Positions 1 to 64,000 of a stretch of 64,000 nt of DNA are shown here, piece after piece (positions within the stretch are counted from its first letter, which is position 1; every line of letters starts with the position of its first letter). The stretch is from Pythium myriotylum. Taxonomy: Eukaryota; Oomycota; Peronosporomycetes; Pythiales; Pythiaceae. The notes below the pieces were generated by a model, which saw only the letters and a program-made list of their open reading frames with translations, ran no database searches and was not told the origin of the DNA. The DNA is taken from positions 1,860,001-1,924,000 of the forward strand of contig JALJCQ010000003.1 of NCBI GenBank assembly GCA_023091665.1, given 5' to 3'. Both the position numbers and the translations under genes were made by a program.

Positions 1-8
1 GGAACCCG

Positions 9-3000
9 GTGCGCGTCGAGCCTTCCACTCCTTGCGTCTTTGCATTCGTCGGGGATAACTCCGTTAATACATTCGACTCCATTTGCATGAGAGCGAGTGT
101 CTTGGCGGGGGATGCCCAGGATGAAGATGTGTCGGTCCGTTCGTTGGACTCTTTCGCCTCGGAATATCCAGTTTGGTCGTTGGCTCCTGGGGAACGGCGG
201 GGTTGGTGGTCAAGGCATCCTGATCCTCGCCATCACTTCCAAGTTGCCATGGTACAGGGGGCTATTTGCGACCATCGGACGAAAATCATGCTCGATACAG
301 GTGCCAGCACGAGTATTTTGAGTCTAGACCTAGCGCGCAGGTTAAAACTCAAGCTCAAGCGGAATGAGAGCATGTCTGTCCGGGGGTTGAGCGGTGTGAT
401 CACTCATGTGCAAGCGAAAGCCGAAGTCAAGATCACTTTGGGAGTTGCAGTTGTCTACGTGATGGATCTCTGGGTTGCTAATATCGGAGATGGTGTGGAC
501 GTTCTCCTCGGGATGAATTTTTTGGCAGCCGCCGGCGTGCGACTTGCTATTCGGGAACAAACGATCCACTTGCCCGATGAAGAACGTATTCCTCTTGTCG
601 GCAACCCGGGAAAGCAGTATGGCGTCCGACAGATTCCGATCGCGGTGCGCGAGAAAGTCACTTTGGGCCCAGGAGAGTCGACGACGTTACCTGTGGTATA
701 TGGGGATACCCGCTCGGAAGACATGCAGTTGTGGTTGATGAGGGACGAGCGTTGGGTAACGACAGTGCTTCAGGAATCAGCCAGTAACAGGACTCGGGTC
801 CGTGTGAACAATGTCTCCGACCGTATCATTACCATTCTGTCCCACACAACAGTGGCATGTCTCGTGACCAAGGATTATCTCCCGGACAAAGGCCGTTTTG
901 TTCGACCTGGGACTCCGAAGTACCGTGAGTGGGAAACGATTGTGTATGAGAACACCCACTCCCGAGGATATCGCCGCCGACAACAGCATGCGGATTATCT
1001 TGAGAGCCTTAAGCTGCCGTCCCCTGTGGAAAAGCGAACGTATGCCATTCCGACGAAAATTCTGAAGCGCCCCGTGTCTCATCTTCCGATCGAGAAGGAT
1101 TCACTTGGAGTTAGTCTTGAGGATGGTGGCGACGACTGTTCTGATGTCGCAAACCAGGATTCGTTCGACGATGTCATTTCCGTGAGCGAGCCCGAGTCAG
1201 ACTTCGAGAGGCATCTGTCAGAGACACCTCTGCCCTCAGGCTTCGTCGGCAGCCAAGACGTGGACTTCTCGGCGGCAGATCAACTCTACGTCGTGTATAA
1301 AGCGGTTATTTCCCGTGGGGAGGACGATGATCTCGAGCCTGGCGTGTTCTACCACGAGGGAACTTACATGATCACCCTGGAGAATTTGCGTCACCAACTC
1401 GCTGTTATCCCAGATATCGACTTGTCTCCGTCGCCTGTTGACCTAGGTTCCGCTGAGGTAGGAGATCCAGGAGCGAGTCAGGACTATGTGCGATCCGTGA
1501 TTCGACCGATCCTGGAGAAACACGCTGTTGCATTCCTGGGTGAAGGCAATGCAGTCCCTCCCGCGGTCCGAGGAGTCGTCTGTGATATCGATGTCGGAGA
1601 TGCTATGCCAATATGTGAAAGGGCTCGGAGGGTGCCCCAGCATCAGCTCCCGAAGGTGTATGAGTTGCTGAAGCGCCTCCTGGAAGCTGGCATCATCCGC
1701 TTCTCGGACTCAGAGTGGGCATCGCCTATTGTCATTGTGATGAAAAAGAACGGCGTTGATATCCGGTTATGCATTGATTACCGTCGGGTCAACCTCCTGA
1801 TCAAGCTTATGAACTATCCACTTCCGGTGATCGATGAGCTCTTGGAGAACTTCGACAAGGTCATGTGGTTTTGCAGTCTCGACATGGCAAGTGGGTTCTG
1901 GGCGGTGCTCATGACTACCCGGGCGTCAAAGATCTCGGCTTTCATTTGTCCTCTAGGCCATTTTGAGTGGGTCCGAATGCCTTTCGGTCTTAAAAATGCC
2001 CCGTTGATTTATCAAATGGTCATTAACAACTGTCTCTGGGGATTTGTTCGTCTTCCGCCCGGGCTCGAAGCTGAAGTTGATCCAGAGGTGCTCGAGTACC
2101 TCGAGATCGAACGCGACCCGCGAGAAGTTCCTACCCCAGTGGAGGATGTTGTGACTGGGGGCCCGACTGTGTTTGACCTGGGGATTCCGACTCCGAAGTC
2201 CATGGGACCTGTGCTGAACCGTAGCTCGTACATTGACGATATCGGTTTCGGCGCAGAAACCCTGGAGGACATGTCTGAAATGTTAGATGCGCTACTGTAC
2301 CGGCTGAGATATTGGAACATCTCGGTGATCCTGCCCAAGAGCACGTTCGGCACGACTGCTATCCCATATCTCTCGCATGACATCTCTCGGGAAGGAGTTA
2401 AGCCGGTGTCAAAACTCGCCAAAGGACTCAAGGACTTGCCGTTTCCGAGTTCGCTTAAGGGTGTACAATCTTTCCTGGGATCTCTGAACTATTATCATAA
2501 GTTCATCGAGGACTATTCCATCGTCGCAGCGTCACTGTATGAATTATCCGAGGATCAAGTCCGTAATGGTGTGAACCTTGACCGAGCGAAGGTTGCCTTC
2601 GAGACCCTCAAGGATAAGATGCTCCGAGCCCCGGTGCTCCGACATCTCCAGGACGAGAAGCCTCTCGTGATCATTCTGCACGCGAATGACTGGGCGATCA
2701 GTTCAGTGTTGTGCCAGGAATTCGAAGGAAAACTTCATCCAGTTCGATTCACTGGTCGCGTATTGCAGGATGCCGAGCTGCGGTATCATATCACCGAGAA
2801 AGAGGTCTTGGCGCTGTTGCGGACTCTCACGACGTTCTACACTTTGGCTGTTTCCCGGGAATTAATTGTCTACTCCAGATATTCGGTGCTAAAGTGGCTC
2901 ATGACTTCACGAACACTCCAGGGAAGGTGTCTCCAGTGGGCTACACTGCTTTCTCCCTGGTCGATGGAAGTTCGTCGCATCGATAAAGATGAGGATGGTT

Positions 3001-3914
3001 TGGCGTCGTTGCTCCCCGCCGGTATTACCCCCAGGGAAAAGCTTGACGAAGTCGCAGAGGAACTAGTCCCGTTCAAAAGTACAAAGGTCAACGTAAGGCC
3101 GCCGCCGCTGTCGGTGGAGATGGTTGATCCTGAGTATGAAGGGTATGTCTTGACGTTCGACGGCGCTGCACGCTGGAAGAGCAAAGTTGGATCTGCAGGC
3201 TTTATTCTCTGGGAAGTCCCCGGGTGGGAGATTGTGACAGCCCAGGGTGAGTTCTTGGAAGACGTGACAGTGAATATGGCGGAATACCGAGGGATGATCG
3301 CAGGTCTGGAACAAGCTATCGCGTATGACATCACGGATCTGATCATTATTGGGGATTCGAGGCTTGCGATCCAACAAGCCCAAGGGATAATGTCATGTCT
3401 CGAGCCGAACCTGCAGCAGCTCCTGGGAAAATTCAAGTCACTCGAGTCCAAGTTCACCAGGCTGCAACTGTTCCACGTTGCACGAGAATTCAATTCCCCC
3501 GCGGATTATATCACTGTGAAGGTCATGAGGTTGCAGCAAGAAGTCGTTATCTCCGACTCCACAGAGATCGAGCAACTGAAGGCGATGAACAAGCTGCCCG
3601 AGCGTTTCGGTAAGCGTGCTCCGAGCGAAAACGTCAGTGAATCAGTTTTTGTTGTGCGGACCCGGTCAGCACAATCGACGGAGGCTATCTCCTACATCTG
3701 CCGGGGGGCCAACAACAGACGCGCGCGGTGTTTCGCCTGGGGGCCATCAAGGGAGCGAACCAGCCGAAGCAGAAAATCCTCACGATGGGAATTTTCGCGC
3801 GAATACCTCAGCGGCAGATCTGGAGACAGCCCGGGTAGAACGATGGAGACGTGTTATTCAACACCAAGAGGCCGACTCCTGGATGAAAGCGCTCCGAGCA
3901 TATCTAAGCGGTGA
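9..3914 (+). CDS. Ty3/gypsy pol polyprotein: protease, RT, degenerate RNase H, second RNase H (5' end outside window)
   Basis: Retrotransposon polyprotein, open from the window edge, so the N-terminus (and gag) are missing. Domains in order: retropepsin with LDTGAS near residue 95; reverse transcriptase about 530-770 with a MPFGLKNAP block and catalytic YIDD near 740; a gypsy-type RNase H about 870-990 in which the first catalytic Asp is replaced (HANDWA where DAS is usual) and a later Asp is also lost; then a second, archaeal-type RNase H about 1045-1175 with TFDGA, AEYRG, GDSRL and a C-terminal ADY. About 71 residues separate the RT motif-B region from YIDD, against about 16 in the ordinary gypsy RT at 30.9 kb. 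Similarity to the related element at 12-19 kb is lost after about 3690, where the true frame moves to the integrase frame, so the last ~75 residues are probably not native. Likely a recent but frameshifted copy; expression unknown. Confidence 0.9.
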   Translation: MRVEPSTPCVFAFVGDNSVNTFDSICMRASVLAGDAQDEDVSVRSLDSFASEYPVWSLAPGERRGWWSRHPDPRHHFQVAMVQGAICDHRTKIMLDTGASTSILSLDLARRLKLKLKRNESMSVRGLSGVITHVQAKAEVKITLGVAVVYVMDLWVANIGDGVDVLLGMNFLAAAGVRLAIREQTIHLPDEERIPLVGNPGKQYGVRQIPIAVREKVTLGPGESTTLPVVYGDTRSEDMQLWLMRDERWVTTVLQESASNRTRVRVNNVSDRIITILSHTTVACLVTKDYLPDKGRFVRPGTPKYREWETIVYENTHSRGYRRRQQHADYLESLKLPSPVEKRTYAIPTKILKRPVSHLPIEKDSLGVSLEDGGDDCSDVANQDSFDDVISVSEPESDFERHLSETPLPSGFVGSQDVDFSAADQLYVVYKAVISRGEDDDLEPGVFYHEGTYMITLENLRHQLAVIPDIDLSPSPVDLGSAEVGDPGASQDYVRSVIRPILEKHAVAFLGEGNAVPPAVRGVVCDIDVGDAMPICERARRVPQHQLPKVYELLKRLLEAGIIRFSDSEWASPIVIVMKKNGVDIRLCIDYRRVNLLIKLMNYPLPVIDELLENFDKVMWFCSLDMASGFWAVLMTTRASKISAFICPLGHFEWVRMPFGLKNAPLIYQMVINNCLWGFVRLPPGLEAEVDPEVLEYLEIERDPREVPTPVEDVVTGGPTVFDLGIPTPKSMGPVLNRSSYIDDIGFGAETLEDMSEMLDALLYRLRYWNISVILPKSTFGTTAIPYLSHDISREGVKPVSKLAKGLKDLPFPSSLKGVQSFLGSLNYYHKFIEDYSIVAASLYELSEDQVRNGVNLDRAKVAFETLKDKMLRAPVLRHLQDEKPLVIILHANDWAISSVLCQEFEGKLHPVRFTGRVLQDAELRYHITEKEVLALLRTLTTFYTLAVSRELIVYSRYSVLKWLMTSRTLQGRCLQWATLLSPWSMEVRRIDKDEDGLASLLPAGITPREKLDEVAEELVPFKSTKVNVRPPPLSVEMVDPEYEGYVLTFDGAARWKSKVGSAGFILWEVPGWEIVTAQGEFLEDVTVNMAEYRGMIAGLEQAIAYDITDLIIIGDSRLAIQQAQGIMSCLEPNLQQLLGKFKSLESKFTRLQLFHVAREFNSPADYITVKVMRLQQEVVISDSTEIEQLKAMNKLPERFGKRAPSENVSESVFVVRTRSAQSTEAISYICRGANNRRARCFAWGPSRERTSRSRKSSRWEFSREYLSGRSGDSPGRTMETCYSTPRGRLLDESAPSISKR

Positions 3915-5502
3915 TCTATCCGAGATCCCAGTCGAAAAGGCCCAGGAGATTGCCAAGATTGTCGATCGCTATGTGCTCAACTCGGATGGTGTGTTCTGTT
4001 ATATCCCTAGACAATCCAAGCGTCGTCCACAAGATCGAACTCCTGCGCTTCGAGTTGTTGTACCCGTGGATCTGAGAGAAGATGTGATGCATGAGTGTCA
4101 CTCAGATTTCCAGGGTGGTCATCAAGGCGTGGGCAGGACTTATGAACGGCTGTGCCGCCAGTTCTTCTGGCTCGGCATGTATAAGGACACCGAGGACTTT
4201 GTCCAGTGCTGTGTGGATTGCGAGAGTGGCAAAGGTAGACCAAGGAACCCAGGATCATCCCCAGGGAATGTGATCCCAGAGTATCCGTTCCACATCGTAT
4301 CGATGGATTTCGTCAAACCCTTACCAGAAACCGACCGAGGGAACACAGCCTTACTTCTGTTCCAAGATATGTTCTCAGGGTATGTTATGTGCAAGGCAAT
4401 GGCAGACACAACTGCCCAGGATGTGGCCGAGGCCTATGAGGAGGTTGTGTTCCGGAGGTTTGGTGCAAGCGCAATGATCAGACACGACCAAGAACCGTCG
4501 TTCATGTCCGAGGTATTTCGAGCGTTCAGACAGATGATCGGCAGCAGACAGCGTGCCACGCTAGCATATCGTCCACAGGCTAATGGTCAGCAGGAAAGAT
4601 CGGTGCAGACAGTGGTACGATCTATCAAGGCTTATGTGGAAGACCCGTCTCAGGGAGATTGGGATGAGATCTGTGAAAGGCTGATGTTTGCGATCAACAC
4701 GTCTTACGACTTCACTCGCAAGGAAACTCCATTCTACTTGGTTCATGGATGGGACGCTCAGTCGACTATGGCTGCTATGCTCGGTCCTCCTCCAAGGAGA
4801 GGCGACTTGGTGGATCCTTATCGGTGGCGACGTCACGTTCAGCAGCAAGTCGAGTATGTTCGTGCCTGGGCCCGGGATCTGCAAGTGGAAGCTAAAAGGC
4901 TTCGAGCAGAGGAACGAAACCAGCGCGTGAATGATTTGCCCGAGACTGTGCCCCGGGAGTTTGACGTCGATGAATTGGTGTGGTTGTTCATACCCCGGGT
5001 TCGACCAGGCTTGACCAAGAAGTTGGCTCACCTCTGGCATGGTCCGTTCAGGATCGTCGAGAAAGGAGAAGACTTCCGATACAAGCTGAAGATCGCGGAC
5101 ACGGACTACCGATTCTTCCCTTGGGTGCATATGAGCCGACTGAAACCCAGGATAGAGTCACCTGAACGACCAACCGAAGAAATTCCCGATATAGATGCTG
5201 AGAATGACTTCGACGCTGCACTTTTGCCTGAGGACAGTTGGGAAACCGACAATGCCCACGGTGATTATGTCGTGGAAGAGATTCGGGATGTCCGACGGGT
5301 GAAACGAACGCGCACGACGAAAAGGACTCGGGAATATTTGATCAAGTGGCAAGGCTGGGATGAACTCACGTGGGAGCCTCTGGCTAACCTGAACTGTGCG
5401 GATCTCCTCTACAAGTTTGACAAGGGGGCGAGGGCCAGAGCAAGGTTTGAAGCCATGCAAACCGCGGATGATCATCCTGAGGATCATCTGGGCGCAGAGT
5501 AG
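3616..5502 (+). CDS. Ty3/gypsy integrase with C-terminal chromodomain
   Basis: Integrase part of the element, in another frame than pol and overlapping it by about 300 bp. The first residues (before about 3700) are probably not native; matching sequence to the related minus-strand element starts before the WRRVIQHQEADSW block. Order: HHCC zinc finger (HECH, GGHQGVGR, then CCVDC), DDE core with MDFVKPLP, IRHDQEPSF and GQQER as the three acidic sites, an SH3-like segment (HLWHGPFRI), an acidic linker, and a chromodomain near the C-terminus (EYLIKWQGWDELTWEP). A chromodomain suggests targeting to marked chromatin, as known for chromoviruses. Ends with TAG at 5500-5502. The frame change could be a mutation or a recoding site; the wide overlap and non-matching ends favour mutation. 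Confidence 0.88.
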   Translation: MLRAKTSVNQFLLCGPGQHNRRRLSPTSAGGPTTDARGVSPGGHQGSEPAEAENPHDGNFRANTSAADLETARVERWRRVIQHQEADSWMKALRAYLSGDLSEIPVEKAQEIAKIVDRYVLNSDGVFCYIPRQSKRRPQDRTPALRVVVPVDLREDVMHECHSDFQGGHQGVGRTYERLCRQFFWLGMYKDTEDFVQCCVDCESGKGRPRNPGSSPGNVIPEYPFHIVSMDFVKPLPETDRGNTALLLFQDMFSGYVMCKAMADTTAQDVAEAYEEVVFRRFGASAMIRHDQEPSFMSEVFRAFRQMIGSRQRATLAYRPQANGQQERSVQTVVRSIKAYVEDPSQGDWDEICERLMFAINTSYDFTRKETPFYLVHGWDAQSTMAAMLGPPPRRGDLVDPYRWRRHVQQQVEYVRAWARDLQVEAKRLRAEERNQRVNDLPETVPREFDVDELVWLFIPRVRPGLTKKLAHLWHGPFRIVEKGEDFRYKLKIADTDYRFFPWVHMSRLKPRIESPERPTEEIPDIDAENDFDAALLPEDSWETDNAHGDYVVEEIRDVRRVKRTRTTKRTREYLIKWQGWDELTWEPLANLNCADLLYKFDKGARARARFEAMQTADDHPEDHLGAE

Positions 5503-5563
5503 TAACTGTCGAAGACCTGTGTGACGTATCTCCCGGGAGAAATCGCACTTGTATTGGTGACTG

Positions 5564-5592
5564 TGATCATGTGTCCGGAGAACACATGATCA
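5564..5592. repeat. Hairpin just after integrase stop
   Basis: TGATCATGTGT and ACACATGATCA form 11-bp perfect arms around a 7-nt loop, about 60 bp after the integrase stop. It lies in the 323-bp gap between two convergent reading frames, so it could act as a bidirectional transcript end, but nothing else supports this. No gene seen in 5503-5825. Confidence 0.5.
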
Positions 5593-5825
5593 TCAACTGG
5601 TATTGTCGAGTTCCTGAGATGGAATGTGTACATCAAGGTGTTCGAAGCGGAAGACCACCGTTGAGCCCCGGACTCCGAGTCTTGAGGGCACTGTATATTG
5701 CATCCTGCACATTAAAAACGGGAAATCCTTCATCCAAGCGCCAGAGTGAAAAGAATCGGACATATATTAGCAAGAAGGCATGCAAAGGTAGGAGGCTGCA
5801 ACGCGCCTACAAGAGAGAACGAAAC

Positions 5826-6260
5826 TTATTCCGCGCTGGAACCTGGGAGTGCGCCTGGGGAGGCTGGAGCGGACCCGGGGGGCGGATCCGTCTCCATATC
5901 TCCGGCAGAGTCTGCGTCGGAGCCGTCTTCGTCATCTTCGTCGCGATCCGAGGGATGGAAGCTTGAGCCCGAAGACTTCGACGACTCATCGCTGTTCTCA
6001 GCACCAGATCCCTGGTCGCTGTCGCCGCCGTCTTCGTCGTCATCCTCCGCGTCATCTTCACTCGGCTCCTTGTCCTGGGACGATCCGGTGTCCTTGCCAC
6101 TTTGGCTGCCTGGATCACTAGTTTCGACATTCCGACCGGCCGTTGGAGTTACCCCAGACTGCAAAGCCGAAGCCAACATGCGGTTGCGAGTCTCTGATGC
6201 CGATGAGCGAGAAGTTCGCTGAGGCGACAAGATGTTCTGGGCAGAGATGTCGGCAACAGT
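5826..6260 (-). other. In-frame continuation of the antisense ORF beyond a single TGA
   Basis: After the TGA at 6261-6263 the same frame stays open for 145 more codons to TAA near 5826. The extension is strongly acidic and Ser-rich (long D/E runs, then a Pro/Ala tail). An uninterrupted frame of this composition directly after the stop suggests that the original protein was about 1,108 residues and that the TGA is a late mutation. Stop read-through is possible, but the base after the stop is A and no known read-through context is present. Confidence 0.55.
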
Positions 6261-9152
6261 TCACTTGGAACCCCCATCGGTCTTGGCAACTTTCGGTCGC
6301 GACAGCTTCTTGTGATCTCGGACGCGGTGCAGATTCTCCAGAGCAGAGGTTGCCTCTTTCACGCGGCTGGCTTGAGCGGTTTCTTCATTTTCTTGGAGGA
6401 TCTTCTCCGCAGCCGCTAGGTCCGTGTATGATCGAGGAAGGGTCTGGCTCCGGGCGATCTTCTTCCCAGACGAATCGGTCAAGTTGCGGGTAGCAGGGGT
6501 CACGAGAGGCCCTGTGTACAAGCCAGTTGGACAATCAAAACCTGGGTTTTCACCCCGAGCGTACGCGCGTAATCGATCTCTCAAGCTGTCGGGAAGGTCT
6601 TGCTCGGGGTCCGGCGCCCGGTAATCAGCCACAGAGGCGGCATCTCCTCGCCACTGGAGCCTCATTGGCTCTTCTATGTCGACTTGGTCAACCCAGGCTT
6701 GCATCTCATCAGCTGTTGCAAACCGTTTTGGGGGGATGAGCCAGCAAGGGAAAGGCGGGATGAACCAGAGACAGGGTTCCCAGAAGATGTACCGCCACTT
6801 CTGAGCCTCCATGCTGTCCCGTCCGTACTTCTTGCTTGTCTCTCGGGCGAAGCTCAAGATCACTCGATGCAGTTCACGAAAGTGGCGAACGACGACAGTG
6901 GTTGACAAGTGACGACGGTTGTACTCGTCGACCAACTCGGCATCATGGCTGCTTGGGGTCCCTGGGGGTGCATCCGTGAGGGCCTCGATCTCTTCCGCAG
7001 TCCATGAAGCACCAGCAGGCTGAGGCGTAGCCTTTTTCTTCGCGGCTCCTTTCGGCTTCGAGTTCTTCTTCGTCTTCTTCCCAGAATCCTCGTCATCTTT
7101 GGTAGAAGTCTTGGGATTTTCCTCCCCGGCGACCGCTTTCGGCAACATCCACCAGTGAACCCGCTCATAGTAAACCCGGGGGTGGAACTCTTGGAGTGAA
7201 AGGAGGCGGCGCACTATGTCGTAGAGAACTGGATGAAGCTGATTAGGATCGAAGATGATGAATCGTTTGCAGACGCACTCCTTCATTATCGACCACGGTT
7301 CTCGGCCAAGGTGCTCGGTCAAGACAGGCCCCGGGATGCGCACTGTCGCCGATATCTCCGTTCGAAAGTGCTTCCATCGGGTGAAGGGCCCGTGTGGTTT
7401 GGCGTTGGGGTAACCTGCGTTCGGTTTCGTCACTATGACCACACCGTGATACGAGAAGCCTGCCCCTCCCTTGCGCGCCACCGCACCTTGATAGCCAACC
7501 AAGGGAACGGAGTGTTTGGAGATCTTCTCAAGTTCTTGGCAGACCTCGTCAAAAGCAACGTTCCGGTTCACATAGTCCTGGAGGATAGGGTGAAGTGCTG
7601 CAAGTGACGAGGACACGGGAGCACTTGGGTCGAAGTTCTCAGCAGCATCAGCGTCGGACGACGAAACGGCTCTTTTCTTCCGAGGAGGTGAAGGAGGTGA
7701 CTGTGGTCTGGGCTGGTGGACACTTACACTCTTGGCCTTCTGCCCGGCTCGTTTTCTTGATGCCGCCTGCACCGCTGGAATGTCGGCCTCTCGGTGTGAC
7801 TTGCCCCCTGGAGTGGTGTCGCGCATGTCGTCGTCATCGTCGTCATCTCCGAAGCCAAGGTCGATGTCGCCTCCTTGGGTGGCAGCCGCAGGAGCTGCAG
7901 GAGCAGGCTGTGACGACGAAGAGGATGAGTTGTCGGACGAAGACGGTTCTCCGGTTGGGATCAGAGGGTGAGTCGAACTGCCAAAGACTGCGTTCGACGG
8001 CATCCCAGCTCGGGGTGTGCTGGCGGTCCGGGGAATGGCCAAGGTGCTTCGACCACCACGAGTACTGGAACCTCCCCGAGGAGTCTGGGAGGGACCGACA
8101 GGCAGCGTGATGACTTTGTCCCGGATGTCCTTGGCGATCGCACGTAGCTTCGCGACGTCGGACCGAAGGTGGCCAAGAGCATCGATGTTAGCTGTGGCAT
8201 CCACACTCGCGTCCACCGGGGGTGAAGGAGTCATCCCAGGAGCTACGAGCAGTGTCACATCCGTCCGAGGTCCCGTAGCGCTGTTCGCATGGGAGAAAGC
8301 GGTCTCCAAGAGCCGTCGATTATCAGCGACTCGGGTTGGCGGCATCATCAGCTGGATCGCTTGAGCGGCCGAAATCGGGTCCGGGAACGGCATCTCGAGA
8401 CGAGAAGAAACGAGACCCACGTGATGGTCCACTTCCGCGGCCAGCACATGTGCCCGGGTTGAAGTAGATTCCAGGAGGCGGCGCATGTCTGCGAGCTCGG
8501 CAACCAACTCAGCCTCACGAGCACGAAGACGATCAACTTCCGCAGATGTTGTAGACCCTGGGAGAGGACGGAGGCCGTCGTCATCAAGGAGTTCAGGGTA
8601 TCGAGACTCCATCTCTTGCAAGACGTCTCGGAGCCAAGTGGCGAAATTCCCCGACCGAATGGCAAGTTGCGAGACGAACCTAGGAGAATCGCGTACCCAA
8701 GCAACCGTGCGGCTCAGTCCAATCTCCTCGACCAAAGAGGAGACCTCCCCGAGGAGTTCAACCAGGCCTCGTGATGAAGAGTTCAGTGTCAAAAACTGGT
8801 CTAGCTCGGGCACGAACTCAGAGATGAAAGGCTGAAGCGGCGGCTGCTGGTGGTGCACGGTCCAGATAGGGAGATCCTCATGTAGCGTGCCGCCTATCGG
8901 GCCAAGTACAGCCTCGAAGGAAGTGCGCGCACGATCCGCTGAGGAAAAGAACGACCCCGGTGGAGGCGGTCCACCCTGAGTCGACCCTGCGGAACCGGCC
9001 GGTGATAACCCAGGTCCGGCCGAAGATATCGCAGGAGCCGCGGATGGAGCAGCAGAGCTGGCAGCAGTCGATGACGAAGCTGGAGTAAACGTTGCCACGG
9101 AGGTCGCCGGAGCAGATGATGATCGCGGTCTTCCCTTGGGATGCGTGGTCAT
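6261..9152 (-). CDS. Long antisense ORF downstream of integrase, unknown function
   Basis: A 963-residue frame from ATG at 9152, convergent with the gypsy pol and integrase genes. I do not recognise the family. The first ~60 residues are Ser/Ala/Pro-rich. Then come a helical stretch with RAREAELVAELADMRRLL (possible coiled coil), a Ser-rich and acidic run (GDDDDDDDM), basic patches that could be nuclear signals, and a better-structured half with Trp/Pro-rich segments (WRYIFWEPCLWFIPPFPCW). No zinc knuckle, protease or RT motif is present. It sits where plant Tat-type gypsy elements carry extra, often antisense, ORFs, so it may be an accessory gene of the same element; the 3' LTR was not resolved, so this is inference. 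It could also be a host gene next to the element. Confidence 0.6.
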   Translation of the reverse strand: MTTHPKGRPRSSSAPATSVATFTPASSSTAASSAAPSAAPAISSAGPGLSPAGSAGSTQGGPPPPGSFFSSADRARTSFEAVLGPIGGTLHEDLPIWTVHHQQPPLQPFISEFVPELDQFLTLNSSSRGLVELLGEVSSLVEEIGLSRTVAWVRDSPRFVSQLAIRSGNFATWLRDVLQEMESRYPELLDDDGLRPLPGSTTSAEVDRLRAREAELVAELADMRRLLESTSTRAHVLAAEVDHHVGLVSSRLEMPFPDPISAAQAIQLMMPPTRVADNRRLLETAFSHANSATGPRTDVTLLVAPGMTPSPPVDASVDATANIDALGHLRSDVAKLRAIAKDIRDKVITLPVGPSQTPRGGSSTRGGRSTLAIPRTASTPRAGMPSNAVFGSSTHPLIPTGEPSSSDNSSSSSSQPAPAAPAAATQGGDIDLGFGDDDDDDDMRDTTPGGKSHREADIPAVQAASRKRAGQKAKSVSVHQPRPQSPPSPPRKKRAVSSSDADAAENFDPSAPVSSSLAALHPILQDYVNRNVAFDEVCQELEKISKHSVPLVGYQGAVARKGGAGFSYHGVVIVTKPNAGYPNAKPHGPFTRWKHFRTEISATVRIPGPVLTEHLGREPWSIMKECVCKRFIIFDPNQLHPVLYDIVRRLLSLQEFHPRVYYERVHWWMLPKAVAGEENPKTSTKDDEDSGKKTKKNSKPKGAAKKKATPQPAGASWTAEEIEALTDAPPGTPSSHDAELVDEYNRRHLSTTVVVRHFRELHRVILSFARETSKKYGRDSMEAQKWRYIFWEPCLWFIPPFPCWLIPPKRFATADEMQAWVDQVDIEEPMRLQWRGDAASVADYRAPDPEQDLPDSLRDRLRAYARGENPGFDCPTGLYTGPLVTPATRNLTDSSGKKIARSQTLPRSYTDLAAAEKILQENEETAQASRVKEATSALENLHRVRDHKKLSRPKVAKTDGGSK

Positions 9153-10290
9153 GGTGGCGCAAGTTCGAATGTGAGCTTTTCAAATCTGCGGAGAAGAAGC
9201 GTGAGACCCAACGCAGAGGCTCGAATATTGACAGATGACAAGCCGCACGTGATGGAGTTGAATGATGTGCCGAAGAGACCGCCACACGCAAGTGCTGTCC
9301 GACGCCGACTCTGACGATCTGGGGTGAGACTTTGCGGTGATCCCTGGGTGATGTCCCAGACTTCTGCGCGCTCCGTTCGTCTGGGCCAGGGGGCGGTTGT
9401 GATGAAGTCACTGGTCAAAATCCCTCCGGGGATGTCGGTTAAGACCGCCTCCATCGGGACCGCGGTTCGGTTCGGGCCTTTGTGCGGAATGATGGTAAGG
9501 AGTGATGGTCACTCCCAGGACCCCCCGGGGGGCGAACACCCTGGGGTGAAGGTACTCGGCTGTGACCTTTCAGGTGTAGCCGGGTTGGGTTCAGACCCGT
9601 TCGTATGTTTGCATATTAGGCCTGTAGAGGTAGTTTATTAGACAGTTGAATCAGAGCGACTGATCCGAGGGGTTGCCCCCTAGGATCTATTATGGATTAC
9701 AGGGAGCCGACCCCGGGAAGGGTCGCGCTCAAAGGTCGCCCAAGGGGGATCCCTTGGAGAAAGCGACCGCCGCTAGTATCTAGAAAGAATATCTAATAAG
9801 ACTCTCCATTTTGCCTCAATCTACACAAGCGCCTTTCCTGCCAGTGTCGGCCCATCCAACCATACCATCGCAGTGACCCGGGGTACTGGGTAGCGATCGG
9901 CGACTTACCAAGGTAACCGATTAGCTTAGCTGCGTGTGGTGTATTTGTGTGTGTCGGGTTCCTGGGGGCGAGACACTTAGACCGAGTGTCAAAGTGTTGT
10001 AGCACCCTTTCCCCTGAACTATTTACCTGGGATATTGGCTCACGCCAGATCCTTGGTATTCCATATTTGCATATTCCCGGTATTGCGATTAGAGGACTTT
10101 TCCCTGGTTGGAACTGCTCCTAGAAAGCGTACCAAAAGACTGTCACTAGTGCTTTACCGTTATCGGTCGGTTCGCCTAGAGACACCCCCGGGAAGTTTCT
10201 GCCCCGGGGTACAGCCTGAAACCCTTTGTCTCAGTACATTGGGGAATAAGGTATCTGATTGCCTGAGTGTGTACTATTATTAGTTACTAC
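9153..10290. other. Non-coding, possible 3' LTR of the first gypsy element
   Basis: No credible gene. The stretch has short GC-rich direct and inverted blocks (for example CCCCCCGGGGGG near 9521-9532) and a long gene-free tail to about 10290, as expected for an LTR. The 5' LTR lies outside the window, so the borders cannot be set by comparison. Confidence 0.35.
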
Positions 10291-11878
10291 TCACTACGCC
10301 TATGTGATTTCTTCGCACGAACCCTTGCTCGGCGCATCCGATACGTAACTTCGAAGAGCTGCTTAAGGATACACAACGTGAGGGAGGGTGGTGTATTAAT
10401 TCTATTAATTCACTATCACCCTAGGCTCCGCAAACTGGCCACCCACTTCATCACACTTGCCACTGCGGCGGCGGTGTTCCTTACACAACAAGCGCGAACG
10501 ACGATACGCACGCCGGAAGCAGGAGAATACACGGCTTCGCAGGGTGTTCACAATTGCTTGGCCCTAGCGGTGTTCGCACTCGTCCGTCGCTCGATCCTCC
10601 CGTCCTCAAGTCTCGCCATCATCGACGACAGGCGCCCACGATCGCCCTTTTATGCACAAGCCCTCATTCAAATAGGGGAATCCGAGCCAAAAATTAGCGT
10701 GACGCTCACACGCTCGCACACTTGCTCGGACTTGATTCACGTGCAATCACGGCCAGCTCCGACACAACGCTTGCTGGAAAGCGGCAGGGACTCGTGCCCT
10801 GGAACAGCTCATCTTCGCCGACGCTGACCACTCCAAATACAGCATTCGCCCGTCGACTCCGTCGAAATCCTCGTACTGGTCCGCTTGCATCTTCTGGGTG
10901 AGAGCCTCGTTCCTTCGTGTTCTTTGTTCGCCTGTCTTTGCACCCGAACTGACTCGCAACCGAACTTCACTGTTGATCGCGAGCCTGCACCCCGTGACTT
11001 GTCCACGCGCTCTACTCAAGCACCGACATACTCCTGCATTGTTGGGAAGGCTTGCTAACAGCGGCACACTCGTTCACATCACAACGTGAGCTTGGTGAAC
11101 GCCCTCAATTGTGCATCTCCGTGGGATGGTACTGAGCACCGCCTTGGGTTCATCATCAAATTCAAACACCGCTGTGGGACAGGCGCACATTTTCTCAGCT
11201 CTGCAGGCACTGTCGTTCGATGGATTCTTCTTTGATGTCCTTTTTCTGCACTGTGAACACTGATGAAGCTCCTTCGTCAGCACGGCACCGCGAGGTCCTT
11301 TGTCACGCTCGCCGAACACAACAACGACATCTTGCACACCTTGCCCCATGCTGCATCGAGCACTGACGGCTCGCACGCTTGTTTTCTTTGACTCCTCGCT
11401 GCACCATGTAGTTGATGGTCAACGCCGCCGCTGATACACCCCGTCGCTCTTGTCTGTTGCTGCACACGTCTGGATTCACCCGACCAACATTGTGAACGAA
11501 CACCCACAGTAACTTCAGTCGCCCCGAATCATCACATCCACGTGCCGGACCACATGATCGACGACCGACTGTTGAACTCTCAGTGTTGTTCGTTGCATCC
11601 GTAAGCCATCGTCTTCCAGAGACTAGTGAGAAGCACCACGAGGCTTGGATCGACTTTAGACGCCCCGAGACCGTATACGTCTCTCCGATAATAAAAACTG
11701 CAAATTCTTCGACACACCTTCTTCGTCTTTCACACTTTCAAACATCACCACGACTTCTCCACCTCCATTTCCACAACACCTTCTTTGATGAAGCAGCACG
11801 CCCAGCATATCAACCGACAGAATACTGGCGCCGGGCTGATGACACTGGCGTACGCCACACTTGTGGTCAACAGTGGGG
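10291..11878. other. Gene-free stretch between two opposed gypsy elements
   Basis: Only short, mutually overlapping frames without recognisable domains. It lies at the 3' side of the minus-strand gypsy element and may hold its 3' LTR, but I could not match it to the sequence right of that element's gag gene. Confidence 0.35.
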
Positions 11879-14023
11879 TTAGACTTGGGTGGTGCTGTTA
11901 AGCGTTTGACCCGATACAACTGGTGTTCTAGCCGCAGCATCAACTTTATCGTCCGAGAACTCGCTTGCATCTTCGTCGCCCTCGGTAGTCTGCGCGGCTT
12001 CCATTCGATTCCTCCAAGATTGCTTTGCATCGAACTCATACATTAGTGCCGTGCATGATAAATCTCCTTCTGGGACCCATGAAGTTTCGTCATAGCCAAC
12101 CCATCGTACTAAATACTCACGTTGACGTCGTCCATTTCTTGTGCGACGCTTGTACCGACAATCCAGAATTTCTTCAACTTCATACTCATCGTCTTCGCCT
12201 GCTTCATACCATGAGTCTTCTGGTAGCAGAGCCTCATCGAATTCAAACGCATCCGACACTTGTATCCGATCTCGAGGTCGCTTCATTCGCGAGACAAAAG
12301 GTTTCAATCGAGCAATGTGTACCAGCGGAAAAACTCGACTGTCTTGTTTGTCGATCTTGAGCCGATACACCACATCACTAACGCGCTCCTCCACTTGATA
12401 TGGGCCATGCCGAAGATGCGAGAGCTTGCGTACGAGCCCAGACTTGACAAGATCATGGTACAGCCACACCAGTTCACCCGGTCGGTAAGCTGTGCGCACC
12501 GTGCTCTGTAAACCCTCTTCGACACTTTCGTTATGGGCTCAAACGCGCTCTTCCATCAGCTTCGACTGAATGAATTCCGCGTGGGCGATTGCTTGGCCAT
12601 GCCTCTTCGCCACCTTCTGTCACCACTCAAGAGCGTCGCGTTCTGCCACTGAGCCACTCTTCGGGGGTATCATCGCTTCGAGAGCTGTTCGGGCATTCCA
12701 ACCATGAACCAAATAGAAACTTGTTTGGCGATGTTGTAGACTGGTAGACGTATTCAATGCAAGCTCGAGCTGTTGGACATACTCATCCCAATCGCGCTGT
12801 TCTGCATCGGCAATGTAGCACTTGATAGCACGCACCACCGTTTGAACTGACCTTTCTTGCTTTCCGTTTGCTTGAGGTCGGTAAGCCAGTGTAGGACGCT
12901 GCTTCTGTTGCATCATGCGATTAAACCTGCGGAAGACCGAGCTCATGAATCTTGGATCGCGATCGTGCCGTATCATTTCATGAGCACCAAACCGCTTGTA
13001 TACCCCTGCCAGGTAAGCTTCTGCAACCGCTTGAGCTGATGTATCTGCCATTGGTACGAGAATAATATACCCCGTGAACAGGCAAATGAAACACAGCAAC
13101 GCCTCGTTTCCTTCAAATGTCTTCGGCAGTGGCGTAGCGAAATCCATCGCCAACACCTGAAATGGGCGCGTCGCAGTGATATTTCCTGGAGACCTTCCCT
13201 TGTATCTCGGCTTGCCCTTCGCCGTCGCACAGTCTTCGCATGACGAGACGAACCACTCAACATCGGCATACATCCCGCGCCAGTAGTATAATTCTCGCAT
13301 ACGTGCGAAAACCCGGCCAACCCCTTGATGCGCCCCAGCCCCAAGCTCTGCATGATATGCATGGAGCAGGTCTTCTTGTATCGCGTCTGGTACAACGAGC
13401 CGTGGCGATGGGCCATCTTTCCCTCGATCAAACGGGCAATAATAGAGGACTCCAGCCACATCGAGCACATATAATGCAGCAACCTTCGCGATCTTCTTCA
13501 GCGCTGTCGATGTCTCGAATATGCCTTCATCACCTTGTAAGTAGGCGATCACCTTCATACACCATGAATCCTCTCTCTGCGCCCTGGCGATCCGCTGAAA
13601 ACGTTCATGTTGGGCAGCTGCCAGCGTACTTTCGTCAACCCTAAGCACTCCTTCGACTGTCGTCATATCACCCACACCATTTTCAGGGACTGGCTCTACC
13701 GGCGGCTGTGACATTGGCTTCTCTCGTCGATTTCTTCCATTTGCGCCATCGTGGAGTGGAACTTCCTTCTGGCGACCAGTCTTCCTTCCACTTCTCGTCA
13801 CCACGAACACATTCGGAGCAGGCTCACCATAATTCCACCAGTCTGAGCCATTTACCACCGAACTTCTGCCTGTCGGACTGGTCAAATCGCGAGTCACACT
13901 TACTCGAGCGCTTGGTTCGCAATCGTCAGCCGTCCTGTAAAGCAATTCAGGGAGCGTGTTTAAGAGCTCCAAATCGGCCCGTTCCGCTTCTGCATCAACA
14001 CACCCATCGGCCTGACTGGTCAT
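11879..14023 (-). pseudogene. Integrase with chromodomain, two in-frame stops
   Basis: One frame runs from 14023 to 11879, interrupted by TGA at 12620-12622 and again near 12540. Before the first stop: Zn finger (HAYHAELGAGAHQGVGR ... CEDC) and DDE core (MDFATPLPKT, IRHDRDPRF, GKQER). After the second: the SH3-like HLRHGPYQV segment and a chromodomain (EYLVRWVGYDETSWVPEG). Both stops fit CGA to TGA changes (C to T at CpG), the mark expected of methyl-cytosine decay. The N-terminal part should join the second RNase H upstream, but a frame change near 14,030 separates them. Confidence 0.85.
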
Positions 14024-15462
14024 CGCTTTCCTGGTAAGCAGATCCGCTGGCTGGTTGCAACGTGTACGAAACTAATGACCCTGAATGACTCTACCAAAGC
14101 TCGCGCTCTGTTCAACCACACCTGAAGCGTCGCTTGATTGCACCGTAAGTCTCCATTGACTTGACCGATCACAATTCTTGAGTCGCCGCAGACAATAACG
14201 CTGTCCACATGGTGTCGCAGAGCAAGCTCCAACGCCCCAATGAGGCCATGATACTCACTCTCATTGACCGTCAAGTCTTCCTTGATGCCGTACTCAGCAG
14301 TCACAACTCTCCACGAGGGCAACTCCCACAGAACCATCCAGAACGTACCGATCTTCTGGCCCTTCAACCTCACTGCTCCGTCGAATGTAAGTGCATAACC
14401 ACCACTGTCACGACGTAAGTCAGGGATTGGGCGAATGACTGGTGTATCGTGTAGGGTTTTCATAGGCGCTACATCTTCGAGGATTGCATCGAATTCACTT
14501 CGAGGGACGATGGATGAAGCCAACAATGCTGGTAGGCCTGCTGGACCCTGATCGCTTCGGACGATCTTCAACGTCCACGGAGACAACATCACAGCCCACT
14601 GCACCGCTCTCCCAGACAGACTCTTCGAGGTAAATAACCATTTCATTGTCGAATATCTTGCATGGACCGTAACCGATTGTCCGTACAGAAAGTGGGTTGA
14701 GTTGTGAAGCGTCTTCAATAATGCCAGCACCTCTTGCTCTGCCCCAGTATATCGCGTCTCTGCGTCCTTGAAGACTTTACTCATAAATCGAACCGGATGT
14801 AAGACTCCATCATGTTCTTGACACACCGTAGCTCCGAAGGCCCACTTGTTTGTATACAGGATGATCACCAATTCTCGATCTCGTTCAAGGTGACGCAACA
14901 TGGGCGCTTGACTCAGCCGCTTCTTCAGAGCATCAAACGCCGTTCGAGCATGGTCCAGCTGGGTACCGTCGCGCAACCGAACATCCGTGAGCTCGTACAG
15001 TGCTGCCGCAAACGTCGCGAAATTATCGATGAAGCGGTGGTAGTAGATCAAGCTACCCACGAACTTCTGAATCCCCTTCGCCGAAGACGGGAATGGCATA
15101 TCAAGAATCGATTCGAGCTTGCGCGGAACAGCACGGAGACCCTCACGAGAAACTTCATGGCTCAAGAACTCGACAGCGCGTTTACCGAACGCACTGTTTG
15201 GTAAGCTGATTGTGATTCCCCAATATTTGAGCGCGTCTAACAGACACTCCAACATGACACAGAGTTCATCCCATGTCGACGCACCGAAGGTCACATCATC
15301 AATGTACGATCGCCTTCCAATCACCGGTCGCACATCATTCATCTCAACGGCGCCACGATGGAAGACGTCTTCACTCAACTTGAGATCAGTCTCCAGTTGT
15401 TCTTCTCCAATTTCCGTCGCGATGCCTTCGACTCTTCTCGGGTAAGTCCTACGAGTGTGCAC
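14020..15462 (-). pseudogene. Gypsy RT C-terminal half, degenerate RNase H and second RNase H
   Basis: Carries catalytic YIDD at about residue 53, the RT thumb, a gypsy-type RNase H whose first catalytic Asp is gone (LYTNKWA in place of DAS), and then an archaeal-type RNase H (TFDGAV, ESEYHG, GDSRI). The final HVA segment breaks off where the sister element continues to ADY, so a small deletion near 14,030 has split the gene. The frame overlaps the upstream protease-RT frame by 88 bp. Confidence 0.85.
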
Positions 15463-17138
15463 TTGACGCCCCGTGAGCTAATTATGCGAACCATTGTCCA
15501 TAGAGCATTGTCGATTATTCTCTGGTATATCTGCGGCGCATTTTTCAGACCTTGAGGCATCCTCAGCCATTCGAAGTGACCAAGAGGACAGATGAACGCT
15601 GTAATTTCCCTTGCACGCGCTGTCATCTGTACCGCCCAATTGCCGCTTGCGTTGTCAAGCGAGCACAGCCACATGATCGACTCAAAGTTGTCCAAGAGAT
15701 CATCAATCGACGGCATCGCATACACCATGAGTTTGGTGAGCTGATTGACAAGACGATAGTCGATACACAATCTGATATCCTTTCCGTTTTTCTTGAGTAC
15801 GATGACAATCGGCGAAGCCCAGGGCGATCTTGAGTACCTGGTCAACCCGGCTCTCAGCAACCCGCGCAATAGCTCATACAGCTTACCGAGTAGGTGTGGT
15901 GGCACCCGCCTTGCTCTCTGCGCAATTGGTTGTGCGTCACCCACATCAACATCGCATACGACCCCTCTCGCTGGTGGAGGCAATGCGTTGCCGGAGCTGA
16001 TGAATCGTTCTTTCTTCTTTTCAAGGATTTCACGCATCTTTGCTTCTTGCTCCGGTGTCGACTCTCCGTCTTCTCCAACATCAGCGTTCTTCATGTCAAC
16101 TGCTTCTGGTGGCGACTCGTCGATCTCTGGAATGAGGGCAAGCTGTTCTGCCGTACTCTCAGCCGACATCACAACCCCTTCATGAACGTAGACTTCTTGC
16201 TCCAAATCTGATTGGTCAAGCTCGGCGGGAGACATTGCATCAACCGAAAACACCGCAGGGGGAACGTCACCAATGGTCACCACCGCGCGTGTACTCAGCC
16301 ATCGAAGCTTCTTACTACCTGCGTCGCGCACCTTCTCGAGCGTCTTCAAATACTTGGGCTGCTTCATCGCCTCGTACTCTAACAAAGGAAGCGGTTTCTC
16401 ATCAGGGATCATACAAACACGCTTCATCAGGTCGATACAAGCTCCTGCGCGTGTCATAAAATCTGTGCCGAGAATCACCAACGAGTGCGCATCGAAATCA
16501 GCAACCCATACGCTGGTCTCGAACACCACAAATTCACCAAGTCTGACCTTCACCGTTGCCATCCCGTGTGCTCCAAGCGGATCTTCGGATACACCAAAGA
16601 AGCTTGTTGGCTTGGCGAACATCCGAATACCAACACCCAACCTACGTGCCAGATTGGTATGGAGAATCGAAATATTCGCACCCGTATCCAACATTAACGG
16701 GATTTCCAAGTCGTTCACCGCGCCGTGCACGAAGGCTTGAATGACTTCGTTCTTCGGAAGGTCGTGGTTGCTCCACCACCCTCGCCTCTCGCCAGCCTTC
16801 AAGCGGATGAATGTCACACGTGGCTTCTTCGATAATCCTTCCTTGGCATCTACATCTTCATCGTCAATCTTGCTCATCTTTTCTTGCAACAGGTGAGGTT
16901 CGTCTTGTTTCTTGTCTTGTTCTTCTTGAGGCGCGCCTGCTGTCGGGGGTTCTTCTTCCTTCAGCTCTACACAAGCGCTTGACATACATATTTCTGGATT
17001 TTCCTTTACTCGAATGCATACACTTGAATCTTCTACTACTACCTGAACTTGATCTTCTTCATACACAATCGCATCTTGACTTGTTTCTTGAGTTTTCTCT
17101 TTCGCGATCTTGACTTCTTCTTCACGCACCGCGTCCAC
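15375..17138 (-). pseudogene. Gypsy protease and RT N-terminal half
   Basis: The N-terminal ~100 residues are acidic and Glu/Lys-rich. Retropepsin follows, with LMLDTGANISIL near residue 155, then RT fingers and palm (VIVLKKNGKDIRLCIDYR, WLCSLDNASG, MPQGLKNAP). Sequence matches the sister element until TMVR near 15485, after which this frame is spurious and the true frame continues from 15462. The gene lies 104 bp after the gag stop, in another frame. The start is uncertain: no good ATG was chosen over the frame opening. Confidence 0.82.
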
Positions 17139-17242
17139 CCTCTGTTGTTTCTGGTATTTTCGATTCCTTCGAGGTGGGCGCAGATCTTCACGCTGGGTTG
17201 CGGTCTTCCTGTCACGTACAGCGCTCGCAACGCGCTGCGGGA

Positions 17243-19228
17243 TTAATCGTTTAACTGCTGAATGACCTTCTCCACGGTCTTCTCACCCGGTGTCTTCTCG
17301 TAGGCCACATTCAGCGCTTCGATCCACTCACGGCAGAACTTCCTCGGGTGGCCTTGAACCTGGCAGAACTCACAAGTCATCTGGGACCAACATTTCTCGG
17401 GAACATGACCGATCTTTCCACACAACTGACACTTGTCACGAGGCCTCTCACCAGCCGGAGCTTCACGATGCTGTGGACGATCTTGTTGTTGGGGCTGTTC
17501 CCGATACTGTGTCGATCTTTGACCATGAATCGGCGGTCGTGCAGACTGATATTCGTTCGTCGGCTGCTGACTGGGCCTTCCTCCCGAGTTACCCCCACCA
17601 CCGCGCGGATCAATGCGGTTGACGGCCGGAGCAAGATCAACATGAGGGTCTTCAGTCGCCTTCTTGGTCGTCTTCATTCCCCCAAATCGACTCGTCGTCG
17701 ACTCGTATTGGAGAAGCTTCATCTCGAGATCCTTGATCGAGCCGAACTCCATGAACCGGAACTGCATCTGAAGGGTCTTATCATGAAGTGTGTCGAAGAA
17801 ATGTTGAAGGTGTTGTTCGAAGTCTTCTTCATCGTGTCGGAAATCGATCCTCGCACGCATAGTATTTAACCGGTAGAGATAGTTGGACGCTAACTCGTCA
17901 TGCTTCTGCGTGAGCTTACAGTACATCGTGCGAGGCGGCACCAAGTCGACACAGAACTTTTCCTTGAACGCTTCGAGCAGCAGATCCCAGTCGGCCTTTA
18001 CATCTTCAGGGAGTTGCTTGTACCAATACTTGACTGGGTTTGCTAGACTGTCGACGAACATATCGCGACGACGGCGCTTGCTCAACCCTGCTGTATTCGC
18101 AACGTGAATGAGCTTCGACACCCAAGCCCGCGCCTCCTCTGGACTGTTCTTGGCATTGGCGAACGTGCGAATCGACAGGTTCTGAACCAACGTCACGCCT
18201 CCTCCTGCGGTCATCAATGATGAGTCATCTTGAGCTGTTATCTCGATATCGTCGTCGAAAGCACTTCTGCGTCCTGGAAACTTGCGAGTTGGCTTGCGGA
18301 ACGTTGACTTGGGTTGAGAGTCGATCTCCATGTCTTCAGCCTCTGACTTTCTGGCAACACTCGTCGGCTTGTTCACAAGCGCAGCTGAAACTCGCGCAAG
18401 TTCTTCCATGGTCATGTGCCCTTCCTCCATCAGCTTCACAAAGGAGTTGACGACTGGGTCCTTTCCGCCTCGGCTCTTCTTTGGCGGAAATTCATCTGCG
18501 CTGTCAGATGCAAAGTCGAGTTTCTTCTGCACCTTGACTGGATTCTTCCACAACTCTTCTTCGGAATCACTCCCTTCTTGAAGAAGCTGCTTCATTGATC
18601 TTGGAGCCGACTTCGTCTGAGGCGTGTGAATCGGATCAGCAACGACAAGATACTTGGGTCTTCCAAACTGTTGGTCACCGCGACGATAGGCCATTATCGA
18701 TGTCTCCCACTCATTCTCAGCGATTAACAGAGAGATCATCAAACCGACATCCACAGCTGTTCGAACTTGATTGAGCGCAACGGCATCCTCGAAACCTGAG
18801 CGCCGACGGACTTCATAGCCGCAACCGCGAAGCATCTCTTCAACATGATCGATGGTTTCATGTAGATCACCGAGACTTGTACGACTTGTATCAACTTGGA
18901 AGTTCGGCAGCGTTTGACTGACTTTCTGGATTTCGTACAGTGAGAACCAATTTTCGGCATCACCTGGTAGCTGCAACACGTGTCGCTGGTACTTCATCAT
19001 GTGTGCACTTGCTTCTGAAAACACATACGCTCGACGCGTGTCATGATCAGCGAACTGAAGCTTGTAGGTGAGAATCGGTCCTCTCTGTCGAGCTACCGGC
19101 GCGACGACGGCGCTTACACTTGCAGCCGCTTCATTCGCGCTTCCTTGATCTGCGATCGTCTGTTGAGTCTCGGGCACACTCGCGTTGTTGGACATGTTGG
19201 CTAGCGACTCCACTCCTGGCATACGCAC
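17243..19228 (-). CDS. Gag of the minus-strand gypsy element, two zinc knuckles
   Basis: About 660 residues. The first part is an unstructured Ala/Gln-rich N-terminus, the middle is a helical gag/capsid-like region (KYWYKQLPEDVKADW, LLEAFKEKFC), and the C-terminus is a Gln/Arg-rich nucleocapsid with two CX2CX4HX4C knuckles (CQLCGKIGHVPEKC and CEFCQVQGHPRKFC). Acts in packaging element RNA into particles. The in-frame ATG at 19195 (MSNNAS) is a likely start; the upstream codons lie near the expected primer-binding region. Unlike pol, gag is uninterrupted. Confidence 0.82.
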   Translation of the reverse strand: MRMPGVESLANMSNNASVPETQQTIADQGSANEAAASVSAVVAPVARQRGPILTYKLQFADHDTRRAYVFSEASAHMMKYQRHVLQLPGDAENWFSLYEIQKVSQTLPNFQVDTSRTSLGDLHETIDHVEEMLRGCGYEVRRRSGFEDAVALNQVRTAVDVGLMISLLIAENEWETSIMAYRRGDQQFGRPKYLVVADPIHTPQTKSAPRSMKQLLQEGSDSEEELWKNPVKVQKKLDFASDSADEFPPKKSRGGKDPVVNSFVKLMEEGHMTMEELARVSAALVNKPTSVARKSEAEDMEIDSQPKSTFRKPTRKFPGRRSAFDDDIEITAQDDSSLMTAGGGVTLVQNLSIRTFANAKNSPEEARAWVSKLIHVANTAGLSKRRRRDMFVDSLANPVKYWYKQLPEDVKADWDLLLEAFKEKFCVDLVPPRTMYCKLTQKHDELASNYLYRLNTMRARIDFRHDEEDFEQHLQHFFDTLHDKTLQMQFRFMEFGSIKDLEMKLLQYESTTSRFGGMKTTKKATEDPHVDLAPAVNRIDPRGGGGNSGGRPSQQPTNEYQSARPPIHGQRSTQYREQPQQQDRPQHREAPAGERPRDKCQLCGKIGHVPEKCWSQMTCEFCQVQGHPRKFCREWIEALNVAYEKTPGEKTVEKVIQQLND

Positions 19229-20171
19229 CAGTTGTCACGTAGTAGGTTGAAAACGGAGAAAGTTGGCGTACGTAACTCGCTTCGAACCACCGGCGGCAAC
19301 AAATTTTACTTGGAATTAGACTTGAACTTCGAGATATCACTGATTCTTCGAAGTGGACGTCCGAAACTCCAACACGCCAATTCAACGGGTCCTCACTTAC
19401 CCAGAGGTAACGAGAGTGCACTTAGAGAAGAAGAGAATGCTTCGGGGTTGGCCGGACGAGACCACCCAGGCTCAGACGAATTCCTGTCCAACTGGTCGAA
19501 TCCGACTTCCTGATACAAACTGTGAGCTGTTTCACTGACTAGAAAGGAATTCGATACAACTGGGAACGGTCTTGTCGAAGGGGGGGGGGGGGATTTTCTG
19601 TACTGACTTCCCGGATGGAAGGCTGAGAATTGTTCTCACCCTCTTCCCCGGGTTATTGGGTTTTTCCTACCTCAATGGCAGGCCTCTATTCAGGCCTGCC
19701 ACTCTGCACCTACTGTTTTTATTTATTATCCTCTGCTGCTCGCGGGTCCTCTAATCAGGCCCACGATCCTACTACCTACTGTTTTTATTCATCCTTTTTC
19801 GATACTAAAACTGCTGACTGACTGGTCAAATCCTCTGAACTTGGAGACTTTCCACGTACTTGACCACTTCACCACATGCAGCTGCATTGTTGCCAAAGCC
19901 TCATGGACAGATCCACGTGTGGAGAGGTACTCGAAGCGGCGCAGCCTCATGCATGTCTTCCTCTAGGGGAACGATACCGTCCTCCATTCTTCTTGCTCGT
20001 GTCACACCCGAGATTTCGTGAATGGCCTCTGCTGTGGCAAAGTGAGCCTTCAGCCGGCAAGGGTGATGGTGGGAGCGCGCCAGAATTGTTTGCAAAGCGC
20101 TGGAAGAGCTTCCAGCCACGAGTGTCCTGACACAGTCGAGGAATCGCACTTAATCCGCACTTACATTATTA
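19229..20171. other. Gene-free stretch with a G13 run
   Basis: This should contain the 5' LTR of the minus-strand element, but no matching partner was found. A run of 13 G is at 19580-19592. The CAGGCCT blocks near 19680-19700 form a short hairpin. No coding sequence seen. Confidence 0.4.
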
Positions 20172-20560
20172 CTAGCCGTCGCCACCCGCTACGCGGGAGG
20201 TTTTTCACTGGAGGTCTTGGTTGTGAGGGAAAACAAAAGTTTTCAATTAAATTAAGGGAAGGGCGTGAGTGTGTTTACTGAAAGACTTCCCTGAATAGAC
20301 AATGTTGGCCGTTTTCGCATCGGTCTCGTCGTCACGCACAGGGGTTTCAATGAGATCTCGCAAATTGCTTTATGGCATGGCGCAACGTAGAGTTGGTCAT
20401 GCGAAAAGCCGTGTCTATAACTCGATCCAGGCTGGATCTCACCAGTTCCAGCGCCCGACTGGGCAACAAAAATACATCGAAAAGCTACAAAAACACAGAA
20501 TAGACTCCAAAACCTCAGGAAATACATCAGATGTTACAGGTATCTCTTGGGGTTTAGCCT
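20172..20560 (-). mobile_element. Helitron 3' end with helicase C-terminal remnant
   Basis: On the minus strand the segment ends in CTAG at 20172-20175 followed by T, preceded by a short hairpin (CCCGC-3 nt-GCGGG, 20185-20197), the 3' signature of Helitrons. Immediately upstream is the decayed C-terminus of a Pif1-type helicase: a HGFSHDQLYVA block (usual form FSHGQLYVALSR) about 20360-20430, and, after a frame change, ANIVYSGKSF close to the family's NIVYKEVL ending. The 5' part is lost; the left Helitron end was not found. Confidence 0.7.
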
Positions 20561-21410
20561 CGCGCCCGCTCCGCTACGCTTCGCTAAAGCGCTCGGAAGA
20601 TAGCCCCCTCCGCTTTGCTACGGGGCTATCGACAAAAAGATCGTGAATTCTGGTCATTTTAGGAGTGAACCTTGACGAAAATGATTGAGTCAACGGCAGT
20701 CTCACTAAAATTGTGGAAGTGGCAGAGAAACCGGGAGATATTCGTATGAATTGGATTTTAGGCCAATCAGAGAAAGGCGATGAATGTTCGTCTGAATGTG
20801 AGTGGCCCAGCGGCTAGGTCTTTCCAAACATGGAGCTTTTATTGGCTGGATAATCCCAAAACGATTCGATTGGGGCCTTCCTAATTATTTTAACCAATGA
20901 AAAGTCCGGATTTGCATGACGCCTTTGGAGGCGACGACGTGGACGAAACCGCGCTTGCTTGGTTGTATTGGTCGTATTGATAGATTCGTACTTTAAAGAG
21001 ACTTCGTACTTTAGAGAGCAAGATGAGAGTTTAGTCAACTTTGAATTTCCCCGTGGGGTGTTTAACCCCCCCCCCCCCCCCCCCCCCGCTATTCCATAAC
21101 CGTCCGTCGCATCCTCGATAAAATCCGCGACCAAAGAGAATCTTGGTGTCCATCGTTGCCTGTGGGAGCTGATGGCTGGAAGGTTGAACATGCATCGCCG
21201 ATGCAAAGTGAATCTGTGAAGAGAGCGGCGACATCTCCGACGCGGAAAAGTTGAACTGCTGTGGAGTCCTTACATAAACACCCTCGATTCGTCGACAAGG
21301 GAAAGCAACCGGCTTTTCTCAATGTGTGGTGAATGCTTCCTAGGTGTTCGATGAAGCTGTTGGCTGCGATACTACCCTATGAGTACGACAGATACTGATT
21401 GTGGAAGCCG
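20561..21410. other. Gene-free stretch with foldback motifs and a C22 run
   Basis: 20565-20635 has stacked short inverted repeats (TAGCCCC ... GGGGCTA), in the style of a transposon terminus, and may belong to another Helitron or MITE. A run of 22 C lies at 21066-21087. No coding sequence can be supported. Confidence 0.4.
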
Positions 21411-21621
21411 ACCTCGTCGACCTCGGCTGCCTGCAGTGTACCCGAACGTGGCCTAAGCCTTTGGGTCTGCGTGTTTCTCTTGCTGTCGCTCTCTCTCTCC
21501 GCGACCGGCACCAGTTCAGAACTCTCGCAGTAGCCCGCGAGAAGTGTCGTTTCTCTTCTATCGTGCGTTTACATTTCCAGCGACAATTAATTGATGTTAC
21601 TAGCTTTTGAGCATAATCATG
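21411..21621 (+). pseudogene. 3' end fragment of the papain-like protease gene
   Basis: Matches the last codons, stop and 3' UTR of the protease gene at 24321-25424 nearly base for base, apart from a ~22-bp deletion before the GTACCCGAACGTGGCCTAA end. The downstream flank (GAGCATAATCATG) resembles the copy at 51.7 kb more than the one at 25.6 kb. It is a dead fifth copy and shows that the family was once more spread out. Confidence 0.85.
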
Positions 21622-21707
21622 TTTGCCCGTGCTCCCATGTCCAGTACTGTAGGTTTGGCTGCTTGGATCGACGATGTCGACGATGGTCACGATAGCTGAG
21701 CTTGTGA

Positions 21708-22519
21708 TCCGGACGGAGAGAGACGGTAGACGAGCGCATCCCGTCGATAATTGCCTACGGAGCTCATTTCGACAATCCTGGGAACGAATACCTCCTGGCT
21801 GAAGCTGCAGCAGCTCAGGTAGACACTGTGAAACTGATTTTGGCCGACCCCTGCGTCGACATCGATATCCATGACTCATGGGGGATGTCTGTACTGATGC
21901 AAGAGATACAAGGTTCGATTTACTCGCCCATCGAGAAGCCCTCCAAGGAGCGGCTTGAGCTGGTCGAGTACATACTGCCGTTCGACATCGAACTTGACAG
22001 AGCCAATCACGCAGGAGAAACAGCGCTGATACTCACCTCAAGACTGAGGTCTGTTGAGATCGTCGGAGCTCTACTCGCGCGTGGAGCTAATCCAAACGCG
22101 CAAGACCAGACTGGACGTACTGCGCTCCATTGGAATGCAATGCGAGACAAGTCTCATCACGAGCTCATGCGTCTGCTTCTGAACTATGGAGCAGACCCTA
22201 CTATTCCATGTGCGGGTGGGAGAACCCCTCTTCATCTCCTCGCAAGTTCTCGCATCGATCTGCAGCTGAGAGTGTGACGCTTTTGATTCGACATGGGGCA
22301 GATCCGAACGCGGTCGATACAGTTGCAGGTCGGACGCGAGTGCACGAGTGTGTTGAGGACTCTTTGCCCAAACTCCAATTGGTTGTGCTGGAAGCATTGG
22401 CTAACCACGGGGGTGAGCTCTTCTACTCGGATGGGAACAATATCACAGCATTTGATGCACTTCGACAGCGAGACGACGGGAGAACGTGGCTGGAGAGAAG
22501 AGGGGTCTGTATTGACTAG
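21708..22519 (+). pseudogene. Ankyrin-repeat protein fragment, frameshifted
   Basis: Ankyrin repeats in two frames: the first frame (to 22277) has AGETALILTSRLRSVEIVGA, ARGANPNAQDQTGRTALHW and NYGADPTIPCAGGRTPLHLL; a one-base change near 22245 moves the repeat to the frame ending at 22519 (VTLLIRHGADPNAVD). The frame is closed upstream by TGA at 21705-21707 with no good ATG, so the 5' end is lost, probably at the junction with the protease fragment. Ankyrin repeats bind proteins; no further function can be said. Lies directly outside the left arm of the large palindrome. Confidence 0.8.
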
Positions 22520-22535
22520 TGCCATCCCGCCGTTG

Positions 22536-24252
22536 GTGAAGGGAGTCGAATTGCGCATACAGAACAGGTCGAGGAAGATCACTCACATCACTTTTGGTGA
22601 CATTGAATGAGATTCGGCTAGATCTGAGCACAGGCCATGGGAGCTTCGACGCAGTTGCCCAGGATTGAAACAGCCTCGCGATCCGTTCTGTTTCACCGCA
22701 GCATTTCAAACGCGTACACTGAACAGTACTGAACAAAACACGCGGCGAGGTTGAGAAAGGGATGATGAGGATGATGAACAGGGTGATCGCATTCAATGAG
22801 TCTAATTGGAAGGAGTAATCAATCACTTGACTCTTGATTGATTATTTCTTTCAAGTGGATGCATCACGCACATGTGATTCCAAGTTGAACAGCTCCTATG
22901 TACAGTACACCGTATGATCACACAGTTCTGTATGATCAACGATCAAGCCTCGTGTCCTTCGTTGATCAGTGTACTCGCCATGGGTGACTTGCGCTCTTGC
23001 ATGTGATCCTTTACAGTACACTGTATTCTCAGTTCGTGCGTTGATGCTTGGAGTGATGGATTGTCAGGCGCATCCGAGTCTTCCAGTTGCGGCAGCGACA
23101 TCTTGCGCGGGAAGCCCAGTCGGAACGTCTTCAAAAGTCGTCCTCCATCTAGAAGAAGTACCAAAGCAAGGTGGGTATGTTTCGATGCACGGGATCTCAC
23201 CCCAGTCATGAGTACCCTTTTCTGTAAAGTTGCACCTGCTGGTTTTATTTCTCCTCAATCTGATTAAAGATCGCCAACTTCGACAAAGCCGGGCCGTCCG
23301 AATGCCTTGACCCATCTCTATTCTTGGATGGGTCCCCTGAGCACAGCACTGCACACAACTCCATAGAACGGAAAACTGATCGAATCGGTCGGTACAGTAC
23401 ACTGTACATACGTATAGAAGAAGCTGCTGTGTTGGTGGAGATGGACTCGCCTCCGTGTGTGAGAGGGGCGGGTCGGCTTGCCCCTTCTCAAAGGTGCACA
23501 GTGACACTCGGCGACCCAACGAACGAAGTGTCTTCAAGAAAGAGGAGCAACACGCATCGCTTTCTGGCCCTTCGTGCATTATGTAGTGACGTCCGCGTCT
23601 TCCCGGGGCGTCTAAAGCGACCAGACCACTAAAGTCGTCACTCTGACCAGTGTGCTCCAAACCGAGGGTTCTCATCACTGACGCATGTGATCGAACCAAG
23701 CTGCCCGTCCTTGGAGTCTGTCTTCTTCGCGTTGCGTCAGTCGTATCGCATGTACCGAACCAACAAGTCTATGTGACTAATTATTCTTTGTTGAGGACCT
23801 GTCCACAGTACGGTCTTTTTTACAGTGCATTTCTACTTGCCAATCCCAGGAGCCCAACATCACGCCATCATCAAGCACTGAACGAACACAACCAGGGCAG
23901 GAAGAGATGGAGGTTCTGCATTCCATCACCCAGGATCTTGACGTGAAACTGATCAAATTGCACCCTTAAATTCAGTGGACGGACTAACTACTGTAACTCC
24001 TGACTCGACGCGGCAGGCCGCCAGCTGCGTCAGCCTCTCTAAGATCTCCACGAAAATCAGAACAGCCCAGCTCTTCGATCTTTGAAGACTAGAAGCGCTC
24101 CCCAGCGTTGCGTACATACTCGTTTGTGGTCGATTTGAGCATTTGAATGCCCTTAGGATGGCTGTTGAAAGAGTCACCCTAAAGGCAGCCTTGGATGGGT
24201 GTACAGCAGCAGCTCGTACTCGCGCTCAAGACGGCCAGAGCAACGTGAAAGT
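22536..24252. other. Non-coding outer part of the palindrome left arm, with repeated TACAGTACAC motif
   Basis: No defensible gene; the 211-codon frame at 23064-23699 has no domain and is Cys/Arg-rich noise. A near-palindromic motif of the form TACAGTACACTGTA recurs at 22901-22914 (one base off), 23012-23025 and 23393-23406, which may be a regulatory or repeat-derived site. The same sequences are mirrored in the right arm (27360-29077). Confidence 0.5.
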
Positions 24253-24268
24253 GCTCACTCTGCAATTT
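24253..24268 (+). promoter_or_regulatory. Oomycete initiator core promoter of protease gene
   Basis: GCTCACTCTGCAATTT matches 15 of 16 positions of the oomycete initiator consensus GCTCATTYYNCAWTTT, 52 bp upstream of the ATG at 24321. Transcription is expected to start within or near it. Confidence 0.85.
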
Positions 24269-24320
24269 GCGGCCAACCACCCAAAGCCAAGCCAAGCCAG
24301 ACCTCCCAGCCAAGCCAACC

Positions 24321-25424
24321 ATGCAGCTCACCGCCGTCGCCGCCCTCTTCCTCGCCGCGCTCGCCGCCGCTGATGCCACCGTCGCGATTCCTCATGAGCA
24401 CCACGCCCGCTTCCTTGCTGAGAAGGACTCGCTCGCCGAGGAGCTCGCCGCCTGGAAGAACAGCCCGGCCGGTCGCTACGCGAAGGAGCACGGCTTCTAC
24501 AAGGAACCTTCGTCATTCCAGACCGAGTCTATCACCACCAACGGCTCGGACGACCACTTGACGCGTTTCTTCCTGTCCAAGATCACCGTCGAGAAGGCCC
24601 AGGCCGCGAACCCGGAAGCCACGTTCGCCTTGAGCACGCCGTTCTCGCTCATGACCGAGGAGGAGTTTGCCAAGTACGTGAGCAAGAAGGGTACGCTCGG
24701 CAAGGAAGGATCGCTCCGAGGCCTGTACGAGGATGCGACCGAGGTTGTGGAAGGCACCGAGGCGACTGAGGTTGCTCAGGCTACGTCGTTCGATTGGGGC
24801 TCGTCGGGCTGTGTCGCTGGTGTCAAGGACCAGGGCGCATGCGGCTCGTGCTGGGCGTTCTCTGCCATCGGCTCCTTGGAGTCGGCCTACTGCCTCAAGT
24901 ACGGCTCGCTCACGCGTCTCTCGGATCAGCAGGTCACCAGTTGCGACCCGACGTCGGACGGATGTGATGGCGGTTGGCCATCGTGGGCTCTCCAGTACAT
25001 CAAGAGCAACGGCGGTGTGTGCACGGAGTCCGCTTGGCCGTTCACCTCTGGCAGCAGTGGAGTCACCGGTTCTTGCAGATCGTCGTGCACAAAGAAGGCC
25101 ATCACCATCTCGTCCATCACCAGCGTGCCTGCATCGGACGCCGGCTTCGTTGCTGCGATCAACAAGCAGCCAGTAGCCGTGGCCGTGGCCGCGGGCAACC
25201 CGTCCTGGAAGCAGTACACGGGCGGTGTCGTGTCGTCGTGCTCCACCTCGACGCTCGACCACGCCGTGCTCGCAGTCGGCTACGACGCCACGTCATTCCG
25301 TCTCAAGAACCAGTGGGGCACGTCTTGGGGCGCCGGCGGCTACATCAACCTCAAGCGTATCTCGTCGACCTCGGCTGCGTGCAGCATCATCAACAGCAAG
25401 GCGGTGTACCCGAACGTGGCCTAA
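24321..25424 (+). CDS. Secreted papain-like cysteine protease (C1A), copy 1
   Basis: Encodes 367 residues. Residues 1-19 form a signal peptide (hydrophobic Ala/Leu core, likely cut after ADA). A propeptide follows, with a FALSTPFSLMTEEEFAKYV block reminiscent of the inhibitory prodomain of papain proteases, then the mature enzyme from about residue 155. Active site: Gln171 and Cys177 in KDQGACGSCWAF, His314 in LDHAVLAVGY, Asn330 in KNQWGTSWG; disulphide Cys positions and CDGGWP are kept. It should cleave proteins outside the cell; a role in nutrition or in host interaction is inference. The start is the ATG 52 bp after the initiator element. No introns. GC-rich codons differ from the surrounding transposons. 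Identical to the copy at 26188-27291. Confidence 0.95.
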   Translation: MQLTAVAALFLAALAAADATVAIPHEHHARFLAEKDSLAEELAAWKNSPAGRYAKEHGFYKEPSSFQTESITTNGSDDHLTRFFLSKITVEKAQAANPEATFALSTPFSLMTEEEFAKYVSKKGTLGKEGSLRGLYEDATEVVEGTEATEVAQATSFDWGSSGCVAGVKDQGACGSCWAFSAIGSLESAYCLKYGSLTRLSDQQVTSCDPTSDGCDGGWPSWALQYIKSNGGVCTESAWPFTSGSSGVTGSCRSSCTKKAITISSITSVPASDAGFVAAINKQPVAVAVAAGNPSWKQYTGGVVSSCSTSTLDHAVLAVGYDATSFRLKNQWGTSWGAGGYINLKRISSTSAACSIINSKAVYPNVA

Positions 25425-26187
25425 GCCTTTGGGTCTGCGTGTTTCTCTTGCTGTCGCTCTCTCTCTCCGCGACCGGCACCAGTTCAGAACTCTCGCAGTA
25501 GCCCGCGAGAAGTGTCGTTTCTCTTCTATCGTGCGTTTACATTTCCAGCGACAATTAATTGATGTTACTAGCTTTTTAGCACAACGCTGTTCTCCGCGCT
25601 CCCATGTCGTTTGACGCTGTTGAAGATGGTAACGACTACTGAATAACAGTAACAATTTGAGCAGCACCGACAAATTGATCTGCGAGGTCCTTGGAATGAT
25701 TGGCAACCGCAACATATTTTGAATGGTACTGCGTAGAAACAGTTACAATGTTCATACGTCGAGGTACTGAGAAGCAGTTGCAACGTTCATCCGCCACTCC
25801 TAAGCGAAGTCGGAGTGGCGGATGAACGTTGCAACTGCTTCTCAGTACCTCGACGTATGAACATTGTAACTGTTTCTACGCAGTACCATTCAAAATATGT
25901 TGCGGTTGCCAATCATTCCAAGGACCTCGCAGATCAATTTGTCGGTGCTGCTCAAATTGTTACTGTTATTCAGTAGTCGTTACCATCTTCAACAGCGTCA
26001 AACGACATGGGAGCGCGGAGAACAGCGTTGTGCTAAAAAGCTAGTAACATCAATTAATTGTCGCTGGAAATGTAAACGCACGATAGAAGAGAAACGACAC
26101 TTCTCGCGGGCTACTGCGAGAGTTCTGAACTGGTGCCGGTCGCGGAGAGAGAGAGCGACAGCAAGAGAAACACGCAGACCCAAAGGC
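25425..26187. other. Shared 3' region between convergent protease genes, palindrome centre
   Basis: Two mirror-image 3' UTRs face each other. Each has CT-rich and CAATTAATTG segments conserved in all protease copies in the window. The 11-bp spacer of the palindrome (25801-25811) is in the middle. Mirror-image frames of 71 and 140 codons here are by-products of the 3' UTR and antisense sequence. Confidence 0.7.
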
Positions 26188-27291
26188 TTAGGCCACGTTC
26201 GGGTACACCGCCTTGCTGTTGATGATGCTGCACGCAGCCGAGGTCGACGAGATACGCTTGAGGTTGATGTAGCCGCCGGCGCCCCAAGACGTGCCCCACT
26301 GGTTCTTGAGACGGAATGACGTGGCGTCGTAGCCGACTGCGAGCACGGCGTGGTCGAGCGTCGAGGTGGAGCACGACGACACGACACCGCCCGTGTACTG
26401 CTTCCAGGACGGGTTGCCCGCGGCCACGGCCACGGCTACTGGCTGCTTGTTGATCGCAGCAACGAAGCCGGCGTCCGATGCAGGCACGCTGGTGATGGAC
26501 GAGATGGTGATGGCCTTCTTTGTGCACGACGATCTGCAAGAACCGGTGACTCCACTGCTGCCAGAGGTGAACGGCCAAGCGGACTCCGTGCACACACCGC
26601 CGTTGCTCTTGATGTACTGGAGAGCCCACGATGGCCAACCGCCATCACATCCGTCCGACGTCGGGTCGCAACTGGTGACCTGCTGATCCGAGAGACGCGT
26701 GAGCGAGCCGTACTTGAGGCAGTAGGCCGACTCCAAGGAGCCGATGGCAGAGAACGCCCAGCACGAGCCGCATGCGCCCTGGTCCTTGACACCAGCGACA
26801 CAGCCCGACGAGCCCCAATCGAACGACGTAGCCTGAGCAACCTCAGTCGCCTCGGTGCCTTCCACAACCTCGGTCGCATCCTCGTACAGGCCTCGGAGCG
26901 ATCCTTCCTTGCCGAGCGTACCCTTCTTGCTCACGTACTTGGCAAACTCCTCCTCGGTCATGAGCGAGAACGGCGTGCTCAAGGCGAACGTGGCTTCCGG
27001 GTTCGCGGCCTGGGCCTTCTCGACGGTGATCTTGGACAGGAAGAAACGCGTCAAGTGGTCGTCCGAGCCGTTGGTGGTGATAGACTCGGTCTGGAATGAC
27101 GAAGGTTCCTTGTAGAAGCCGTGCTCCTTCGCGTAGCGACCGGCCGGGCTGTTCTTCCAGGCGGCGAGCTCCTCGGCGAGCGAGTCCTTCTCAGCAAGGA
27201 AGCGGGCGTGGTGCTCATGAGGAATCGCGACGGTGGCATCAGCGGCGGCGAGCGCGGCGAGGAAGAGGGCGGCGACGGCGGTGAGCTGCAT
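26188..27291 (-). CDS. Secreted papain-like cysteine protease (C1A), copy 2
   Basis: Exact mirror of the copy at 24321-25424: 367 residues, signal peptide 1-19, Gln171, Cys177, His314 and Asn330 all present. The two genes converge, with 763 bp between stop codons. Promoter and 5' UTR are also identical, so both should be expressed alike; convergent transcripts over the shared palindromic 3' region could pair as double-stranded RNA. If the palindrome is an assembly artefact this copy does not exist. Confidence 0.88.
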   Translation of the reverse strand: MQLTAVAALFLAALAAADATVAIPHEHHARFLAEKDSLAEELAAWKNSPAGRYAKEHGFYKEPSSFQTESITTNGSDDHLTRFFLSKITVEKAQAANPEATFALSTPFSLMTEEEFAKYVSKKGTLGKEGSLRGLYEDATEVVEGTEATEVAQATSFDWGSSGCVAGVKDQGACGSCWAFSAIGSLESAYCLKYGSLTRLSDQQVTSCDPTSDGCDGGWPSWALQYIKSNGGVCTESAWPFTSGSSGVTGSCRSSCTKKAITISSITSVPASDAGFVAAINKQPVAVAVAAGNPSWKQYTGGVVSSCSTSTLDHAVLAVGYDATSFRLKNQWGTSWGAGGYINLKRISSTSAACSIINSKAVYPNVA

Positions 27292-27343
27292 GGTTGGCTT
27301 GGCTGGGAGGTCTGGCTTGGCTTGGCTTTGGGTGGTTGGCCGC

Positions 27344-27359
27344 AAATTGCAGAGTGAGC
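27344..27359 (-). promoter_or_regulatory. Oomycete initiator core promoter, copy 2
   Basis: Mirror copy of the initiator at 24253-24268, on the minus strand, 52 bp upstream of the ATG at 27291. Confidence 0.82.
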
Positions 27360-29077
27360 ACTTTCACGTTGCTCTGGCCGTCTTGAGCGCGAGTACGAGC
27401 TGCTGCTGTACACCCATCCAAGGCTGCCTTTAGGGTGACTCTTTCAACAGCCATCCTAAGGGCATTCAAATGCTCAAATCGACCACAAACGAGTATGTAC
27501 GCAACGCTGGGGAGCGCTTCTAGTCTTCAAAGATCGAAGAGCTGGGCTGTTCTGATTTTCGTGGAGATCTTAGAGAGGCTGACGCAGCTGGCGGCCTGCC
27601 GCGTCGAGTCAGGAGTTACAGTAGTTAGTCCGTCCACTGAATTTAAGGGTGCAATTTGATCAGTTTCACGTCAAGATCCTGGGTGATGGAATGCAGAACC
27701 TCCATCTCTTCCTGCCCTGGTTGTGTTCGTTCAGTGCTTGATGATGGCGTGATGTTGGGCTCCTGGGATTGGCAAGTAGAAATGCACTGTAAAAAAGACC
27801 GTACTGTGGACAGGTCCTCAACAAAGAATAATTAGTCACATAGACTTGTTGGTTCGGTACATGCGATACGACTGACGCAACGCGAAGAAGACAGACTCCA
27901 AGGACGGGCAGCTTGGTTCGATCACATGCGTCAGTGATGAGAACCCTCGGTTTGGAGCACACTGGTCAGAGTGACGACTTTAGTGGTCTGGTCGCTTTAG
28001 ACGCCCCGGGAAGACGCGGACGTCACTACATAATGCACGAAGGGCCAGAAAGCGATGCGTGTTGCTCCTCTTTCTTGAAGACACTTCGTTCGTTGGGTCG
28101 CCGAGTGTCACTGTGCACCTTTGAGAAGGGGCAAGCCGACCCGCCCCTCTCACACACGGAGGCGAGTCCATCTCCACCAACACAGCAGCTTCTTCTATAC
28201 GTATGTACAGTGTACTGTACCGACCGATTCGATCAGTTTTCCGTTCTATGGAGTTGTGTGCAGTGCTGTGCTCAGGGGACCCATCCAAGAATAGAGATGG
28301 GTCAAGGCATTCGGACGGCCCGGCTTTGTCGAAGTTGGCGATCTTTAATCAGATTGAGGAGAAATAAAACCAGCAGGTGCAACTTTACAGAAAAGGGTAC
28401 TCATGACTGGGGTGAGATCCCGTGCATCGAAACATACCCACCTTGCTTTGGTACTTCTTCTAGATGGAGGACGACTTTTGAAGACGTTCCGACTGGGCTT
28501 CCCGCGCAAGATGTCGCTGCCGCAACTGGAAGACTCGGATGCGCCTGACAATCCATCACTCCAAGCATCAACGCACGAACTGAGAATACAGTGTACTGTA
28601 AAGGATCACATGCAAGAGCGCAAGTCACCCATGGCGAGTACACTGATCAACGAAGGACACGAGGCTTGATCGTTGATCATACAGAACTGTGTGATCATAC
28701 GGTGTACTGTACATAGGAGCTGTTCAACTTGGAATCACATGTGCGTGATGCATCCACTTGAAAGAAATAATCAATCAAGAGTCAAGTGATTGATTACTCC
28801 TTCCAATTAGACTCATTGAATGCGATCACCCTGTTCATCATCCTCATCATCCCTTTCTCAACCTCGCCGCGTGTTTTGTTCAGTACTGTTCAGTGTACGC
28901 GTTTGAAATGCTGCGGTGAAACAGAACGGATCGCGAGGCTGTTTCAATCCTGGGCAACTGCGTCGAAGCTCCCATGGCCTGTGCTCAGATCTAGCCGAAT
29001 CTCATTCAATGTCACCAAAAGTGATGTGAGTGATCTTCCTCGACCTGTTCTGTATGCGCAATTCGACTCCCTTCACC
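27360..29077. other. Non-coding outer part of the palindrome right arm
   Basis: Mirror of 22535-24252: no defensible gene. It ends at 29077, directly against LINE reverse transcriptase sequence, so the frame open from 28786 is a chance fusion of arm sequence to the LINE. Confidence 0.6.
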
Positions 29078-30855
29078 GCCTCCCAAATGATTGGTATCAT
29101 GAGTTCGCTGATCTCGTGACAGAGGCTCTCACACCCTTGTACAATCTGTGGCACAGGTCTTCTATTCTCCCGCCAAGCTTCAAGAAAGCCACGATAGCCT
29201 GCATCCCCAAGAAATCGACGCCAACCAGCGGACTGGACTTCACACCGATCGCGCTACTTGATACAGACTACAAGATCTACTCTAGGCTCCTTCTGAACCG
29301 AGTTAGCAGCTCTCTTCCGACTCTCGTTGCCGACACGCAGTTTGGTTTTGTACCGGACCGCCAAGTGCATGACGCGTTGGATGTATTCCACGCGGTTCAG
29401 GCCCACGCCAGAACCTCCCAGCAATACTCAGATGCGGTGGCAGTGTCGCTCGATTTTGAAAAAGCCTACGCCTCGCTCGATCGGGGATTCCTCGCCCGCG
29501 CGCTGCTTCGACTCGGCTTTACAGAGCGCTTCGTCAACGCTGTCCGCCAGATGCATCTTGCTACAACGGCGGAGTTCACGGCAAACGGGGAGATCTCCAC
29601 ACCACATTCCATCCTCAACGGAATTCGGCAAGGTTGCCCGTTAGCGCCAACGTTGTTTGTGTTAGCGGTCGACACGCTCTATACTGCAATTGCCCAAAAC
29701 AGAGACATCGCTGGGATTGTGTTACCAGGCAACACAGAGGTTCGGACAGCCGGCTATGCGGATGACACGACAGTCTATCTGGAGCACCCTCGGTTCCTGA
29801 CTGAGCTAGCGAGCACGCTCGACATCTTTGCTCAAGCGTCCGGCCTACGAGTCAACCACTCCAAAAGTGTCGTGATCTTCCTCACCACAAGGGCGCAGCG
29901 GGACAACGGCCCTGGGAGCCCCTTTCCAATCGCAGAGGCCAATGCGCACACGAGGCTACTCGGTGGACAGATTGCTACGGTGACGTCATTGAACACGATA
30001 TGGGAGCGGACGCTCCAACGGGCTCGATCTCGTCTCCAGCTGGCAGAAGTGAAGACTACCAACACCAGTCAACGCGTGAAGCTCCTGCGCGCTCTTCTCT
30101 TGCCGATGTTTTTGTTCATCGCCCGGCATCACTGGCCCAGCCCCAAGATCGTAGACGACTGGCAGAGGCTGGTCAACACGTTCACCTGGTCAGGCATCTT
30201 CTCCACTCGAGGGAAAACCCGAAAAGCTTGGATGGCGAAACATGTTGCACAACAAGGGACGCACGTTGGAGGTATCAACGCAGTCAACTTGCGTCACGAA
30301 TTACAATGCCTCAGCTTGACCACCGTTAACCGGTGGGCGACGCCTCGCGGCGGCTTCCGTACTGTGGTGGGCCAGATCCTGCTCAACGCTCAAAGCCGCG
30401 GCGAGACCAGCCTCAACCCTTCTCGCAGGGCTTCCGCTCGCCCGTCTTTTCAACGGACTCTCGCTCACACAGGTCTGCAACTTCGCACAGCACTGCTCAC
30501 GCAGCCTCGGGACGAACGGGAGCTCCAGATGTATGTTGACATGAGGAGACAGCTGCGAGACCACCCAAAACCAACATACGACTGGAGCCATGGGTGGCTC
30601 GGCATCGACTTCGCTGCGGTCCTCCCTGTGCTAGCCCGCTTACGAAAGTATCAGCACGAGCAATACGGCAGGCTAGACGTGATGGCTTTACTCACGGCTC
30701 GGCCATGCGGGGACGAGATCCTCCTCGATGCGAGTGGACACGCACTGCAACGAGGCGACTTCTCGCGCATCATCTCGCCTACTTCTCGTTTCCGGGATGT
30801 GCTAGACATCGAGTGGCTGGACGAGACAAGACTACGCTTCCGTGCTCGTGACTCT
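29078..30855 (+). pseudogene. Truncated LINE reverse transcriptase
   Basis: RT domain of a non-LTR retrotransposon, starting abruptly at LPNDWY (in the related LINE at 56.7-61.5 kb this follows AAGPDG). RT motifs: AVSLDFEKAYASLD, GIRQGCPLAPTLF and catalytic YADD. The endonuclease, N-terminal RT and C-terminal RNase H are missing: the left end is the palindrome border and the right end merges into the opposite-strand gypsy element near 30,850. It is open over about 590 codons, hence fairly young, but cannot be autonomous. Confidence 0.88.
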
Positions 30856-32364
30856 CTCGTGACCATCTTGGTCCTTCTGCAAAAGTGCACAGCCGATCGC
30901 ATAGTCGGAGGCGTCACAGACGACGCTGTACGGGACAGAGTCGTCCGGCAACGCCAGGATCGGCGCTTGGAGAAGACTCTCCTTGATCTTCAGGAAGGCA
31001 GCTTCCGTGTCGTGAGACCACGACCACTCAACGTCGTTCTTGAGCAGCTGAGTCAGCGGCCGAGCCATTTCGGCGTAGTTCTTCGTGAACCTGTGCAAGT
31101 AGTTGGCGAGACCCAACCACTTGCATAGGTCCTTCACGGACCGTGGCGATGGCCACTCGGCAATTGCCTTCACCTTCTCGGGATCCGCCCGAACACCGTC
31201 GACTCCGACGAAACACCCAAGCACTGGGATCTCTTCGGCTCCGAAGATGCACTTATCCAAGTTGGCATAAAGCTTATGCTCCTCGAGGCATTCGAGCACT
31301 TGGCGGAGGTGATCCTCATGGAGCGCATCCAGATCACGACCGGGCTCCGGCTTCGTGTGGACGTAGATGTCGTCGAAGTACGTCTGTGCGAACGCTCGCA
31401 GGGGACGGAACAGATGGGTCACCAAGCGATTGAACGTCACTGGGGCGTTCGACAGCCCCTGTGGCATCACTAGCCACTCCCAGAGCATACCGCTCGGCGT
31501 ACTGACGGCTGTCTTGGGGATATCCCCACGCTCCATGAGCACTTGGTAATAACCGCCGACCAAGTCGAGAGAACTGAACTTCTTTGCGCCGGACATCCGG
31601 TGGATGATCACATCCTTCCGAGGGATCGGAGTGGACGCAGGAATCGTCTGCGCGTTCAACTTGTTGTACGCGTGGACAATCCTCCACTTGCCATTTGGCT
31701 TGCGCACACAGAACGTTGGTGCGCTGTGCGGCGAGACGCTCTCGCGCACCAGGCCAGCCTTGGCTTTCTTAGCAAAGAATTCATCAATGAAGTCCGATTG
31801 TTCGGCCGGCAGAGCCCACTGGCGAACGGTCGCATAGCTCGAGCCAGGCTTGAGCTTGATCTCGTGGCGAACGCCACGATCAGGGGGAAGCCCCGCCGGC
31901 GGGTTCTTGCTGAGGCAAGTCTCCGCAAACCGCTTGACCAGCGGATAGAACCGATCCTTCGGATTCTTGAGGATGGCCGAACCACGGCGAGCGTCAAACT
32001 TCTGACGAAACTCAACGAGAACATCCTCGTCAATCACCGTCGAGGTGTTGAGTTGAGCGAGATCTCGCTCAGATCGGAGGATCACAACCTCAGCGATCTC
32101 ACCAGCTTTGAGCTCGCGGACGAAATCGTCCATAGGGAGTTCCTCCAAGCTAGTCAGCTCAGAGAACTCTGGCAACGGTGCCATATCGACCGTGGACGGA
32201 TCGATCGACGATCCCGTCATCACACCAATGATGTAAAGGTCATGCGACGCGTCCGAGAGCGGGAGTGGCTCAGGCATGGGCTCGGTCATATCCGACGACC
32301 CTGAAAGCGGCTCGACCGCACGCGAACACGCGACAAGGGGACACATCCCCGAAGCATCTTCCAT
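30856..32364 (-). pseudogene. Conventional Ty3/gypsy reverse transcriptase, 3' truncated
   Basis: RT of about 420 residues plus the start of RNase H: FCVRKPNGKWRIVHAYNKLN, FSSLDLVGGYYQ, MPQGLSNAP and catalytic YFDD, with only 16 residues between motif B and the catalytic Asp pair, then RNase H with an intact CDASDYAIG. It breaks off after GHERV where the LINE fragment begins, so the rest of RNase H, integrase and 3' LTR are lost. It overlaps the protease frame by 79 bp in another frame. Confidence 0.87.
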
Positions 32365-33530
32365 GCTGGTACTCGGGGGGGCGGAGACGACTCGACGCCC
32401 TCTTCAACGCCGTACTCCACGGCAGACGGCACGACCGTCTCCGGAACACCCGAGGTGTCCATGGCGTTCACTACGCCAATGAAGTAGGCACTTCCATCAT
32501 CCTTGATGGGGCTCATCAGCCGGCGGACGAAGGAGGGTTCATGACGCTCCTGAGCTCCGTTCCTGCCGGGAGACGTGCTCCCAATCGACTTGGTCCTCCA
32601 GTCGATCCACGGTTCGTGGCGCTCGAGCCACGGCATTCCGAGGATGAGGTCAAACCTCTCATCCATGTCGAGCACTCTAAAGCGCTCGACTGAGTCGAAA
32701 TCGACAAACGCAATGCGTAGATCGACCTCGATCTTCTTCGTCTCTGCGACGATGCCCGTCGCAAGACGCACCGAGACTCTTCCGAGATCTCGCTCACAAG
32801 CTTGAGCAAATAGAGAAGCATTCTCAGCAATACTTTGCTTGCGACCGTAGTTGCGCGTCGCACCAGAGTCGATTAAGACTCTGAAGGGACGTGCAAATCC
32901 CTTCACTTGAGCAGTGACGACGATGAGCTCGCCACTGATGCGCAGCTCATCAACTGCTGAGAAGAGATCTTCTTCCGGGGGCACCCCGCCTTGCGATACT
33001 GCCGAACTCGGCGTCGCGGGGCGAGGAGTAATCGCCCCAGTAGACTGCCCCGCGTCTACTGGGAACTCTCGCTTCCCTGCGACGTGGAAGCAGATCCACC
33101 TCGGTTTCCCGAGCGCCGCGGCCGACCACGGCGGGCACGACCACCGCCCCTCTTGCGCGGACAATTCCGCTGGAAGTGACCGAACTTCCCACAAGTAGAA
33201 CACTTGATGTGAAGAGCCTTCACGTCGATCGCACGCAAGTCGACCGAGCTGAGATCGACTCCACTGAGGTCGATGACGCTCAGGTCCATCGGTTCGACGA
33301 CCGGTGGTGGAACAGGCGTGACCGGAGGCGGCGCTGCCGGACTCGCGGATAAACCGCGCGAGAGACGCTGAACGTAGTCCTCTCGCAGCGCGGCGACGAA
33401 CGCGTCTTGCCGACAAGCGAGGAACGCAGCTCGCTGACGATGCGCCAAATTTGGCGGTTGAAACATCGACTTCATCGCCTTGGCAAGCGTTGCCCAGTCG
33501 GAAAAACATCCGGAATGCGACGTCTCGCAC
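32286..33530 (-). CDS. Gypsy retropepsin-containing frame
   Basis: Holds a retropepsin of the gypsy type: VLIDSGATRNY near residue 220, a second strand block, and DLILGMPWLERHEPWIDW, typical of the family's C-terminal half. About 170 residues before it read in the wrong frame over gag; the true join to gag is near 33,060. Cuts the element polyprotein. Belongs to the same element as the neighbouring gag and RT; two frame changes separate the three parts. Confidence 0.8.
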   Translation of the reverse strand: MRDVAFRMFFRLGNACQGDEVDVSTAKFGASSASCVPRLSARRVRRRAARGLRSASLARFIRESGSAASGHACSTTGRRTDGPERHRPQWSRSQLGRLACDRREGSSHQVFYLWEVRSLPAELSAQEGRWSCPPWSAAALGKPRWICFHVAGKREFPVDAGQSTGAITPRPATPSSAVSQGGVPPEEDLFSAVDELRISGELIVVTAQVKGFARPFRVLIDSGATRNYGRKQSIAENASLFAQACERDLGRVSVRLATGIVAETKKIEVDLRIAFVDFDSVERFRVLDMDERFDLILGMPWLERHEPWIDWRTKSIGSTSPGRNGAQERHEPSFVRRLMSPIKDDGSAYFIGVVNAMDTSGVPETVVPSAVEYGVEEGVESSPPPRVPAWKMLRGCVPLSRVRVRSSRFQGRRI

Positions 33531-34027
33531 GTGAGGGCCCAGATCTTCGCCCGGCCCGTCATGTTCGAGATCGCAAAGGCGATGTTCTGCCGTTCATCAC
33601 GGATGCAGCCAGCTGCTGTGGCGAGCTCGATCTCGCGTTGCCAGAAGGCAAGATTGTCGCTTTCTTCACCCGAATACGGGGACACCGTAACCTTCACGGC
33701 CTTCGGACGTTCCGGAGGTGCCGGCGACGGCACATACGTAACCGTCGGCGGCACCTGAGCTGGCTGAGTAGCCTGAGTCGCAGATATGCGGGACGTCACG
33801 ACGTCGAGAAGATACTTCTCGAGAGCTGTCTCGTAGTCGTGAAAACGCGTGACATGGGTGAGGACTTCGCCAGAGCCGCGTCGGAGCAGCTCGATGACAC
33901 TTGCACGGCCATTGATGGCCTCCATCTTCTGGAGATAGCCCCACTGGGTCTCATCCAGGTACGGATGGTCTTGACGCGAAAGTGTTGGATGGCTTGACGC
34001 CATCACGAAGTCGGAAGCTTCGGACAT
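33056..34027 (-). CDS. Gag of the conventional gypsy element
   Basis: About 320 residues: a gag core (NLAFWQREIELATAAGCIRDERQNIAFAI is its middle part), a Pro/Val linker, and one CX2CX4HX4C zinc knuckle (CSTCGKFGHFQRNC) followed by an Arg/Gly-rich basic tail. It starts 40 bp inside the 5' LTR border. It should form the particle core of the element. Confidence 0.85.
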   Translation of the reverse strand: MSEASDFVMASSHPTLSRQDHPYLDETQWGYLQKMEAINGRASVIELLRRGSGEVLTHVTRFHDYETALEKYLLDVVTSRISATQATQPAQVPPTVTYVPSPAPPERPKAVKVTVSPYSGEESDNLAFWQREIELATAAGCIRDERQNIAFAISNMTGRAKIWALTCETSHSGCFSDWATLAKAMKSMFQPPNLAHRQRAAFLACRQDAFVAALREDYVQRLSRGLSASPAAPPPVTPVPPPVVEPMDLSVIDLSGVDLSSVDLRAIDVKALHIKCSTCGKFGHFQRNCPRKRGGGRARRGRPRRSGNRGGSASTSQGSESSQ

Positions 34028-34066
34028 AACGATGTCGGCGTCGGATTGACGACAAGTGCTACCAAG

Positions 34067-34369
34067 TGTAACGGTCCACGACCGTTCACAGCACCTGCGC
34101 TTGAGGAAGCGTGAGCAGCCGCTCCGAGTCGACCCCTGTCGACGAGCGCCAAAGACTTGGCAAAAGGCGAACTGATTGTATTCAGATTATTCCCCTGGGG
34201 AATAATCCCCCCTATACCTGATATCCCTGGTATCTAATACCCAGGGATATCCCCTACTGAATCTAATAAAAGAGAGTCACTACTTAGGGTAACTTTTCCA
34301 CTAAGTGGACCACACACGTTATGTACCTACACAACCTAACCTACTTGTGTAACCTTGTACCCCGTTACA
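34067..34369 (-). repeat. 5' LTR of the minus-strand gypsy element (303 bp)
   Basis: Bounded by the short inverted ends TGTAAC and GTTACA, adjoining the gag leader on the left and interrupting another gypsy RT on the right, so both borders are set. Contains two strong hairpins: 34186-34206 (ATTATTCCCC arms) and 34220-34251 (GATATCCCTGG arms). The 3' partner LTR is lost. Confidence 0.8.
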
Positions 34370-36830
34370 GTTTGGTAAAAGCTCAGTCGACTTCCTGGGT
34401 CACACGATTTCGGCTGAAGGGCTTTCAGTCGATAAACGTAAAACAACTGCGATTGAACAGTTCCCAGAGCCCACGAACAAGAAGGAGTTGCTCAGCTTCC
34501 TTGGACTTGCAGGCTATTATCGGCGATTCATTTGTGATTTCGCCAAGCATGCTTTGCCTTTGAGTGCACTCACCAAGAAGCAAGCAGAATGGGATTGGGG
34601 ACCGGCACAGGCCCACGCCTTCCGGACGCTGAAGCTTGCGCTCCAACAAGCCCCTGTACTCAAGCTTCCAGACTTCACGAAGCCTTTCATCGTCACGACC
34701 GACGCTTCTGGAAAGTGCATGGGTGGAGTCCTCTCCCAGCGTATACGTGGCCACGACCATCCGATTGCGTTCTACTCGAAGAAGCTCAGTCAACACGAAG
34801 CCGGATGGCCTCCGCACGAGCAGGAACTTCTCGCAATTAAGACTGCTCTTGCTAAGTGGCGTCACTATCTCCATGGCCGCCCGTTTGACGTCTACACGGA
34901 CAACGCGGTTTGTAGTTGGATGCTCCATCATCCCCAAGTGTCGCCAAAAATGGCTCGCATGTTGACCTTCTTCTCGCAATTCGACTTCAAGATGCATCAC
35001 GTCAAGGTTCATCTTAACGTGGTGGCGGATGCGCTCTCTCGACCCAGCCAACTTCCTGCGGAGGACCCGGGGGAGCCGAACTCAGACGACGAGTCTGCTG
35101 AGGAAGGGAAGTTACCGACTGTACATAAATGCACAGCTGACTGCGCACACCAGGCAACCAACGTTATCGAGCATTCGATACATGCAGCTGTTCTTCGCGA
35201 ACTACCCGATTATGAGTGTCACCTCTTACTCGACGATCTTGACTTGCGGGGGAGGAGACATCCTGTGGGTGTACAGCAAGACGTACGCACTGTCCAAGTC
35301 CAGAACGTCGAGATACCTCTGAGTAGAGTTCGCCTCTCTGAAGAACAGCGGAAACAGTTCCAAAAAGGATACGCCAAGGACCCAACCTATAAAGATGCCT
35401 GGAAAGCAGAGAAAGGAAATGATGCTTTCGTAAAGATCGACGATCTGCTGTACAAGAGGTCAGAACATGCTGTTATAAGACTTTGCGTCCCGAAGATCGA
35501 CAGACTCATCACAGCGATCCTTCAGGAGTTTCACGACGCACCCACAGCAGCACATCCTGGAGTCCTACGAACTCATCTCCGCATTGCGCAATGGTACTAT
35601 TGGCCAACGCTTGAACAAGACGTCAAGGAATACGTGAGCAGTTGCGGGACATGTGCCCGCTGGAAAGTCAAGACGTTGAAGAAGAAAGGAAAGCTGATGC
35701 CTCTTCCAGTGCCGACTGAACGTTGGGAAGTAGTGACAATGGACTTCGTCACAGGACTGCCGGTTTCAGAAGGGTTCGACGCCATCCTAACCGTGGTCGA
35801 CAAACTGTCTAAGCGTGCGAAGTACGCTCCGACCCACACAACTGCGGATGCGCCAACAACCGCCAGAATCTTCTTCGACGCAGTCGTTCGGCATCACGGA
35901 CTGCCTAAGGTCATCATCTCCGACCGTGACTCCAAGTTCTGGTCGTCACTCATGAGCCTGATGGGATTCAAGCTCTCCTTTACGACTTCGCATCGCGCTC
36001 AGACAGATGGGCAGACAGAACGTCAAAACTTGGTCTTAGAGGACGCCTTACGCTGCATGGTCTCCTACCACGGTCGCGATTGGGTGCAATATCTTGGGAC
36101 CATTGAATATGCTCACGCTACAATGGTCAGTACCTCTACAAAGATGACACCCTTCGAACTTGACACTGGGCGAAAGGTCCGCAACGCTATCGAGCAGCAG
36201 TTAAGCACTCAAGCACACGATGTTCCTCTTGCAGACTTCGCAAAGAAGTTTGTCCACGAACGACAGAAGCTGGTTGAACTAGCCAAGAAGAACCTCCTGG
36301 CAGCGCAAGATAGACAGAAACGCTACTACGATCGCAAGCGTCGCGATGTAGAGTTCCAAGAAGGCGATCAAGTGTTGCTCGACACTCGTAACTTGCCACT
36401 CAAGCGGATTACAGAGCAAACTGGCGAAGACAAAGAAAAGCTTGCACCGAAGTACATCGGCCCGTTCAGGATCGAACGCATGATCAACTCCAATGTCGCT
36501 CGTCTCCAGTTGCCACGACACCTTAGCCGTTTGCATCCCAGCTTCAACGTAGAGTTTCTGGAACATGTCGTAGACAATCCAGATCGATTCGCATCACGAC
36601 CTTTACCCAAGACCGCACCAGTCATCCTCGATGAAGAAACGAACGAAGAACTGCATTTCCCCGAAAAGCTTGTGAAGAAGATGCAACGCAACAACAAGCG
36701 CCTATGGCTTGTCAAGTGGCACGGACTTTCAGACTCAGAGAACTCCTGGGAATATGAAGACAAGCTCAAGCGTGTTTCGCATTGGCGTGAACTCACGAAA
36801 GCGATCAACGAAAAGCGCCAACGCGATTAA
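34370..36830 (+). CDS. Gypsy pol 3' half: RT end, RNase H, integrase, chromodomain
   Basis: Open in frame from 34371 without an own start: FGKSSVDFLGHTISAEG is the last RT block, so the gene was cut by the element on its left. RNase H has intact TTDASG, HEQELLAI and YTDN. Integrase follows: Zn finger (HDAPTAAH ... CGTCARWK), DDE core (MDFVTGLP, SDRDSKF, GQTERQN), SH3-like KYIGPFRI, and a C-terminal chromodomain (LWLVKWHGLSDSENSWEYE). No internal stop over 819 codons, so the insertion that split it is recent. Belongs with the LTR at 36844. Confidence 0.92.
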
Positions 36831-36843
36831 AAGTCTGGGGGGA

Positions 36844-37317
36844 TGTCATGATTGTGCCTGTGGCCTTCTTCAAGGTGACGCCACCTTGAAGAAGACCACA
36901 GAGGTCATAATCACACCCTGGCCAGAAGGCGCCCAGCCTCCGGCTACATGCCAGGATGGCCCAGGGGCCCGGGCCAGGGTGAAGTTCAATGGAGATGCCC
37001 CAGGTTCTAGAACCTGGAGGCCGACTCAATCTGAATATGCATATATTGAAACGAAAAGGAAAAGAAGGTCATAAACATTAGGAACTTCAAGGAAGATAGC
37101 GTAGGACACTAAGGGGGCGCTCCGTGGCTAGCTCGGAGCCGCCATGCATATTGGTAACCAAGGAATTCATTCTCCATTTTCCCAAGTACCTCGCAAGCTA
37201 CCAACCGTCTTTTGTTCTCTGGATATTTATATCCAGAGTATAGGTGGGATCCTACTCGGGTCCACTTACTTCTATGAATACATTATTATTCGTAAAAGAT
37301 AGTATCATATACTGACA
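36844..37317 (+). repeat. 3' LTR of the split gypsy element (474 bp)
   Basis: Starts TGTCA after a purine tract (GGGGGGA at 36837-36843), 13 bp past the pol stop, and ends TGACA at 37317. A near-perfect hairpin (19-bp arms, one mismatch) is at 36859-36900, at the start of the LTR. Confidence 0.82.
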
Positions 37318-39122
37318 TTAGCCTATTTGACGTTATAAAGAACTCTTATAGCCGATATACTCTAAGAATTTTCAATGTCTTCTCTACCGGCCTGGTGCAA
37401 CATTCACGCTGGGAAATATGACATGCACATTCGTTCAACAATCTTCGCATTTTGGGATTTGCGACTCGATTGGCCTGGTGCCAGTATGGGTGTTCATTTC
37501 GCTGTACGGTACGACGTGTGATGTTCAATTTCTGGGCAAAGTCGACTCGTGCTGATGGGTCAAACCGACGACGTTTTGGTGGGTTGAGATGTGCTTTTGA
37601 TGGGGGACTGGATGCAGCAGCTGCCGTAGCTGATCAGCCGGAGGCGGCGAGCTGAGGCTGATCTGCATGGCAGATCCTGTCTGTGGGATGACGGACTTGA
37701 GTTGTGGCCATCGCATGGGAGGCCATCGTCGTGGCCATAGCGATCATCAACTACGATGTGCCCACGGCCATCTGATGACAATGACAAGTTCAACCTCGCG
37801 CTGGTAGCTATCAGCTTAGGCGCTAGATACAGTGTCCAGAAGACCTTGTTCACGTACGCTCACGGACGTCTAACTGCCAGCACATCTTCGATTTCAGCCG
37901 CAGTATCAACACGTTCGTCACCACAGACAACAGGATTGCCAGCAGGAGCTGGTGTTTCGCGGACGCGTGAGCTTCAGCGCGTCGTCGCCTTACGCGCTGC
38001 CTGGGTCTTCTGGCGACTGTCTCCGATGTTGATGCACGCAAGCTCCCTTCAACATGGTCAGTAGCCCAGGCGCTTGCCGCGCGCGCGTGTCGTCGGCGTG
38101 GCGCCAGACATTAATGAAGAAGCCCTTGCGCGCCAGCGCGAGCGAGCGAGCTGTATCTGTCCGAACGCGCGCAGCTACTGCAGCCGAAGGGTGCGAGGTG
38201 GTCCGACAATCACTCGCTCATGGCCAGCGGGTTGCTCGCCAACTGTGCCACGCGCGCGCCGTGCGCCCCAATGCCTCGCCGATGAGCTGCGAGTCGTTCT
38301 CCACTTCAACACACCACTTGAAGCACGGGTACGACTCAAGCCAGCTGTTCGTATTGCCGCGCACGTTCCGTTTCGAAGTGAAGTTTATTGAGATCAATGG
38401 TGTGATTTTCAATAGCTACGTGCAATACGTGTAGGACCTACAGGTGCTCAACGCGGTGGGGAGGAAGTCCACCACGGAAGTAGATCGTTAGTGAGCAGAT
38501 TGCGAACGTCAGAGTGGCCGTCCCACGAGGTTGGGGTATCGCCGCGCTCGTCCCCCGGGTTCAGCGTCGGTGCCAGCGCCAACACGCATCCGTATCCTAG
38601 TGCAAACTCGGCCTCGGCGGCGGTGTCCACGTGCTGGCGGATCGAAAAGCCCAGTCACAGCGAGTCACACGCACGGGAGCTCACCAAGCTCTTCGGGGTC
38701 AAAGAATCGAGCTCTCGTGGTACATCCATGCCAAAGAGTCTGGCTATACTTCATCTTTTTATTGAAAAAATGCGTCTACTCTTTTGAATCCGTCTATTTC
38801 CGCTGCGTTCCCCTTTACATGATGAGAGCTCAGGGCACAACTTGATGTGGATTCTCCCTTCAAGCGGGAGTCAAAGCCGAAATGGAGAAAGGAGAATGGA
38901 GATCATGCAATAGTGGCAAGAAATCTGTGACCTAATCTGCTTCCATTTTTTGCAGGTCACATCTTTTCTCCACACCCAGGTCACGTGACCGAACGACAAG
39001 ACCTGACCTGGTCCTGACCCGGATCGGACCCTCCCATTTCCAATATCCAGAGCTTCCCGTGCGAATGCGCGGCATTGTTACCAAGCTCCGACAACCTACC
39101 GACTTCTGCTACAAATACTACA
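37318..39122. other. Gene-poor stretch with possible coding relics
   Basis: On the minus strand about 37440-37600 two frames together read RVDFAQKLNITRRTVQR and on, which looks like a helix-turn-helix and could be a transposase relic. Minus strand 38218-38412 has SWLESYPCFKWCVEVENDSQLIGEALG, protein-like but unknown. A TM-like run lies near 37,930 (minus). None of these gives a gene model. Confidence 0.3.
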
Positions 39123-40162
39123 ACTGTTGTCACTCGTGCGATGCGTGACGGCCTCTTGGCTTTTCGTTTGGTCTCTGGCACCGATACGTCGACTGGTGGG
39201 TGGTAACCATCACCCGCCAACTAGGTACGGCCTGACGTGGCACTGACCTGACTCTCGGTGCCACGTCAGGACCAGGTCAGGTCAGGTCACGTCAGTCAGC
39301 ACTATATCAGGACCAGGTCAGGTCTTGCCTTGTTCTTGGTCACGTGACCTGGTGTGCAAAGTGTATGAGACCTGTTGAAAGCAGATTAGGTCGCAACATC
39401 TACTGTACATCTCGCCACCAAATCGCTTGGTCTTCCTTCTCGACCTTCCATCTGTGCTTGCACTACCGCCTGAAGGGAGAAGCACATCTAACCATGAATA
39501 CCTTTAGACTCTCAGCAGGATGCGAACGTGGGTGGCGCAGCGGACACAAGGAAAGACACACACACCAGGAGCATTTTGTCGAACCAACCAACTAAGAAAC
39601 TACAGTCAGTCTCTATTGATAGTCTTGTGAACGTACATGGACGTGGTGGTTGATCGCTTTACCGCGGCCGATGACTTTATCGTCCGCAAGCGTAGCGATC
39701 ACATGGATTTATGTCCACGTCGCCACGCTGTCGGCGACCCCGTGGATCTTCGGTTCGAAATGGTTTTCATCTGTGACCCAGTCGTGACCACCGACGTGAC
39801 CACTTACCAGACCACATACCAGACCACTGGTGTGTGACCACCGACGTGACCACCGACGTGACCACCGACGTGACCACCGACGTGACCACCGACGTGACCA
39901 CATATCGAGCTTGGTCCCAGCATGTACACCTAAACTAGTAGCTGCTTGCACGACGTAACGCAGCTGACGCCAGCTTTCATCATCACACACCGAGCTAAAC
40001 CGCAATTTACATTACACTACGAAAACAACTGAGGAAGTGGCATCGGGTACTCAACTCGAAACGAGCAGCAAGTAAGGTGCCTGGCTGATGACTTACAATC
40101 GTGGTGGTGCCACCGTTCCTGGAAGTGGCGCAGACGTGGGTGGAGCAGTCGTGTTCGTCGGC
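39123..40162. repeat. Inverted repeat 2, left arm
   Basis: Reverse complement of 40626-41653 with a few base changes and one more 12-bp tandem unit. It spans a TGACCT-rich stretch, a tandem array and the 3' end of a proline-rich gene. Divergence between the arms argues against an assembly artefact. Confidence 0.92.
39833..39900. repeat. 12-bp tandem array GTGACCACCGAC (5 units; 4 in the mirror copy)
   Basis: Five full units and a partial one here; the mirror array at about 40889-40944 has four. The 12-bp difference accounts for the whole length difference between the repeat arms. Confidence 0.88.
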
Positions 40163-40620
40163 GGAAGTGTCTCCGCCGGAGGCAGCGGAGCGGGTGCTGG
40201 AGCAGGTTGTAGGCCAGGGATGGGCAGAGGGACTTCGATGCCGATGCCTGGCTGAAAGCCTCCGCCACCGCCGCCGCCTTCACCAGGAGCTGGAGCCGGA
40301 GCGGGGCCCGGAGCAGGGCCCGGAGCGGGTTTGGGTGCGGGCGGAGTGCCGGGACCAGGCGCTGGCGTTGGTGCTGGCGCCGGCTTCGGTGCTGGTGCGG
40401 GTGCCGGCGCTGGTGCTGGACCCGGGGCCGGAGCGGGAGCGGGAGCGGGAGCGGGAGCAGGCGCTGGTGCAGGCGCGACCGGCGGACGAGCGGCTGGACG
40501 ACGGCCAAAGCGAAGCTCGCGAGGTGTCGCTGACACGGACGACCCGGATACCGTCGAGACGGACGCCAGGCTGCCCAGCATGACGCAGCCGAGAACCACG
40601 AGACGCAGCGACTTGATCTA
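40093..40620 (-). pseudogene. Chimeric proline-rich secreted protein gene lacking its start
   Basis: The 5' part (about 40440-40617) is identical to the gene at 41919-42350 (signal-peptide part, RELR motif, first Pro-Ala repeats). The 3' part (40093-40440) is nearly identical to the gene at 43975-44457 (last residues APPRL instead of APPKL). The first ~13 bases of the reading frame, with the ATG, are missing and an in-frame TAG directly precedes the retained part. The next Met would leave only a short signal peptide. It lies mostly in the spacer of inverted repeat 2, with its 3' end in the left arm; a 70-bp copy of the 3' end sits in the right arm at 40626. Best read as a recombinant that lost its promoter. 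Confidence 0.8.
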
Positions 40621-40625
40621 GGGTT

Positions 40626-41653
40626 GCCGACGAACACGACTGCTCCACCCACGTCTGCGCCACTTCCAGGAACGGTGGCACCACCACGATTGTAAGTCAT
40701 CAGCCAGGCACCTTACTTGCTGCTCGTTTCGAGTTGAGTACCCGATGCCACTTCCTCAGTTGTTTTCGTAGTGTAATGTAAATTGCGGTTTAGCTCGGTG
40801 TGTGATGATGAAAGCTGGCGTCAGCTGCGTTACGTCGTGCAAGCAGCTACTAGTTTAGGTGTACATGCTGGGACCAAGCTCGATATGTGGTCACGTCGGT
40901 GGTCACGTCGGTGGTCACGTCGGTGGTCACGTCGGTGGTCACACACCAGTGGTCTGGTATGTGGTCTGGTAAGTGGTCACGTCGGTGGTCACGACTGGGT
41001 CACAGATGAAAACCATTTCGAACCGAAGATCCACGGGGTCGCCGACAGCGTGGCGACGTGGACATAAATCCATGTGATCGCTACGCTTGCGGACGATAAA
41101 GTCATCGGCCGCGGTAAAGCGATCAACCACCACGTCCATGTACGTTCACAAGACTATCAATAGAGACTGACTGTAGTTTCTTAGTTGGTTGGTTCGACAA
41201 AATGCTCCTGGTGTGTGTGTCTTTCCTTGTGTCCGCTGCGCCACCCACGTTCGCATCCTGCTGAGAGTCTAAAGGTATTCATGGTTAGATGTGCTTCTCC
41301 CTTCAGGCGGTAGTGCAAGCACAGATGGAAGGTCGAGAAGGAAGACCAAGCGATTTGGTGGCGAGATGTACAGTAGATGTTGCGACCTAATCTGCTTTCA
41401 ACAGGTCTCATACACTTTGCACACCAGGTCACGTGACCAAGAACAAGGCAAGACCTGACCTGGTCCTGATATAGTGCTGACTGACGTGACCTGACCTGAC
41501 CTGGTCCTGACGTGGCACCGAGAGTCAGGTCAGTGCCACGTCAGGCCGTACCTAGTTGGCGGGTGATGGTTACCACCCACCAGTCGACGTATCGGTGCCA
41601 GAGACCAAACGAAAAGCCAAGAGGCCGTCACGCATCGCTCGAGTGACAACAGT
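40626..41653. repeat. Inverted repeat 2, right arm
   Basis: Mirror of 39123-40162. It starts with the last ~75 bp of a proline-rich gene (stop TAA near 40700) with no 5' part, followed by that gene's downstream flank. The spacer between the arms is 463 bp. Confidence 0.92.
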
Positions 41654-41918
41654 GAAGCCTACCAGTGGTGTGCTCGATACGCGTTGGATTCGGAGTTCAC
41701 TTGGAGGAGAAGAAAAGGCGAAAATGACCGTTGACTGCTATCATTACATGAACATACAGTACAGGCACTACACCGATTGCTAGCTACCGTAGTCGATGGA
41801 AGGAGAGGCTCCTGCCGTATCCACAATCAGCTACACTCGCGGTTGATAGCGAGACGAGAGCGCTGGATCACTACGACACTACAGCACTGGTGCACTACAG
41901 CACTGAAGAACAGGCGGC

Positions 41919-42350
41919 TCAAAGAAGCGTGGGCGGAGTCGTTGGGGCGACCGTCGCGTTCGCAGGCGGCACCGTCTCGGCCGGAGGGAGCGGCGCGGCT
42001 GGTGCTGGTGCTGGTGCAGGTGCCGGCTGTGGCTGCAGACCCGGAATCGGGATGGGAACAGTGACTCCGATCTCTGGCGGGCGCAAGAGTCCGCTGCCCG
42101 GACGAGCTGGCGCGGGTGCCGGCACTGGTGCTGGACCCGGGGCCGGAGCGGGAGCGGGAGCGGGAGCGGGAGCGGGAGCAGGCGCTGGTGCAGGCGCGAC
42201 CGGCGGACGAGCGGCTGGACGACGGCCAAAGCGAAGCTCGCGAGGTGTCGCTGACACGGACGACCCGGATACCGTCGAGACGGACGCCAGGCTGCCCAGC
42301 ATGACGCAGCCGAGAACCACGAGACGCAGCGACTTGATCAGAGACACCAT
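41919..42350 (-). CDS. Small secreted Pro-Ala-rich protein with RELR motif
   Basis: Encodes 143 residues. The signal peptide has its hydrophobic core at residues 8-22 and is probably cut before residue 35. RELR lies at residues 37-40, followed by FGRR; then a run of Pro-Ala pairs, a short hydrophobic segment (IGVTVPIPIPG) and a second Pro-rich tail with an NAT N-glycosylation site. The position of RELR fits RXLR-type oomycete secreted proteins, but there is no acidic EER motif and the body looks like a structural wall or mucin-like glycoprotein. Initiator-like promoter 133 bp upstream at 42483-42498. Paralog at 43975. Function unknown. Confidence 0.82.
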   Translation of the reverse strand: MVSLIKSLRLVVLGCVMLGSLASVSTVSGSSVSATPRELRFGRRPAARPPVAPAPAPAPAPAPAPAPAPAPGPAPVPAPAPARPGSGLLRPPEIGVTVPIPIPGLQPQPAPAPAPAPAAPLPPAETVPPANATVAPTTPPTLL

Positions 42351-42482
42351 GGTGATGGCTAGTATTCAGAGTTGAGAGTGGGAGGAGGAGGAGGAGGAGG
42401 AGGTCGTGAAGGGCTTGCTTGGGTGAGAGAGGTGGAGAGCAGCCGAGTCGAGTCAAGTCGAACCGGATAGGCTTCTCGAGGC

Positions 42483-42498
42483 AAATTGCAGAATGAGT
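42483..42498 (-). promoter_or_regulatory. Oomycete initiator core promoter of proline-rich gene
   Basis: On the minus strand ACTCATTCTGCAATTT matches 15 of 16 positions of GCTCATTYYNCAWTTT, 133 bp upstream of the ATG at 42350. Confidence 0.82.
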
Positions 42499-43835
42499 GG
42501 ACTTGACTCGAATGGAATCGAGCGAAGTGGACTCGACGACTCGAGTGGAGTCGAGTTGAACGGATATGGATGAGATGCTATTCATGGAGCACACCACCAC
42601 TTCCGTCCAACCCCACTCGGACCACTCTGGCTCCACTGCTGGCCCAGTGTTGAGTTGACGACCGTGGTGGGACAGGTCCAAGACGAGATGATAGAAGGCG
42701 GACGTCGAAACGTCCCACCGCATTATTCGCATTATCCGCATTATCTCTCTGCATCTCACTCAATACATGGATGAAAACGAACACAAATGCGATGCGCCGT
42801 CGCGGCAGCCAGAATCGTGTGGCCGATCGCGGCAAGACGTCCCTCAGTCCCTACATATGAGGATGGCTTCAACACCAACTGGCGGGTGCAACGGCATTCC
42901 CCCGCGTCGCGGTGAGTGGTGAGACATTCGTTCACTCACGTCACTTTGACTGGCACTGCATTCCACGTCAACCTGTATGAACACGAACTCCACATACACA
43001 CTCACATGGACCATGGCCATCTGGTTCGGTGGATTCTTCTCTTCGATTCTTCGACGGCAACTGAGGCGGACTCATACTGCACCCGGTCGGATGCGCTACA
43101 GACTGCATGTTCACGTGGATGCAAGCTGACGTACTCATCTGTGCAGGTTGAAGCTGTGGATGGATCCCATCCGACGACGTCCTGTCCACTCACTGCTCAC
43201 AGTCACGGAAGGCAGATCGCACCAACACCCCAGTTCCCCAGTACTCCAGTACCCCAGTACCCCACTGGTAGTACCCCAGTCCCCCAGCACGCTCCGTCCG
43301 TCAGGAGGGCGACCATAATCGGATGGAATCGGATTTGTTCGAATCGAACGGGATCACATCAAACCGCATTCCACTCGATGGAACGTTGGCATGCACTGCT
43401 GCAACCACGAAAGCGAAGCGGGATAGTCGCACATCTCACCTACTTATTCCAGTATCCACGTTCAGGTGCCGTACGAAGAACGTTGAAGCGGGGGTACAGT
43501 GCTCCACATGGTTCTTCCCACCATACCACTGCGACATTGAAGTGGCATCCACCCTGGCGTCTGGTCTGAACCACACAGTGTGCGATCATCTGGCGGCCGC
43601 GGTTTCCTCCATCCACGCGATAGAGGCTGAGTCGTGACCGCATGAGTCCATCAAACCGAATCCACCGAAAACGGACCACCGAGCACGAACCACAGGCCAC
43701 TATGTCACAGCGCATACCCGGATACCGCATCAAACATCTCTTGTTCTCTGGGGCGATCGAGAAGTAGTCTCTATGCAAACAGCTTCTCGTACAACATCGG
43801 CTTCCACTCGGTGGATCTTCGATTCCCCAGGCGCT
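42499..43835. other. Divergent intergenic region of the proline-rich pair
   Basis: Contains many degenerate GTCGAG/GACTCGA words near 42430-42560 and a CCAGTACC-type short repeat at 43230-43285. No gene with support; the 217-codon plus-strand frame from 42916 has no domain and unusual composition. Confidence 0.45.
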
Positions 43836-43851
43836 TGTCATTCTACAATCT
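43836..43851 (+). promoter_or_regulatory. Possible initiator core promoter
   Basis: TGTCATTCTACAATCT matches 13 of 16 positions of the oomycete initiator, 123 bp upstream of the ATG at 43975, a spacing like that of the paralog. Confidence 0.5.
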
Positions 43852-43974
43852 GCTTGCATCAGCTCAACCCGACGGCTCCACCCACGCCCACGCCCACGCC
43901 CACCCCCACGCCCCCACGCCAACCCCAGCCGCCCAGCCCAGCCCACGACCCGCGCGCCTCTCTCCGATACAACC

Positions 43975-44457
43975 ATGGTCTCCATCGCCCAGTCGCTTCG
44001 TTTCATTCTGCTCGGATGTCTGCTGATCACGACTGTGCCAACTCTTGTGTCGGCGTCGCCTGTGTCTGCGAGTGGTGCGATGAGAGAGCTCCGCTTCGGT
44101 CGTCGCCCAGCGGCTCGACCGGCACCAGCTCCCGCACCAGCACCAGCACCCGCACCAGCACCGAAGCCGGCGCCAGCACCAACGCCAGCGCCTGGTCCCG
44201 GCACTCCGCCCGCACCCAAACCCGCTCCGGGCCCTGCTCCGGGCCCCGCTCCGGCTCCAGCTCCTGGTGAAGGCGGCGGCGGTGGCGGAGGCTTTCAGCC
44301 AGGCATCGGCATCGAAGTCCCTCTGCCCATCCCTGGCCTACAACCTGCTCCAGCACCCGCTCCGCTGCCTCCGGCGGAGACACTTCCGCCGACGAACACG
44401 ACTGCTCCACCCACGTCTGCGCCACTTCCAGGAACGGTGGCACCACCAAAATTGTAA
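43975..44457 (+). CDS. Small secreted Pro-Ala-rich protein with RELR motif, paralog
   Basis: Encodes 160 residues. Signal peptide 1-27 (core FILLGCLLITTVP), RELR at residues 37-40 and FGRR directly after, exactly as in the paralog at 41919-42350. The body is Pro-Ala and Pro-Gly repeats with some Lys, an eight-Gly run, a GFQPGIGIEVPLPIPG segment, and a Pro-rich tail with an NTT glycosylation site. The signal peptide differs from its paralog more than the RELRFGRRPAARP block, which suggests selection on that block. Likely wall-associated or effector-like; neither is shown. Confidence 0.83.
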   Translation: MVSIAQSLRFILLGCLLITTVPTLVSASPVSASGAMRELRFGRRPAARPAPAPAPAPAPAPAPKPAPAPTPAPGPGTPPAPKPAPGPAPGPAPAPAPGEGGGGGGGFQPGIGIEVPLPIPGLQPAPAPAPLPPAETLPPTNTTAPPTSAPLPGTVAPPKL

Positions 44458-44897
44458 CTATTACGAACTTGTAGACCGGCTGATTAGGTCATCGATGCGA
44501 TCACTGTGCTCTGTTTTCGTTTAATAGAACTGGAACGCAACTCTGCAAAGCAATACTTTCTGTTAACACCAGTGGCATTGTCGCCTAAGCAGTGGCTGAG
44601 ATGAAATGTGCTTACTTGACAGTCTTCTCGGCTTTTGTGTGCCATCATCTTGGATCATCTTGAACTGGTGTTGAGGTCAACAACATTCCTAGGCATAGCT
44701 CTTTTGTCCTAGTACAGCTCCTTTGTCCCAGTCTTCCTAGCGTCGTTTAGTCTGTCTTTGACCGACTTGCCCCTCATTGCCCAGCCTGTAGAACCAGCAA
44801 TTATCAAGTCCCAACGATGCCAGAGATCGCCGAATTGTGAATGTGTTCACTACTGTAGTCCCAAAGCCACATCGCAACGAGGTCTCATCAAATCCCA
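44458..44897. other. Intergenic region between convergent genes
   Basis: Contains 3' flanks of the proline-rich gene and of the START-like gene; no gene, repeat or clear terminator seen. Confidence 0.5.
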
Positions 44898-46308
44898 TCA
44901 CGTCAGATGGAGATTGTCACGCATTGTTTTGAGCATGGCATCACCCCACTTTGCAAGATTCGTACGCAAGTCTTCACTTGCGGCATTTGATATCGGGAAT
45001 TCAGGCTTATAAATCGTAAGATACGCGCAGCGGCGCATAACCACAACAAGCTCGTCTTGCATCTTTCCCGAATCATGTGCAAGATGGCATGGGCGGGATA
45101 CTTGCCGCCGGAAAGATGATAAACTGAGCGCCGCTGTTATGTCCTTTCGAACACGCTCGCTTGGAGAGTACGGGAAAAGCTCGTCCTCGTCCACAGAATC
45201 CATCGTATGCAGTGCGAATTCTCCTCCACCGTGATCCTTCGAATTTTCATAGTACTCAGCAAAGTGGACCGAGTTGAACTCGAGTGTTATCCCGTGGTTT
45301 GTGGAGGAGAGTAGGCGGTGGTTGGAAACTTTTGGATCGATTTTGTCGAAGTCGTCGCGAACTGTGAGCTGACCAAGAATTTCTGATATCGATATCTCGA
45401 TGTTGACCATGAAAAACATAAGTGCATCATACACGCGCTTGACACTTGGCACGCCTTCAAAGTGAAATACCTCAGCTCGACTAATGCAGAAGTCTCCATT
45501 CGGCGATGTCCACGCATGGTCTTCGTTGAATTCCTTCGTGACATCCACATCGCGCAAACGCTCCTTCAGAAATTCCTTGGCAACTTGAAGCTTCTCATCA
45601 CGGAGAGCTAGCAGTTGCGTGCGTCGCTGATCTGTTGTGCTCCCCAGTCGTATATACATTTTGAGCGGGTATGGGAACTGTTCTCGCTATTCAAGAAAGC
45701 GTGGCGTCAGAGCAACGACCGGCTTGAGCAGAAGCAGATTCGACTCACCAAGTGCCGCGCTAAGCTCGACTGCATACCACAAAGCGCCAAGAGCTGAGTG
45801 CGATGCGCAGACTGAAGCGCGCGATGCCTGTCCTTCGCGCCTTCGAGCGTCACCTCGTCCTCGCGACTCGGCAACCCCATCGCACGTCGCAGCAGTTCTA
45901 CTCGGGCTTCGAGAACGCGCATCTCCTGCAGCAATGCTTGTGTTTCGTCCTGTGCAGAGACACACGTGAGCAAGACAAGTAAACTATAAACAACCTGATG
46001 AACATCGGCTCGCCCACCCGGCGCATCTCGTAAGTTGGCTTGCTCTTTTTCTTTCGTTTACCAGTGGACACTCGCGCATTGCTGTGCGATTGCGCGTGTG
46101 CATCCAACTTGCTTCCGCCCTCGTCGTCGTCGTGGTCCGACTCTCTCTTGCGCCGACGGTCTCCGTTAAGAGATGCGGACTTCGCTCGCCTTTCGGTGGT
46201 GCTGTCGGACGGCGCGTCGACGCGCGGCAGCCGCACGTGCACGACTAGCGAGTTGCACGCGGGCAGCGAAGGCGTCTCGCGAGGCGATTCACGAGGAACG
46301 AACGCCAT
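44898..46308 (-). CDS. Three-exon gene: basic coiled coil plus START-like domain (paralog A)
   Basis: Exons 46308-46018, 45949-45749 and 45677-44898; both introns (68 and 71 bp) are phase 0 with GT and AG ends. The 423-residue product has a disordered acidic/basic N-terminus, a conserved KRKKKSKPTYEMRR block at the end of exon 1, an amphipathic helix across exon 2 (LLQEMRVLEARVELLRRAM), and a C-terminal ~240-residue region resembling the START-like lipid-binding fold of large oomycete families (NIEISISEILGQLTVRDD, DSVDEDELFPYSP, VVVMRRCAYLTIY). The basic block plus helix recalls bZIP proteins, so a nuclear role is possible. Exon 2 is exactly 201 bp in all three paralogs. Start is the first ATG of the conserved frame. 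Function unproven. Confidence 0.82.
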
Positions 46309-46485
46309 TCCGCAAGCGTGCAGACGATCAGTTCCATTCCCACCACCTTCAGACGACATACACAGAGGATGCCAACCTGTGACATGAGCAGACACCACCT
46401 TTTCCTCACGGGAGTACATGTATATTTACTGTGGATGTGTACACGTATACCTTGCTCGAGTCCGCAGGCATTCGCAGAGGGCGAT

Positions 46486-47448
46486 TCACTGCTTGTTAGC
46501 TTGAGTGCTGGCACCTGATGTGCCCATTCCGAGCGCCGACTTGAACGAGTCATAGATCCACCACTGGAAGCCGGTGAGCGTTCCGATAAGGAGGATACGG
46601 GCACCGATGCCCTTGGTCGCGAGCGTCTTGAATCCGGTCTCGGATGCAATCTGCGAAATGCTCTTGCCACGGTTTTCCGACTTGCCCATGAGCGACACAA
46701 CCGAGTCTGCAGGGTGCGACACGATCGCACAAATGACGCCCGCGAGGTAGCCCGATGCAAACGTGATGCCGAGCTGTGTGGTCTTGGTGTACGAGTCCTT
46801 GGGTTGGGTGAACGCATACGTGTAGAACGCTTGTGCGATGTTCTCGAAGAAATAAAACTTGGCCATTGTGTAAGGGATCTGACGTGACCAAAGAGGTACG
46901 AGCGATCCGAACGGAAAGCGGGTCTCTGCGGCGTTTGCTCGCATCGCAGCTAGTGCTGGACCGAACTCCGTGGGAAACGTTCCTGCTGGTGACGTCTGGA
47001 CCTTGACCTTGACCATCTCCATCGGACAAAGTGCGATATCAGCGAACACTTCTGCAGACGCCGAGCCGGCAAGGTAGATCAGTCCGCGATACTTGGCCGC
47101 ATTCTCCTCGCCGGCCCACGTGCTGTAGAGGTCTTTGAACACATCGTACAGGCCATACTTGAAGACTCCCTGCAACGAGTACCCAATTGCTGTTGGTGCC
47201 CACCCTTTGAACAGCCCTCTTGTGCCTTCTTCCGCTGCCATGAGCCTCATGCCCGAGACGAGACCCGTGTACTTTGCAGGATTTACTTGCATGTTACACT
47301 TGATAACATCGACTGGGGTGACAGCTGTATGCGTGAGCCCACACGCGATGAGACCACCAATCATGCATTTGCCATAGTACGCGTTGTCGTGGATGGGTGT
47401 GTACGCAAGGCGGGCATCCCAAGCAGCAGGCGTTTTTGCCATCGCCAT
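46486..47448 (-). CDS. Mitochondrial phosphate carrier (SLC25A3/PiC type)
   Basis: Inner-membrane carrier bringing phosphate into the mitochondrial matrix for ATP synthesis. About 320 residues with three carrier repeats. Signature motifs PVDVIK, PMEMVK and PADSVV are at the end of the first helix of each repeat; the third, PADSVVSLM, is the form typical of phosphate carriers. YGKCMIGGLIACGLTHTAVTP, FKYGLYDVFKD and GFQWWIYDSFK also fit this family. The ATG at 47448 (MAMAKTPAAW) is chosen; an in-frame ATG at 47508 would add 20 residues containing a homopolymer A run. Single exon. A housekeeping gene between transposon-rich blocks. Confidence in family is high. Confidence 0.93.
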   Translation of the reverse strand: MAMAKTPAAWDARLAYTPIHDNAYYGKCMIGGLIACGLTHTAVTPVDVIKCNMQVNPAKYTGLVSGMRLMAAEEGTRGLFKGWAPTAIGYSLQGVFKYGLYDVFKDLYSTWAGEENAAKYRGLIYLAGSASAEVFADIALCPMEMVKVKVQTSPAGTFPTEFGPALAAMRANAAETRFPFGSLVPLWSRQIPYTMAKFYFFENIAQAFYTYAFTQPKDSYTKTTQLGITFASGYLAGVICAIVSHPADSVVSLMGKSENRGKSISQIASETGFKTLATKGIGARILLIGTLTGFQWWIYDSFKSALGMGTSGASTQANKQ

Positions 47449-47508
47449 GACGGATGGATGTTGTTGGCGAGCCGAGGAAGTCGAAGAAGTTTTTTTTTTA
47501 ATGAGCAT

Positions 47509-48074
47509 ATGTAGGTCAAGGGTCCAAAAGTTCGCTGCTTCGTTTTGAACACCGAGGTGTAATCGTCCACCGCAGAGTGAGGGTCTTGAAGTTGTCAGGA
47601 CATAATCATGAAGAGTTTAAAACATGGCTCTATGTTGTCGCGCGGTCTGACTGTGGTGCCACCGTGGCCACGACACGACGGTGGTTCTACTTTTATCACC
47701 ACCCCGTGGCGACAGAAACAACGGATGGAGTCACCGAAATCGGAGTCAGATATCCCTGCGTAATCCCGGTCAGTGTTTTAAACTCGACCCATGAACCCAT
47801 CGAACGTCTTTTGACAACGCTCTTCCGCTGGAAAAAATCAACTGACACGAGGATCTACTCGTCCCACTAGCGTCCAGCGCGTCTGGACTCGATGCAAATC
47901 AAGAGCAGAAGCATTCTTTCTCACTGCGTGGTGCTGGAAAGGGTGTCGTCACATGTCGCAGACAGTCACAAGGAGGTCCACATGCACCATCACTCACGAA
48001 AATGTTTTCCGAAGGTTATTGGAAAAGAGCAAGTTCCGTGAGACTCGCGGGGCTCAGCTCAGCGGTCTTTGTCG
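47509..48074. other. Divergent promoter region between carrier gene and START-like gene B
   Basis: The T-rich tract near 47491-47500 lies at the carrier 5' end. A weak initiator-like CCTCACTCTGC (minus strand) lies near 47570. A 97-codon plus-strand frame at 47577-47870 has no support. Confidence 0.4.
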
Positions 48075-49468
48075 ATGGCGGCCGGGTCTTCAGGCGGCGC
48101 CGTCGCGGCCGATGGAGCGAGCGGGGGCACTTCGCTGCTCGTGTGCGTGAGGCTTCCGCCTGCGACTGCGGCTCCGAAGCGAAAGCAATCAACCGAGAGG
48201 ACCAAGCAATTAACGGAGACCGTCCAGACCAAACGAGTCCGCGGTTCGGACGACTCCGATGGCACCACGAACGACAGCGAGGACGACGCTCCTCGAACTG
48301 GTGCAAAGAAACCTCGCAAGCCGACGTACGCTGTGAGAAAGGTGAGCCATTTGCCATTTGCTAGTGAATAATGAAGGGAGAGTTCGCAAACTGACGTTGT
48401 CTCTACAATAGGAAGAGAAGGAGGTGCTGTTGCAAGAGATGTGCGTGCTGGAGGCACGCGTGGAGCTGCTGAGGAAAGCCGTGGGCATGCCCTCACTCGT
48501 CGAAGATCGCTCACTTGAGCGAGCAGAAAATGAGAACCGATCGATGGAGGAAGCTCGGCAGACTCAATTGCTTGCTCTCTGTGGAGGCCATGCCATCATG
48601 TCCCATTACTTGGTATGGATCCTTTGTGCAGGCTGGTGATCGGTTCAAAAGTAGACTAAACCGTGGGGATTTTGTCTAGCGCGACCAATTTTCAAGTCCG
48701 TTGAGGCTTCCGATCCATCTCGGCAAGGATCTGGCCGAGCGCAGATCAACACTGCTCTCGCTCCGCCGAAAAAAGTTGGATATCGCGTACAAGTTCCTGG
48801 AGGCGCGGCTCCATAGTGTCGACGAGCGTCGGCCATTCGCTGATTATCAATCCTGGGTTTCTGGTGAGGGCGACTATTGTGCCTATCGTGCTGATATTTA
48901 TCAGTTTGAAGGTCTCGAAAGTATCAAGACGGTGTTCGACGCTATCATCTTCTACTCCACGAACATGGAAATATCGGTTTCTGAGCATCTTGGTCAACTC
49001 ACTCTTCGAGAAGACATTGACTGTGTCGACACAAGGATATCAAATCATAGAATACTGTCGTCAACGAATCATGGTGTTGTGATGGAGATCAACTCGGTGT
49101 GCTTTGCCGAACATTACGATTCGTTTGAGAAGAACAACGGGGAGCCTTACGCGCTCTTGACCAACGACAGTGTTGATACCGACGAACTGTACCCTTACTG
49201 CCCCGAAGATCGAGTCCAGAAAAATATCAAGGCTGCAATGAGCCTGAGCTCGTACAGGAAACCACCCAAGCCAGGTCAGACAGAGGGTGAACTGGTTGTC
49301 GTTCTTCGGCGTTGTGCTTATTTATGTATCAAGAAACCATCATTTCGGATGTCTCCGGTCGCTCTTGGTGAAGTCGTTGGAACGATTGAGGCTTGGGGTA
49401 ATCTCATGACCAAGTCAATCTATGATAGCATCTATGCAACCAGGACTTCAGGGACAGTTTTGACCTAG
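48075..49468 (+). CDS. Three-exon gene: basic coiled coil plus START-like domain (paralog B)
   Basis: Exons 48075-48341, 48412-48612 and 48680-49468, introns of 70 and 67 bp, phase 0, same positions as its paralogs; 418 residues. Exon 1 ends with KKPRKPTYAVRK; exon 2 begins EEKEVLLQEMCVLEARVELL; exon 3 begins RDQFSSPLRL and carries the START-like region (NMEISVSEHLGQLTLRED, DSVDTDELYPYCPEDRV, VVVLRRCAYLCI). Opposite strand to the two flanking paralogs, so the cluster includes an inversion or inverted duplication. Ligand and role unknown. Confidence 0.83.
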
Positions 49469-49968
49469 AACTCGAGAATCGTGGTTAGAGTGCCACCGTC
49501 GTCGGCTATCCATGTTACTTTACCCCAGCAGCAACCAGGGTGTGGATCAAGATGACACGAATCGCCTCGCAGAGTTTTGTAGCGAGTAAGTCATGGTCGC
49601 AATCGACCACGGACATTTTGACGACCGAGTTTATCCCGAGATCGGCATTTCGCAGCATCCTAAGTTTGGTCTGAATGAAATCTTCCAACTCTTTGAATAC
49701 GAGGAGAAATTCAAACGGGCGTTATGGACTGGTTGTACATGTAAAAATCCATCGCATCGATGCTCTTACCGCTCAGCAACAATATCTAACCATGTACAGG
49801 CAACATCCTGCGAAGTCATGCTTTGTATGTAGTAGGTCCAGCGCAAGCGCTGAGGCAATCCAAAGAATTACCGCGAGGAAAATACATCGACGTCGAAGCA
49901 CGTATGACCATCAAAAATCCGAGGGATCTTACTCGGCGATTGATCATTACTTAAATCACTGCCTTTCC
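49469..49968. other. Intergenic region between convergent paralogs B and C
   Basis: Short unsupported frames only. No repeats or RNA genes seen. Confidence 0.45.
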
Positions 49969-51323
49969 TCACCTTTGTAAGTTTTGCAGGATGCTTTCTA
50001 GCATAGCATCTCCCCAATTGGCAAGGTTGACACGAAGGTCCTCTTTTGCCACATTAGACATGGCAAACTGCGGACGGTAGATCCTCAGATACGCGCAACG
50101 CCTCATGACGACTACAACCCCACCCGAATTGTTTTCTTCCTTGTACCATTCTTTCGGGGCTGTCGAAGGAGAAAAAGTCGAGGTTCGCATAGTACTCAAG
50201 CTGATAACGCCGGTGATGTCTTTCCTGACACGCTCTTGAGGGCAGTAAGGATACAACTCGTCCTCATCAACTGTCTCTGTAAGAAAAAGAGCGAATTCTC
50301 CTCCGTCGTGCTCCTTTGAACTTTCGTGATACTCTGAAAACTGAAGCGAGTTATTCTCGACGACAATTCCGTGATTAGTTGTAGACAAGAAGCGATGGTT
50401 GGATACTTGCGTGTCAACCGAGTCGATATCTTCTCGAATCGTGAGCTGACCCAGAACGTCCGTGATGGAGATTTCCATATTCACGAAGAAGAACATGAGC
50501 GCGTCGAAGACCTGTTTCACGTTTCGCACGCCTTCAAATCGAACGATATCGGCTCGATTAACGCAAAAGTGTCCTTCGGCCGACGTCCACGCAACGTCTT
50601 CATTTAGGCTCTCGCAGTCGTTTACATCCCGAAGCCGCTCATTTAAGAACCGCCTGGCAATATCCAGCTTGTCTCCGCGCATAGCGAGAAGTTGGGCCCG
50701 CCGTTGCTCCATATCTTTGCCTAATCGAACGAACGACATCAACGGACTTGGAAACTGGTCGCGCTGCCAGATCAGAACAAGAAAAGCCTGAGTACGCCGG
50801 AGTATACGGACCAGAGGAGTGAAATGCTCACCATGTACTGTCCGAGGCGCGCGTGGATGCCACAAAGCGCGAGCAACTGCTTTCGACGAACTTTCTTCAG
50901 CGCGTCGTTATCTTGCTGTGCGGCCTCCAGGAGCACATGCTCTGCACGGCCTGGCAGCCCAAGCTTGCTGCGCAGCATTTCTGCTCGCGCTTCCAGCGTG
51001 TGCAGCTCTTTCGAAAGCGTCTGGAGCTCTTCCTGTTGCAACAACCTCAGTGAGTCTCCTCGCGCGCATGAGACCACCCACACACTCGCACAACTCACTC
51101 TCCGCATCGTATACGTGGGCTTGTGCTTCTTCTTGCGCGTCGCCTCGACTTTGCTGGAGCTGCTGCTGTCGCTGACCGATTGCTGGGTCTCGTCGACGTC
51201 GTCGCCATCTGTGGAGTGAGACCGTGCACGAGGACGCTTCGAGGCCGAGGAAGTGGACGCGTCCGACGTGGCGTCGTCGCGCGGCGCTCGCGCGTGGACG
51301 AGGAAAGGGTTCGCGGCCGACAT
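49969..51323 (-). CDS. Three-exon gene: basic coiled coil plus START-like domain (paralog C)
   Basis: Exons 51323-51099, 51032-50832 and 50763-49969; introns 66 and 68 bp, phase 0; 406 residues. The Ser-rich N-terminus ends in TRKKKHKPTYTMRR; exon 2 is helical (EELQTLSKELHTLEARAEML); exon 3 starts RDQFPSPLMS and holds NMEISITDVLGQLTIRED and DELYPYCPQERVRKD, closest to paralog A in the C-terminal part (SNVAKEDLRVNLANWGDAML). ATG at 51323 is the first in the conserved frame. Intron positions identical to A and B show that one ancestral three-exon gene was duplicated. Confidence 0.83.
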
Positions 51324-51747
51324 GCGTCGACGAGGAGCGTCACGCTGAGCCCAAGGAAGGTCTCGCGAGGTGGTCGGATCAATGCAGACAGTGGAGGCAG
51401 CGATTGTCTTCGTCGGCAACGTCCGAGCAACATAACGCGCTGATCACGCTGACTGGATGGTCCTGTGACATGCGCTAATCATGGTCTGCGACGTGTGAAA
51501 GAACACCACGGATGGTCAGCAGCAGGAAGTTGAAGAGAGGGCGATGACCAGGTCGCGTCGCGCTATCCCAAAATACCATCAAGAAAGAATACTTTGAAGA
51601 GAGCAGTCCAATTCAAATCGTACTGCTCTTTTGCGAGCTCTTCACGGACCTCGCTGATTGATTTGTTATTGCTGCTCAGGTGTCGTCACCAACTTCGAAA
51701 GCATGCAATCGAAGCCCATAGCACAAAATATGGGAGCACGGACACAC
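51324..51747. other. Intergenic region between paralog C and palindrome 3
   Basis: No gene seen. The right edge is where protease-associated repeat sequence begins. Confidence 0.4.
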
Positions 51748-51950
51748 ATGATTATGCTCAAAAGCTAGTAACATCAATTAATTGTCGCTGGAAATGTAAA
51801 CACACGATATTAGAGAAACGACACGACTCGCGGGCTACTGCGAGAGTTCTGAACTGGTGCCGGTCGCAGAAAAGAAAGCGAGCTCGAGAGCAAGCTCGAG
51901 ATCGAGGGCGAGAGCGAAAGCGAGCAAGAGAAAGACGCAGACCCAAAGGC

Positions 51951-53054
51951 TTAAGCCACGTTCGGGTACACCGCCTTGCTGTTGATGACGCTGCACGCAG
52001 CCGAGGTCGACGAGATACGCTTGAGGTTGATGTAGCCGCCGGCGCCCCAGGACGTGCCCCACTGGTTCTTGAAACGGAACGACGTGGCGTCGTAGCCGAC
52101 CGCGAGCACGGCGTGGTCGAGCGCCGAGGTAGAGCAGGACGACACGACACCGCCCGTGTACTGCTTCCAGGACGGGTTGCCCGCGGCCACGGCCACGGCC
52201 ACCGGTTGCTTGCTGATCGCAGCAACAAAGCCGGCGTCCGACGCAGGCACGCTGGTGATGGACGAGATGGTGATGGCCTTCTCCGTGCACGACGAGCTAC
52301 ACGAGCCGGTCTCACCCGTGTATCCCGAAGTGTACGGCCAGCCGGACTCCATGCATACACCGCCGTTGCTCTGGATGTACTGAAGAGCCCACGACGGCCA
52401 ACCACCGTCACATCCGTCCGAGGTCGGGTCGCAGTTGGTGACTTGTTGCTCCGAGAGCAGCGTGAGCGAGCCGTACTTGAGGCAGTAAGCCGATTCGAGC
52501 GAGGCAATGGACGAGAACGCCCAGCACGAGCCGCATGAGCCTTGGTCCTTGACACCAGCGACACAACCCGACGAGACCCAATCGAACGACGTAGCCTGAG
52601 CAACCTCAGTCGCCTCGGTGCCTTCCACAACCTCGGTCGCCTCTTCGAAGAGACCGCGAAGAGAGTTGCCCTTGCCGAGCGTACCCTTCTTGCTCACGTA
52701 CTTGGCAAACTCCTCCTCGGTCATGAGCGAGAACGGCGTGCTCAAGGCGAACGTGGCTTCCGGGTTCGCGGCCTGAGCCTTCTCGACGGTGATCTTGGAG
52801 AGGAAGAAACGCATCAAGTGGTCGTCCGAGGCGTTGGTAGTGGTCGATGCGATGCGGCTCGCCGCATCCTCTTTGTAGAAACCGTGCTCCTTCGCGTAGC
52901 GACCGGCCGGGCTGTTCTTCCAGGCGGCGAGCTCCTCGGCGAGCGAGTCCTTCTCAGCAAGGAAGCGGGCGTGGTGCTCATGAGGAATCGCGACGGTGGC
53001 ATCAGCGGCGGCGAGCGCGGCGAGGAAGAGGGCGGCGACGGCGGTGAGCTGCAT
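51951..53054 (-). CDS. Secreted papain-like cysteine protease (C1A), copy 3
   Basis: Encodes 367 residues with the same signal peptide, propeptide and catalytic set (Gln and Cys in KDQGSCGSCWAF, His in LDHAVLAVGY, Asn in KNQWGTSWG) as copies 1 and 2. Differences cluster in the propeptide (KEDAASRIASTTTNASDD) and around the active-site cleft (GSCGSCWAFSSIAS, ESGWPYTSGYTG), so substrate preference may differ. The 3' UTR has a CTCGAG-type purine-pyrimidine stretch absent from copy 1. Initiator promoter at 53107-53122. Lies head-to-head with interrupted copy 4, about 3 kb apart. Confidence 0.95.
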   Translation of the reverse strand: MQLTAVAALFLAALAAADATVAIPHEHHARFLAEKDSLAEELAAWKNSPAGRYAKEHGFYKEDAASRIASTTTNASDDHLMRFFLSKITVEKAQAANPEATFALSTPFSLMTEEEFAKYVSKKGTLGKGNSLRGLFEEATEVVEGTEATEVAQATSFDWVSSGCVAGVKDQGSCGSCWAFSSIASLESAYCLKYGSLTLLSEQQVTNCDPTSDGCDGGWPSWALQYIQSNGGVCMESGWPYTSGYTGETGSCSSSCTEKAITISSITSVPASDAGFVAAISKQPVAVAVAAGNPSWKQYTGGVVSSCSTSALDHAVLAVGYDATSFRFKNQWGTSWGAGGYINLKRISSTSAACSVINSKAVYPNVA

Positions 53055-53106
53055 GGTTGGCTTGGCTGGGAAGTCTGGCTTGGCTTGGCTTTGGGTGGTT
53101 GGCCGC

Positions 53107-53122
53107 AAATTGCAGAGTGAGC
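53107..53122 (-). promoter_or_regulatory. Oomycete initiator core promoter, protease copy 3
   Basis: Minus strand GCTCACTCTGCAATTT, 15 of 16 matches to the consensus, 52 bp upstream of ATG 53054. Confidence 0.85.
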
Positions 53123-54220
53123 TCACTCGCATTGCTCTGGCCGTCTTCAGCGTGAGCTTAAGGTGTTGGCCATTGCAGCACTGTACACGTGTGCACCACT
53201 ACAAGATCGCCCTACGCACAGCACTGAGAAACACGCCCAGCGTTGATCCCAGGTCGAGACTCGTTTCTAGATGGTGGTGGAGGAGGCCGAGGCCGAGGTG
53301 GACGTGGAGGAGTTTCTGATTCGCTTCGAGATCTTGAAGCGATCGACGCATCCGCCGGCTGCCGCCGATCGACCGCACAGTGGTTCAAGTCGTCCACTCA
53401 ACTCGACTGCTACTGTATTATAGCAGTTCTGTGATGAACACATCGAAGGATTGTTGGGTGGTAAGGACGACTCGTTCTTCTGGTCCCGGAATGCTTTTGG
53501 TTTGGCTATCCCTTGTCGTATTGACCATGGTGATGTAGTGATTGCAATGTCCTTCGAGACTTTATCTAGGACAAATCGCGCGTCTGATGTGATGAACCTG
53601 ATGGTTCATGACACGGAGGAACCGCGACTTTCTCGGCAAGTGAAAAGAAACTTCAAAGTTTTCTCCATGAAACGAAAGAACCGATCCACAAACTCATAGG
53701 TATGTCGGATATGTTGTCTCGGGCGAGCAAGTCCTCGAGCTCAATTCGACGCCAAACTGCAGTACATCTGGCGTGACTGATTATCGGTACTTCCATTCGT
53801 AAGTTTGGGATGATATTTTTGGCATCAAGGCTTGATTGACCCCCTGCAGGGACCGCGGGAAGGTGCCATCAGCCTCGAGTGCGATATTGTAACGTGCTCT
53901 CGAAATCACTTCGCACATCACTGACGACTATCCGCTGAGAAGGGGCGCATTGGCGCCCTTCTCACGGAGAAGTGTGCTCTTCACTTAGAATTCGCAGTGA
54001 GATACAGTACTGTATCTTTCTCCGCATGGTTTTAGTTTTCCCACGAGTGCGTGGTAGACGCAAGGAAAATTAGGGAACTAGCGGCATCGGCATAGCACTC
54101 GAGGAGGTGCTGAAAAATACACCACGTGTCTGAGAAGGGGCACCCTAGTTCACTCAGAATTGACTGCCACGAACTGGACGAACTGGTTGGTAGAACTTAT
54201 GTGATTTTTCCTCTCGTGGT

Positions 54221-54271
54221 AATGATTGCAGACCTCATCAATGAGACTCATTGATGAGCTCTGCAATCATT
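54221..54271. repeat. 25-bp-arm hairpin, 1-nt loop
   Basis: Arms 54221-54245 and 54247-54271 pair with one mismatch. The centre is CATCAATGAG-A-CTCATTGATG. Confidence 0.85.
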
Positions 54272-54562
54272 CTCAGATCAACAAGGTAGGTATGTTCCAA
54301 TACTAGTACACGGTGTGAGGAACCAAAGTCTCGATCTAGTGCCGTGTTAGTGACAGGATTCCGGTGGGAGCAATGACTTTATTCGACTCTTCCCGCAGCC
54401 TCGCGTAGATGGTCCAGATATTGAGCATCAATAGCTGTGTGGAGGGGACGACCGGCCCAGTTGTCTCCTTTAGACAGCACTGGCCCACTCTGTCGGACTG
54501 ACACGATCACAGAACGTTTTGGTGATACCTGTGCCGACTATGGCATAGAACACACCAGCTCG

Positions 54563-54588
54563 CAGCGAAAGACAGGTGTCTTTCGCTG
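54563..54588. repeat. 12-bp-arm hairpin, 2-nt loop
   Basis: CAGCGAAAGACA and TGTCTTTCGCTG, perfect arms around GG. Confidence 0.85.
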
Positions 54589-54686
54589 TGAACATCTCGT
54601 ACACCACGGCCGTGGGTGTTCTCTGTTCAGTAATGCATGCACTGTGAGATCGTACTACAGTACCATCCAACACTACGAAACACACC

Positions 54687-54778
54687 GACACGCTGTCTCG
54701 ACGAGACAGCGTGTCGAGTTCTAACTGATCCTCCTACACCACGAGAGTCTCGTGGTGTTGGAGGATCAGTTAGAACTC
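54687..54778. repeat. Two abutting hairpins (14-bp and 31-bp arms)
   Basis: 54687-54715: GACACGCTGTCTCG arms, 1-nt loop, perfect. 54716-54778: 31-bp arms with one mismatch and a 1-nt loop at 54747. The two are directly adjacent, which can form a double cruciform. Confidence 0.88.
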
Positions 54779-55976
54779 GGGTGCCCCATCTCAGATACGT
54801 AGCTTTTCTTTTCAGCGTCTCCTAAGAGTGTTTCGCCAAAACTTTCGAGCGTCTACTACACTGTACGAAGTCGTCGGATAAACCAAAAGCTTGCGGATGG
54901 AGACCACTGCGGAACAATGTCACTGAACACGGTAGTACAGATCAAGACTCTGCTCCAAAATCTAAGGGTGCTCTCACCATGTATTGGAACATACCGACCT
55001 TGTGGATCTGATAATGATTGCAGATCTCATTAATGAGTGGATTCCTTTCGTGGAATTGAAATATCACATAAGTTCCACCAACCAGTTCGTTCAGTTCGTG
55101 GATACAAACTCTCAGTGAAGAGCACACTTCTCCGTGAGAAGGGCGCCAATGCGCCCCTTCTCAGCGGATAGTCGTCAGTGATGTGCGAAGTGATTTCGAG
55201 AGCACGTTACAATATCGCACTCGAGGCTGATGGCACCTTCCCGCGGTCCCTGCAGGGGGTCAATCAAGCCTTGATGCCAAAAATATCATCCCAAACTTAC
55301 GAATGGAAGTACCGATAATCAGTCACGCCAGATGTACTGCAGTTTGGCGTCGAATTGAGCTCGAGGACTTGCTCGCCCGAGACAACATATCCGACATACC
55401 TATGAGTTTGTGGATCGGTTCTTTCGTTTCATGGAGAAAACTTTGAAGTTTCTTTTCACTTGCCGAGAAAGTCGCGGTTCCTCCGTGTCATGAACCATCA
55501 GGTTCATCACATCAGACGCGCGATTTGTCCTAGATAAAGTCTCGAAGGACATTGCAATCACTACATCACCATGGTCAATACGACAAGGGATAGCCAAACC
55601 AAAAGCATTCCGGGACCAGAAGAACGAGTCGTCCTTACCACCCAACAATCCTTCGATGTGTTCATCACAGAACTGCTATAATACAGTAGCAGTCGAGTTG
55701 AGTGGACGACTTGAACCACTGTGCGGTCGATCGGCGGCAGCCGGCGGATGCGTCGATCGCTTCAAGATCTCGAAGCGAATCAGAAACTCCTCCACGTCCA
55801 CCTCGGCCTCGGCCTCCTCCACCACCATCTAGAAACGAGTCTCGACCTGGGATCAACGCTGGGCGTGTTTCTCAGTGCTGTGCGTAGGGCGATCTTGTAG
55901 TGGTGCACACGTGTACAGTGCTGCAATGGCCAACACCTTAAGCTCACGCTGAAGACGGCCAGAGCAATGCGAGTGA

Positions 55977-55992
55977 GCTCACTCTGCAATTT
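55977..55992 (+). promoter_or_regulatory. Oomycete initiator core promoter, protease copy 4
   Basis: GCTCACTCTGCAATTT, mirror of 53107-53122, 52 bp upstream of ATG 56045. The promoter is intact although its gene is interrupted. Confidence 0.83.
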
Positions 55993-56698
55993 GCGGCCAA
56001 CCACCCAAAGCCAAGCCAAGCCAGACTTCCCAGCCAAGCCAACCATGCAGCTCACCGCCGTCGCCGCCCTCTTCCTCGCCGCGCTCGCCGCCGCTGATGC
56101 CACCGTCGCGATTCCTCATGAGCACCACGCCCGCTTCCTTGCTGAGAAGGACTCGCTCGCCGAGGAGCTCGCCGCCTGGAAGAACAGCCCGGCCGGTCGC
56201 TACGCGAAGGAGCACGGTTTCTACAAAGAGGATGCGGCGAGCCGCATCGCATCGACCACTACCAACGCCTCGGACGACCACTTGATGCGTTTCTTCCTCT
56301 CCAAGATCACCGTCGAGAAGGCTCAGGCCGCGAACCCGGAAGCCACGTTCGCCTTGAGCACGCCGTTCTCGCTCATGACCGAGGAGGAGTTTGCCAAGTA
56401 CGTGAGCAAGAAGGGTACGCTCGGCAAGGGCAACTCTCTTCGCGGTCTCTTCGAAGAGGCGACCGAGGTTGTGGAAGGCACCGAGGCGACTGAGGTTGCT
56501 CAGGCTACGTCGTTCGATTGGGTCTCGTCGGGTTGTGTCGCTGGTGTCAAGGACCAAGGCTCATGCGGCTCGTGCTGGGCGTTCTCGTCCATTGCCTCGC
56601 TCGAATCGGCTTACTGCCTCAAGTACGGCTCGCTCACGCTGCTCTCGGAGCAACAAGTCACCAACTGCGACCCGACCTCGGACGGATGTGACGGTGGT

Positions 56699-56713
56699 TG
56701 GCCGTCGTGGGCT
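56699..56713. repeat. 15-bp target-site duplication, left copy
   Basis: TGGCCGTCGTGGGCT, identical to 61681-61695; marks the insertion as one retrotransposition event. Confidence 0.95.
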
Positions 56714-56785
56714 TTGACTTTGAAGGTGAGGTCTATTGGATCGCAATTTAATGAACCCTATAGCCGGGTGGTACTACCCTATTCT

Positions 56786-59700
56786 CTACCGCAGCTGTTG
56801 GCGGAGTATGTGGCGAGCTTGCGATTCGGTGAAGTCGGAGGCCAGGAACGCTTCGAGCCTGCCGTGGTGGCTTCTGGGGTGGGTGTGCGGGCCTTGCACA
56901 CTGGTGTGGGAGTCCATAGCTGCGTTGGCTGCTGAGTCGGCCATTTTGTTGAATGCCCGCAGGTGATGGTGCCACTCCGTTATCCGGAGAGCATCTGCTA
57001 GCCGGCGTGCCGGGGCGTAAAGTTTGCGAAGAGCTGTGTTCCGTGGTGGGCGGTAACGTTGGAGTTGGCTAAGGATCAGTGCACTGTCCCCAACAACTTC
57101 CACTTGCCAGTGGTTGGCTGCTGCTGCTCGGAGACCCGCAAGTAGGCCGAGGTATTCTGCTTGATTGTTTGTCATGTCGGGGCGCGCGTAGGACATGCTT
57201 GCACTCCACACTATCTCCGCTGCCGTGGCATCTTCGTCAACCGCGATGATAACGGCGCCGGACCCTCCTGGTCCCGGATTCCCTCGAGAACCACCATCGA
57301 AGAAGAGAACGTGTCGTCGGCCGCCTACTGGGCTCAACGATGGACCCATTCCTTGTCTGCCAAGTGCCTGAATGAGATGGAACCTGGGGTCCCGAACACG
57401 CGGGACCTGTGGCAATCTGTCGCACAGGCCACGCAGGGAGGCGCGCAATACCGCTAGATGGTAGACTCCGGCTTGATTGGGGGACCATGCGATTTCCTCG
57501 TCCACAATGTTGTGTCGCCATCTCCAAATACACCCCAGAGTGGTGAGCACATGCTGCTGCCACGCCGCTGCTGCTGTATCGTGAACCAGCGTGATGGCGT
57601 CGACGTCATCCGGGGATATCTGGGACAAGGCTGCCCTGTACCAGAGCTGGGCTGGGAAATGGTGCAGCTGGAGGCCGAAGACGAACTGACGAAGGTCTCC
57701 TACTGCCTTGGTGGTCGTGCCGTCAAGATCCCATATCTTGAAGAGCTGGTTCCAAAGCACTTGTGCGTTCGGACATGCCCAGAATATGTGTGCAATTGTT
57801 CCGCCGGCTCCGCCTTCGCCACAGTGCGGGCATCCTCTGCGCTGATTCAATCTGTCCCACCCAGAGATTCTACCCCCTTTTATCTTCCGCATGAGAAGAC
57901 GCTGATGGGACGAGGCCCCTGGGATTCTGTCGGGTTCCCTCCATGATAACTTCTGCAGGGCTGCGTGAATGACCGGGTCTGTGCTTTGCGTGAGTGTCTC
58001 GCGTGCCTGAGCTTCTTGAGCTGCACGCGCTGTCGTCTGATTTTCCAGGAGTTTACGGGCCGCTCTTGGGCTGGTGGCAAGCGGTTTCCTCCAGATCATG
58101 CGCTCTATACCTATCCACGGGTGGCTTAACACCACCGCGCCAGGTGAGTCAATAGTTTTCCTGATGAGTGCGGCTGCATCCTTGGGGGAGGAGACCTCCC
58201 CGAGTGTGAACTGCGAGTTTGGTGAGGGTTCCCATAGCAGGTCAATGCGCCCGGCACGTCTTCGGAGGCGCCAAACGTCTGTTGTTGCCGGAACGACTCG
58301 GAGCATGTCGTCGTCATCATGCAGCCCGAGAACAGCCGGATAGTTGGCGACGATGACATCACATAGTAACCGGAACTGGTCAGATTCCACTCTGGAGAGC
58401 GGGAAATTGCACCTTTTACTGCGGAAAGAGATCGTGCCGTTCTTATCAGGCCTGATATCTAGTGCGTCCCCGATGGTGTCCCGTGTTCTCGCGACTGCCT
58501 TGAAGGTTATCGAGGTTGGGCAGCTTCCGTCCTGGAGCAAAAGGATTTCGTCATCAGTCACTCTCGCTGCAAGCAACGCGTGAATATCGAAGTGACCGTG
58601 TGTGTCATCTTGGAGAGAGCGGAGCTGCCGAAGTTCGAGCAGATGCTCGGAGTAGTCACATACGTACCAGTCATCCTCCCAACGCCGGACTTTACAGGCT
58701 GTGCTCCACAAGGCCGGGATTAATCTGATCGTGGCGTCAGTTTCTTCCTCTGTGCGCGGTTGTGAGCCCAGGGCATCGATCTGCCGTAGGCCAGTCTTTG
58801 CCAGTGAGGATTCATGTCGCAGCTGGGGCTGTGGTGTCCGAGATGGCCTCGGAACCCATCTCCAATTGCTGTTCCCTTGAAGGCGAATCTGACCTAATTC
58901 TGTTCGAATGTCGCCCGTGCTCTGTCCCCACCTTTTCGACGTCGTGAAGCTGAGCTTCTTGAACTCCACTGCGAGGTCGGGTACCGCCAGCCCTCCTCGT
59001 GCCATGGGTTGGGCTGCCGATGCGCGACTCATCCATGCCTTGCGTCCTGTCATGACTTCGACGAAGCTACCGTGCCAGACGTAGTGATGTACGAGTTTCT
59101 GGAGCTGGGCTATCCGGGACGCCGTCGGCCATTCATGCCTGCCAACGAAGAGGATCTTCGGGACGATGATCGCTCGGGCAATCTGAACTCGCTGGAGCAG
59201 ATCGGTGGTCTTAAGTTGGGCAAAGTGCAGCCTCGCTCTTAGTTGCTGGAGCGCAATTTCCCACACCTTGGACGCTGCTGGATATATCATGAGCTGAGCT
59301 CCCAGCAACCTGGCTGCCTCTCCTTTCCTGATCCTTGGGAATCCGATGTCTGTCACGTCCGTCGGCCATCCTTCCGGCCCTAGCGGTGCTGCGATGCATT
59401 TGCTAACATTGATGTGGAGTCCGGAGACTGCCGCAAACCTATCGAGTGCCTCCTTGAGCGCCCGTGTGTGTTTGTGGTGACGAAGATACACCGTCGTATC
59501 GTCCGCGAAGCCTACTGCCGTGACGGTTTGCCCTGACGGCAGACGAATTCCTTGGATACTTTTTTCACGAGCGAGGAGATCGTAGAGCGTGTCGACTGCC
59601 AGAATAAAAAGAACAGGCGCGAGGGGACATCCTTGCCGGATCCCGTTGAGAATGTCTTGGTCTTCCGAGGCACTGTCTTCGGCGAGATAGGTAGCTGTTG

Positions 59701-61489
59701 TTGCCATGTGGAGCTGGTCAACTGCCGTGATGACCTTCGTTGGAAACCCCAGTCGTCTGAGGGCGAGAATGAGAAAGCGTCGATCAAGAGTATCGTAGGC
59801 TTTGGCGAAGTCTAGCAGCACCGCAAGCGCCGACGAGTCCACTTGGCCAACTCGAGCCAGTGAGCGCAAAGCCGTCCATACGTCTATCGCATCGTGGACC
59901 TGCCTTCCATCCACGAACCCAAATTGGGTGGGAGCAACCAGCTTGGGGACTTGGGCAGAAATTCTATTAACCCTTTCGCGAATGCGAGCTGAACAATAGG
60001 AACTGTATCAATACAAATTTCAAGTGTAGTGAATGCCAATCGTACAAAAAATGCCCGTTTGAACTTCCCGCTGATCTGATTACGCACTTTCCATAACACA
60101 CAACTCACCCACTTTTGGCGAGATATATCACAAGATTGGCGAAATACAATGCATTTATTGAATAGAAATACTACCCTAAAATGCCAATCGTACAAAAAAT
60201 GCTCGTTCGAGAGGTGCTTTCTCACCTGGTTTTGTAAACAACTATGAAACGGGCAAAATTTGTACGGTCGTTCGCGAAAGGGTTAAGCAGAAGCCGTGTA
60301 AAGATCTTGTAGTCCGTGTTTAACAGCGCGATAGGGCGGAAGTCCAGTCCCGTGCGTGGTGCGGTGTTCTTGGGTACACATACAATCGACGCTTGCCGAA
60401 AGCTTGGCGGGAAGATCGCTTGGTCGAACCAGTTATTGAACATAAGGGTGAGAATCGGGACGATGTGGGTTGCGTTGTCTCGGTACCAATCATTTGGGAG
60501 GCCATCTGGTCCTGCTGCTTTACCTCTGGGGCATGCCAGCAGGGCGGTCATCACCTCCTCCTCCGTGAAGGCCTCCGACCAATGACTGCCATCTGCTGTT
60601 GCCCTTGGCGGCGACAAATCCCCGAAGAAAAGGTCTTGAGCTTTCTCTGAGAGGGGTCCACGTTGGGTGATTGTCTTCCACGCGGCGGCTGCGACATCGG
60701 CCGCAGAGTCACGATTGTTGGATCGCGGCAATTCCTCTAGGGAGACGCAGGCGGGTTTTACCCTGACTCTCTTGAAGAAGTTGCGGATTACGTCTGCCGA
60801 GGAGCCGATGTATTTCGCGAAGGTTCGCTGGACACGTCGTTGCGACCGTGACTGGGCATCACGAATGACTTCTGAGCGAAGGCGCCGCGCGCGTGCCAGG
60901 GGATCTATCGTGAGTCTTTCGAACGCTGTGGTGATGCCTTCGATGGTGGGCTCGATGGGCTGGGCGATATTAGCCGCGGTCTCTTGTGCTTGGCGTAGGG
61001 CGGCTCGGGTGCGCCTTACGCGGCGTTTGTATGCACGGCGGAGCTTTTTCCGATGGGCCGCTATGCCCTGCAAAATGCTCGTTTTGATTCGCAGTTTTAG
61101 AGGGTCCCACCGTGCCGCTGTCGCCGCGGCCGCTGCGCCTTGCACTTGTGTGCTCAACGCACCCAAGGCATGGATAGTCACGTCCCTTGCGATACTCCCA
61201 CAGCCTGATGGCAGTGGATACCGAACTCCCCGTGGTCTTCGTCTTCGTCCTCGTCTAGATGGTCGAGTTGGTGCGGACGACGAAAGAAGAATCATTCTGA
61301 CTTCGTCATGATCACTAGAGCAGGGTGGAGGACGAGTTTCGATGGACGCTACACGCCGGATAGCCGTGGTACTAATATAGATTCGGTCAAGACGACTTGA
61401 CTCGAGGACTCCTGAGTGCGAGTATCGAAATGTATGATGCCGCGCCTGGAAGTCGTGTCGTCGATTCGGCGAGGTTGCTTCGAGTTGAG
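56786..61489 (-). pseudogene. LINE ORF: endonuclease remnant, RT, zinc finger, C-terminal RNase H
   Basis: The frame is open from 61487. It starts with the end of an AP-type endonuclease (SRLDRIYIS, then SDHDEV), so the LINE is truncated inside that domain. RT follows: AAGPDGLPNDWY, LLDFAKAYDTLD, GIRQGCPLAP, catalytic FADD. Then a CCHC-like region (CPHCG ... HIFWAC) and an archaeal-type RNase H with all four acidic sites (FFDGGSRGNPGPG, NNQAEYLG, GDSALI, MADSAANAAMD). A MITE at 59972-60282 splits RT between the TRLLLN block and QFGFVDGRQVHDAID; with one TTAA kept and the MITE left out, the frame is continuous. About 1,450 codons remain otherwise open, so the copy is young. 72 bp of 3' UTR follow. 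Confidence 0.92.
59972..60282. mobile_element. piggyBac-type MITE in a TTAA site (311 bp)
   Basis: Ends CCCTTTCGCGAA and TTCGCGAAAGGG are perfect inverted repeats and are flanked by TTAA at 59968-59971 and 60283-60286. TTAA target and CCC-starting ends are the marks of piggyBac elements. No coding capacity. Internal subrepeat GCCAATCGTACAAAAAATGC occurs twice. It needs a transposase from elsewhere. Confidence 0.93.
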
Positions 61490-61680
61490 TTTTTTTTTTT
61501 ACAAACCCAAAGCAACTATTACTGCGACTTCTTCGGCTTTGCAGACTTTTTCGTGGGCAGCGTCTCCTGGAGGCGCTGCTGCTGCTGCTCGCGCACGCGC
61601 GCGGCCTCTCTTCGCAGCACGGCGACTCGCTCGGGGTCGTTGGCTTCGCGCAGCGTTCGCTGGACGTGCGCGCGTACCTC
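61490..61680 (-). pseudogene. Retro-copied 3' end of an unidentified host mRNA with poly(A)
   Basis: Minus strand 61680-61519 codes for a 53-residue C-terminus: HVQRTLREANDPERVAV, a Gln-rich helix (REQQQQRLQ), and a Lys-rich end (KKSAKPKKSQ), then stop, 18 bp of UTR and A11 (61500-61490). GC content and codon use resemble host genes and not the LINE. The protein is small and helical and might be a mitochondrial or ribosomal assembly factor, but I cannot name it. It lies between the LINE 5' break and the target-site duplication. Confidence 0.8.
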
Positions 61681-61695
61681 TGGCCGTCGTGGGCT
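61681..61695. repeat. 15-bp target-site duplication, right copy
   Basis: Perfect match to 56699-56713. The reading frame of the protease continues straight after it. Confidence 0.95.
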
Positions 61696-62333
61696 CTTCA
61701 GTACATCCAGAGCAACGGCGGTGTATGCATGGAGTCCGGCTGGCCGTACACTTCGGGATACACGGGTGAGACCGGCTCGTGTAGCTCGTCGTGCACGGAG
61801 AAGGCCATCACCATCTCGTCCATCACCAGCGTGCCTGCGTCGGACGCCGGCTTTGTTGCTGCGATCAGCAAGCAACCGGTGGCCGTGGCCGTGGCCGCGG
61901 GCAACCCGTCCTGGAAGCAGTACACGGGCGGTGTCGTGTCGTCCTGCTCTACCTCGGCGCTCGACCACGCCGTGCTCGCGGTCGGCTACGACGCCACGTC
62001 GTTCCGTTTCAAGAACCAGTGGGGCACGTCCTGGGGCGCCGGCGGCTACATCAACCTCAAGCGTATCTCGTCGACCTCGGCTGCGTGCAGCGTCATCAAC
62101 AGCAAGGCGGTGTACCCGAACGTGGCTTAAGCCTTTGGGTCTGCGTCTTTCTCTTGCTCGCTTTCGCTCTCGCCCTCGATCTCGAGCTTGCTCTCGAGCT
62201 CGCTTTCTTTTCTGCGACCGGCACCAGTTCAGAACTCTCGCAGTAGCCCGCGAGTCGTGTCGTTTCTCTAATATCGTGCGTTTACATTTCCAGCGACAAT
62301 TAATTGATGTTACTAGCTTTTGAGCATGATCAT
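61696..62333. repeat. Palindrome 3, right arm, part after the insertion
   Basis: Mirror of 51748-52385, with one base change in the 3' UTR (cgtgCgttt against cgtgTgttt) and one near the end. The arm ends near GAGCATGATCATG. Confidence 0.9.
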
Positions 62334-64000
62334 GTTGGTTAACTTTAAAACGGGCCACAAATGGGCCCTGACCACAATTTGGGCCACACTAAAAATAGAG
62401 CGAAATATAAGTGTTATGGCTCACGCCAACCTTGCATCCCTCAAGTGCGGGCCCACACACGCATATCTCTTGCCATCGCGGCGGCGATGCGAAGTTGCGT
62501 AATCACTACGGCCTCCATATACCACAAGTACAAGCATTTGCATGTCCTCGACATTGAGCCTGAGCTTGTAGTCGACCGTCCTAGGGATCCAATTTAAGAT
62601 TCTGCACGCTATTATGGATGCCATCTTGCTTGCGGACACCTCGGGGAGAGATTCTGGTGTATTGTTCATAGTGCGCTCATCGCACAGGATCCTGGCCGAT
62701 CTCAGAAACACGGTACTATTCGAAGAAACATAACCACTTGGCTCAACACCGCGCAAGCTCCAGTGGTGAGCGGACGGCGGCTTTCAATTTCCGAAAGTCC
62801 GAGATGATTTCCTCCTCCTTGGTGCCACCGCACTGCAAAGGTGATCCTCCGCGACGAGCGAAGTGGCGGCGGCCGTCGATCGCATCCTTCCGGTCACCAT
62901 GCTCAGCGGTCCGAAGGCACGCATCTCTCCAGCGGCTAGGCTTCGCCGCCACGGCTGGCGGTATCTATAGCCACCTCGGGGTTCTCTGTCCTCCGAGACT
63001 TCTACGAGCTCCTGAAGAAGACCAAACCGTCGAGGTGTTAGTCGCTAAGGCGGGGAAAGCGCTACTCGCAGTGGGCGCGTGGTCCGACGGATGGTATGGA
63101 CGTGATTACATCTCCATCCTTCTACAACTCATGGGCATCCGGGACATGTAACGGGGGTGTGCTGGCAAGCGCAACTTCACCGCTCTCGCGGTCTATCCGA
63201 TCCTCGGCGCCGATTTGCTACTCAACAGATCTGGGCACGCCTTCAGCGCTGGGATTTGCCTGTCCTCAACCTCGATTTCAGGACTGTTCGGTAACGCATC
63301 CAACTGCGCTGGTTACGCCAACGACTATCTTCTTCCGGCATAAAGCGGCCGTTTACCCCGACCCATGAGATCGCGACTTCCGAATCCACGGCCTCCAAGA
63401 TCCTTCTCGACCTTGCGCAAGAGCTACCCGAGCCCTGGTAGGGACCACTCCCCGGACTATTCCCCTCCTTGAGCCCGGTGGATGCGGTGTGGCCATTGTA
63501 CGTGCTCATCGTGCCTATTGCACGGCCACCCTGCTCTGGAGCGCGGCGGTTTGTCGCTACACCCCAAGTACCAGGGTTTCCTCCTCGTCGGCCTCTCAGC
63601 TGGTCGATCCTTTCACCTCCCTATGATTAAGGTCATCGGCACCAACGCGCTGCTGCTCCGCCAGCTTCGCGAACATCGGCCACCGTGATGGTGCATGTAC
63701 CGACGACAATCACGAAGATCGCATGTCCCAAGTAGAGGTTGACTTATAGCGCTGCTGAGTTCCTCCCCGTGCATGGCCCGCATCCTCCTCTCATCGACGG
63801 GGGACCTTCAACCACGGCGGATTTCAACAAGTGCTTCATGGCGACCAACACATTCACGAAATGCTTGACATCGAATAGTGCGGGCAATCGCAAGTTTGCT
63901 ATCGGCTATCGAGCGGAAATAAGCGACTATTCCCTGCCGGGCAAGATCGCCCGAGAATCCCGCACACTGTGCGACTCGGGGTCTACCAACATGCTCGAGC
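62334..64000. other. Unassigned stretch, possible retroelement relic at the right edge
   Basis: Short frames only. A minus-strand frame at 62421-62756 (111 codons) looks partly protein-like but has no recognisable domain. At 63827-64000 (plus) a continuous frame reads into LCDSGSTNML, which resembles a retropepsin active site (D-S/T-G); the rest lies beyond the window. No LTR or other motif supports it yet. Confidence 0.3.

Follow-up and report, generated by a model that had tools for sequence, protein, structure and literature searches.

Chimeric retrogenes that combine a cellular RNA with a LINE are known from several lineages. The LINE chimeric retrogenes of Magnaporthe include 31 MINEs, in which the 5' part is mainly the full-length non-coding RNA WEIRD (Gogvadze 2007, PMC2104539). 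As characterised in that report, a full-length cellular RNA is joined directly, and in the same orientation, to a 5'-truncated LINE between flanking repeats; no seam homology is reported there for MINEs, and truncation occurs at random sites or, in the M. grisea chimeras, at sites with the consensus GCC*A/U. In humans, Law and Burns (2026, PMC13174262) describe spliced mRNAs located 5' of LINE-1 within one target-site duplication, the LINEs being predominantly near full length. The same report describes 452 Alu/LINE-1 chimeras, also within one duplication, in which the RNA was copied mostly in sense 5' of the LINE and the Alu is mostly a full-length retroelement.

The origin of such chimeras, by template jumping of the reverse transcriptase (RT) or by prior RNA ligation, is unsettled in these accounts (PMC13174262, PMC8857657). 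RNA ligation is a reported route to U6/LINE-1 chimeras (PMC13174262, PMC8857657), and in vitro a non-LTR RT, that of R2 from B. mori, passes from one template to another that is separate from it (PMC8857657). L1 elements bearing aRNH have been described from oomycetes (Ustyantsev 2017, PMC5348765), and no chimera is mentioned in what that report sets out about them. The first-pass annotation of the present locus knew of no well-described oomycete case, and searches of open-licence PMC papers found none in print.

Here, a papain-family protease gene of Pythium myriotylum is described that carries a 4,967-bp insert. It lies in a 64-kb stretch of DNA (the window) and reads, on the minus strand, from 180 nt of cellular mRNA through a run of 11 As (A11) into a 5'-truncated LINE that continues to its 3' end.

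Results and discussion

The insert is bounded by two exact copies of a 15-bp direct repeat, TGGCCGTCGTGGGCT, one at the LINE 3' end (56699..56713) and one at the mRNA piece (61681..61695). With these repeats the chimera occupies 56699..61695, where the first-pass annotation had placed it. The perfect target-site duplication proposed in that annotation was corroborated by an empty site: an inverted, near-identical paralog (51746..53992, minus strand) aligns in two blocks of 1607 bp and 655 bp, each with 2 mismatches, which meet at the target and overlap by its 15 bp. Elsewhere in the window there is only one further exact occurrence of TGGCCGTCGTGGGCT, at 52386 (minus strand), and it lies within this paralog. 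The interrupted gene encodes a papain-family cysteine protease, with an open frame for the 5' part at 55901..56713 (plus strand; Peptidase_C1 profile positions 3-73) and a 3' part that runs through the frame end at 61681..62130 (plus strand; profile positions 76-219). The gene, split by the insert, has very probably been inactivated.

The mRNA and LINE parts have the same orientation and are directly joined, the LINE 3' end lies at the opposite duplication, and the single perfect 15-bp duplication encloses both parts together. In these respects (cellular RNA copy 5', truncated LINE 3', one orientation, one duplication) the chimera resembles the MINEs, whose duplications are 10-20 bp (PMC2104539). 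The 5' part differs: where the MINEs described there mainly carry full-length WEIRD, the P. myriotylum chimera carries a 5'-truncated copy of a spliced coding mRNA with a poly(A) remnant. It likewise differs from the Alu/LINE-1 chimeras (PMC13174262) in that the RNA copied is a host mRNA.

Alignment showed the piece at 61501..61680 (minus strand, 180 nt) to derive from a spliced selenoprotein-S-like mRNA, of which it copies the 3' part. The parent gene, which the first-pass annotation had proposed to look for elsewhere in the genome, was found at C15:3384218-3384466; its identity is suggested by a Pfam Selenoprotein_S match at E 0.00046, which falls short of the family cut-off. The match to the parent is divided by a 74-bp GT-AG intron that is exactly absent from the insert copy, again as the annotation had anticipated. 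Leaving aside one 16-nt gap, 181 of 182 positions are identical to the spliced parent, and the larger exon matches the 4-kb parent locus at E = 5e-69, which excludes a chance match. The genome search returned the chimera locus and the intron-containing parent, with no second genomic copy besides the parent. The piece is a partial transcript copy comprising 51 in-frame C-terminal codons, a TAA stop, an 18-nt 3' UTR and A11, and the parent frame starts farther upstream. A host C-terminus, stop and short UTR had thus been read correctly at the outset, but the C-terminus had been given as 53 residues, and by count there are 51 codons in the parent frame. The 16 nt of the parent that are missing from the copy fall between 61674 and 61675, near its 5' end, a detail that goes beyond the initial description.

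The A-run that had been claimed to join mRNA and LINE is exactly 11 nt long (61490..61500, minus strand), and comparison with the parent DNA identifies it as what remains of the poly(A) tail of the mRNA. Of the 11 As, at least 10 are absent from the parent DNA, which has no A-run at the corresponding place, and no A-run of six or more was found close to the 3' end of the parent gene. It could be argued that the chimera, which is one case and is read from the assembly alone, is an assembly artefact or the product of a DNA-level rearrangement. However, neither misassembly nor DNA recombination would be expected to yield a perfect duplication together with exact intron loss and an A-run foreign to the parent DNA, and this explanation was rejected on these grounds as highly improbable.

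The absent intron and the A-run are both traits of a processed pseudogene, and would suit a history of two events in which a processed pseudogene was formed first and the LINE later inserted into its poly(A) tail. However, a LINE landing in the tail should leave an A-run, or a duplication of its own, at both of its sides, whereas here no such sequence separates the LINE 3' end from the protease target. A11 adjoins the LINE and not the duplication, unlike the poly(A) of a processed pseudogene. Sequential insertion is contradicted by the sole duplication found, which surrounds both parts, and is given almost no weight.

Fusion at the RNA level, through splicing or through 5' transduction from a LINE located close to the parent gene, is the type of explanation favoured by Law and Burns for the human mRNA/LINE-1 chimeras that they report (PMC13174262). 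In that set, 15 of 17 mRNA parts map to the beginning of a transcript, and for six the end coincides exactly with a splice donor; the P. myriotylum mRNA part, in contrast, is a transcript 3' end, in which the last exon continues beyond the stop and is followed by an A-run at the seam, and the LINE is truncated. In addition, the 4 kb surrounding the parent gene contain no match to this LINE. Retention of poly(A) at the seam is strong evidence that neither splicing nor 5' transduction made the join; with this seam past the stop and no match to this LINE in the 4 kb around the parent, fusion of this kind was rejected as scarcely credible.

The LINE part (56714..61489, minus strand) extends from the interior of the endonuclease domain through the RT and RNase H to the 3' end, and consists of ~4,460 bp of LINE and a 316-bp insertion. 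It is ~99% identical to five long genomic copies and has Pfam RVT_1 and RVT_3 matches; no Pfam family matched the truncated endonuclease piece. The proposal that the LINE begins inside its endonuclease domain was confirmed with one copy of the LINE (L008), in which a single ORF has Exo_endo_phos, RVT_1 and RVT_3 matches together: position 61489 corresponds to about residue 317 of ORF2, inside its Exo_endo_phos match (126-377). By its Pfam matches, this copy shares with the oomycete aRNH-bearing L1 elements (PMC5348765) an ORF2 with an APE-type endonuclease, an RT and a C-terminal RNase H. Among the RT similarities, the best match by identity (54%) is without a name, the named matches include oomycete RTs at up to 52% identity, and algal and amphibian RTs are found farther down the list. 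The 3' terminus is composed of AGTCAAA-like repeats, not poly(A).

The region upstream of the truncation point is common to all five long copies, and in four of them the 5' ends coincide to within 2 nt. One of the five (L022) has an ORF1 of 1,333 aa, for which no Pfam family was found at E 0.01. The first-pass annotation had raised the possibility that full-length LINEs natively carry the coding fragment and A11 as 5' sequence; this was ruled out, as upstream of the seam position all five long copies continue with LINE sequence instead of mRNA and A11. Nor is the copy at the chimera locus an intron-containing one.

The 316-bp insertion is a nested element that was unmentioned in the first-pass annotation. 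Together with its TTAA duplication it occupies 59967..60286; the element itself is 312 bp (59971-60282) and has 12-bp terminal inverted repeats (CCCTTTCGCGAA). All five long LINE copies have a single TTAA at this site, and the genome contains at least nine further copies of the element. The LINE part would have acquired this TTAA-type element after insertion of the chimera, or earlier, in an unseen source copy.

A search for other LINE 5' ends joined to an A-run and coding sequence, as the first-pass annotation had suggested, gave a negative result. There were at least 44 matches to the LINE 3' end (the best 40 of 97 candidates were scored), of which 14 were without a locus and outside the examined set, and both ends were resolved for 16 distinct other insertions (five long, six truncated close and five distant). 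The duplication directly adjoins the LINE 5' end in all five long copies and in six of seven truncated close copies (L017 has one extra base, and L018 one mismatch, by eye). Among the 17 loci L039-L055, usable repeats were found in six and not in 11; the repeat at L039 is distant from the LINE end and was left out, and L042 and L043 overlap. The distant insertions resolved were L044, L045, L047, L049 and L054/L055, a pair with a single common duplication that counts as one. In these five, LINE sequence extends up to the duplication, although protein-level matching starts only ~37 nt into L049 and ~9 nt into L054; no A-run of seven or more was present. As no further chimera was found among the 16 resolved insertions, the chimera is a single case. 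A further close copy, L012, which is outside the 16, has a repeat family as its 5' flank and a 3' flank that resembles another retroelement by eye.

Template jumping during target-primed reverse transcription is the best explanation for the chimera: we infer, with a probability of roughly 80%, that during insertion into the protease gene the LINE RT left its own RNA as template and jumped to a spliced selenoprotein-S-like mRNA, entering it at the poly(A) end. The jump from truncated LINE RNA to mRNA put forward in the first-pass annotation is supported by the intron loss, A11 and the single duplication. In the proposed sequence of events, the target would be nicked and would prime synthesis on the LINE RNA, of which the RT would copy ~4.5 kb starting at the 3' end. 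The RT would then jump to the mRNA poly(A) end in the absence of seam homology and copy ~190 nt of spliced mRNA, with one slip or inner jump skipping 16 nt. Joining of the second end may have used 2 nt (CA) common to the mRNA and the target. In vitro, the R2 RT of B. mori produces continuous cDNA across two separate templates, as is proposed here, although R2 is a different LINE (PMC8857657). The apparent lack of seam homology agrees with what is reported for MINEs, whereas the seam sequence itself, CAG|CTC in this one case, does not fit the GCC*A/U consensus of M. grisea (PMC2104539). There is no unusually strong hairpin at the seam: of 520 LINE windows, 61% equal or exceed the 60 nt preceding it in folding stability.

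In the main rival to the jump, the two RNAs were already one continuous molecule when copying began: an RNA ligase had attached a broken LINE RNA, by its 5' end, to the mRNA at the poly(A) 3' end. A pre-ligated RNA would give an identical-looking product, ligation has the U6/LINE-1 chimeras as its precedent, and the genome has two PF09414 RNA_ligase matches above the cut-off. However, this route requires a LINE fragment with a free 5'-phosphate, and RtcB, the ligase named for the U6/LINE-1 route, has no match in the genome: PF01139 gave 0 candidates, in a search for which the control was positive in nine of 14 genomes, all nine from bacteria or archaea and none from a eukaryote. PF09511 had 0 matches in the genome but also 0 in the control genomes, and its absence carries no weight. 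An ordinary poly(A) tail ends in a 3'-OH, which is not the known donor end of RtcB. Ligation before copying is judged unlikely, and the template jump is the preferred reading.

Conclusions

The process is a known one, found here in a new lineage and with an unusual acceptor end. On balance, it appears that an oomycete LINE ending in AGTCAAA-like repeats can, partway through the element, change template to a spliced mRNA at its poly(A) 3' end, in a genome where RtcB was not detected. With splicing and transduction opposed by the poly(A) seam, and the known ligation route weakened by the missing RtcB match, the locus offers a clean test case from nature in a lineage that is neither animal nor fungal. 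It also shows the end of a gene copied without its intron into another gene, along with a LINE. If the proposed mechanism is correct, the locus would be natural evidence that LINE chimeras arise by true template jumping and not by RtcB ligation, and it would represent a way in which stramenopile genes have their 3' ends dispersed, attached to the 5' side of LINEs.

Insertion site and origin of the mRNA piece

The chimera occupies positions 56699-61695 of the window (C3:1860001-1924000; the genome comprises 58.7 Mb in 55 contigs) as a single insertion into a papain-family cysteine protease gene, both halves of which match Peptidase_C1 (profile positions 3-73 and 76-219). The sequence TGGCCGTCGTGGGCT stands at both ends (56699-56713 and 61681-61695) as a 15-bp target-site duplication, and a search of the window found its sole further exact match at 52386, on the minus strand. 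An inverted paralog of the protease gene (51746-53992) aligns with both flanks, for 1,607 bp on the left and 655 bp on the right, with 2 mismatches in each. These matches overlap by exactly 15 bp, which therefore represent the empty site. The first-pass annotation had placed the whole insert within one duplication, and the perfect 15-bp repeats and the empty site bear this out.

Papain-family protease genes form two inverted pairs, at 24219-27393 and 51746-62335. The interrupted pair is 99.7-99.9% identical, a divergence smaller than that given by the private substitutions of the chimera's LINE part (20 in about 4,460 positions of a six-sequence comparison, in which the long LINE copies have 8-14 each), possibly a sign that the pair was duplicated recently or underwent gene conversion.

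Read on the minus strand, the insert starts with 180 nt whose only other genomic match is C15:3384218-3384466, within a selenoprotein-S-like parent gene. There the match is divided by 74 nt with GT at the start and AG at the end (L006 1756-1829); in the chimera the two parent exons are joined exactly, without the 74 nt. Outside this intron, copy and parent are identical at 181 of 182 aligned positions, with one 16-nt gap located 6 nt from the copy's 5' end. These 16 nt were most likely lost from the copy, since the parent reads SAYATRAHVQ across them, in a frame similar to that of P0001, the one database homologue found (53% identical). The parent protein, 94 aa long as we spliced it, shows a weak likeness to selenoprotein S (Pfam PF06936, E 0.00046, which is below the curated cut-off).

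The copy contains 51 in-frame codons, TAA and an 18-nt UTR, followed by A11. At the seam position the parent DNA has one possibly templated A and then TTTATTC, and no A-run of 6 or more was found near that point. The missing intron and an A11 without counterpart in the parent DNA show that the template was a spliced, polyadenylated mRNA. A parent for the C-terminal fragment had been predicted, with an intron absent from the chimera and no A-run of its own; the C15 gene has these properties.

The LINE part and control insertions

The A11 adjoins the LINE directly, with zero extra bases. In the five long copies L007-L011, ACATCAG precedes the common CTCAACTC, and the seam is therefore without homology. 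All five share LINE sequence upstream of the seam point in place of mRNA and A11, which rules out a native 5' sequence. Four have a common 5' end, within 2 nt, and the fifth starts inside the ORF1 region. L007 lacks about 262 bp near the ORF1 end that are present in L008-L011. One of the four with the common 5' end, L022, has a 1,333-aa ORF1 in its 5' region (L022 2892-6893), in which no Pfam match was found; its short DGHCLYSAI stretch may recall OTU-type cysteine proteases. The L008 ORF2 matches Exo_endo_phos (126-377), RVT_1 and RVT_3 (RNase H), and the chimera's LINE begins at about residue 317, inside the endonuclease domain as originally read. In a database comparison of the reverse transcriptase (7,989 candidates scored; best 120 of 157 matches listed), the named relatives among the matches listed included enzymes of Pythium insidiosum and Pythium oligandrum, at 52% identity; the best-scoring match, at 40%, was from Globisporangium splendens. 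These relatives are in keeping with an oomycete.

Presence of the mRNA piece in long copies, or frequent LINE 5' ends lying apart from their duplication, would weaken the case. The duplication adjoins the LINE 5' end in 5/5 long copies and in six of the seven truncated close copies (counting L017, with one extra base, and L018, whose single mismatch was read by eye). In five distant insertions the LINE extends as far as the duplication, although L049 and L054 gave no protein-level match over their first ~37 nt and ~9 nt, respectively; none of the five has an A-run of 7 or more. There is thus one chimera to 16 ordinary insertions with ends resolved. The survey covered all but 14 of the LINE 3'-end matches listed; of the 17 distant loci given to the repeat search, 6 yielded a usable duplication and 11 did not. 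L012 (C12:4096800-4101500), the seventh truncated close copy and outside this tally, is set among other repeats: its 5' flank is another repeat family, and in place of the usual AGTCAAA its 3' end leads into A12-C-A11-C and sequence that resembles a retroelement.

Nested in the LINE is a 312-bp element (59971-60282; 59967-60286 with TTAA) with 12-bp inverted ends, CCCTTTCGCGAA, and a TTAA duplication; it may be akin to piggyBac-type elements. All five long copies have a lone TTAA at its insertion point, and at least nine further genomic copies were found, at 98-99%.

Formation of the chimera

The chimera was most likely formed by a template switch from LINE RNA to mRNA during target-primed reverse transcription. 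The product is observed, and from it we infer the individual steps. Reverse transcription would start at the 3' end of the LINE RNA; the enzyme would quit this RNA after about 4.46 kb and resume on the mRNA's A-tail. Copying would then proceed past the stop codon and over the exon junction, with 16 nt skipped where the sequence is GC-rich, before the end of the cDNA joined the target through 2 shared nt (CA). No unusual hairpin was found at the seam, and the GCC*A/U motif described for M. grisea (PMC2104539) is absent there.

Alternatively, mRNA and LINE RNA were ligated and copied as one template. RtcB (PF01139) had no match in the whole genome, in a search that was positive in 9 of 14 controls, all nine prokaryotes. 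Two matches to the RNA ligase family PF09414 were found, one of them within a long ORF, which makes ligation of a 3'-OH tail a conceivable, if less likely, route. The long PF09414-matching ORF (699 aa read) has, by eye, phosphatase-like and P-loop stretches.

Chimeras of LINE and cellular RNA are known from mammals and Magnaporthe. No oomycete or stramenopile case was found in the open-licence PMC literature, as judged by titles and the beginnings of abstracts. A full-length 5' part is listed as common to the Magnaporthe chimeras (PMC2104539), unlike the Pythium chimera, and 15 of 17 human mRNA/lncRNA chimeras map to transcript starts, six ending at splice donors (PMC13174262). Measured against these two papers, the process is a known one, but its entry point here, the poly(A) end of a coding mRNA, is unusual.
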